From NCBI GenBank assembly GCA_029564935.1, contig JAKQPD010000196.1, positions 1 to 36,047 of the forward strand: a stretch of 36,047 nucleotides of DNA, read 5' to 3'. The notes below the pieces were generated by a model, which saw nothing but the letters and a program-made list of their open reading frames with translations, had not been told where the DNA came from and searched no databases. The translations under genes were made by a program, and so were the position numbers. The stretch comes from Bacteroidota bacterium (GTDB taxonomy: Bacteria > Bacteroidota > Bacteroidia > Bacteroidales > VadinHA17). This document shows positions 1 to 36,047 of the stretch, piece after piece. Positions within the stretch are counted from its first letter, which is position 1, and each line of letters begins with the position of its first letter.

Positions 1-62
1 GCAGCATACAGACCATCATCATTTGTCAACAGAATGAGCTTGTCATCTTTTTCGATAACCAT
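1..62 (-). CDS. surE: 5'-nucleotidase SurE, N-terminal fragment (runs off left edge)
   Basis: Reading the minus strand from the ATG at 62, the first 20 codons contain LILLTNDDGLYA. This matches the start of SurE, the metal-dependent survival-protein nucleotidase, where the NDDG motif carries the two metal-binding aspartates after the first beta strand. The rest of the gene lies outside the window. No other ATG precedes this one in frame within the leader. A TAnnTTTG promoter element lies 18-25 bases upstream of the start. The identification rests on this short motif only, but the motif and its distance from the start are very characteristic of the family. Confidence 0.75.
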   Translation of the reverse strand, partial: MVIEKDDKLILLTNDDGLYA

Positions 63-79
63 ATTACAGACTTTGGCTG

Positions 80-87
80 CAAAGATA
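80..87 (-). promoter_or_regulatory. -7 element of the surE promoter
   Basis: The minus strand reads TATCTTTG, an exact match to the Bacteroidota -7 consensus TAnnTTTG. It would place the transcript start about 10 bases before the surE ATG. No good TTTG -33 box is seen at the usual 19-20 base spacing, so this is a half-supported promoter. Confidence 0.45.
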
Positions 88-160
88 AGGAAATCCTTTA
101 CTGATGGGTAAATATAATTTACCTGAGTGTAAAAATTAATACCAGATGCCAGCACCAGAC

Positions 161-1528
161 TCAATCCTTGAGGCAGCGCACATATTGTCCTTTTTTCTTG
201 CTATAACCGAATTTAGGAAGACCCGGATTTGAGTGGTCAAACTCCCGGTTCCATGCATAATTATCATCCACTGCCGTAGCAGTCCAGAGATAGCCCATTT
301 TGTCAACCTGTAAGAATAATCCGTCTGCATACCGGCTACCACCCGGAAGAGCGGTAAAACCTGTTGCATTTCTTTTGGAAGGAAAGTCCTTATTACCTAC
401 TGCACCCGGATTATTTGATGGAAACCATCCCTGCGTTGATGCAAGAGATTTAGCCACTTTGCTTCCCTGCGTTGATCCATCATAGTTAAATCCACTGGCA
501 ATTAAGTAATTTTCCAATTCATTCCACTCCGGAACAGATGGCACATGCCAGCCCTGAGGGCATAGTTCTCCTGTGTTTACGGTATACCAGTTGTACAACG
601 CTCCATAGACATCCTTGTAGCGTTTTTCCTCGTTGTTAAAATAGCAATAACCGGGCGAAATAAGCTGGCTCCATTGTGTATTATCAACTATGGACGGAAT
701 AGCCGTTCCGTTTCTATACTTTGTGGTTTTCAGGTTTTCAGCCATCCAGGTTTGTACAGCTTTATTCTCTTCAGATCCTTTTGCTGAACCAATCTGCACA
801 ACAGAATAATGATTGCCATCCCCATCGGTACAGGGAATAAAGTTGAATGAGATGGTTTTACCTTCAGTTGGTCTATCCGTTACAACCGTGCTGTAAATAC
901 CTGAAATCCCCTTAAACAAAAACCTGTCACCTGAATTGAACTGCATTGTTTTTTCTTCAGTTGTGCCTTTTGAATCGTATTGCTTTTTCTGAAGGGCTAA
1001 TGTGTTTTCATAAATAATTTCCACTACTGTATTATTTGATCCGGAGCTTATTAATCTTCCACTGCAGGAATACCGGCCGGAAGTCACATTCGCAAAGTAA
1101 ATGCCACCCTCAATCCCACGGATAACATAAACATGCCTGCCTCTGTCCAGAAAGTCATTCCTTTGTGAAATCTTCCTCCCGGAAATATCGTACATGGTTA
1201 TGATTGTTTCACCAGGTTCGGGCAGGATGAACTGCATCTTAGCCTGATCTTTCATCGGATTTGGATAGAAACGAATAGTTCCTGTTTTATCCTCATTCAT
1301 AGACTCAATGCCGGTAACAACACTCAGACGAAGCACTTCGCTTCCCTTCATTTTCAGTGTTGTACCCTGTATGAGGTTCTCGACTATGACAGAGTCGACT
1401 GTTGTGCTTGCTCCGGTACCAGTAAAACTTATGAGGTAGTCCTGGGCCCGGAGATTCAGTGTTGAAATAAGCGCCAGGATCAATATAGCGCACGTCCTTG
1501 ATTTCAGAAAAGTAGTATTGATTTTCAT
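161..1528 (-). CDS. FISUMP-domain surface protein with internal 'YPNP' T9SS-like domain (paralogue 1)
   Basis: This is a 455-residue exported protein. It has a signal peptide of about 28 residues ending in LRAQ, then a repeat containing GTTLKMKGSEVLRL. A beta-sandwich stretch from about 85 to 165 begins FYPNPMKDQAKMQF and contains YDISGRK, resembling the type IX secretion sorting domain but placed internally rather than at the C-terminus. From about 240 to the end is a FISUMP (Fibrobacter succinogenes major paralogous) domain with MAENLKT, YGALYNWYTV, CPQGWHVPS and a final VRCLKD. The FISUMP fold is usually extracellular; its function is unknown. The first 230 residues are very similar to the protein at 5679-6998, while the FISUMP parts differ much more. 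A shared promoter block lies upstream of both. Confidence 0.85.
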   Translation of the reverse strand: MKINTTFLKSRTCAILILALISTLNLRAQDYLISFTGTGASTTVDSVIVENLIQGTTLKMKGSEVLRLSVVTGIESMNEDKTGTIRFYPNPMKDQAKMQFILPEPGETIITMYDISGRKISQRNDFLDRGRHVYVIRGIEGGIYFANVTSGRYSCSGRLISSGSNNTVVEIIYENTLALQKKQYDSKGTTEEKTMQFNSGDRFLFKGISGIYSTVVTDRPTEGKTISFNFIPCTDGDGNHYSVVQIGSAKGSEENKAVQTWMAENLKTTKYRNGTAIPSIVDNTQWSQLISPGYCYFNNEEKRYKDVYGALYNWYTVNTGELCPQGWHVPSVPEWNELENYLIASGFNYDGSTQGSKVAKSLASTQGWFPSNNPGAVGNKDFPSKRNATGFTALPGGSRYADGLFLQVDKMGYLWTATAVDDNYAWNREFDHSNPGLPKFGYSKKKGQYVRCLKD

Positions 1529-1572
1529 TGACCCGTTTTATTAAGGTGACCGCTTTAAGATGAATTAGTTAT

Positions 1573-1603
1573 GAAATTTACGAAAATTTTTATTACAAGT
1601 CAA
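1573..1603 (-). promoter_or_regulatory. Promoter of FISUMP paralogue 1
   Basis: On the minus strand a TTG (1603-1601) is followed after 20 bases by TAAATTTC (1580-1573), seven of eight matches to TAnnTTTG. The 18-base block around the -7 element (1563-1580) is identical to the one upstream of paralogue 2 (7032-7049) and sits at nearly the same distance from the start codon (34-35 bases). Confidence 0.6.
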
Positions 1604-1633
1604 GTCTTATTCCTCCCCTCCGGAGCATAAGGA

Positions 1634-2161
1634 TCAGAATGCAAAGTGATACCCGAGGCTGAATCCAACCGGGATTGAAGGAGCTTTGAATTCAACACCC
1701 ATATCCTTAAGTTCATCATAATCAGCCTTATATTCAGATGGCGTCAGTGGAATCACCAGTTCAATGTTAAAATAATCATTTTTCATGAAAGACCACAGCT
1801 CTGTTCCGATAATGAAAGTCGGCCCATAGTATACTTTTTTGAACTCAATCGATCCCGTAACCTTTATCACAGCATTGTACCCATACATTGCACCTGCAAA
1901 AGGGCATACCCTCTTCTGTGGAGATATCCTGACAAACCCACCACCGTTAATACCGGCACCTATTAAATTGTAACCAAGAGCTCCGAATAATGCAAATCTT
2001 TCCGTTGGTAAAAATGTGAACCTTCCGCCAAAACCTCCGTAATCCCTCCCTATTCCTAACGCGACGTTCATTTTATATGAGGGGATCTTTGATGATTCTT
2101 CCTGTCCGTAAATGTTAAGGAATAAGGGAAGAAGTATTAATACTGAAATGATCTTTTTCAT
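1634..2161 (-). CDS. Small exported beta-barrel-like protein, unknown function
   Basis: This 175-residue protein has a clear signal peptide (KKIISVLILLPLFLNIYG, cleavage near residue 19). The mature part alternates short polar and hydrophobic strands rich in Gly and Tyr, such as RDYGGFGGRFTF and FALFGALGYN. It ends in GYHFAF, a C-terminal aromatic residue typical of outer-membrane beta barrels. The predicted location is the outer membrane as a small 8-stranded barrel, inferred from composition only. It lies downstream of another small exported protein on the same strand with a 153-base gap, so co-transcription is uncertain. No specific family was recognised. Confidence 0.7.
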   Translation of the reverse strand: MKKIISVLILLPLFLNIYGQEESSKIPSYKMNVALGIGRDYGGFGGRFTFLPTERFALFGALGYNLIGAGINGGGFVRISPQKRVCPFAGAMYGYNAVIKVTGSIEFKKVYYGPTFIIGTELWSFMKNDYFNIELVIPLTPSEYKADYDELKDMGVEFKAPSIPVGFSLGYHFAF

Positions 2162-2216
2162 CTTTATTTGTTTTTAGAATTTCCATAACAATGCGACTTA
2201 ATGCTTATATGGCTCT

Positions 2217-2276
2217 GCGTCGTTGTGCCGTCACTCCTTTACGCCCCTGCGCCTCTGTGCCTTTGCGCCATGTCCC
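2217..2276. repeat. GC-rich intergenic repeat (GCGCCTCTGTGCCTTTGCGCC type)
   Basis: The stretch contains CGCCTCTGTGCCTTTGCGCC and looser copies of the same words. Its reverse complement shares GCGCAGAGGCGCAA-like and GGCACAGAG words with the intergenic stretch at 30826-30893. It reads as a non-coding repeat element of the kind scattered through Bacteroidota intergenic DNA. Confidence 0.5.
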
Positions 2277-2314
2277 CGGCAAAAGCACGAGTACACAAGG
2301 TACGATAGAGTAAT

Positions 2315-2839
2315 TCAGAACATTACCCTGACCATTGCTCCGTTACCGGTCAGACCCACATGAAGATCAATCCTGTTAAGGCTACCTGTTTTACGCGAGG
2401 AGTTGTAAAGGTTAATGGATTTTCCGAGTTGCGAATTGGAAACCAGCATAAACGGAAGACTTGCAACAAAGCATCCGGCAGTAATCAGAAGATTTGCGGT
2501 ACTCTTGTTTGAATAATCCGTGGAACCCGAGAGATCTCCATCATTTGTAGCCTGTGCAGCTTTAACAGAATTGACGAGTCCGAATCCGGCTGAAACAGTC
2601 CCGGCTCCAATGAGACCATAAGCTATATAACCCGTGATCCTGGCTGTCCTTAAAGGCTTTACTGCTGCCTGGTCTGATGCAAGAATGGTACCAAGCTGTT
2701 TTGCATCGATGGTTTTGCCATCCTGAATATAGCTCTTTCTCATACCTTTCTTTTCGATTTTGATCGGTCCTCCGACCTGTGCCGACATTCCCAGGGATAT
2801 CATTATAAAGATAAACCCTGAAATAAATAACTTTTTCAT
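2315..2839 (-). CDS. Exported protein of unknown function with two hydrophobic segments
   Basis: This is a 174-residue protein with a signal peptide (about residues 1-20, ending SAQ). The mature part has a basic segment with KKGMRKSYIQDGKTID, then two hydrophobic stretches (about 68-90, Gly and Ala rich, and about 113-132). It ends GAMVRVMF. This resembles many small periplasmic or outer-membrane-associated Bacteroidota proteins that follow the pattern 'signal peptide, short conserved basic motif, two hydrophobic helices'. No family name can be given. The next gene on the same strand is the beta-barrel-like protein at 1634-2161. Confidence 0.65.
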   Translation of the reverse strand: MKKLFISGFIFIMISLGMSAQVGGPIKIEKKGMRKSYIQDGKTIDAKQLGTILASDQAAVKPLRTARITGYIAYGLIGAGTVSAGFGLVNSVKAAQATNDGDLSGSTDYSNKSTANLLITAGCFVASLPFMLVSNSQLGKSINLYNSSRKTGSLNRIDLHVGLTGNGAMVRVMF

Positions 2840-2986
2840 AATTTAATAATTATTGATTAATACTTGTCCCCATTTCTCTTTTCAGGGGATTTCTATATTC
2901 TATATTCTGCAAATCATGATTCCTGACTAAATTATGTTAAAAAAATTTCAGAGTTTCTGGATTTAAGGTTTTCAGCGTTTCAGGCT

Positions 2987-3391
2987 TTGCCGGCCGAAGC
3001 TGATCACCGCTACGAAAGTGAAGGTGGTGCTATAAGATTATTGTTTGACCAGATCGCAGGAGCTGCCAATATGATCGATTGTAAATTTGACATGGCGGTA
3101 AAGAACAACAGTGTCGGAACTGTTATGATCCGGTGGCTTCCTGAGATGATGTGCCTTGATCAGTCGCGGGCTTTCGGATATCCTGAAGGAGCAGTCTTCA
3201 ATAATACACTGGTCAGGAGGAAACGGAATCCGCAGAAGTTCATTTATGAAGTCGGGATCCCATATTCTCACCCCGAGGCTGCAAATATGAATATTATTTC
3301 AGAGAAGAGTCTTCCCGAACTTGCCGCCTTCTTTAAGAGGATTGTCGACCCGTCACTGCAGGCTGGGTTCTCTCCACCATGGATTTTCCTG
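2987..3391 (+). pseudogene. Possible remnant of a plus-strand gene
   Basis: This stretch between two minus-strand genes stays open on the plus strand. Its protein-like translation includes VKNNSVGTVMIRWLPEM, GYPEGAVFNNTLVRR and EVGIPYSHPEAANMNI, with balanced composition and no low complexity. There is no convincing ATG or ribosome-binding site; the frame opens only at a TTG. After 3391 it continues into antisense sequence of the AAA ATPase gene, where it stops at 3514. It reads like an internal or C-terminal fragment of a gene that was cut off when the neighbouring gene arrived. No family was recognised. Fortuitous open frame remains possible. Confidence 0.3.
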
Positions 3392-4516
3392 CTAGACATA
3401 GCTTCCCTTGTATTTCAGCCAGCTGTTGAAGAAAAGGTCGTTCAGAACGTACTTACTGTCAATTGTTGTGATGAATTCTTTATCAGTAAGACTTTTGACA
3501 GCAAGGCTTACTGAACTCGCAGCTCCAAGGCCATACGATGAGATAAATTCACTTGAGGTTGGATTCTGTATCCCGTTGTTGAGGGCAATTGCGCGAAGTA
3601 TCCTGAACTGAAGAGGTGTTAAAAGGTTTATATAACTGGCATATACTGCTTCATTTTCGGTTATAATCTTAATAAGCATCCTGTCTACAGCTTCCCGGTC
3701 GGTTTTTCCCTGTTCACTGAAAAGACGGTTACAGATGTACTGGACATAGAAAGTATGTGCTGAGGTAAGTTCAAGGAGGTAGTCGGTGGCAGATTCCTCT
3801 ATCTTCAATCCGTTCCCGGTGAATTTTTCAAGTATAAAAGCTTTATAAACATCAAGTGGTATCTTCCCTATCTCCATTACCTGAGTGCTGTTATAGAATG
3901 GCCTGTCAGGAGTTGAGAATATACCAGTAAGAATATGTTTACGGCTTCCCGAGAAAATCATACTGACGTTAGTTGTATTCTGAATATGGGTTCTGAGAAC
4001 CGCCTCGACATGCTTTTCGGGATAAGCGGCTATCTGCTGAAATTCATCTATGGCAAGAGCAAAATGACTTTTTTGTTCCTGCAGATAACGGAAGACAATT
4101 TCAAGGGAGGCTGCAGCTTCCCGTTCATTACTGACAGTAAAACCAACTGATGGTTCGCCGGATATAGGATCTATACTGATCTTTGGTCTGATCGAAGAGA
4201 GGCTTTTAACTATCTTCCTTAAAGCAGGTTCATTCTTAGCCAATGTTGTAAGAACTGATTTGCCGAAACACTCGGTAAACTCCCTGAGTGTACTTGTGGC
4301 AAGGATGTCGGTATAGACAGGAATAAAGTATTTCTGTTGCTTTGCTATATGAAAAACATGCTTTATAAGTCCTGTCTTTCCTATTCTTCTTGGAGAAAAG
4401 ATGGTCAGGTGTCTTATATTACGTACTGCTTCTGTTACTGTTTCCGTTTCATTCTCCCTGTCACAGAAATAATCAGGAGAAATATACCCGCTTATCAGGA
4501 AGGGATTCTTTTTCAT
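3392..4516 (-). CDS. Archaeal-type AAA/STAND-like ATPase with C-terminal winged helix
   Basis: This 374-residue protein resembles the 'ATPase domain predominantly from Archaea' group common in Bacteroidota. Residues 41-50 (SPRRIGKTGL) form the Walker A loop, with the Arg-Arg-Ile-Gly-Lys-Thr form typical of this family. Residues 152-160 (FALAIDEFQ) form Walker B, and MIFSGSRKHIL later in the domain fits sensor 1. The last 90 residues, starting around LTPLQFRILRAIA, look like a winged helix. The biological role of the family is unclear; members are often linked to mobile or defence-related DNA. A perfect inverted repeat just upstream of the ATG suggests autoregulation. The possible gene remnant at its 3' end hints that this gene was acquired. 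Confidence 0.8.
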   Translation of the reverse strand: MKKNPFLISGYISPDYFCDRENETETVTEAVRNIRHLTIFSPRRIGKTGLIKHVFHIAKQQKYFIPVYTDILATSTLREFTECFGKSVLTTLAKNEPALRKIVKSLSSIRPKISIDPISGEPSVGFTVSNEREAAASLEIVFRYLQEQKSHFALAIDEFQQIAAYPEKHVEAVLRTHIQNTTNVSMIFSGSRKHILTGIFSTPDRPFYNSTQVMEIGKIPLDVYKAFILEKFTGNGLKIEESATDYLLELTSAHTFYVQYICNRLFSEQGKTDREAVDRMLIKIITENEAVYASYINLLTPLQFRILRAIALNNGIQNPTSSEFISSYGLGAASSVSLAVKSLTDKEFITTIDSKYVLNDLFFNSWLKYKGSYV

Positions 4517-4523
4517 ATTTTAT

Positions 4524-4542
4524 GTTACATATTTTATGTAAC
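4524..4542. promoter_or_regulatory. Candidate operator upstream of the AAA ATPase gene
   Basis: GTTACATA-TTT-TATGTAAC is a perfect 8-base inverted repeat with a 3-base centre, beginning 8 bases upstream of the ATG at 4516. Read on the minus strand, ACATAAAATATG occurs twice in a row here (the second copy abuts the start codon). The position fits a repressor site covering the ribosome-binding region or promoter end. Confidence 0.4.
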
Positions 4543-4661
4543 GCAATATATGAAATAGTTTTTATGTATACAACTATTTTAGACAGGAACTTACTTTGTG
4601 TATCATGTTCCAGGTCTCAGATTCTGGTTCAATTTCGTTTTTCTCGTCTTCGGTCTCCGGA

Positions 4662-5512
4662 TTATTTCTTCACCAATTCCACCCTCCTGTTTTGCGCTCT
4701 TCCTTCCTCAGTATTATTATCGGCTACGGATTTATCCTGGCCAAATCCCACAGGGCTGAGCCGGTCAGAAGCAATACCCTGTGCAACGATTGCAGAAACC
4801 ACTGATTTTGCCCTTGCTTCAGAAAGGGTTTTGTTTGATGCAGGAGAACCTACATTATCGGTATGCCCTTCCACTCCGATTTTAAGAACAGGATTAGACT
4901 TCATCATCTGGACAATCTGGTCTATTATTGGTTTTGAATCGTCCCTGATGATCGATTTGCCGGTATCAAAGTTTATATACAGAGCAATATGACCGTCACG
5001 GCTCAGAGCTTCAAACATACTGCTTGCAGTTACATCCTGCTTCATTAATTCCTTTAAAATAATAGTCATATAATAATCGTCTCCGCCGAGGGTTGAAATT
5101 TCGACCCACAACTCATCGCTGCCTTTAACAGCTTTCCCGACAACTATATTTAAGCCATTGAATTCAGCACATTCAGCATCCTGAGGTGCCCCATTAAAAA
5201 TAATTGTCCCACCCATACTTGTAATGGCATTGGAATAATTACGGGTTATTTGAATTACACTAGCTTTCCGGGCATCCTCTTTCAGATTGTAAACCCTTCT
5301 GAATTTTCTGCCTTCAACGGTTGTACAGTTCTTACCGTTCCAGAAATTATAACTGTCAAATTCAATATCCTGAGCCTCATAGATAGTATAATTAGGCATT
5401 CCCGAAAACCATTGAGTGTCCTTAAGTTGAGGTTCATCATCCTGACCATTCAACTGAACTGTAAAAGTTATTGACAAGGTCACCATAACAGTATCCATAA
5501 TTTATTCTTCAT
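4662..5512 (-). CDS. OmpA-family peptidoglycan-binding protein, frameshift in the signal peptide
   Basis: Residues from about 165 to the end form an OmpA C-terminal domain: IALYINFDTGKSIIRDDSKP, then GVEGHTDNVGSPASNKTLSE, ARAKSVV and a final AQNRRVELVKK. This domain binds meso-diaminopimelate of peptidoglycan and anchors outer-membrane proteins. The open frame begins only at an ATG at 5498 with a truncated signal peptide. However, a strong AGGAGG (5523-5518) sits 5 bases upstream of another ATG at 5512, whose frame reads MKNKLWILLW then stops. Joining that frame to VTLSITFTVQLNGQ in the long frame gives a normal signal peptide, so a single missing base near 5485 best explains the break. The coordinates given span the restored gene. 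It could be an assembly or read error, or a real mutation. Confidence 0.75.
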
Positions 5513-5517
5513 AATTT

Positions 5518-5523
5518 CCTCCT
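5518..5523 (-). promoter_or_regulatory. Shine-Dalgarno site that decides the OmpA-family start
   Basis: AGGAGG on the minus strand lies 5 bases before the ATG at 5512. Strong Shine-Dalgarno sites are uncommon in Bacteroidota, so it argues that translation starts at 5512 rather than at the in-frame ATG at 5498. Confidence 0.55.
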
Positions 5524-5678
5524 ATTAAATAATATGATTCGTAAATAATTATCTGTTGTATTTATAATTGAGCTGCACAAAACTTTGATAATAAATCTTT
5601 TTCTTAAGGCTGGTCATTTGGCTATTTATTTATACAGAATTGGATAAAGATTAATTATTTCGAATGATCAGATTGTTG

Positions 5679-6998
5679 TCACTTCATAAAACACCGGACA
5701 GAAAAACCCGGATCAGCACCATAAGTCCTATAAACTTTAGCGCCATCAGAATCTGTAAAAATTTCCATATAAAAGATATAGCCGGTATAAGTCGTGCTGG
5801 CCCACCAATAACCCCGTAATCCTAAATCCCAAAACTGACCTCCTCCCCTCCTTCCGCCGGCCCTCCCTGAAAATCCTGTTGAATTTGTTGTGTCGGAGCT
5901 CTGGGTTGTCCAGAAAATAGTTCCTGTTTCTTTAAGGGGACCACCGGCAGAGCCTCCACCACCAAGTCCATCTATAAGATTATTCCATGCTATTTCAGAA
6001 GGTATTGTCCAGCCAATCGGGCACAGACGGCCATAAAGTGCTGCCTGCTGGTTGTACAAAAGTCCATAATTTCCGGCATAGGCTGAATTATTGTTATAGT
6101 AGCAGTAAGCCTTATAATTACTCCAGATATCCTGATTATCGGCATGGTTTACAGCAGTTCCGTTATCAAATGTCATTGCAATGAGGTTCGAACCCATTGC
6201 TACTATATCACCCGATTTGTTCTCAGGATCAGGTTCGCCATTGGCTCCTTTGCCTGTTCCGATAATGACGACCGGGTAATGATTGCCATCTGCATCGGTA
6301 CAGGCATGAAAGTTGAAGGTGACTGTTTTATCTGATGTGGGTACAATTGTCAGTACAGTACTGTAAATACCTGATATTCCTTTCATTTTTAATCTGTCAC
6401 CGGTGAAATATTGCATCATCTTTTCAACTGCCTGTCCCTTTATACCTTCCGGCTTTGCCTTTATAGAAAGTGTGTGCTCATAAGCTATTTCAGGAATTCC
6501 TCCGGATGATCCCGAGTTTATTAACCTGCCGCTGCAGGAGTACCGGCCGGAAGTCACTTTCCCAAAGTAAATGCCTCCTTTAATACCCCGGATAATATAA
6601 ACATGCCTGCCCCTTTCCAGGAAATCATTGCTTTGTGAAATTTTCCTTCCGGAAATATCATACAATGTTATCATTGTTTCTCCCCGTTCAGGCAGGATGA
6701 ACTGCATTTTTGCCTGATCTTTCATAGGGTTGGGATAGAAACATACAGTACCGGATTCCTCTTCATTCATAGACTCAATACCGGTTACCACAGTCAGGCG
6801 GAGCGTTTCGCTTCCCTTCATTTTCATTGTTGTACCCTGCATCAGATTCTCAATTATGACTGAATCCACATCTGTACTTGCACCGGCGCCTGCATAGTTG
6901 ATAAGGTAGTCCTGAGCCTGAAGGTTTGTCAGTGAGCTGATCAGCAGGATAAACAGAATACAAATTAAAGCTTTAAGAGTGGTAAATTTGCTTTTCAT
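5679..6998 (-). CDS. FISUMP-domain surface protein with internal 'YPNP' T9SS-like domain (paralogue 2)
   Basis: This 439-residue protein has the same architecture as the one at 161-1528: a signal peptide ending LQAQ at about residue 29, the GTTMKMKGSETLRL repeat, an internal FYPNPMKDQAKMQF/YDISGRK beta-sandwich, a second KMKGISGIYSTV repeat, and a C-terminal FISUMP domain. That domain has GSNLIAMTFDNGTAV, YGLLYNQQAALYG, CPIGWTIPS and a final VRCFMK. The N-terminal 230 residues are close to paralogue 1; the FISUMP half carries Gly-rich loops (GLGGGGSAGG, RAGGRRGGGQ) absent from the other copy. This suggests duplication followed by divergence or exchange of the displayed domain. The exact role is unknown. 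Confidence 0.85.
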   Translation of the reverse strand: MKSKFTTLKALICILFILLISSLTNLQAQDYLINYAGAGASTDVDSVIIENLMQGTTMKMKGSETLRLTVVTGIESMNEEESGTVCFYPNPMKDQAKMQFILPERGETMITLYDISGRKISQSNDFLERGRHVYIIRGIKGGIYFGKVTSGRYSCSGRLINSGSSGGIPEIAYEHTLSIKAKPEGIKGQAVEKMMQYFTGDRLKMKGISGIYSTVLTIVPTSDKTVTFNFHACTDADGNHYPVVIIGTGKGANGEPDPENKSGDIVAMGSNLIAMTFDNGTAVNHADNQDIWSNYKAYCYYNNNSAYAGNYGLLYNQQAALYGRLCPIGWTIPSEIAWNNLIDGLGGGGSAGGPLKETGTIFWTTQSSDTTNSTGFSGRAGGRRGGGQFWDLGLRGYWWASTTYTGYIFYMEIFTDSDGAKVYRTYGADPGFSVRCFMK

Positions 6999-7041
6999 GA
7001 AAAGGTTTATTAAAACGATATACTAATATTCAATTAGTTAT

Positions 7042-7072
7042 GAAATTTAGTAAATTTTCCGGTAAGAACAAA
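7042..7072 (-). promoter_or_regulatory. Promoter of FISUMP paralogue 2
   Basis: On the minus strand TTTG (7072-7069) is followed after 19 bases by TAAATTTC (7049-7042), matching TTTG-N19-TAnnTTTG in all but the last base. The 18 bases 7032-7049 are identical to the block before paralogue 1, so the promoter was duplicated with the gene. Confidence 0.65.
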
Positions 7073-7227
7073 AAAATTTTAAGTTGCAGTCTAAGTAAAA
7101 TTTCTATACGGAAAATTGATTATCACCGGCATCTGAAAAGATATCCTGCCAATCTGCCTCCCGGATGTAATTGTCCCGCCAATTCAAATGCCACAACAAA
7201 GCGTTTTCTATCTGTAATTTACAACAC

Positions 7228-7263
7228 AACTACGTATTTTAATACGTAGTTTAATACGTAGTT
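7228..7263. repeat. Three copies of an 11-base TACGTA-centred motif
   Basis: AACTACGTATT, two T residues, then AATACGTAGTT form a perfect 11-base inverted repeat. One base later AATACGTAGTT recurs as a direct repeat. It lies in the 646-base gene-free gap between the divergently oriented FISUMP paralogue 2 and pheT, about 230 bases upstream of the former. The arrangement resembles a cluster of binding sites for a dimeric regulator. Apart from this, the promoters and the inverted repeat near pheT, nothing was recognised in the gap. Confidence 0.5.
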
Positions 7264-7524
7264 CCGGCCACACACTTGCAGAAACATTATGGACCCATAC
7301 AATGGTACGGTCCGTCTCTCCGGGACACCGGCTGAAACCTGCCCGAAGACCATGGTGTTTTTCAGATGCCATCCGGGGTCATAGTTTTATTTTAAGAATT
7401 ACATTTGAGAAATATGATCTGACTCCTGATAATATATTTTCCTGATTTTTTCGGCAGGAGTAAGATTCTCAAACAAATTACAGCTTAAAAAGCAGAGGGT
7501 GATCAAAACATTTTCCAAAATTAT

Positions 7525-7532
7525 TACTTTTG
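7525..7532 (+). promoter_or_regulatory. -7 element of the pheT promoter
   Basis: TACTTTTG matches TAnnTTTG exactly. It predicts a leader of about 105 bases before the pheT ATG, containing the 26-base inverted repeat. No TTTG is present at the expected -33 position. Confidence 0.45.
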
Positions 7533-7549
7533 CGTTCTGTTAGGAAGTC

Positions 7550-7625
7550 AGAAGACCGAAGACGGAAGTCGGAAGAAAGATGAGCAACTGGACTCCTGAC
7601 TTCGGACTTCGGTCTTCGGACTTCT
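7550..7625. repeat. Inverted repeat built from GAAGTC/CTTCGG words in the pheT leader
   Basis: Positions 7550-7575 and 7600-7625 are inverted copies with three mismatches over 26 bases. Each arm is made of short repeated units such as GAAGACCGAAG and CTTCGGACTTC. It would form a strong hairpin ending 19 bases before the pheT start. There is no following T run, so it is not an obvious terminator; it resembles a REP- or MITE-like intergenic repeat. Confidence 0.6.
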
Positions 7626-7644
7626 GGCAAATAAATAAACCACG

Positions 7645-10098
7645 ATGAAGATCTCATATAACTGGCTAAAGGATTACCTCGATATAGATTTTGAACCCCG
7701 GAAATTATCAATTATCCTCACCGGTATCGGTCTGGAGGTTGAAGCCATGGAAGAATGGGAATCTGTTAAGGGTGGATTGAAAGGGGTTGTTATCGGAGAA
7801 GTACTTACATGCAAAAAACATCCTGATGCCGATAAGCTTACCGTCACAACCGTTAATATCGGCGCTTCCCAGCCATTGCAGATCATATGCGGGGCTCCAA
7901 ATGTCGCTCCCGGACAGAAAGTTCCTGTTGCCACCATCGGAACCCGGGTTTTTAAAGGTGAGGAAAGTATCGAAATAAAAAGATCAAAAATAAGAGGTGA
8001 ATTTTCAGAAGGAATGATCTGTGCCGAAGATGAACTGGGGCTTGGAACATTGCATGAAGGAATAATGGTGCTCGATGAAAATGCTGTACCGGGTACGCAT
8101 GCATCAGAATATTTCAATATTGTAAAAGATACCGTTTTTGAGATCGGACTCACGCCCAACAGGATCGACAGCGGATGCCATTTCGGTGTTGCAAGGGACC
8201 TTGCAGCTTATCTGAACATCAATGAAGGACTTACAGTCAAAGCAAAACTTCCTTCACTCGATAATTTCAAACCTGATAATAATGACAATCCATATGAGGT
8301 GCTAATAGAGAACTCTACTGACTGCCCAAGGTATACCGGTATAACTATAAGCGGTGTCAGTATCGGTGAATCGCCTGAATGGCTCAAAAACAAATTGAGA
8401 GCAATAGGGCTCAATCCCATAAATAACGTTGTCGATATCACCAATTATGTACAGCATGAAATCGGACAACCGCTACATGCTTTCGATGCCGACAGGATCG
8501 ACGGGAAAAAAGTGATCATCCGCAATCTTCCCGACAAATCGAAATTCATCACACTCGACGGGATGGAAAGAAGCCTATCTTCCAGAGATCTTATGATATG
8601 CAATGTAAGTGAAGGCATGTGCATCGCGGGTGTATTCGGAGGCATTAAATCGGGGGTTACTGCCACAACAAAAAACATCTTTCTTGAAAGTGCATATTTC
8701 AATCCTGTCACGATCAGGAAAACTGCCAGACGGCATTCCCTGAATACTGACGCTTCATTCAGGTTCGAACGTGGTGCTGATCCGGAAAGAACAGTATGGG
8801 CGCTAAAACGGGCCATTCTCCTGATGAGGGAAATAGCAGGAGGGAAAATATCATCGGATATTGTGGATATTTACCCGCGGGTAATAAAAAGAACACAAAT
8901 AAGTATCACCTACCATAATATTGCCAGGCTCATCGGGAAGAAGATTGAGCCTGAGACGATCAAAAAGATAACGGGTTTACTTGATATGAAAATACTGAAC
9001 GAGACCTCTGACGGGCTGGTTCTTGAGATCCCGTTATACAGGGTAGATGTACACCGCGAAGCTGATGTAATTGAAGAAATACTGAGGATTTACGGGTATA
9101 ATAATATTGAAATAGACGAGCATGTAAATTCAACGCTTTACTTTGCCGAAAAACCCGACAGGGAAAGGTTACAGAATATTATTTCCGATATGCTAACTGC
9201 CAACGGTTATTCTGAAATTATGTGCAATTCCCTGAATCCGGCATCATTCTATGATCCGGAAGTATTTGACAGGGATCAGCTTGTAATGCTTGCAAATCCG
9301 CTCAGTTCAGATCTAAATGCTTTGAGGCAGTCTCTTCTATTCGGAGGTCTCAGTTCTGTAGCCTGGAATATAAACCGTCAGAATACTGATCTGAAATTAT
9401 ATGAATTCGGTAACTGTTATTTTTACAGGAAAACAGGCAAATCCGTGCCTGCGGTTGACGATTTCTCGGAAAGGAAGTCCCTCGACATCTTCATCTCGGG
9501 TAACAGAGGTAAGCAGCGCTGGAACTATAAGACCACTCCTACCGATTTCTTTAATATTAAAGCAGCCACAGAAATGGTACTGACCAGGCTGGGACTGCAG
9601 GCCGATGACCTTCAATCAGGTGAAAGTCAAAGGAAATATTTCTCCGAATCAATAAGCTACCTGTCAGATGACAGGTTAATTGCCGAAACCGGCAAGATCT
9701 CAAAGCATTTTCTGGATACGTTCGATATCGACCAGGATGTATATTATGCACACATTGAATGGGATCTGCTTATTAAAATAGTTAAGAACCATAGTGTTTC
9801 ATACAGTGAACTTCCAAAGTATCCCTGGGTAAGAAGAGACCTCGCCCTGCTTCTCGATAAAGAGACAAAGTTCACACAGGTAAGGGAAATTGCATTCAGA
9901 ACAGAAAAGAACATTCTTAAAGATATCGATCTTTTTGATGTATATGAAAGTGATTCACTTGGTTTTAACAAGAAATCATATGCAGTCAGCTTCATTCTGA
10001 GGGATGACTTAAGAACACTTAACGACAAAACAATTGAAAAGACAGTTAATAATCTGATCAATGCTTTTAAAAAAGAGCTAAATGCAAGTATAAGGTGA
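7645..10098 (+). CDS. pheT: Phenylalanine-tRNA ligase beta subunit
   Basis: This 817-residue protein is of standard length for bacterial PheT and charges tRNA-Phe together with PheS (not in the window). In order it has an N-terminal B1 domain starting MKISYNWLKDYLDID, then an EMAP-like OB fold with GEVLTCKKHPDADKLTV and ICGAPNVAPGQKVPVA (about 39-150). The B3/B4 editing region follows with HAFDADRI and GVFGGIKSGV, then the B5 domain, the catalytic-like core, and a C-terminal FDX-ACB anticodon domain with KYPWVRRDLALLLD from about 720. Its stop codon overlaps the start of the macro-domain gene by one base. A hairpin-forming repeat and a 22-codon upstream ORF precede it. Confidence 0.97.
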   Translation: MKISYNWLKDYLDIDFEPRKLSIILTGIGLEVEAMEEWESVKGGLKGVVIGEVLTCKKHPDADKLTVTTVNIGASQPLQIICGAPNVAPGQKVPVATIGTRVFKGEESIEIKRSKIRGEFSEGMICAEDELGLGTLHEGIMVLDENAVPGTHASEYFNIVKDTVFEIGLTPNRIDSGCHFGVARDLAAYLNINEGLTVKAKLPSLDNFKPDNNDNPYEVLIENSTDCPRYTGITISGVSIGESPEWLKNKLRAIGLNPINNVVDITNYVQHEIGQPLHAFDADRIDGKKVIIRNLPDKSKFITLDGMERSLSSRDLMICNVSEGMCIAGVFGGIKSGVTATTKNIFLESAYFNPVTIRKTARRHSLNTDASFRFERGADPERTVWALKRAILLMREIAGGKISSDIVDIYPRVIKRTQISITYHNIARLIGKKIEPETIKKITGLLDMKILNETSDGLVLEIPLYRVDVHREADVIEEILRIYGYNNIEIDEHVNSTLYFAEKPDRERLQNIISDMLTANGYSEIMCNSLNPASFYDPEVFDRDQLVMLANPLSSDLNALRQSLLFGGLSSVAWNINRQNTDLKLYEFGNCYFYRKTGKSVPAVDDFSERKSLDIFISGNRGKQRWNYKTTPTDFFNIKAATEMVLTRLGLQADDLQSGESQRKYFSESISYLSDDRLIAETGKISKHFLDTFDIDQDVYYAHIEWDLLIKIVKNHSVSYSELPKYPWVRRDLALLLDKETKFTQVREIAFRTEKNILKDIDLFDVYESDSLGFNKKSYAVSFILRDDLRTLNDKTIEKTVNNLINAFKKELNASIR

Positions 10099-10619
10099 TG
10101 GAAAAAATTTGTAACGACAGAATCGAACTTATTAAAGGCGACATTACTACTCTTGATGTCGATGTGATAGTAAATGCAGCTAACAACTCACTTCTGGGAG
10201 GCGGAGGTGTCGATAGAGCTATTCATAAGGCAGCCGGACCGGATCTTTATTCAGAGTGTCTGGAACTGGATGGATGCAAAACGGGAGAAGCAAAAATTAC
10301 AAAAGGTTATAAACTGAAAGCCAGACATATAATTCACACTGTAGGTCCGGTATGGCATGGAGGGAAAAACAGCGAAACCGATCTCCTGGCTTCATGTTAC
10401 CAGTCGAGCCTTAAGCTGGCAAAAAAGAACAACCTGAAAACGATCGCATTTCCCGGTATATCCACAGGGATGTACGGATTTCCCAAAGATCTGGCTGCAT
10501 TGATCGCATATAACGAGTCAAAAAGATTTCTGAAGAATAATCCTGTTCCTGAGAAAGTAATCTTTGTAGCTTTCGACGATGAAAGCTATGAGATTTACCG
10601 GAAGCTTCTTAACCGATGA
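10098..10619 (+). CDS. Macro-domain ADP-ribose deacetylase (YmdB/O-acetyl-ADP-ribose deacetylase type)
   Basis: This 173-residue single macro domain carries the family signatures: VDVIVNAANNSLLGGGGVDRAIHKAAG (positions about 21-48) for ADP-ribose binding, HTVGPVWHGG, and FPGISTGMYGFP for the diphosphate loop. Such proteins remove acetyl from O-acetyl-ADP-ribose or ADP-ribose from acidic residues. The ATG at 10098 overlaps the pheT stop (TGATG), which decides this start over a GTG one codon upstream. Its own stop overlaps the next start (ATGA). The three genes therefore look translationally coupled, although their functions are not obviously related. Confidence 0.92.
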   Translation: MEKICNDRIELIKGDITTLDVDVIVNAANNSLLGGGGVDRAIHKAAGPDLYSECLELDGCKTGEAKITKGYKLKARHIIHTVGPVWHGGKNSETDLLASCYQSSLKLAKKNNLKTIAFPGISTGMYGFPKDLAALIAYNESKRFLKNNPVPEKVIFVAFDDESYEIYRKLLNR

Positions 10620-11488
10620 GCGGTCTCACGGGTTCAATAAAGAACTATCTTTCACTTGTCAGATTCAGTCATACTGTCTTTGCCATGCCATTTGCCCTGA
10701 TCGGGTTTACACTGGCCATAACCCGGGGCAATGAAGAATTCAGTATAAAGCTTCTATTATTGATTATATTATGCATGATATTTGCCCGTAATGCTGCAAT
10801 GGGATTCAACAGGATAGCCGATCAGCGTTACGATGCCCTCAATCCGAGGACCCGGAACAGGGAAATACCTTCAGGGAAGATCAGCATGAAAGCTGCAATT
10901 ATATTTGTTGTTGTTAATTCGCTGTTATTCATTATCACCACAGGTTTTATCAACTGGCTGACTCTCGGACTTGCGCCTGTTGCACTGGCTGTCATTCTGG
11001 GATACAGCCTGACGAAACGTATAACCTCACTGTGTCATTTCATCCTGGGGCTTGGGCTCAGCCTTGCGCCTGTCGGAGCATATATTTCTGTAACGGGGCA
11101 GTTTGCCCTTCTTCCGGTAATATATTCACTTATTGTACTTACCTGGGTAAGCGGATTCGATATTATCTATTCCCTTATGGACGATTCATTTGACAGGGAA
11201 AACAACCTCTTTTCAATACCTGCTGCGGCAGGTTTACGCCGGGCAATACTAATATCAGTCATCATTCATATTATAACATTCCTGCTGGTCATTGTTGCAG
11301 GTATTCTGGGAAGTGGAGGAATCCTGTTCTGGACAGGTTCGGTTATCTTCATTTCACTTCTGATATACCAGCATCTCATTGTCAGACCTGATGACCTGAG
11401 CAGGGTCAACCTGGCTTTCGGAACTACAAATGGTATTGCAAGTATTCTGTTTGCAGTTTTTGTAATCTGTGACCTTATTTTTTTCTGA
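10616..11488 (+). CDS. mqnP: UbiA-family prenyltransferase, MqnP-like (menaquinone via futalosine)
   Basis: This 290-residue integral membrane protein has about eight hydrophobic segments. It carries the two aspartate-rich prenyl-diphosphate motifs of the UbiA superfamily: NRIADQRYD (65-73), followed by NPRTRNREIPSGKIS, and IIYSLMDDSFDRENNLFSIP around 185-200. The NPRT-NR-IPSGKIS and D-FDR-LFSIP forms match the 'ubiA_other' group now assigned to MqnP of the futalosine pathway for menaquinone rather than ubiquinone synthesis. The assignment to MqnP rests on recalled motifs; other mqn genes are not in the window. It overlaps the preceding gene by four bases (ATGA), so it is likely part of one transcript with pheT. 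Confidence 0.85.
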   Translation: MSGLTGSIKNYLSLVRFSHTVFAMPFALIGFTLAITRGNEEFSIKLLLLIILCMIFARNAAMGFNRIADQRYDALNPRTRNREIPSGKISMKAAIIFVVVNSLLFIITTGFINWLTLGLAPVALAVILGYSLTKRITSLCHFILGLGLSLAPVGAYISVTGQFALLPVIYSLIVLTWVSGFDIIYSLMDDSFDRENNLFSIPAAAGLRRAILISVIIHIITFLLVIVAGILGSGGILFWTGSVIFISLLIYQHLIVRPDDLSRVNLAFGTTNGIASILFAVFVICDLIFF

Positions 11489-11567
11489 TTTTTTTTCCTT
11501 TTAATAATCTAATTGGATTTTTTCATATACTTGTCAAATATTAACCCGGAAAGTAATTAGATATCCT

Positions 11568-12689
11568 ATGGGTGACGTGATTGTTAAAGAGGTTATTACG
11601 AAAAAAGACCTCAGGCAGTTCATTTACCTTCCAGAAAAGGTACACAAAGATGACCCCAACTGGCTCCCTCCTTTATATATAGATGAATGGGAACTGTTTG
11701 ACAAAAAGAAAAACAAATCATACCAGTATGCCGATACTGCTTTGTACCTCGCATTCCGGGGAAAGAAACCTGTGGGCAGGATTATGGGGATCATAAACAG
11801 GAGGTATAATGAGCTCCATAAGGAATATCACGGCAGGTTTTGTTTCATGGAATGCTATGAAGATCACGAAGTTTTTCATGCCCTTATTTCGAAAGTCGAA
11901 GAATGGGCCCGGCAGAACGGAATGGTCGGTCTTGTCGGTCCTCTGGGATTTTCCGATAAGGATCCCCAGGGATTCCAGATCGAAGGATTTGAATATCCGA
12001 AATTCATTGTTGCGGCAACCAATCTGCCATACATGCCGCAGTTTATGGAACGTGAGGGCTTCGAAAAAAAGGTTGATCTTGTAAACTATAAGGTAAAAAT
12101 CCCTGAAAAACTGCCTGAAATTTACAGAAAAGTACTTTCGAGGGTTGCAAATAACAAAGAGTTTAAAATTCTCGAGTTTACATTAAAAAAGGAACTCAGG
12201 CCATATATTCTTCCTGCCCTGGACCTTATGAATGAATCGTTTCAGGAGATCTATGGTTTTGTTCCGCTTACTGACAGGGAAAAGAAAGAACTGGCCGACC
12301 GCTATATGATGATAATTGATCCCAGATTTGTTAAGCTGGTTGAGGCCAGGGGAGAAATTGTGGGATTTGCCGTGGGCATTCCTGATATGAGTCCCGGGAT
12401 TCAGGCTGCAAGGGGGAGAATGTTCCCGTTCGGATTTCTGAAAGTACTGGGTGAGGCAAAAAGGACAAAGAATCTTCTGATGATGCTGGGTGGTGTCAGG
12501 AAATCCTTCAGGGGCCAGGGGATAGATGTCCTCATGGCAGTAAAGATCCTTGAATCGAGCATCAAATCACAAATAGAAACGATTGATGTTCACCTTGTTC
12601 TTGAGACCAACACCCGGATGCGTGCCGAATGTGAGCGGGTAGACGGCCGGATCCTTAAAAAATGGCGGATATATCAAAAGCCCCTTTAG
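11568..12689 (+). CDS. GNAT-like N-acetyltransferase family protein, Bacteroidota type
   Basis: This 373-residue protein begins VIVKEVITKKDLRQFIYLPE and contains DDPNWLPPLYIDEWE-like and PVGRIMGIINRRYN sequences. A GNAT-like acyl-CoA region follows around residues 255-340, with GFAVGIPDMSPGIQAARG and RKSFRGQGIDVLM, where RGQG is a reduced form of the Q/RxxGxG/A pyrophosphate loop. I recognise this as a widespread but uncharacterised Bacteroidota family; the substrate is unknown. It is 79 bases downstream of the prenyltransferase gene and probably has its own promoter. Its stop overlaps the stop of the convergent DUF3078 gene. Confidence 0.8.
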   Translation: MGDVIVKEVITKKDLRQFIYLPEKVHKDDPNWLPPLYIDEWELFDKKKNKSYQYADTALYLAFRGKKPVGRIMGIINRRYNELHKEYHGRFCFMECYEDHEVFHALISKVEEWARQNGMVGLVGPLGFSDKDPQGFQIEGFEYPKFIVAATNLPYMPQFMEREGFEKKVDLVNYKVKIPEKLPEIYRKVLSRVANNKEFKILEFTLKKELRPYILPALDLMNESFQEIYGFVPLTDREKKELADRYMMIIDPRFVKLVEARGEIVGFAVGIPDMSPGIQAARGRMFPFGFLKVLGEAKRTKNLLMMLGGVRKSFRGQGIDVLMAVKILESSIKSQIETIDVHLVLETNTRMRAECERVDGRILKKWRIYQKPL

Positions 12690-14497
12690 AACCTGAAAAT
12701 AAAAGAAAATCCAAGCAATTCCTTGAACTGTATCCGGGCAGTTTTCTTAATCTGATTATCATCTCCCATCACAGGCTTATTATCCTTGTCATAAGTCGGG
12801 GTTTTTGTATCATCATCGAAGATAAGATGTGTATTTAATCTTACATCGGTGAACCAGTTCAGTTTTGCAGTAACAATCATTTCCCAGTCAATATCTATGT
12901 TCTGAGGATTATTAATATAATTTGTAAAAAGCTGCAACCTGTTAGTTACCACCACAGTTGAATTGGGTTTGTAAACATTGCTTATCATAAAGCTGGCTCC
13001 GAATTCATTCTTCGATCTTCTGTCGGCTGCAATACCATATTTTGTCTGGTCGATAGATTTATCCGGCACATATGTACCTTTATATGATACAGGGGAGAAG
13101 TTTATTGAAGTGTTCTTATCCGGCTTATAATCCAGTCCTGCTCCCACTGTGAGTATTCCCGGGTTCATGAACCTTGATACCGCCACAGAATCGTTCGGAT
13201 AGTTATATCCTTTTGCTATCTGGGTTTTAAAGAGCAGGATACCGCTGAAATCAAATTTCCCGAATGCTTTGTGATTTATCTTTGAATTTGTTTCAAGCAG
13301 ATCGAGGTTTTTCCTTACACCTTTATCACCCGTGGCGATGAGACCGTATTTGATCCTGCCAAAATGATTTGAGGTAATATTGTATGGTTTGTTTGTATAA
13401 TCAGCATACCCTGTTATATCGATTGATGTGGCAATATTACTTTCTCCCCCTTTCACCCAGTTTGTAAGGGAAGCCTGGTTAAGAGCAAAGGCTGCTTCAG
13501 AATGATATTTCCAGCGCTGGGGTTTGGTGATTATCCTCTTGACATCCAGAAGCTTTGACTTATCCACCTCCTGAACCTCAATCCTTGCAGCCGAGTTATA
13601 CCCCTGTCTGACAGGTCTTGAAAAACTTATCCCGTTCTCAAGGTAAAGTCCTATTGTGTTCCGGCCCTGGGAACCGATCCAGACTGTAACAGAATCCTCA
13701 AGGTCGGTCCTCAGCCAGTATCTGTGCATCATACCGGAGCGTGAATTTAACCGGACAGGCGTAACAACATTGCCCAGTCCTGTAAAATATATTATACTGG
13801 AGTCACGGGCCAGTACATAACTCATCAGGGAAGAAATTGCAGCTTTTATTGAATCGCTCTGGAAAGGAGCATCATAATACGTGAAAGGGAATCCGGGTCT
13901 GTCGGAAGTCACCTCCTTTAGCGTGTCGGCGACTACATATACCACAGTGTCTTTCAGACTGACTGACGGAAGTGCCGGAGATACTTTCGCGGGCAATATC
14001 AGGTCAGAAATTCCTGTGGTATCAGCCGGGATTACAGCCAGTGCCGAATCTGACACTGCAAGTGTATCCACTGGTACCGGTGAAACAGGCGGAGTAATAA
14101 CCGGTATTTTAAATTTCACCGTATCCCATATATAGAATTTATCCCATGCTACATCCAGGGAATCGAAAGGATATTTCTTTATAAAGATCTCTGCTGAGTC
14201 AAACGGGGGATTGGATGCTTTAAAAACAAGTTGTCTTATTGCAAGTCTCAGAGGATCATCAATATCTTTCCAGTATTTCGGAAGGGTTCTGTTCTGAAGG
14301 AATCTGACAGCATCATCAACCGACAGAGTAATTTCCGGCTTCTTTTTTTGTTCCTGGAACGTTACTCCGGTCTTCCTCAGGGAATCGATCGGTGCTAAAC
14401 GGATAGTGTCTGACTCGATTTTATCCTGAGAATGTGCTGAAAAACTAAAAGTTGCAAAGATTAAAATAAAATAATACGTGAATTTACTGATATTCAT
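12686..14497 (-). CDS. DUF3078 outer-membrane protein
   Basis: This 603-residue exported protein starts at the ATG at 14497, chosen because it begins directly with a signal peptide (NISKFTYYFILIFATFSFSA); an upstream ATG at 14539 would add 14 polar residues. After a Pro/Val/Thr-rich linker region (about 140-200), the part from about 330 contains KYHSEAAFALNQASLTNWVKGGESN, the hallmark of DUF3078, followed by repeated amphipathic strands. The last residues are GFSFIFRF, with terminal Phe as in outer-membrane barrels. The function of the family is unknown. The gene ends four bases inside the convergent GNAT-like gene, so stop codons overlap and there is no space for a separate terminator. Confidence 0.88.
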   Translation of the reverse strand: MNISKFTYYFILIFATFSFSAHSQDKIESDTIRLAPIDSLRKTGVTFQEQKKKPEITLSVDDAVRFLQNRTLPKYWKDIDDPLRLAIRQLVFKASNPPFDSAEIFIKKYPFDSLDVAWDKFYIWDTVKFKIPVITPPVSPVPVDTLAVSDSALAVIPADTTGISDLILPAKVSPALPSVSLKDTVVYVVADTLKEVTSDRPGFPFTYYDAPFQSDSIKAAISSLMSYVLARDSSIIYFTGLGNVVTPVRLNSRSGMMHRYWLRTDLEDSVTVWIGSQGRNTIGLYLENGISFSRPVRQGYNSAARIEVQEVDKSKLLDVKRIITKPQRWKYHSEAAFALNQASLTNWVKGGESNIATSIDITGYADYTNKPYNITSNHFGRIKYGLIATGDKGVRKNLDLLETNSKINHKAFGKFDFSGILLFKTQIAKGYNYPNDSVAVSRFMNPGILTVGAGLDYKPDKNTSINFSPVSYKGTYVPDKSIDQTKYGIAADRRSKNEFGASFMISNVYKPNSTVVVTNRLQLFTNYINNPQNIDIDWEMIVTAKLNWFTDVRLNTHLIFDDDTKTPTYDKDNKPVMGDDNQIKKTARIQFKELLGFSFIFRF

Positions 14498-14765
14498 TAT
14501 GTCTTGTTTTCTTATTGTTTGATACTTTGAATATATCACAAAATATTTATAATTTTACCTTTCAATATCATTATCAGATGGATTTTTCTTATAACGTCAA
14601 ATTACAGTTCCGGTATCTGCCTGATAGATTAGAACGGTAATCCGGGCGGTTATATTTTATAAGGGAATTCCTCATAATTATATAAAATCCAATAGCTGCG
14701 GCAAGGGATAAAAATTTACATCCCTACGGTTGAGTACCATTTTGTCCGGATTAGACGTAGTTATT

Positions 14766-16142
14766 ATGAAGTTACCAACATTTGAGCCTTATAAAATAAA
14801 GATGACTGAGCCTGTTTATACAAGCTCGCGTGAGGAGAGGGAAAAATGGATCAGGGATGCTTCATTCAATGTATTCAATCTGAAATCAGAACAGGTAATA
14901 ATTGATCTTCTGACCGATACCGGTACAGGAGCTATGAGTGACAGGCAATGGTCGGCTATGCTGACGGGAGATGAAAGCTTTGCAGGATCATCATCATATC
15001 AGAATCTTACTAAGGTTGTCACAGGGATGACAGGATTTCCGTGGGTTATTCCTGCACATCAGGGCCGGGCAGCAGAGAATATTTTATTTTCAACTCTTAT
15101 AAAGGAAGGTGATATTGTTCCGGGGAACCTGCTTTTTGATACTCTTACAGGGCAAATTGAATTCAGAAAGGCTATTCCTGTCGACTGCACAATTAAGGAG
15201 GCCAACGACCTATACAGCTGGTTTCCTTTTAAAGGGAACCTTAATCTTGCCAAGCTGGATGATATTATAAGGAATAATCCGCTGGAAAAAATATCCTGTA
15301 TAATAATTTCTATAACCAACAATTCAGCCGGGGGTCAGCCGGTCAGCATGGAGAATCTGCGCGGGGTCCGGGGTATTGCTGATAAATATGGTATAAAAGT
15401 ATTCCTCGATGCGGCAAGATTTGCTGAAAATGCATTCTTCATCAAAAGCAGGGAAACAGGTTATGCCGAAAAAAGCATCAGGGAGATCGCCTTTGAAATG
15501 TTTTCATATGCCGACGGGATGATGATGAGTGCAAAAGAAGATGCCCTTGTCAATACCGGAGGATTCACTGCTTACCGCGATGAGGAGCTTTTCCGTAAAG
15601 CAAGCGGATTCAATATAATTTATGAAGGATTTACAACAGGCGGCGGTATGTCGGGAAGGGATATGAATGCCATGGCAACCGGATTAACCGAAGCGATTGA
15701 TCCGGAATATCTTAAAGCCAGGATGAACCAGATTTCATTTCTGGGATCAAAACTTATGGAATATGGTATCCCCGTAATAGAGCCATTTGGAGGCCATGCT
15801 GTATATATCGATGCAGAAAGATTTCTGCCCATGGTGCCAAAGGAAGAGTTCCCGGCCCAGGTCCTTGTATGCGAAATTTATATTGAGGGCGGTGTAAGAG
15901 TCAGCGAAGTTGGAACACTGATGGCTAACAGGAACCCTGTGACCCGTGAAAACAGATATCCTTTGAATGAATTTGTCAGACTGGCAGTTCCACGAAGAGT
16001 ATATTCCGATAACCATATGGCATACGTCGCCGCAGTTGTCAAGAATGTTTTCAACAGGAAAGGAAATATAAATAAAGGATACCGGATCAAAAAGGAAGAG
16101 CCTATACTTCGTCAGTTCACTCTTGAACTTGAAGCCATCTGA
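14766..16142 (+). CDS. Tryptophanase/tyrosine phenol-lyase homologue lacking the PLP lysine
   Basis: This 458-residue protein covers the whole length of the aromatic beta-eliminating lyases. Start: the ATG at 14766 gives MKLPTFEPYK, which aligns with the family N-terminus; a TTG 12 codons upstream is less likely. Family landmarks present are VIIDLLTDTGTGAMSD, HQGRAAEN (R101), LLFDTLTG, NNSAGGQPVS and DAARFAENAFFIK (D215, R218). The PLP-lysine motif, MSGKKD in tyrosine phenol-lyase, reads MSAKEDALVNTGG: the Schiff-base lysine position is E258. The active-site tyrosine of the GDEAYAGS motif is also replaced (GDESFAGS, F72). The residue matching TPL Arg381 is Val, as in tryptophanases where it is Ile. 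Losing both catalytic residues suggests a non-PLP or repurposed protein. It precedes yicC by 55 bases. Confidence 0.85.
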   Translation: MKLPTFEPYKIKMTEPVYTSSREEREKWIRDASFNVFNLKSEQVIIDLLTDTGTGAMSDRQWSAMLTGDESFAGSSSYQNLTKVVTGMTGFPWVIPAHQGRAAENILFSTLIKEGDIVPGNLLFDTLTGQIEFRKAIPVDCTIKEANDLYSWFPFKGNLNLAKLDDIIRNNPLEKISCIIISITNNSAGGQPVSMENLRGVRGIADKYGIKVFLDAARFAENAFFIKSRETGYAEKSIREIAFEMFSYADGMMMSAKEDALVNTGGFTAYRDEELFRKASGFNIIYEGFTTGGGMSGRDMNAMATGLTEAIDPEYLKARMNQISFLGSKLMEYGIPVIEPFGGHAVYIDAERFLPMVPKEEFPAQVLVCEIYIEGGVRVSEVGTLMANRNPVTRENRYPLNEFVRLAVPRRVYSDNHMAYVAAVVKNVFNRKGNINKGYRIKKEEPILRQFTLELEAI

Positions 16143-16197
16143 TCAGAATTAATTACCTTTTTCGTATTTTTAGAAAATTAAATCAATCCTGCCGGTA

Positions 16198-17073
16198 ATG
16201 ATAAAATCCATGACAGGTTACGGAAAATCCGTAGCCGAAACCCCTCAGAAAAAAATAACTGTCGAGATAAAGTCACTGAACTCTAAACAGTTCGATCTGA
16301 ATTCCCGGCTGCCCTGGCTTTATCGGGAAAAGGAATCAGAGATCAGAAACCTTGTAAGCCAGAGACTCGACAGGGGTAAAATTGACCTGAATATCTCCTT
16401 TGATTCAATGGAAGCTGAAATAATACCTTCAATAAATAAAGCTGTTGTAAAGAACTATTACAGCCAGATCAGAGAGATTGCAGGGGAGCTTGGGATTGAG
16501 TCCGACGGAGAAATCCTTTCAACAATACTTAAATTTCCCGATGCACTCAGGACAGAGAAACCCGAACTTCAGGAGGAGGAATGGAACATTGTAATTGAAA
16601 AACTTAATGAATCAATTGATCAGCTCGACAATTACAGGAGCGAAGAAGGTAAATCTATAGAATCGGATCTCAGATCATGTATTGAAAGGATAACCGGATT
16701 TCTTGGCGATATAAAGAACTTTGAAGGAGAAAGGATTGTAAGGATCAGGGAAAAGCTTAATTCTTCTCTTCTTGATAACCTGACAAGGGAGAATATCGAT
16801 CAGAACAGGTTTGAACAGGAGCTTATATTCTATCTCGAAAAGCTCGATATAAATGAAGAAAAGGTAAGGTTAAAAAATCATTGTGACTATTTCATCGAGA
16901 AGATCGCTTCACTCCCGCCTAACGGAAAGATCCTTAATTTTATCACACAGGAGATAGGACGGGAAATAAATACAATAGGCTCAAAAGCCAATGATGCATC
17001 TATACAAAAACTTGTTGTAATGATGAAGGACGACCTTGAAAAAATTAAAGAGCAAACCCTTAATGTGCTATGA
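16198..17073 (+). CDS. yicC: YicC-family endoribonuclease/stress-induced protein
   Basis: This 291-residue protein starts with IKSMTGYGKS, the diagnostic N-terminus of the YicC family. It ends with NDASIQKLVVMMKDDLEKIKEQ, the equally conserved C-terminal helix that contains the conserved Lys-Glu residues. The E. coli member acts as an endoribonuclease. Residues 90-200 form a charged helical middle region. The stop overlaps the guanylate kinase start by four bases (ATGA), a pairing of yicC with gmk that is conserved in many bacteria and supports both calls. Confidence 0.93.
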   Translation: MIKSMTGYGKSVAETPQKKITVEIKSLNSKQFDLNSRLPWLYREKESEIRNLVSQRLDRGKIDLNISFDSMEAEIIPSINKAVVKNYYSQIREIAGELGIESDGEILSTILKFPDALRTEKPELQEEEWNIVIEKLNESIDQLDNYRSEEGKSIESDLRSCIERITGFLGDIKNFEGERIVRIREKLNSSLLDNLTRENIDQNRFEQELIFYLEKLDINEEKVRLKNHCDYFIEKIASLPPNGKILNFITQEIGREINTIGSKANDASIQKLVVMMKDDLEKIKEQTLNVL

Positions 17074-17636
17074 ATGGGAAAATGGTCATAATATCAGCAC
17101 CCTCGGGTGCAGGGAAATCGACAATTATAAAGTATCTGATGGAGCAGGATCTGCACCTCGAGTTTTCGGTTTCAGCCACGACAAGAGAACCCAGGGGTGA
17201 TGAAAAACACGGAAAAGAGTATTATTTCATTCCGGTAACACTTTTCAAAAAGAGGATAAAAAATGGTGATTTTATTGAATGGCAGGAAGTTTATAAGAAC
17301 CAGTATTACGGAACATTGAAAGAAGAGATCGAAAGAATACACAAGAAGGGGAATAATGTCCTTTTTGACGTCGATGCTCAGGGCGGAATAAACCTGAAAA
17401 AGATATTCTGTAACAATGCTGTTTCAATTTTCATAATGCCTCCATCGCAGCGTGAACTTGAAAAGAGGCTTCTGATAAGGGGCACAGACAATCCCGGGAA
17501 AATAAGGATGAGGGTTGAAAAAGCACAGGCTGAAATGAGGATGGCTGATCAGTTCGACCACATTGTAATAAACGATAATCTTGATCTGGCTGAGAAGGAA
17601 GTTTATGAAATAGTTAAGAGTTTTACAGAGAATTGA
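17070..17636 (+). CDS. gmk: Guanylate kinase
   Basis: This 188-residue protein matches the usual length of about 190-205. It phosphorylates GMP to GDP. The P-loop is SAPSGAGKST (residues 9-18). The GMP-binding region has VSATTREPRGDEKHGKEYYF and GDFIEWQEVYKNQYYGT, and the lid and Walker B region has NVLFDVDAQGGINLKK. The start overlaps the yicC stop. The nadD start follows the stop after one base, so yicC-gmk-nadD form one tightly coupled operon. Confidence 0.97.
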   Translation: MNGKMVIISAPSGAGKSTIIKYLMEQDLHLEFSVSATTREPRGDEKHGKEYYFIPVTLFKKRIKNGDFIEWQEVYKNQYYGTLKEEIERIHKKGNNVLFDVDAQGGINLKKIFCNNAVSIFIMPPSQRELEKRLLIRGTDNPGKIRMRVEKAQAEMRMADQFDHIVINDNLDLAEKEVYEIVKSFTEN

Positions 17637-17637
17637 A

Positions 17638-18234
17638 ATGAAAAAGACAGGCCTGTATTTTGGATCGTTCAATCCTGTTCATATCGGACATATAGCCATT
17701 GCAGGCTATATGACAGAATTCACTCCTATGGAAGAGGTATGGTTTGTTGTAAGTCCCCAGAATCCCCTCAAGCGGAAAGTATCTTTGCTTGATGATTACC
17801 AGAGGCTTCACATGGTCAATCTTGCCATAGATAAATATGACAGGATGAGAGCCTCAGAAATTGAATTCAGGCTTCCGGTACCATCATATACCATCGATAC
17901 CCTTGCTCACCTTAATGAGAAATTTCCTTCTCATAATTTTTGTCTTGTAATGGGTGAAGACAATCTTTTCACCCTTCACAAGTGGAAGAATGCCGGAGAA
18001 CTTGTAAAAAAGTGTCCGATCTATGTTTATCCGCGTCCCGGGGCCAGGAAACCCGCATCCGCCCTCCTCGATACAATTCTGTCAGAAGCATCGGTCCATT
18101 ATGTGAAAGCTCCATATATGGATATCTCCGGAACCTTTATCCGCAACGGAATTAAAAAAGGCAGGAACATGTCATATTACCTTCCGGAACCGGTATGGCA
18201 ATATATTACGGAGATGCATTTTTACGAAAAATAG
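17638..18234 (+). CDS. nadD: Nicotinate-nucleotide adenylyltransferase
   Basis: This 198-residue nucleotidyltransferase converts nicotinate mononucleotide and ATP to deamido-NAD. The N-terminal LYFGSFNPVHIGHIAIA holds the HxGH ATP-binding motif (about residues 17-20). WFVVSPQNPLK and the C-terminal ISGTFIRNGIKKGRNMSYYLP (SxTxxR motif) are typical of NadD. It is the last gene of the yicC-gmk-nadD operon and meets a convergent operon at 18341. Confidence 0.95.
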   Translation: MKKTGLYFGSFNPVHIGHIAIAGYMTEFTPMEEVWFVVSPQNPLKRKVSLLDDYQRLHMVNLAIDKYDRMRASEIEFRLPVPSYTIDTLAHLNEKFPSHNFCLVMGEDNLFTLHKWKNAGELVKKCPIYVYPRPGARKPASALLDTILSEASVHYVKAPYMDISGTFIRNGIKKGRNMSYYLPEPVWQYITEMHFYEK

Positions 18235-18303
18235 CATAAAGCGGTAACCCCCCCGGCCGGGGAAGCAGGATTGTAAACATTTCAAAATCAGCAATCCCGG
18301 CCA

Positions 18304-18338
18304 CGCTTCCTGAGCCCTGTGCCCTGAGCCCTGTGCTA
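18304..18338. repeat. Tandem CTGAGCCCTGTGC repeat
   Basis: The 13-base unit CTGAGCCCTGTGC occurs twice, the copies separated by CC, in the 106-base gap between the convergent nadD and oxidoreductase gamma genes. Upstream in the same gap is a CCCCGGCCGGGG palindrome (18248-18260). No T run follows, so neither is a clear intrinsic terminator. Confidence 0.45.
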
Positions 18339-18340
18339 TA

Positions 18341-18883
18341 TTATACTCGTTCAATTATCTCCATTCCCCTCTGTAGTGCCTTTTCATTTTCCGGTATGAG
18401 GTTGTGATACCTTTCAGGAAGAGATTTCTTTAATCCTGCAATCACATTTTCGATCTTAATGATTGGTTTTATCTTCAGAAATCCTCCCAGAACTATCATA
18501 TTGAACGTTTTGGGTCTGTTCATTCTGCCGGCTTCTGCAGCTGCATCAACACGGTATATACTTATATCTTTCCGGACCGGATGACGGGTTATTCCGTTAC
18601 TGTCATAAATCAGCACACCTCCTGGTTTGACAGTTTCCTCGAATTTATCGAGCGACTGCTGGTTAAGTATTATAGCTGTATCATAATTCCTCAGGATTGG
18701 TGAACTTATTCTTTCACTGCTGAGAATTACAGTTACATTTGCGGTACCGCCCCTCATTTCAGGTCCGTACGATGGCATCCAGCTTACCTCCATATCCTGG
18801 ATAACAGCGGAATATGCCATTATCTTTCCCATTGACAGGATACCCTGTCCTCCGAAACCTGCAATAATAATTTCCTCAGTCAT
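18341..18883 (-). CDS. 2-oxoacid:ferredoxin oxidoreductase, gamma subunit (VOR/KOR type)
   Basis: This 180-residue protein has the gamma-subunit signature: EIIIAGFGGQGILSMGKIMAYS (from residue 3), then SWMPSYGPEMRGGTANVTVILS, and later NMIVLGGFLK. It is the smallest catalytic-core partner of the CoA-dependent 2-oxoacid oxidoreductase encoded by the next three genes upstream. Start: the ATG at 18883 overlaps the beta-subunit stop (ATGACTGA), preferred over a GTG three codons upstream. It is the last gene of the minus-strand operon. Confidence 0.92.
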   Translation of the reverse strand: MTEEIIIAGFGGQGILSMGKIMAYSAVIQDMEVSWMPSYGPEMRGGTANVTVILSSERISSPILRNYDTAIILNQQSLDKFEETVKPGGVLIYDSNGITRHPVRKDISIYRVDAAAEAGRMNRPKTFNMIVLGGFLKIKPIIKIENVIAGLKKSLPERYHNLIPENEKALQRGMEIIERV

Positions 18884-19694
18884 TGTTGTCACTTTTTACT
18901 GGTTTCTGAGCATTCACATCAACAGGGGCTTTCAGATCGCCCAGCGGATAATAAGGAAGCATATTCTCTTCCAGCCACTTATTAGCTTCAACAGGTGTCA
19001 TTCTCCAGCCTGAAGGACAGTTGGATACTATTTCAACAAAACAGGTACCTTTATTTAATTTCTGATACTGAACAGCTTTTTTGATAGCCCGTTTTGTTTT
19101 TCGTGCATTTGCCGGAGTATGAACACTTTGCCTTGTAACATAATATGTACCGGGTAAGGTTGCCACAATATCTGTAATTTTCAATGGGTACCCCATCAGC
19201 CTTGTATCTCTTCCAAGAGGTGATGTTGATGATTTCATGCCGGGAAGTGTTGTTGGTGCCATTTGTCCTCCCGTCATCCCGTATATACCATTATTAATGA
19301 AGATGATCAGGATATTCTCGCCTCTGTTACAGGAATGGATAGTTTCCGATGTTCCGATAGCAGCAAGGTCGCCGTCGCCCTGATATGTAAATACAAATTT
19401 ATCAGGACAAAGTCTTTTCACTGCCGTAGCCAGTGCCGGCGCTCTGCCATGAGCGGCTTCCTGCCAGTCGATATCAAGGTAATTATAGAGGAACACCGAA
19501 CAGCCGACCGGTGAAATGCCGATTGCCTCGGACTGCAGTCCTTCCTCCTCAATTATCTCTGCAAGTATCCTGTGAACAGTACCATGACCGCAACCCGGAC
19601 AATAGTGAAGAACGTTTTCGGTCATTATACCGGTCCTTTTATAAACAAGGTTCTCCGGTTTGATATAATCTTTAATTCCTGTTGCTTCTGCCAT
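18876..19694 (-). CDS. 2-oxoacid:ferredoxin oxidoreductase, beta (TPP-binding) subunit
   Basis: This 272-residue protein contains CPGCGHGTVHR near residue 32 (cysteines that may bind iron-sulfur or metal in the family). The thiamine-diphosphate motif GDGDLAAIGTSETIHS is followed by IIFINNGIYGMTGGQ. It supplies the TPP site of the enzyme that converts 2-oxoacid, CoA and oxidised ferredoxin to acyl-CoA, CO2 and reduced ferredoxin. The gene lies three bases after the alpha subunit and overlaps the gamma gene. Substrate (2-oxoisovalerate, 2-oxoglutarate or aryl 2-oxoacids) cannot be decided from sequence alone. Confidence 0.93.
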   Translation of the reverse strand: MAEATGIKDYIKPENLVYKRTGIMTENVLHYCPGCGHGTVHRILAEIIEEEGLQSEAIGISPVGCSVFLYNYLDIDWQEAAHGRAPALATAVKRLCPDKFVFTYQGDGDLAAIGTSETIHSCNRGENILIIFINNGIYGMTGGQMAPTTLPGMKSSTSPLGRDTRLMGYPLKITDIVATLPGTYYVTRQSVHTPANARKTKRAIKKAVQYQKLNKGTCFVEIVSNCPSGWRMTPVEANKWLEENMLPYYPLGDLKAPVDVNAQKPVKSDNND

Positions 19695-19697
19695 TTC

Positions 19698-20768
19698 TCA
19701 GTCTCCTGTTATTTTAGATTTCAGAAATTCAACTACTTCCTCGGGTGTGGGAACCATCCCACCCATCCTGCCAAAGTGATAAACCGGTGTTTTACCGTTC
19801 ACTGCTAAAAGTACATCCTCAACCATCTGACCTGCACTCATTTCAACTGATATGACTAAGTCTGCCTTCACCGCAAGTCCGCTGATCTGTTTTGAAGGGA
19901 AGGGGAATAGGGTTATCGGCCTGAGCAGTCCCACCTTTAATCCTTCCTTTCTTGCAAGCTGAACAGATTTCTGACAGATCCTTGCACTGGTTCCATATGC
20001 AACGAGCAGGTATTGTGCGTCCCCGCACTGAAACTCCTCATACCTTACCTCTTTTTCCCTGATCTCATTGTATTTATCAATCAGTTTCTGGTTAAACCTT
20101 TCCTGTGCTGCCGGATCCAGGTCGAGTGAGGTGATGATGTTCCTTTGTCTTGAAGGAGGTTTGCCTGTAGTTGCCCATTCCGGAACAGTTTTGGATCTTT
20201 CAACTGGAGGGCTGAGCCACACTTTTTCCATCATCTGCCCTATTGCACCGTCGGAAAGTATCATAACCGGATTACGGTACCTGAATGCGAGATCGAACCC
20301 AAGTCCCACAAAATCGGCCATTTCCTGAACTGATGCCGGAGCAAGAACTATAAGATGGTAATCGCCGTGCCCGCCGCCCTTAACTGCCTGAAAATAATCA
20401 CTCTGGGCAGGCTGGATTGTTCCGAGTCCGGGTCCGCCCCTGACAACATTCACTATCAGGCATGGTAATTCTGCACCGGCTATATATGTAATTCCCTCCT
20501 GTTTCAGACTTATACCCGGAGAAGAGGATGTTGTCATCACTTTCTTTCCGCATGCTGCTCCGCCGTAAACCATATTTATTGCTGCTACTTCGCTTTCAGC
20601 CTGGAGAACGACCATCCCGGTCTTTGCCTGGGGATTAGCTTCCATGAGATATTCCATTATCTCACTCTGGGGCGTAATAGGATATCCGAAATATCCGTCG
20701 GCACCTGCCCGGATAGCTGCTTCAGCTACCGCTTCGTTGCCTTTCATAAGTCGTAATTCCTTTTCCAT
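19698..20768 (-). CDS. vorB: 2-oxoacid:ferredoxin oxidoreductase, alpha subunit (VorB-like)
   Basis: This 356-residue alpha subunit contains KGNEAVAEAAIRAGADGYFG, followed by YPITPQSEIMEYL, the signature of VorB/KorA. VLQAESEVAAINMVYGGAACGKKVMTTSSSPG follows (glutamate near the TPP site), and the C-terminal part has LVAYGTSARICQKSV and LRPITLFPFP. In NCBI-style annotation this group is 3-methyl-2-oxobutanoate dehydrogenase subunit VorB. The neighbouring ferredoxin, beta and gamma genes make a four-gene VOR/KOR set. With an aminotransferase and a phenylacetate-CoA ligase in the same operon, branched-chain or aryl 2-oxoacids are plausible substrates. Confidence 0.92.
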   Translation of the reverse strand: MEKELRLMKGNEAVAEAAIRAGADGYFGYPITPQSEIMEYLMEANPQAKTGMVVLQAESEVAAINMVYGGAACGKKVMTTSSSPGISLKQEGITYIAGAELPCLIVNVVRGGPGLGTIQPAQSDYFQAVKGGGHGDYHLIVLAPASVQEMADFVGLGFDLAFRYRNPVMILSDGAIGQMMEKVWLSPPVERSKTVPEWATTGKPPSRQRNIITSLDLDPAAQERFNQKLIDKYNEIREKEVRYEEFQCGDAQYLLVAYGTSARICQKSVQLARKEGLKVGLLRPITLFPFPSKQISGLAVKADLVISVEMSAGQMVEDVLLAVNGKTPVYHFGRMGGMVPTPEEVVEFLKSKITGD

Positions 20769-20775
20769 GAAAAAG

Positions 20776-21000
20776 CTAAATTTTTGTTTTATAAACCGTT
20801 ATTACCCCATCGGGGCATACAACGGCACAGTTGGCACAACCTGTACACAGCTCGGGATGCGCCGGATAAGCATAAAAATAGCCTTTGTGATTTACTTCCT
20901 TCGCCATTTCTATGGTACCGGTCGGGCACGAAACAGTACATATCTCACACCCCTTGCACCTGTCAATATTTATAACAATACTTCCTTTTATCTTTGCCAT
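20776..21000 (-). CDS. Ferredoxin-like delta subunit, two [4Fe-4S] clusters
   Basis: The 74-residue protein has two complete cluster motifs, CKGCEICTVSCP and CTGCANCAVVCP, as in the delta subunit of VOR/KOR/POR. It passes electrons from the TPP centre to free ferredoxin. It lies seven bases upstream of the alpha subunit gene. Confidence 0.95.
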   Translation of the reverse strand: MAKIKGSIVINIDRCKGCEICTVSCPTGTIEMAKEVNHKGYFYAYPAHPELCTGCANCAVVCPDGVITVYKTKI

Positions 21001-21010
21001 ATTATCTGGA

Positions 21011-22330
21011 TTAATTTAACACAGGATGGTCTTCTTTGAATTTCTTAAGACGTTTTTCAAGCTCGGGGAAAATATCCCTCGGAACCATCGATACACAAGC
21101 TCTCAGACCTTCTTTTTCACTTCCGGTTATGTCGAGAGTGATAGCGCTTATCCCATAACTAATCAGTTCCTGCAACAACTCACTTCCCGACATTCCGGGG
21201 TAGCTTATTGTAAAATAGAAACCGTCGGCTACAGGAACATCAAGATCTTTATCATATACTATCCTGAAACCATTTGACAGAAAGAATTTTTTCATTGCAG
21301 CTGCCTTGCCTTCATATTCAATAACATCGTCGCGGTAATTGTATGTGCCGTCATTCAATGATTTCAACAAGCCGGCCAGGCCATACTGAACTGAATGTGC
21401 CACACCTGCCGATATCCCGTATAATGCACCGAAAATGACCGAATGGCCGAACTTGTCGGATGAGTAATATCTTAACAGGTCAGGATACGATCTGTTGTAA
21501 AGTGTATCCGATATTGCCATCAAACCTATTCTCTGTCCGGCATAACTGAATATCTTGGAGCTGGAAATGAGAAGGATATAGTTATCTGTATAATGAGCAA
21601 CTGTAGGCTGGAACGGAGCAACACCGGGATGTGAATAATCTTTTCTGAAATCCATACCGAAATATGCAAGATCCTCGATCACAATAGCATCATATTTCAT
21701 TGAAAGTTCACCAATGATGCCAAGTTCTTCATCATTAAGGCAGATCCATGCAGGGTTATTCGGATTTGAATACAGGAATGATGAAATCCTGCCTGATTCA
21801 AGATATGATTCAAGCTTTGCCCTGAGCTTTTTACCTCTGTAATTATATAAATCGAACGAGTAATAATCATGTCCGAGCATCTTAACCTGCTGTTTATGTA
21901 CAGGAAATCCCGGATCGAGAAAGAGGGTTCCTTCCTTTGTGTGGTCATTACGGTTTGCGACAAGAAAGCTAATCATAGCTCCCATCATTGAACCGACAGT
22001 CGGGATACATCCTTCGGGTTTAATATCAACATCAATGAAGAGTTTAATGAATCTCGACGCTTCCTGTTTAAGAGAAGGTATTCCTCCTATAGCAGGATAT
22101 AAGGATGAAACTCCTTTTCTCAAAGCAGCGATTTCAGCTTCAACAGCAACCGGCGGTGTCGGAAGTCCGGGGACTCCCATTTCCATCCTTACAAAAGGAA
22201 TCCCGGTCTTCTTCTCTATAAGGTCAACAAGGAATGATATTTCACGGATCGACGCGGAACCGACCGGGGGAAGTCCGTTTTCCTTTGCCAGTCCGTTTAT
22301 TAATTCAGCCGGTATCGGGATATTTTCCAT
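21011..22330 (-). CDS. PLP-dependent aminotransferase, class I/II
   Basis: This 439-residue protein has fold-type I aminotransferase landmarks: the substrate loop YPAIGGIPSLKQEASRF (about 79-94), FLYSNPNNPAW (186-195) for cofactor and substrate contacts, IVIEDLAYFGMDF (217-227; Asp for the PLP ring nitrogen, Tyr), and ISSSKIFSYAGQRIG with the likely PLP lysine K259. Ten bases separate it from the ferredoxin-like gene and twelve from paaK. In this operon it should deaminate amino acids to the 2-oxoacids used by the adjacent oxidoreductase. Aromatic, branched-chain or broad specificity cannot be distinguished here. Confidence 0.9.
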   Translation of the reverse strand: MENIPIPAELINGLAKENGLPPVGSASIREISFLVDLIEKKTGIPFVRMEMGVPGLPTPPVAVEAEIAALRKGVSSLYPAIGGIPSLKQEASRFIKLFIDVDIKPEGCIPTVGSMMGAMISFLVANRNDHTKEGTLFLDPGFPVHKQQVKMLGHDYYSFDLYNYRGKKLRAKLESYLESGRISSFLYSNPNNPAWICLNDEELGIIGELSMKYDAIVIEDLAYFGMDFRKDYSHPGVAPFQPTVAHYTDNYILLISSSKIFSYAGQRIGLMAISDTLYNRSYPDLLRYYSSDKFGHSVIFGALYGISAGVAHSVQYGLAGLLKSLNDGTYNYRDDVIEYEGKAAAMKKFFLSNGFRIVYDKDLDVPVADGFYFTISYPGMSGSELLQELISYGISAITLDITGSEKEGLRACVSMVPRDIFPELEKRLKKFKEDHPVLN

Positions 22331-22342
22331 AATTCAATATAT

Positions 22343-23644
22343 TCAGAATTTACGCTTATCAATAACTCTCTTTGCCTTGCCTTCACTCCTTTTAATGGTT
22401 TTTGGTTCAACAAGTGTTACTTTTATTGAAAGTCCGATAGCATTTTCGAGATTATCCTGAAGCTTTCCCCTCAAAGCCTGTAACTGGCTTATCTGATCCT
22501 GGAAGAATACCTCATCTACTTCAACCTGAAGTTCAAGAGTATCAAGGTTATTGATCCTGTCAACAATTATTAGATAGTGAGGTTTTATTTCACTCATTTC
22601 GAGAAGAACAGTCTCTATCTGGGACGGGAAAAGATTAACGCCTCGTATTATAAGCATATCATCGCTTCTTCCAAAGCATTTTTCCATCCTTACAAAAGTG
22701 CGTCCGCATTTACATTTTTCATATTTAAGCCTTGTAAGATCCCTTGTGCGGTACCGGATCAGGGGAAGTCCTTCTTTTGTAATTGTTGTGAAAACAAGTT
22801 CACCCACCGAACCTTCAGGAAGTACTTCGAGGGATGAAGGATCAATTATTTCGGGAAAGAAATGATCCTCATTAACATGAAGGCCGTCCTGTATCATACA
22901 CTCGCTTGCCACACCGGGACCTATCACCTCACTCAGTCCGTAAATGTCTATCGCTTTAATCCTGAGCTTGCTTTCGATCTCCCTTCTCATATTTTCTGTC
23001 CAGGGTTCGGCGCCGAAAACCCCGGCTTTAAGGTTCAGTTCATTCCTGTCAATTCCGCTTTCATGGATTGCCTCAGCAAGGAATAATGCATAGGAAGGGG
23101 TACATGCAAGCACCGTGGTACCGAAATCACGCATTATCTGTAACTGACGGTTTGTATTACCACCTGAAACAGGGATAACTGATGCGCCTATCTTCTCTCC
23201 ACCGTAATGAAGTCCGAGTCCTCCGGTAAAAAGCCCGTAACCGTAAGCTATCTGAATAAAATCATTCCGGTTTGCTCCTGCACATGTCAGAGTACGGGCC
23301 ATCACCTCCGACCATGTTGCAATATCATTACGCGTATAACCAACCACTGTTGATTTGCCTGTGGTTCCCGAAGAGGCATGAAGGCGTACTATTTCACTCA
23401 TAGGTACAGCAAACAATCCGAAAGGATAATTATCCCTGAGGTCATTCTTTGTTGTAAACGGTAACCTCTTCAGATCGTCGACAGTATTGATCGCTTCAGG
23501 GCTCAGCCCTGCTTCCTGCATTCGGTGACGATAATAAGGAACATTGAAATATACTCTCTCAACTGTCTCCCGGAGTCGCTCATTCTGTATTTCCCGGAGA
23601 TCATTACGATCCATGCATTCAAAATGTCTGTTCCAGATTTCCAT
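22343..23644 (-). CDS. paaK: Phenylacetate-CoA ligase (AMP-forming)
   Basis: This 433-residue protein is of PaaK length and carries the adenylation motif [16 protein letters not shown] (about 89-104), [15 protein letters not shown], and [12 protein letters not shown]. The [11 protein letters not shown] segment and [20 protein letters not shown], both typical of PaaK, follow, and the C-terminal catalytic lysine region is [15 protein letters not shown]. It activates phenylacetate or related aryl acids with CoA at the cost of ATP to AMP. In Bacteroidota and archaea it is often next to indolepyruvate or other 2-oxoacid ferredoxin oxidoreductases and an ACT protein, as here. In that setting it may work with the oxidoreductase in aryl acid metabolism, possibly in reverse (carboxylation) as well. 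Confidence 0.93.
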
Positions 23645-23682
23645 ATCTAGTCCTGCAATTCTCTGTTAATATTTATGTTAAT

Positions 23683-24108
23683 TCAAATTTTGTAAAGATC
23701 ATGGCCGGCCAGTAAATCAATGCTGCTATCCCCGAGAGCTTTGATCGCTTCTTCATTATTATTGCACCGGAGTATTATAACCGATCTTTTACCTGTTGTG
23801 AAAGCATAAGTATATTCAACACTTATATCAATATCGGACAGGACTTTAAGTACCTTTGCGTAATATCTGGCCTCATCAGGAACATTTACTGCAATCACGC
23901 CTGTAATATTTACAGCAAACTTTTGTTCCCTGAGTATGTTTTTTGCTTTTTCGGGATCGGTAACAATAATACGTAATATGCCGAATTCGGTTGTATCTGC
24001 AACACTAAGTGCTGTAATCCGTATCTGTTCTTTTCCCAGAACCTCGAGCACTTCGGTAAGACGGCCCGATTTATTTTCGAGAAATACTGATAACTGCTGT
24101 ATTATCAT
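23683..24108 (-). CDS. Tandem ACT-domain amino-acid-binding protein
   Basis: This 141-residue protein consists of two ACT modules: residues 1-70 (IQQLSVFLENKSGRLTEVLEVL, then ITALSVADTTEFGILRIIV) and about 71-141 (AVNVPDEARYYAKVLKVLSD, then VEYTYAFTTGKRSVIILRC). Free-standing double-ACT proteins bind amino acids and usually regulate neighbouring enzymes. It lies just upstream of paaK, the typical neighbourhood for this group. Start: the ATG at 24108 was preferred over a GTG two codons upstream; no ribosome-binding site separates them. The ligand is unknown, but aromatic or branched-chain amino acids fit the operon. Confidence 0.88.
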   Translation of the reverse strand: MIIQQLSVFLENKSGRLTEVLEVLGKEQIRITALSVADTTEFGILRIIVTDPEKAKNILREQKFAVNITGVIAVNVPDEARYYAKVLKVLSDIDISVEYTYAFTTGKRSVIILRCNNNEEAIKALGDSSIDLLAGHDLYKI

Positions 24109-24194
24109 AATCACGACAGGTTTTAAAAACTAATTGTATAAAAAAGTTCGAATATAAGAATTAGAAATCGATATGTACAGTTTATTTATAAATA

Positions 24195-26252
24195 TCATTT
24201 TTCAATCCTTATTCTTGCATCGACAACCGTAATTGCTTCCGGACTGCCAATGAGTGGATTGAGATCCACTTCTTTTATTTCTGTAGCAAATCTGAGCAGG
24301 CTTGATAATCTGACGATTATCTCGGCAAGTTTATGTTCGCTGACACCCGGTTTACCTCTTGTCCCACGTATTATCCTGTAGCCTCTGAGACTGCGTATCA
24401 TAGATTTGGCTTCATCGAAAGTCAGCGGGGCAAGACCTGATGAAACATCTCCGAGTACCTCAACAAAGATCCCGCCCAGACCGCAGAGAATAACATGTCC
24501 GAATTTCGGTTCATATTTAGCTCCGATGAAAAGTTCTGTTCCGGTGACCATTCTCTGTATCAGAACAGCCCTGACGCCGCTGATCTTCATCATTCTCCTG
24601 AACTCAGCTTCCAGGTGTGCCATGGTCTTGATGTTCAGGGTAACACCTCCAACATCCGATTTATGAACCGGTCCTATTACTTTGAGAGTCAGAGGAAATC
24701 CGGCTTTTCCAGCAATATCTCTCAGTTCTTTTAAGGTCCTGACAACAGCTTCTTTAACAAGGGGGATGTTTGCGGCCCTCAGAAGCTGCTGGATTACATC
24801 CGGATCCAGATAACCTGAGGATGATTTATCTATGATGGTCCGGATCAGCGGCACATCAATATCCTTAAGGAAGATCTTTTCTTCAGCAGGGAAAGGTGTG
24901 TTTGATATTTTTGTCAAAGCCCTTCCAAGTACAACCTCGTCGGGAAAGTTGACATGTCCTTTCCCCAGGAAATATTCGAGTTCGTTGTATGAGCTTGATA
25001 TTGATGGTAAAATTGGGAAAAGCGGTTTACTGCATTCTTCAATCTTCCTGTGAAGAAGATCATAAATCACAGCCATGTCATTCAGTCCGTTGCTGCCGAA
25101 TATTACTATCATTCCATCAATTTCAGGCATCCGTCTGTCGACATAATCAATTATTTTATCAAGCTGTTCATCGGTGGCAGTTGCGATCATATCGATCGGA
25201 TTATTCGCCGAAGCACCCGGATTCATCATTGCCAGCAGGTTATCATGATGTTCACCGGTGATCCGGGGTATTGACATTCCCCCAGCAGAAAGAGCATCGG
25301 TAAGCATTATCGCCGGCCCCCCTGCATGAGTAATGATGGCAATATTCCTTCCCTTGAGATGCTTATGGGAAAAAACAGATGCAACAGTTGTAAGCTCCTC
25401 CCTTCCGGCACACCGTACAATACCTGCTTTTCTGAACAACGCCTCCACTGCAGAATCGGAGGAGGCAAGGGCTCCGGTATGGGAAGATGCTGCCCTCATT
25501 CCCGCTTCACTGGTCCCTGACTTTATTGCAGCTATCCTGCAACCTTTCCTTATCAGCGATGACGCATGATGAAGCATTTTATCGGGGTCTCTTATCTCTT
25601 CAACATATATCAGCTTTATAGGAGAACTTAGTCCCGGATCGAAATTGTTGTCCCAGTATTCAAGTACCTCCTCAACACCCGTCTGGGCGCTGTTTCCCAC
25701 TGAAAAAAAACTTGTAAAGGTCACACCTTTGGGGATTGCGGACTCAAATATAAAAACAGCAGTGGCTCCCGAACCCGAAACAAAATCACAGCCCCGGTCG
25801 CTCAGTCTGGGAACAGGAGTGGTGAAAACTCCGTTATAATTCCGGGTGATCACACCTATACAATTCGGGCCGATAAGAGATCCTCCGCATTCACTTATCC
25901 TGTCAGCAATTAATGTTTCGAACATTCTTCCCTCCTCACCCGATTCACTGAACCCCGCTGAAATAATAATACAAGCCCTGGTACCTTTTTCTCTTATCAA
26001 TATATCTACAGCCGGCAGACAATGCTTTGCCTGAACAGCAAGGATCGCAAGATCGACCTGAGGCAAATCATTGATATCACGATATGATTTCAGACCCTGG
26101 ATCATATCGTGACCCGGATTCACAACATACAGATTGCCGGCATAATTACCGTCAATTAAATTCTTGAGGATTTTCCCTCCCGGCTTGTAAAGATCATCCG
26201 ATCCCCCGATCACAACTATACCGGAGGGATTTATCAGCTTTTCATTTATCAT
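24195..26252 (-). CDS. ADP-forming acyl-CoA synthetase (ACD), fused alpha-beta
   Basis: This 685-residue fusion has the alpha part first: a CoA-binding Rossmann domain with NPSGIVVIGGSDD (1-120), then two succinyl-CoA-ligase-like domains with LIGPNCIGV and VSGSGATAVF. The phosphohistidine motif AASSHTGALASSD contains H258. From about 480 follows the ATP-grasp beta part with GFPLTLKVIGPVHKSDVGGV and CGLGGIFVEVLGDVS. ACD makes ATP from acyl-CoA, ADP and phosphate, releasing the acid, and is the energy-conserving last step of amino-acid fermentation in many anaerobes. The gene is first in the minus-strand operon; 86 bases separate it from the ACT gene. Confidence 0.93.
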   Translation of the reverse strand: MINEKLINPSGIVVIGGSDDLYKPGGKILKNLIDGNYAGNLYVVNPGHDMIQGLKSYRDINDLPQVDLAILAVQAKHCLPAVDILIREKGTRACIIISAGFSESGEEGRMFETLIADRISECGGSLIGPNCIGVITRNYNGVFTTPVPRLSDRGCDFVSGSGATAVFIFESAIPKGVTFTSFFSVGNSAQTGVEEVLEYWDNNFDPGLSSPIKLIYVEEIRDPDKMLHHASSLIRKGCRIAAIKSGTSEAGMRAASSHTGALASSDSAVEALFRKAGIVRCAGREELTTVASVFSHKHLKGRNIAIITHAGGPAIMLTDALSAGGMSIPRITGEHHDNLLAMMNPGASANNPIDMIATATDEQLDKIIDYVDRRMPEIDGMIVIFGSNGLNDMAVIYDLLHRKIEECSKPLFPILPSISSSYNELEYFLGKGHVNFPDEVVLGRALTKISNTPFPAEEKIFLKDIDVPLIRTIIDKSSSGYLDPDVIQQLLRAANIPLVKEAVVRTLKELRDIAGKAGFPLTLKVIGPVHKSDVGGVTLNIKTMAHLEAEFRRMMKISGVRAVLIQRMVTGTELFIGAKYEPKFGHVILCGLGGIFVEVLGDVSSGLAPLTFDEAKSMIRSLRGYRIIRGTRGKPGVSEHKLAEIIVRLSSLLRFATEIKEVDLNPLIGSPEAITVVDARIRIEK

Positions 26253-26317
26253 TTATCATTTCTCAAAAGATGGTTTAGACCAGATTAAGACTGAATATTC
26301 CTTAAAGGCTTAAGACT

Positions 26318-26407
26318 TCATAAGCCTGCAAAACGCTTCAGATAACTCACATTTTGAGCTCTCAGATATAAATAAACCTCTGAAATAAAATTCTCTGAAA
26401 AAATCAT
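26318..26407 (-). other. Possible 29-codon leader ORF before the ACD operon
   Basis: The frame from the ATG at 26407 contains several aromatic codons (SEVYLYLRAQ, VSYLKRFAGL). It ends inside a hairpin, AGGCTTA-8 bases-TAAGCCT on either strand (26306-26327). Only three T residues follow the hairpin on the minus strand, so a terminator is not supported, and no promoter was recognised. It may be a chance ORF in AT-rich DNA. Confidence 0.2.
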
Positions 26408-26527
26408 ACCCCGAATTAACAAAAGCAATATAGTAAAAAAATATCAGTAAAATTAAGTATTAAGATCATTATCATTCCCCGCCGGAAGCAGTCACTAAAA
26501 TTTTCTTTAACTTTTTCATGATGAATC

Positions 26528-26558
26528 TTTGATTTTTTCTGAAATTACATTACGTTTG
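26528..26558 (+). promoter_or_regulatory. Consensus promoter of the attenuated lyase gene
   Basis: TTTG (26528-26531), 19 bases, then TACGTTTG (26551-26558) is an exact match to the Bacteroidota TTTG-N19-TAnnTTTG promoter. Transcription should start near 26565, giving a leader of about 170 bases before the gene at 26738. It lies in the 485-base gap between the ACD operon and this gene. Confidence 0.8.
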
Positions 26559-26575
26559 GAATCAAATTTCAAGAA

Positions 26576-26659
26576 ATGACGATAATAAAATTAAATATTG
26601 GAATCTATTATTGTTATTATTGCAATTGCAGGTCAGGCAGTCCTGTGAAATATGTGTAA
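26576..26659 (+). CDS. Leader peptide, 27 residues, Tyr/Cys-rich
   Basis: The ATG lies about a dozen bases after the predicted transcript start. Residues 10-18 read IYYCYYCNC: four Tyr codons (TAT) and three Cys codons within eight codons. Residues 19-27 are RSGSPVKYV. The TAA at 26657-26659 precedes the terminator hairpin by 23 bases. Codons 21-23 contain the segment that can pair with the 5' arm of the terminator, so ribosome position would decide which structure forms. The peptide itself is predicted to have no function beyond sensing. Tyr codons are favoured by AT-rich DNA, but the clustering and position argue against chance. Confidence 0.65.
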   Translation: MTIIKLNIGIYYCYYCNCRSGSPVKYV

Positions 26660-26691
26660 CAAACCATAAATTCATGAATATGAGGCTTGCC
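26636..26691 (+). promoter_or_regulatory. Candidate antiterminator of the lyase attenuator
   Basis: GGCAGTCCT (26636-26644) can pair with AGGCTTGCC (26683-26691), the 5' arm of the terminator, in eight of nine positions, including one G-U pair and one mismatch (T41 with C86). The two structures are mutually exclusive. The upstream arm begins 16 bases after the last codon of the Tyr-Tyr-Cys-Tyr-Tyr run, and so would be free when a ribosome stalls there but masked or disturbed when it reaches the stop codon. Confidence 0.6.
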
Positions 26692-26717
26692 AAAAAAGAG
26701 GTAAGCCTTTTTTTTTT
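26683..26717 (+). terminator. Intrinsic terminator in the lyase leader (attenuator)
   Basis: AGGCTTGCC (26683-26691) pairs with GGTAAGCCT (26700-26708) over nine positions with one G-U pair. The loop is AAAAAAGA, and ten T residues follow (26708-26717). It ends 20 bases before the lyase ATG. No plus-strand gene lies upstream for it to terminate, because the preceding operon runs the other way. It therefore acts on the leader transcript itself. Confidence 0.85.
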
Positions 26718-26737
26718 AATATTATAACAGACAAAAT

Positions 26738-28204
26738 ATGGACAAAAATCAGAAAAACGGAGCGGTAAAATTCTTTACCAGAAAACAGATCCCACTTGAG
26801 ATGCATAAAGTACGTATAGTCCAATCGCTTAATCTCCTGCCTGTAAACAAGAGGGTGGATGCGATAAAAGCAGCAGGTTTTAATTCCTTCCTGCTGAGCA
26901 GCGGTGATGTATTCCTTGATATGCTGACGGACAGCGGGACCAACGCGATGAGCGATAATCAGATCTCAAAAATGTTCGTAGCCGATGATGCCTATGCCGG
27001 CTCGATGAGCTTTAAGAAATTTGAAAAAAGTGTGTTGCAGATATTCGGAAAGAAATTTGTTCTGCCGGCACATCAGGGAAGAGCCGCTGAAAATATTATT
27101 TCAAAAGTGTTCATTAAGGAAGGATCTGTGATCCCGATGAATTATCATTTCACAACCACACGCGCCCATATTGAACTTAACGGGGGAAAGATCTTTGAAC
27201 TTTTCGGTTCGGAAGCAATGAAAATAAAAAGCTCTCATCCTTTTAAAGGAAATCTCGATCCCGTGCAGCTTGAAAAAATAATTATTGAATCAGGTCCTCA
27301 AAACATTCCTTTTATAAGGATGGAAGCCTCAACGAACCTTATCGGCGGCCAGCCTTTCTCACTTGCAAATATGAAAGAAGTAAGAAAGATAGCCGACAAG
27401 TACAATCTTATAATTGTAATGGATGCCAGCCTTATAGGAGAAAATGCTTATTTTATAAAGAAACGTGAACCCGGGTATGAAGATCAGTCCCTTGCTTCAA
27501 TCCTTCTCCAGATGTGCGATCTTGCCGATATTGTTTATTTCTCCGGGAGAAAAGTCAGCTCATCAAGAGGTGGTGCAATCTGTACAAATTCCGAAGAGCT
27601 TTATACGAAAATGAAATATCTTATTCCCCTCTATGAAGGATTTCTGACATATGGAGGTATCTCGATCCGCGAGATTGAGGCAATGGCACAGGGACTTCTT
27701 GAAACTGTTGATGAAAATGTTGTGGGGCAATCACCGGCATTCATTAATTATATGGTACAGGAGCTTGAAAAACTCGGTATACCTGTCGTCAGTCCCGGCG
27801 GTGCCCTGGGATGCCACATTGATGCAACACAGTTCCTTTCACATATTCCTCAATCAGAATACCTGGCCGGATCACTTGTCGCAGCATTCTATATTGTTTC
27901 GGGGATCAGAGGTATGGAACGGGGAACCATAAGCAGCAATCGGGATGAAAAAGGAAATGATATTTTTTCAGATCTTGAACTATTAAGACTTGCGGTACCG
28001 CGAAGAGTATTTACCCTCTCACAGGTAGAATATGCGATTGACAGACTTAACTGGCTGTATCAGAACAGGAAACTGGTCGGCGGTTTAAGATTTGTTGAAG
28101 AACCTCCTGTTCTCAGGTTCTTTACAGGCAGGCTTGAAGCGGTCAGTGACTGGCCCGAAAAGCTTGCAGAAGCTTATAAAAAGGATTTCGGAGAAACTCT
28201 GTGA
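26738..28204 (+). CDS. Tyrosine phenol-lyase/tryptophanase homologue, TPL-like, with altered active site
   Basis: This 488-residue protein covers the full aromatic beta-eliminating lyase fold, with an extra N-terminal 20 residues and a short C-terminal tail. Landmarks are DMLTDSGTNAMSDNQ, Y86 in DDAYAGS, HQGRAAEN (R115), HFTTTRAH (F138, T139), LIGGQPFSLANM and D229. The PLP motif is YFSGRKVSSSRGG, with K272 at the Schiff-base position. GIRGMERG places R395 at TPL Arg381, the residue that selects tyrosine. The residue matching TPL Arg217 is L232, Lys256 is R271 and Asp258 is V273, so the cofactor pocket is unusual. Substrate is therefore uncertain (tyrosine, a related aryl amino acid or cysteine). 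The gene sits behind a Tyr/Cys attenuator and is divergent from the amino-acid fermentation operon. Confidence 0.85.
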   Translation: MDKNQKNGAVKFFTRKQIPLEMHKVRIVQSLNLLPVNKRVDAIKAAGFNSFLLSSGDVFLDMLTDSGTNAMSDNQISKMFVADDAYAGSMSFKKFEKSVLQIFGKKFVLPAHQGRAAENIISKVFIKEGSVIPMNYHFTTTRAHIELNGGKIFELFGSEAMKIKSSHPFKGNLDPVQLEKIIIESGPQNIPFIRMEASTNLIGGQPFSLANMKEVRKIADKYNLIIVMDASLIGENAYFIKKREPGYEDQSLASILLQMCDLADIVYFSGRKVSSSRGGAICTNSEELYTKMKYLIPLYEGFLTYGGISIREIEAMAQGLLETVDENVVGQSPAFINYMVQELEKLGIPVVSPGGALGCHIDATQFLSHIPQSEYLAGSLVAAFYIVSGIRGMERGTISSNRDEKGNDIFSDLELLRLAVPRRVFTLSQVEYAIDRLNWLYQNRKLVGGLRFVEEPPVLRFFTGRLEAVSDWPEKLAEAYKKDFGETL

Positions 28205-28281
28205 AAAAGAAACCCGGATCTATCCGGTATACTGATATATATTTTCATTTATATTGTGGTACTTAAACAAACCTGCAGGTA

Positions 28282-30822
28282 ATGAAGAATATTATTGCAT
28301 TAATATCGGCTATTCTGTTGAGCCAGATGATGTCCTCGCAGATAAAATCAGATTATTATTTACCGGATGATATAAGGTATAATAAGGAAATTACTGCTCC
28401 TGCAAAATTCTTTGGACACGAGGTTGGGGAATGGCATCTTACCCATGACAAGCTTTATAATTACATGCTTGAGCTGGCCCGGATCTCCGACAGGGCAATA
28501 TGGGAGGAATATGGCAGGAGTTATGAAGGCCGTCCTCTGGGTCATCTGATAATCAGCTCACCTGAAAATATCAGGAACCTTGAGCAACTCCGGATCCGGC
28601 ACCTGGAACTCTCGGATCCTTCGGTCTCCGCCGGTATTGACTTAAAAGATATGCCTGTGTTTATCAAGCTTGGTTACGGGATTCATGGAAATGAATCAAG
28701 TGCGCAGAATGCTTCGGTACTCGTGGCATATTACCTTACAGCAGGTGAAGGAACCAAAACTGATGAACTCCTGAAAAACGCCGTCATTCTTATCGATCCT
28801 GCACTGAACCCAGACGGGATGCAGCGTCATTCGACATGGGTTAATTTCACAAGAAGCCTTAACAACAATCCTGATCCCAATTCCTGGGAATTCAGCGAAC
28901 CATGGCCGGGAGGAAGAACGAACCACTACTGGTTCGACCTCAACAGGGATTATCTGATGCTTCAGCATCCTGAATCCAGGGGCCGTGTGGAGGCGTTCTA
29001 CAGGTGGAGACCGAATATAAATACTGATCACCATGAGCAGGGTGCTAATGCTACATTTTTCTATCAGCCGGGTATACAGAGCAGGAATAACCCTCTTACA
29101 CCTGCAGATAACCAGGATCTTACAGCAGAAATAGGGAAATACCACGAGAAATATCTCAATTCAATCGGCAGCCTCTATTTTACTGAAGAAAGTTATGATG
29201 ACTTCTATGTAGGAAAAGGATCATCCTACCCTGATATACATGGATCTGTAGGTATTCTTTTCGAACAGGCCGGTGTAAAAGGGCATCTGAAAGAGACTCC
29301 GAATATGCTCTTGTCCTTCCCCTTTGCAATCCGCAACCAGTTTACAGTATCGCTGTCAACACTTGAAGCCGGAGTGGCTATGAGAGAAAAGCTTCTTGAG
29401 AACCACAGAAATTTCTACAGGGATGCCCGGGCACTTGCTGATAAGCATCCCGTAAAAGCTTATGTTTTTACGGAACCTGATGATAAAGGAAGGCTTGCAG
29501 AATTTATAAGAGTGCTTAAAGGTCACCGGATAAAAATATACAGGACGGCAAAGGATATTACGAGGGATGGCATAAATTATAAGGCTGAGAACAGTTATCT
29601 TGTACCGCTGCGGCAGGATGAATACCGCTTCGCAAGAAGTCTTTTTGATCCGGTTAAAGATTTTACAGACAGCACTTTCTATGATATTTCAACATGGGTT
29701 CTGCCAATGTCGTTCAACATTCAGTATTCGGCACTGAATATGTCCCGGGAGCTGGACGGACTGCAGGGTGAGGAAATCCTTGCACCGCCGGTTGCAGAAG
29801 GTAAAGTTACCGGACCACAGGATCCCTATGCCTACCTGTTTGAGTGGAATGAATATCTTGCTCCCAAAGCTCTTTATGAGTTACAGAAAGCCGGACTGAG
29901 GACCCGTGTCTCAATGGGGAAATTCTCTTTCAGGAACAGCGATCTCAATCACGTCTTTTCCTATGGGACTATCATGATACACTCAAACGATCAGCCTGTT
30001 AAAGGAGATGAGCTAAGGAAGCTTATCGGATCAGTTACAGAAAAATGTGGTCTCACAGTCTACGCTGTCAGAACCGGATTCACTGAATCAGGCATGGATC
30101 TGGGTAGCGGTAATTTTGCTGTTTTAGAACAACCCTCGGTTGCAATGATCGCCGGTGACGGAATAAGCAGTTCAGATGCCGGCGAAATATGGCATATGTT
30201 CGATACACGTTTCAATATACCGGTCACTTTGATCACAGCTCAAAGGTTTGGGAATATAAATCTCAGCAGGTATAATGTACTTATCGTTGCAGGATCACCT
30301 GATCTGAGCCCTGTGGCTGTCGAAAATATTAAAACCTGGAACAGACAGGGCGGAACAATAATCGCTTACAAAGGTGGCAATAGCTGGCTGGTAAGGAACA
30401 AACTTGCAGAAATTGATTTTGTCGCTGCTGCAGGTTCCTTACTGAAAGAGGGGATTTTTGCAGAACGTTCAGTCAATACCCAGGCCAGACAGATCCCCGG
30501 ATCGATCTTTTCGGTCAGGCTCGATCTTACACATCCGCTTTGTTACGGGTATACTAGAAATATCCTGCCTGTCTTCAAGTCAGGGACTTCTGCAGCAAAC
30601 AGGACTGCAGATATTTATAGTAATCCTGCTGTCTATACTGCCGATCCCCTTTTGAGCGGCTACTGTACAAAAGAAAACTCGGACAGGCTGAAAGGGACTG
30701 CTTTTGTATCAGTCCACCGGAGCAGGATCATTTCAATATTTGACAATACAAACTTCAGGGCTGTCTGGTATGGTACAAATAAGATCTTCCTGAATGCGGT
30801 TTTCTTCGGGCAGTTGTTGTAA
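28282..30822 (+). CDS. M14-family zinc carboxypeptidase-like exoprotein
   Basis: This 846-residue protein has a signal peptide (residues 1-19, ending MMSS) and an N-terminal M14 catalytic domain. IHGNE (H135, E138) and TDHHEQG (H250/H251) hold the zinc ligands. NPDGMQRH and FDLNRDY fit the substrate-binding Asn/Arg, and ILFEQAGVKG carries the likely catalytic Glu (E329). The C-terminal 300 residues contain a class-I glutamine-amidotransferase-like fold (YNVLIVAGSPDLS, GGTIIAYKGG) often seen fused to this M14 subgroup. Secretion to the periplasm or surface is expected. It probably trims peptides or peptidoglycan peptides. Gap of 77 bases after the lyase gene contains a CCGGATCTATCCGG hairpin but no T run. 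Confidence 0.9.
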   Translation: MKNIIALISAILLSQMMSSQIKSDYYLPDDIRYNKEITAPAKFFGHEVGEWHLTHDKLYNYMLELARISDRAIWEEYGRSYEGRPLGHLIISSPENIRNLEQLRIRHLELSDPSVSAGIDLKDMPVFIKLGYGIHGNESSAQNASVLVAYYLTAGEGTKTDELLKNAVILIDPALNPDGMQRHSTWVNFTRSLNNNPDPNSWEFSEPWPGGRTNHYWFDLNRDYLMLQHPESRGRVEAFYRWRPNINTDHHEQGANATFFYQPGIQSRNNPLTPADNQDLTAEIGKYHEKYLNSIGSLYFTEESYDDFYVGKGSSYPDIHGSVGILFEQAGVKGHLKETPNMLLSFPFAIRNQFTVSLSTLEAGVAMREKLLENHRNFYRDARALADKHPVKAYVFTEPDDKGRLAEFIRVLKGHRIKIYRTAKDITRDGINYKAENSYLVPLRQDEYRFARSLFDPVKDFTDSTFYDISTWVLPMSFNIQYSALNMSRELDGLQGEEILAPPVAEGKVTGPQDPYAYLFEWNEYLAPKALYELQKAGLRTRVSMGKFSFRNSDLNHVFSYGTIMIHSNDQPVKGDELRKLIGSVTEKCGLTVYAVRTGFTESGMDLGSGNFAVLEQPSVAMIAGDGISSSDAGEIWHMFDTRFNIPVTLITAQRFGNINLSRYNVLIVAGSPDLSPVAVENIKTWNRQGGTIIAYKGGNSWLVRNKLAEIDFVAAAGSLLKEGIFAERSVNTQARQIPGSIFSVRLDLTHPLCYGYTRNILPVFKSGTSAANRTADIYSNPAVYTADPLLSGYCTKENSDRLKGTAFVSVHRSRIISIFDNTNFRAVWYGTNKIFLNAVFFGQLL

Positions 30823-30825
30823 AAA

Positions 30826-30893
30826 GCGCAGAGGCGCAACGGTGAAGAGGCACAGTGGTAAAACAGGCCAGAATGAGCGGAGGCACAGAGCAT
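30826..30893. repeat. GC-rich intergenic repeat (GCGCAGAGGCGCAA type)
   Basis: GCGCAGAGGCGCAA, GAGGCACAG and GAGGCACAGAG follow directly after the M14 stop codon. They resemble the reverse complement of the repeat at 2217-2276 and lie in the gap between two convergent genes. Confidence 0.45.
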
Positions 30894-30923
30894 GGCTCTC
30901 AACTTAAGGAGTTTTCGAGACAA

Positions 30924-30959
30924 AAGTTTCCCCTCCTTTTCTTTAAGGAGGGGAAACTT
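30924..30959. terminator. Bidirectional terminator-like hairpin between convergent genes
   Basis: Positions 30924-30938 (AAGTTTCCCCTCCTT) and 30945-30959 are a perfect 15-base inverted repeat with a 6-base loop TTCTTT. T-rich sequence follows on the plus strand, and TTTTG follows on the minus strand. It sits between the M14 gene (plus) and ribF (minus), where a shared terminator is expected. This CCCCTCC/GGAGGGG hairpin could also be a repeat family. Confidence 0.6.
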
Positions 30960-31044
30960 ATTTACTTATATTTCAGGTAATTACAGTAGTTATATTTACT
31001 AAAATATTCCGTAAGTTAATGGTTATAGGGCACAAAGTGGCAGT

Positions 31045-31965
31045 TCAGAAGATCAGGTCGGAGATTTCATTCTTTGCCATATCGATACGGGATCCAACTC
31101 CCGGATCGGAAAGCAGTACTTCACCATGGATTTTTTTATGGAAGAGAACCGAGCATTTTTCCCCGGTAAAAAATTCCTGATTTTCAAAAATGCTGAGCAT
31201 TACACCTGATTGTTCCCCGGGTTTCTGAAAAATCAGCGCCATTGCCTTGGAGCCGGTCTCTCCGGTGATTACGGATACTGCATAAATACCCGGTGATGGC
31301 AACAGCTTGGATCCTTCGGTAACCGGCAGACACAAAAATCCCTTCAGAAAGGGGGCATCATGAAGTAAGCAGCCTTCCGGGATCCCTATGATAAGGTAAT
31401 AATGATCGAGATATGCGTTGGCTCTCTGGATGTAACCTTCACTGATGGCTTTACGTATCTTAGTTGAACTGACAGTTTCGTGCTGAACCTCCTGTTCCGG
31501 TATCTCCTCGGCTTCAAAATTATATTTCTGCCTCCAGTTCCAGAGATGTTTATAATCCCCCTCCTGGTTAAAGCCGAAATGATGGTTGAATCCGACAACT
31601 ATAACCCTTGATTTTAATATTTTGCACAGATATTCGCTTACGAACTGTTCACTCGTGACCCTTGAGAACTCTCTGGTGAATTCAACTATAATCACATTAT
31701 CAAGTCCTGCTTTTCTTAGCAGTTCAAGCTTCTCCTCCTGGGAATTTATCAGCCTCAGATTTTTTCCTGCCGTATCGGGGTAGAGGACTTTCCTGGGATG
31801 CGGATGAAATGTTATAAGGACCGACTCACCGTTATATTTTTCAGCGAGCATCTTAAGCCGGTTAAGGATGGTTTTATGACCAATATGAACACCATCGAAC
31901 GAACCGGTAGTTACAACCGGGTTCCTTATCCCGTTCACTTCATCAAATCCTTTGAAAATCCTCAT
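31045..31965 (-). CDS. ribF: RibF-type FAD synthetase with degenerate riboflavin-kinase domain
   Basis: The 306-residue protein starts at the ATG at 31965 (a TTG three codons upstream is less likely). The N-terminal nucleotidyltransferase domain is intact: VTTGSFDGVHIGHKTIL, ITFHPHPRKVL, VVGFNHHFGFNQEGD and VSSTKIRKAI, as needed to make FAD from FMN and ATP. The C-terminal half (about 165-306) should be riboflavin kinase, but the invariant GRxIGFPTAN loop is missing (YYLIIGIPEGCLLHDAPFL stands there). The catalytic Glu region LExHLFDF reads GVMLSIFENQEF. GIYAVSV and the FFTGEKCSVLFHKKI strand still show the fold. FAD synthetase activity is likely, kinase activity doubtful. It follows rex after 12 bases. 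Confidence 0.85.
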   Translation of the reverse strand: MRIFKGFDEVNGIRNPVVTTGSFDGVHIGHKTILNRLKMLAEKYNGESVLITFHPHPRKVLYPDTAGKNLRLINSQEEKLELLRKAGLDNVIIVEFTREFSRVTSEQFVSEYLCKILKSRVIVVGFNHHFGFNQEGDYKHLWNWRQKYNFEAEEIPEQEVQHETVSSTKIRKAISEGYIQRANAYLDHYYLIIGIPEGCLLHDAPFLKGFLCLPVTEGSKLLPSPGIYAVSVITGETGSKAMALIFQKPGEQSGVMLSIFENQEFFTGEKCSVLFHKKIHGEVLLSDPGVGSRIDMAKNEISDLIF

Positions 31966-31977
31966 TATCAGCAAGTA

Positions 31978-32601
31978 CTACACAACATTTTCCTTGACGA
32001 AATAAGCCACTTTTTCAATCGAAGTGATCATATCATATTCTTCGAGGAAGACCCACGACGGGACATTAAGGGGTACAGTGGTGAAGTTAAGTATGCCCTT
32101 AATTCCGTAACGTACAGCTTCACCGGCGATCTCCCTGGCATAATCGGGAGGTACCGTGATTATCGCAATCCTGATATCCATATCCCTGATCATTGCTTCC
32201 ATTTCACTCAAGGGATAGCACCTTACACCCGAAATTACTTTACCTATTTTCTGGGTATCCGTATCGAATGATGCTACAAGGTTGAGCTTTGATCTTTTAC
32301 CCTTGAAATAGCCGGCAACTGCCCTCCCAAAGTTACCCATACCAATAATTGCTACATTCATGCTCACCTCAGAATCAATTATTGATCCTATTGTTTCTAT
32401 CAGTTCTTTTACATCGTAGCCTTTACGTTGCACCGAAGAATAGCCAATCAGCATCAGATCACGCCTTACCTGAACGGCTGTTATGTGCAGGCGTGAAGCA
32501 AGATCATGGGAAAAGATATAATTTTTCTTTTCAGCAAGACAGCCCAGAAGTGTTCTGCGGTATTCACTCAGCCTCTCAACTGTTTTTCCGGGTAAATTCA
32601 T
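31978..32601 (-). CDS. rex: Redox-sensing transcriptional repressor Rex
   Basis: This 207-residue protein has the Rex layout: an N-terminal winged helix with YIFSHDLASRLHITAVQVRRDLMLIGY (about 28-54), then a Rossmann domain binding NADH/NAD+ with NVAIIGMGNFGRAV (GxGxxG at 87-92). VASFDTDTQKIGKVISGV follows, then ITVPPDYAREIAGEAVRYGIKGILNF, and a C-terminal swapped helix. Rex represses fermentation and electron-disposal genes when NADH is low. Neighbours are a histidine-kinase redox block upstream and ribF downstream. No clear Rex operator (TTGTGAA-N4-TTCACAA type) was found in the window. Confidence 0.92.
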   Translation of the reverse strand: MNLPGKTVERLSEYRRTLLGCLAEKKNYIFSHDLASRLHITAVQVRRDLMLIGYSSVQRKGYDVKELIETIGSIIDSEVSMNVAIIGMGNFGRAVAGYFKGKRSKLNLVASFDTDTQKIGKVISGVRCYPLSEMEAMIRDMDIRIAIITVPPDYAREIAGEAVRYGIKGILNFTTVPLNVPSWVFLEEYDMITSIEKVAYFVKENVV

Positions 32602-32610
32602 AATAATTTA

Positions 32611-33747
32611 TCAGATTATATTTGACGGACCTTTCGGGATCCTGACAGTGAATACAGTGCCAACATCCGGAGTGCTTTCCACGGAGATTGTGCCGAAATA
32701 AAGCTGGACTACTTTTTTTACTATCGACAGACCGAGGCCGCTTCCGGTAATATTCCTGGTTTTATCATTTTTAATCCTGCCGAATTCCGTGAACAGATTA
32801 CCGATATCTTCTTTCCTTATGCCGATTCCTGTATCAGTAAAATTAATAACCACCTCATTATCTGTTGAATCGATAATTATTTCTGCCTTTCCTCCCACCC
32901 TGTTGTATTTTACGGAATTTGATACGAGATTATTGAAGATGATCTCCATATCAGCCGGATCGGCCTTTATTATCACATCTGATTTTGTGACCAGATTAAG
33001 GCTCACCTCCATCTGGATCGCATATGGCTGAACGGTGACCATTGCATTCCTTGCCACTTCTGCAAGGTCGACAGGACGGATATTTCCTTCTTTCCTTTCA
33101 AGTCTTATTTTGGTAAAATCGAGGAGATCCATTATCAGGTTCCTCATTCCCTGTATCCTTTGCAGTGATCTGTCTATCTGATCGGCATAATCATCAATCC
33201 TGTCACCTGCATCTTTTCCCTGCATCATTCTCAGGTACCCTTCAATTGCATTAAGGGGAGCCTTCAGCTCATGAGACAGAACCGAAAGGAACTGATATCT
33301 CACCTGTTTTCCCTCGATAGTGAGGCGGCGCGTAATCCTCCGCAGGTATAACTGCTTGGTTATATTTTCAATACTGGATTTAAGCTCCTGGGGGGTAAAT
33401 GGTTTAGGGATAAAATCAGTTGCTCCGTCACGTGTAGCCCGGATAGCGACATCCAATGAAGCATAAGATGTTATCATCGCGACAACAATATCATATTTCT
33501 TTGAATGGATGTACTCCAGCACCTCGACACCCTGAATTCCGGGTAATTTATTGTCAAGCAGGATTATATCGGGCTTTTCATTTTCAATTTTTTCTATCCC
33601 TTCCTCTCCTGTCGGTGCTTCAATAAGTTCAAAGGTATAATCCTCATCCATGAACGGATAAGTGACATGAAAATCTCTTAGTATCCTTGCAACGCCTGAC
33701 CTTATGCCTGGTTCATCATCAATTACAAGTACTCTTAAGACTGCCAT
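32611..33747 (-). CDS. Receiver-histidine kinase protein (REC-HisKA-HATPase)
   Basis: This 378-residue soluble protein has a receiver domain first (residues 5-125; D10, D11, phosphoacceptor D65 in ILLDNKLPG, T93, K115). Then come a HisKA helix pair with LSVLSHELKAPLNAIEG (H159) and a HATPase_c domain (about 255-373) with VSNSVKYN, FTDTGIGI, FTEFGRIK and SGLGLSIVKKVV. The REC-first order, without any membrane or PAS segment, means its kinase activity is likely gated by phosphorylation from another kinase such as the one at the right edge. The gene lies 9 bases before rex. Confidence 0.92.
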   Translation of the reverse strand: MAVLRVLVIDDEPGIRSGVARILRDFHVTYPFMDEDYTFELIEAPTGEEGIEKIENEKPDIILLDNKLPGIQGVEVLEYIHSKKYDIVVAMITSYASLDVAIRATRDGATDFIPKPFTPQELKSSIENITKQLYLRRITRRLTIEGKQVRYQFLSVLSHELKAPLNAIEGYLRMMQGKDAGDRIDDYADQIDRSLQRIQGMRNLIMDLLDFTKIRLERKEGNIRPVDLAEVARNAMVTVQPYAIQMEVSLNLVTKSDVIIKADPADMEIIFNNLVSNSVKYNRVGGKAEIIIDSTDNEVVINFTDTGIGIRKEDIGNLFTEFGRIKNDKTRNITGSGLGLSIVKKVVQLYFGTISVESTPDVGTVFTVRIPKGPSNII

Positions 33748-33750
33748 TTT

Positions 33751-34146
33751 TCAGATTTTTAATAGTTTCATTATTTCCTGATCGAGCTGTTCCGCCCTTA
33801 TACCTTTTTCAAGATAACGGTCAGCTCTGATCCATGATCTCTCCTTTTCCGTATCAATACTGAAGGACATTCCCGTTTCGCGCGAGACTGCAGTGGCAAG
33901 TATCACCGGAACATCGGGATACTTTTTCCGTATCTTGTAACATAATATAAATCCACTGTCGTCACTTTCCATCATCAGATCAAAGATAGCCAGATCGGGC
34001 CTGAAGCGGGATATAATAGCTTCAGCTTCCGCCTGGCTCTCCGCAGTAATTGTTTTATAACCCGCCTTGTTCAGATTGAATACTGTCTGAAAAAGATAAT
34101 CCGGATCATCATCAGCTATAAGAATCGTGAAATCACTTTTTAACAT
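33751..34146 (-). CDS. Single-domain response regulator
   Basis: This 131-residue stand-alone receiver domain contains ILIADDDPDY (D12, D13, D14), the phosphoacceptor in LAIFDLMMESDDSG (D56), ATAVS (T85) and YLEKGI (K114). It has no output domain, so it likely acts as a phosphotransfer intermediate or allosteric partner between the two kinases. It lies three bases upstream of the REC-kinase gene. A 16-residue insertion-like stretch (SRETGMSFSIDTEKERSW) follows the switch Thr, which is seen in other receiver domains of this hydrogenase-associated cluster type as far as I recall. Confidence 0.9.
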   Translation of the reverse strand: MLKSDFTILIADDDPDYLFQTVFNLNKAGYKTITAESQAEAEAIISRFRPDLAIFDLMMESDDSGFILCYKIRKKYPDVPVILATAVSRETGMSFSIDTEKERSWIRADRYLEKGIRAEQLDQEIMKLLKI

Positions 34147-34167
34147 GTCGTTATTTTCGTTTTATTG

Positions 34168-34205
34168 TCATACAGTCTTGCAGTCATGCGGTCATGCAGT
34201 CATGG
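34168..34205. repeat. Short imperfect tandem repeat of CAGTCATG words
   Basis: CAGTCTTGCAGTCATGCGGT is followed by CATGCAGTCATGG in the 73-base gap between the sensor kinase and response-regulator genes. The repeat unit is about 8-9 bases. It resembles simple intergenic repeats elsewhere in the window. Confidence 0.45.
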
Positions 34206-34219
34206 AATCTCATCGCCCA

Positions 34220-36047
34220 TCACTCCTTCTTCCTTGGCAACACAATTCTGAACCTGGTTCCCGTCGGACCCTTTGCCGGATCTGTATTTGATTCGACTGT
34301 GATCTGACCCTTATGCATTTTAACGATGCCATAAGTTGTAGCCAGACCGAGCCCTGTTCCGTGTCCGAGTCCTTTAGTGGTATAGAATGGCTCAAATATC
34401 TTCACTCTGTCCTCTTCCTTTATTCCCGTCCCGGAATCTCCGACTGTAATTGTGACATCACTGAGAGTATCTTCCAGGAGGATACTTATTTCGCCTCCTC
34501 CAGGCATTGCATCGAGGGCATTCTTTATAAGGTTTGACAGAACCTGTATCATCTGTTCGGAATCCAGCATTGCATCAGGATCAGTAGCCTGATCAGCTAA
34601 CTTAACGGTTACATTCTCGGGTACAATGACACTTTCAAGACTGTGTGTCACCAGTTCCTTTATGTTTACCAGCTGATGGTTAACCTGGCTTTTCCTGGCG
34701 AAATTGAGCAGTCCTCCTACTATTTTCTTGCATCTGCCAGCCTGTTCCACAATGAGCTTCAGATCCTCCCTGACCGGGTCATCGGGAGTACTTTCGTCGA
34801 GCAGGATATTGCTGTACATTATTACAATTCCCAGCGGGTTATTCAGTTCATGGGCAATACCTGCCGACAGCTGACCCATATGAGCAAGCTTTTCAGACTG
34901 CTTCAGAGCCTGCTGCATGGAGCTCAGCTTTTCGTTTGAAAGTGCCAGCTCATTTACCGATTTATGAAGTTTTTCTATAGTATAAGGCAGACACATTTCA
35001 ATCTCGGCCAGACCTTTCTTGACAGCAGCTGCATGTTCAATACAGGTTTCATAACCGCAGGCTCCGCAATTCAGATGATCTTTTTTTGTAAGCTTGCCCA
35101 TTGCTACAAGAACCTCGTTTACATCCTCCTCATCGGGGTCATGGAGACGATGATCATCAGCCCTGTGATATACCGAGAGGTCAAGTTCAGAATATTTCTC
35201 AATATATGATTTCCAGGTATCCATATCAATACCTTCCATCTTAAGGTTTGCATATGTACTGACAAGGGCTCGTCTGTTATATTGTTTTCCGTTCTTTGAA
35301 AGTCCCGGTCCCATTATGCAACCCTCACAGCATAACAGCTCCATGTTCTGTTTCTTTATAAGTCCTGCCTCAAATTCCTTCAGGGCTTCCTGGAAACCTA
35401 TTCTCCCTTCGGCTGCAATAATATTCCCTGTGATTGCATCATCATTAATGTTAGCGGTCTGAAGCAAACCCCTGGTCACAGGGAAGATCGCTCCTCTTCC
35501 GCCAACCGGAGGATCAAAATCAGATGGCTGAACATTTTCAGAAGTGATGCCAAGCTGTACCAGCATTTCCCTGAGCTCGCTGAAGGTTATCGCTTCATCA
35601 ACATCGCTGCTTTCAGCTTTCTTCGCAACGCACGGACCAATAAAAACAATCTTTGTCGATTCCCCATATTTCGCGTGAATGACTCTTGCCATCGCAACCA
35701 TCGGCGAAACAACCGGAGCCAGCCTGTCTACAAGACCCGGATGGTAATATTTTACATAATTGACAATTGAGGGACAGTCGGAAGTGATAAAATTCTCCCT
35801 GCTTTCCTCTACCAGCTTCCTATATCTGTCAGCAACCAGATCTGCACCAAAAGAAACTTCAGCAATATATTTAAAACCTATTGCCCGTATCATGCCGATA
35901 AGCTTACGGTGATCCGGGATATCGAAAAATTCTGCCGGAAAACTTGGTGCAATGATTGCTGCAACCTCCTTTTCTTCAGAAAGTAGATTAAGTACCCTGT
36001 CAGTAGTGCTGAGATACACCTTGGCTCCCTGGCTGCAGACTTTTGTG
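34220..36047 (-). CDS. [FeFe]-hydrogenase-like iron-sulfur sensor histidine kinase (N-terminus beyond right edge)
   Basis: The frame is open to the right edge; upstream of the GTG at 36019 it reads TKVCSQGAKVYLST, the end of a ferredoxin-like cluster motif, so the gene is cut off. Numbering from 36019, residues 1-250 form a hydrogenase large-subunit C-terminal-like domain: TSDCPS (C82), GPCVAKKAES (C130), CCEGCIMGPGLSKNG (C230, C231, C234), and APSFPAEF. Residues 318-343 (CGACGYETC and a distal C) form a [4Fe-4S] domain. A coiled coil leads to HisKA (SAGIAHELNNPLGI, H390) and HATPase_c (LIKNALDAM, GDSGTGIKEED, FEPFYTTKGLGHGTGLGLA). It probably senses H2 or ferredoxin redox state and phosphorylates the adjacent response regulator. 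Confidence 0.9.
   Translation of the reverse strand, partial: TKVCSQGAKVYLSTTDRVLNLLSEEKEVAAIIAPSFPAEFFDIPDHRKLIGMIRAIGFKYIAEVSFGADLVADRYRKLVEESRENFITSDCPSIVNYVKYYHPGLVDRLAPVVSPMVAMARVIHAKYGESTKIVFIGPCVAKKAESSDVDEAITFSELREMLVQLGITSENVQPSDFDPPVGGRGAIFPVTRGLLQTANINDDAITGNIIAAEGRIGFQEALKEFEAGLIKKQNMELLCCEGCIMGPGLSKNGKQYNRRALVSTYANLKMEGIDMDTWKSYIEKYSELDLSVYHRADDHRLHDPDEEDVNEVLVAMGKLTKKDHLNCGACGYETCIEHAAAVKKGLAEIEMCLPYTIEKLHKSVNELALSNEKLSSMQQALKQSEKLAHMGQLSAGIAHELNNPLGIVIMYSNILLDESTPDDPVREDLKLIVEQAGRCKKIVGGLLNFARKSQVNHQLVNIKELVTHSLESVIVPENVTVKLADQATDPDAMLDSEQMIQVLSNLIKNALDAMPGGGEISILLEDTLSDVTITVGDSGTGIKEEDRVKIFEPFYTTKGLGHGTGLGLATTYGIVKMHKGQITVESNTDPAKGPTGTRFRIVLPRKKE

Follow-up and report, generated by a model that had tools for sequence, protein, structure and literature searches.

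Organization of the locus

The window (the whole stretch of DNA that was analysed, 36,047 nucleotides) carries a gene of the tyrosine phenol-lyase (TPL)/tryptophanase family, which is preceded by a short, tyrosine-rich open reading frame and a terminator. The following features were found:

26528..26558, plus strand: Bacteroidota-type promoter TTTG-N19-TACGTTTG, predicted from the sequence by match to the consensus
26576..26659, plus strand: leader ORF MTIIKLNIGIYYCYYCNCRSGSPVKYV, 27 codons, from ATG 26576 to TAA 26657-26659; Tyr-rich ORF at this site in 17 of 23 assessable orthologues
26606..26620, plus strand: putative sensor codons Tyr11, Tyr12, Cys13, Tyr14 and Tyr15 (Tyr conserved, Cys not)
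26636..26644, plus strand: segment 2 (GGCAGTCCT), predicted 5' strand of the antiterminator (from pairing and a ribosome-position model)
26682..26717, plus strand: intrinsic terminator, a 10-bp hairpin (26682-26709) and then a T run (from fold and covariation)
26738..28204, plus strand: gene of a TPL-like PLP enzyme, 488 amino acids, ATG 26738 (from profiles, alignment, tree and structure)

The predicted promoter consists of TTTG at 26528-26531, a 19-nt spacer and TACGTTTG at 26551-26558. Taking TTTG/TAnnTTTG as the Bacteroidota promoter consensus, TAnnTTTG is present upstream in all 17 orthologous leaders and the full TTTG-N17-21-TAnnTTTG in 12 of them. The original prediction had placed promoter, leader ORF, pairing segment, terminator and start codon at these places, and its observation that no plus-strand gene lies upstream agrees with the orientation of the neighbouring gene (24195-26252), which is encoded on the minus strand, divergent from the TPL-like gene. 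The hairpin, which is the sole terminator-like site in 26200-26760 (0.2 expected), can therefore be rejected as the terminator of an upstream gene in the window, a role that is possible at loci with a HydE-like gene upstream.

This combination of leader, terminator and alternative pairing in front of the TPL-like gene exceeds chance. The region 26555-26717 folds with a z-score of -2.61, a stability equalled in 3 of 200 shuffles. Short ORFs with at least four Tyr in seven codons occur in 14 of the 17 leader regions versus 8 of 1700 dinucleotide shuffles, and such an ORF together with a terminator in 12 of 17 versus none of 1700, using a strict scan that on its own detects 14 of the 17 leader terminators. 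Tyr-rich ORFs were found in 15 of 104 mostly non-coding upstream regions of the group's loci; 14 of these precede the TPL-like gene, and the remaining one lacks a terminator in the strict scan. A simple (TAT)n repeat was rejected as the source of the Tyr run, as both TAT and TAC are used and the run is not reported by Tandem Repeats Finder.

Conservation of the leader and of its alternative structures

The original prediction had proposed a comparison of orthologous leaders as a check. Within the family-level group of the window, which consists of uncultured bacteria, a Tyr-rich leader ORF is found in 17 of the 23 orthologues that could be assessed, each with three to nine Tyr codons, and Tyr accounts for 91 of the 391 codons of these leaders (75 TAT, 16 TAC). 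The distance between the last Tyr codon and segment 2 is 12-17 nt in 13 of the 17 leaders and 11 nt in one; three leaders contain a later, isolated Tyr codon after the run. This recurrence has its limits, however: the finding that the original prediction named as refuting, orthologues whose leaders have no ORF or no Tyr codons, was made in part of the tree. The four nearest relatives in the protein tree (L005-L008) have lost the leader ORF, and two of them also the terminator, which indicates that these bacteria can do without the leader element and that it may be decaying in the branch of the window. Outside the family, inspection by eye and an ORF scan revealed no comparable Tyr-run leader; they covered the sequence upstream of 36 order-level orthologues and of 21 others, among which L102 and L107 have only 92 and 188 nt of upstream sequence and a few have a guessed start codon.

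In the terminator stem, 4 of 10 pairs show changes on both sides, 97.6% of the alignment cells are paired, and the covariation score was reached by 2 of 500 shuffles. The competing structure is formed in the window by 26636-26644 (GGCAGTCCT), which can pair with 26683-26691 at 8 of 9 positions, including one G-U pair, with one U x C mismatch. Segment 2 is nearly invariant and reads GTAAGTC in most orthologues and GGCAGTC in the window, where it has two mismatches in the common register and forms the 8 of 9 pairs in a register shifted by one. Across the orthologues, 95% of the cells of segment 2 find a partner in the terminator's 5' arm, compared to at most 58% when slid. Compensatory changes, looked for in both stems as suggested originally, were thus found in the terminator but not in the antiterminator, whose covariation score was reached by 500 of 500 shuffles because its 5' strand hardly varies; that the two structures are mutually exclusive follows from pairing and conservation and not from covariation. 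Relative to the leader ORF, segment 2 lies in frame 0 in 13 leaders and in frame 2 in four, and the stop codon begins between 9 nt before and 24 nt after its first base. Being conserved across two frames and varying stop positions, segment 2 appears to be kept as RNA.

A folding model with an assumed ribosome footprint of 13 nt predicts an antiterminator of 5-9 pairs in all 17 leaders when the final Tyr codon of the run occupies the A site. Once the ribosome is placed on the stop codon, an antiterminator is predicted in only one leader (L015, partial, 4 pairs) and in none of the other 16, largely because the assumed footprint hides segment 2. For the window, the model yields 8 pairs when the ribosome stalls at Tyr11, Tyr12 or Tyr15 and only 2 pairs with the A site at Tyr14; a stall at Tyr11 leaves no antiterminator pairs in L009, L011, L015 and L022.

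A covariance model derived from the 17 leaders (R1) was searched over 117 family genomes. The best matches are the 17 source sites (72-125 bits, next best 53 bits), each located before a TPL-like gene, a ranking that is partly by construction as R1 was built from the same sites. Of the 57 weaker rows, 13 were inspected, and 12 of these sites precede ilvD-like genes. Over 64 sources, R1 gave 11 matches up to E 5, with the window on top at 105 bits (its sequence being included in R1); three family loci whose leaders have decayed (L076, L073, L082) score 36-40 bits, L108 scores 36.1 bits at a site kilobases away from the TPL-like gene, and six further matches are weaker. Leaders of this kind are not confined to the TPL-like gene: Phe/Tyr leaders precede pheA in all 18 of the genomes inspected, and ilvD is preceded by Ile/Leu/Val leaders, also in these family genomes. 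Attenuation of amino-acid synthesis thus seems to be usual in this group.

Proposed mechanism and alternative explanations

The anatomy of the leader, its conservation and the two exclusive pairings are established, and according to the folding model the choice between the pairings would depend on the position of the ribosome. We are therefore confident that the leader is a ribosome-mediated transcription attenuator sensing charged tyrosine tRNA. Attenuation, as originally proposed, is strongly supported by the recurrence of the ORF with its Tyr run, of the spacing and of the two pairings in 17 orthologues and by the covarying terminator, and is further backed by the same device before pheA and ilvD. 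If tyrosine is plentiful, the ribosome would pass the Tyr codons, reach the stop codon and cover segment 2, and the terminator would form and stop transcription before the TPL-like gene. If tyrosine is scarce, the ribosome would pause on one of the Tyr codons, some 15 nt short of segment 2; the latter would then be free to pair with the terminator's 5' arm and allow RNA polymerase to read into the TPL-like gene. It follows from this architecture that tyrosine shortage most likely turns the gene on.

With respect to the window itself, the leader might be a decaying remnant whose regulatory function was lost in this species. The absence of the ORF in L005-L008, the altered bases in segment 2, at two positions that are conserved elsewhere, and the three Cys codons that lie within the Tyr run or follow it would fit this explanation. 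We nevertheless consider it unlikely, as the reading frame has stayed open, neither promoter nor terminator is damaged, the model yields 8 pairs with the ribosome stalled at three of the Tyr codons, and the leader reaches 105 bits with R1 (in part by construction).

A role in [FeFe]-hydrogenase maturation, in which attenuator and TPL-like gene adjust tyrosine for the tyrosine-consuming HydG, is suggested by gene order. At L084, hydE, leader, TPL-like gene, TM1266 and hydG follow each other on one strand; HydE-clustering genes are located directly upstream on the same strand in nine family loci (identified by clustering, with only that of L084 checked by profile); and, judged from coordinates, HydG is found at most 5 kb away in 9 of the 16 family genomes with both, downstream on the same strand in 4 of the 9. 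However, no HydG was detected at E 1e-100 in 8 of the 24 gene-bearing family genomes, including that of the window, and all five genomes of or near the branch of the window lack HydE above the cut-off. Outside the family, HydG is present in 18 of 36 gene-bearing genomes versus 230 of 393 overall; a genome-level association, searched for with TIGR03955 over 393 order-level and 117 family genomes, was thus not found and was rejected. Taken together, this role is improbable, and it was retained as an alternative for the linked loci only. As a side observation, the leader is kept in 13 of 15 assessable genomes with HydG and in 4 of 8 without, which are too few independent events to be used.

The original prediction held that stalling at either Tyr or Cys codons turns the gene on. 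The Tyr part stands, whereas Cys is not conserved: it accounts for 15 of the 391 codons, is absent from 5 of the 17 leaders, occurs at least once in 12 and at least twice only in the window and L012, and is, where present, often the final residue of the Tyr run. In favour of a dual sensor, the window leader has three Cys beside five Tyr codons, and a stall at Cys13 or Cys16 could also free the pairing segment. In addition, the gene adjoins hydE/hydG in some genomes, and both amino acids are used in H-cluster assembly. Yet the window genome has no HydG match, and single Cys codons can drift in because Tyr to Cys is a one-base change. With five leaders devoid of Cys, the sensor should be read as Tyr and no longer as Tyr/Cys, and sensing of both is quite improbable.

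The leader peptide TnaC, which precedes tryptophanase in enterics, senses excess free tryptophan and blocks Rho. An analogous arrest of the ribosome by excess tyrosine, switching on a catabolic lyase, would place a leader peptide before the same enzyme family and would suit characterised TPLs, which are catabolic and activated through TyrR in Erwinia and Citrobacter (PMC1173090), whereas a leader attenuator is predicted here. It is highly improbable, as the consecutive Tyr runs vary in length and context, unlike a fixed arrest peptide, the leader has an intrinsic terminator with an exclusive antiterminator and a codon run about 15 nt from segment 2, at which the stall would be caused by shortage, and the Phe/Tyr and Ile/Leu/Val leaders of the group precede biosynthetic genes.

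Comparison with known attenuators

Leader-peptide attenuators regulate the amino-acid operons trp, his, phe, ilv, leu and thr. The tyrosine attenuator proposed here shares with them a short ORF with runs of codons for a single amino acid, alternative terminator and antiterminator structures, the position of the ribosome as the switch, and a spacing predicted to leave segment 2 free on stalling; it differs in that tyrosine is the sole sensor and the controlled gene is a member of the TPL/tryptophanase family and not of a known tyrosine pathway. Leader peptides are treated in PMC2965389 and PMC4833913. No Rfam family reaches its gathering threshold anywhere in the window, and none of the nine weak Rfam matches in 26430-26760 is a T-box, which tells against a tyrosine T-box riboswitch. 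The better scoring of the two amino-acid leaders among these nine is RF01692 Bacteroid-trp, a Bacteroidota family with a row in Table 1 of PMC2864571; it belongs to the same phylum and is likewise a leader family, but scores 24.6 bits over the leader region against a gathering score of 49, and the codons here are for tyrosine, not tryptophan. For Bacteroides thetaiotaomicron, Table 7 of PMC1173090 lists a putative attenuator in front of pheA...tyrA. The pheA leader of our group is found in the same genomes and represents the same device with aromatic codons, but unlike the leader of the TPL-like gene it mixes Phe and Tyr, has another terminator and controls the classical pathway. Among the open-licence PMC matches listed, no title or abstract opening mentions a tyrosine leader or a TPL attenuator, which does not prove absence in print.

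The TPL-like enzyme and the direction of its reaction

Within the TPL/tryptophanase family, the enzyme falls into a third, deeply separated branch. It scores 578.2 bits with NF009709 (NCBIfam, cut-off 285) and 163.7 bits with PF01212 (Pfam, cut-off 27), but with 446.2 bits it remains below the cut-off (720.7) of the TPL equivalog TIGR02618 (NCBIfam). Its fold resembles the top TPL entries (9j3u, 2ez1, 1c7g) with TM 0.86-0.89 at 39-41% identity. We take T124, M379, R381 and F448 of TPL as the phenol pocket and K257, D214, R217 and K256 as the PLP site. All four pocket residues are kept in the window protein and nearly so throughout the branch (T124 and M379 in 42, R381 and F448 in 44 of 44 members), and Thr, Arg and Phe at TPL positions 124, 381 and 448 are at odds with the indole pocket of tryptophanase, which has Asp, Ile or Val, and His there. 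In the PLP site, the lysine K257 and D214 are kept, whereas R217 and K256 are altered: R217L and K256R, as well as H343L, are found in 44 of 44 aligned members, and D258 is replaced by Val, Ser, Leu or Asn. A search of open-licence PMC papers yielded no usable information about Arg217 or Lys256.

It is plausible that this enzyme makes or salvages tyrosine, even with pheA and tyrA already present and PLP-site residues altered. A replacement of TyrA was rejected, and is not needed, because the window genome has both pheA and tyrA and PF02153 is present in 30 of 36 order-level genomes carrying the enzyme; two gene-bearing family genomes, G053 and G065 (90% and 83% complete), have no PF02153 match. 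If tyrosine shortage is the signal, the enzyme could be expected to raise the tyrosine supply, for example by reverse TPL chemistry or by salvage of a phenolic precursor, a possibility that we rate slightly below even odds. More doubtful is the full scenario, in which a third-branch enzyme would make or spare tyrosine in vivo (e.g. by joining a phenol to a three-carbon amino-acid unit), would be under a tyrosine-only attenuator in one Bacteroidales family-level group and, in those species that have hydG downstream on the same strand, would through this switch link the supply of tyrosine to [FeFe]-hydrogenase cofactor assembly.

In this group, the codons of the pheA and ilvD leaders correspond to what the operon produces, and a tyrosine-only leader therefore predicts a tyrosine-supplying role. 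The regulatory logic thus hints, independently of the protein sequence, at the direction in which an enzyme otherwise filed as a degradative lyase works, and it does so for a widespread, apparently unstudied TPL-like branch with altered PLP-site residues. As TPL is known as a catabolic enzyme, which industry also uses in the opposite direction, a relative that is anabolic in nature would interest many. According to a 2010 paper (PMC2965389), such systems were known from Proteobacteria and Actinobacteria alone, apart from the Firmicutes case that the paper itself describes. Leader-peptide attenuation may be a habit involving multiple operons in a group of Bacteroidota.

Conservation of a tyrosine leader upstream of the TPL-like gene

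A classical transcription attenuator built on tyrosine codons, both real and conserved, precedes the tyrosine phenol-lyase (TPL)-like gene of the window. All elements named in the original prediction, which had been made from the sequence alone, were found in the window:

26528-26558, promoter
26576-26659, leader ORF
26636-26644, pairing segment (segment 2, the 5' strand of the antiterminator)
26682-26717, terminator
26738-28204, TPL-like gene

Because the gene upstream is divergent, the terminator of the window can act only on the TPL-like transcript. A search of 117 genomes from the family of the window detected an orthologue with 61-100% identity in 24 (including the window's own), clearly separate from a tryptophanase-like paralogue near 38% identity. 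The copy at locus L027 lacks its 5' part, and the leader assessment thus covers the other 23. A Tyr-rich leader ORF occupies the same place in 17 of these loci (L004, L009-L013, L015-L025), where the Tyr run, the terminator and the alternative pairing recur as well, so that the attenuation mechanism originally proposed stands. Four Tyr within seven codons are found in 14 of the 17 leaders (the exceptions being L017, L022 and L024), and a strict scan for ORF and terminator recovers both in 12. Dinucleotide shuffles yielded such a Tyr ORF in 8 of 1700 cases, and in none of the 1700 together with a terminator. The Tyr-ORF test was passed by 15 of 104 upstream regions from the same loci, 14 of which precede the TPL-like gene; the one other region with a Tyr-rich short ORF (L082, 5242-7300, minus strand) has no terminator by the strict scan.

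The leader ORF is gone in L005 and L008, which retain the terminator or a remnant of it, and both elements are gone in L006 and L007; the leader of L014 is decayed and L026 has none. The promoter pattern persists in L005-L008 and L014. Outside the family, no comparable Tyr leader was seen before the orthologue, either in 36 genomes of the same order or at 21 loci from further afield. One family-level group thus seems to have gained this mode of regulation, and to have lost it since, at least in the nearest relatives of the window. In three loci of the order-level family f65 (L095, L098, L103), the stretch immediately before the TPL-like gene contains short hairpins with GCTTAC/GTAAGC-type arms, which in L098 and L103 are followed by T; the scan found no Tyr-run ORF near them, and they are possibly another or a degenerate attenuator.

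Sensor codons

Tyrosine is the conserved sensor: it accounts for 91 of 391 residues in the 17 leaders (75 TAT and 16 TAC codons), with a minimum of three per leader, and cysteine for 15. The original prediction had also invoked cysteine codons, a part of the mechanism that is not conserved, as Cys is missing from five of the 17 leaders and just two leaders, one of them that of the window, contain at least two. In the window, a stall at the Cys13 and Cys16 codons would also leave segment 2 free, and a local contribution of cysteine is conceivable.

The terminator/antiterminator switch

In the terminator, 97.6% of alignment cells are paired and four of ten pairs have changes on both sides; its covariation score was matched by 2 of 500 shuffles. 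Segment 2 pairs with the 5' arm of the terminator in 95% of cells, a share that falls to no more than 58% if the register is slid; covariation was not seen in this antiterminator pairing because segment 2 is almost invariant. The window has the most deviant antiterminator, with two mismatches in the common register, and regains 8 of 9 pairs in a register shifted by one. Relative to the ORF, segment 2 lies in frame 0 in 13 leaders and in frame 2 in four, and the stop codon starts between 9 nt before and 24 nt after its first base. That segment 2 hardly changes in spite of this variation argues that its conservation is at the level of the RNA, not of the peptide.

The distance from the end of the last Tyr codon to segment 2 is 12-17 nt in 13 of the 17 leaders; it is 11 nt in L018, while L004, L010 and L022 have a later isolated Tyr codon after the Tyr run. 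We folded the transcript as far as the loop of the terminator for different ribosome positions, assuming 13 nt to be hidden from the first base of the A-site codon and omitting any Tyr codon whose end is closer than 8 nt to segment 2. With the A site at the last Tyr codon, segment 2 is predicted to pair with the 5' arm in all 17 leaders (5-9 pairs); with the A site at the stop codon the antiterminator is predicted in one (L015, 4 pairs), which is mostly a consequence of the assumed footprint. What is informative in these predictions is the placement of the codons: a ribosome at the stop codon would cover segment 2, and one on the Tyr run would leave it exposed. The antiterminator was not predicted at some earlier Tyr codons: in the window this applies to Tyr14, with two pairs only, and in L009, L011, L015 and L022 to Tyr11.

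The enzyme

By sequence and predicted fold (mean pLDDT 88.8; top TM-scores 0.86-0.89 at 39-41% identity), the nearest solved relatives of the enzyme are tyrosine phenol-lyases; it scores above the cut-off of the wide family model and below that of the NCBIfam TPL model. We aligned 44 members of its branch with one TPL as reference, 23 from the family and 21 from named records (Bacteroidales, Opitutales, Verrucomicrobiaceae, Puniceicoccales, Ignavibacteria, Melioribacter, Zixibacteria, Proteobacteria and others), leaving out the 36 order-level copies. In all 44, R217 (TPL numbering) is replaced by Leu, K256 by Arg and H343 by Leu, and K257, D214, Y71, R100, R381, R404 and F448 are retained; T124 and M379 are retained in 42. 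A FastTree phylogeny separates the branch from TPL and tryptophanase by a long internal edge (0.61, support 1.0). Taking the roles of the aligned residues to be those known from TPL biochemistry, the substrate looks to be of a tyrosine- or phenol-like type, and the PLP chemistry may differ from that of TPL.

The tryptophanase-like paralogue of the window (14730-16142) has Glu for the PLP-binding lysine (K257 in TPL). So do the open paralogue copies L259 and L260 in genomes G080 and G053, with Asn and Gln for D214 and K256; the lysine is present in all ten further paralogues examined from the family (L028, L029, L031-L033, L261-L265). The Glu-bearing paralogue may be a maintained PLP-less relative of tryptophanase.

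Genomic neighbourhood

The TPL-like gene lies in a hydrogenase-maturation neighbourhood in several family genomes; at L084 the order on one strand is hydE, leader, TPL-like gene, TM1266 and hydG. HydG splits tyrosine, and the position beside hydG is therefore a suggestive coincidence. A link at the genome level was rejected: by manual counts, a HydG match is absent from 8 of the 24 family genomes with the TPL-like gene, the window's included, and outside the family HydG occurs in 18 of 36 genomes with the gene, versus 230 of 393 overall. In five genomes that belong to the window's branch or lie close to it, no HydE above the cut-off was found.

The window also encodes a histidine kinase fused to an iron-hydrogenase large-subunit domain and a small Fe-S domain (34220-36019), in a genome with no HydG match and no HydE above the cut-off. 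A minus-strand cluster (18341-26252) with 2-oxoacid:ferredoxin oxidoreductase subunits, a class I/II aminotransferase, a PaaK-like CoA ligase, a paired-ACT protein and an ADP-forming acyl-CoA ligase looks like arylpyruvate/arylacetate metabolism; in 14 family loci, including the window, the PaaK-like gene of this cluster is located upstream of the TPL-like gene.

Leader peptides before amino-acid genes

TPL is termed a catabolic enzyme recruited to TyrR regulons in PMC1173090, whose Table 7 gives, for B. thetaiotaomicron, a putative attenuator upstream of pheA...tyrA; an entry in PMC2864571 is Bacteroid-trp, and leader-peptide attenuation is treated in general terms in PMC2965389 and PMC4833913. 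Judging by titles and the beginnings of abstracts, none of the publications listed in the searches deals with a tyrosine leader or with attenuation of TPL, and both the sensor specificity and the kind of target seem new.

A covariance model built from the 17 leaders, run over the 117 genomes with stricter filters, recovered its source sites at 72-125 bits, as expected from its construction; the best of 57 weaker matches reached 53 bits. Twelve of 13 weaker loci inspected precede a dihydroxy-acid dehydratase-like (IlvD) protein (profile-checked in two), and the scan found an Ile/Leu/Val-rich short ORF in 11. The Ile/Leu/Val-rich leader peptides before the ilvD-like genes (L246-L252, L254-L258), with a GC-rich terminator by eye, are apparently part of an ilv attenuator of this Bacteroidales family. 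A Phe/Tyr-rich short ORF, e.g. MNKVYKYFASYFYFYFYFKNR, lies upstream of pheA in all 18 family genomes inspected (L211-L228), with tyrA nearby on the same contig, and is accompanied by a terminator in seven by the strict scan; 16 of the 18 also have the TPL-like gene. Matches to the Rfam Phe_leader model, seen in 3 of 7 pheA sources searched, were all below threshold (best 36.4 versus 55).

The original suggestion of a role in making or salvaging tyrosine has gained support, although it is still unproven. Bacteria of this family appear to regulate amino-acid synthesis through leader peptides with codons for the amino acid produced, and a gene dedicated to tyrosine supply would have a leader with tyrosine as its only sensor.
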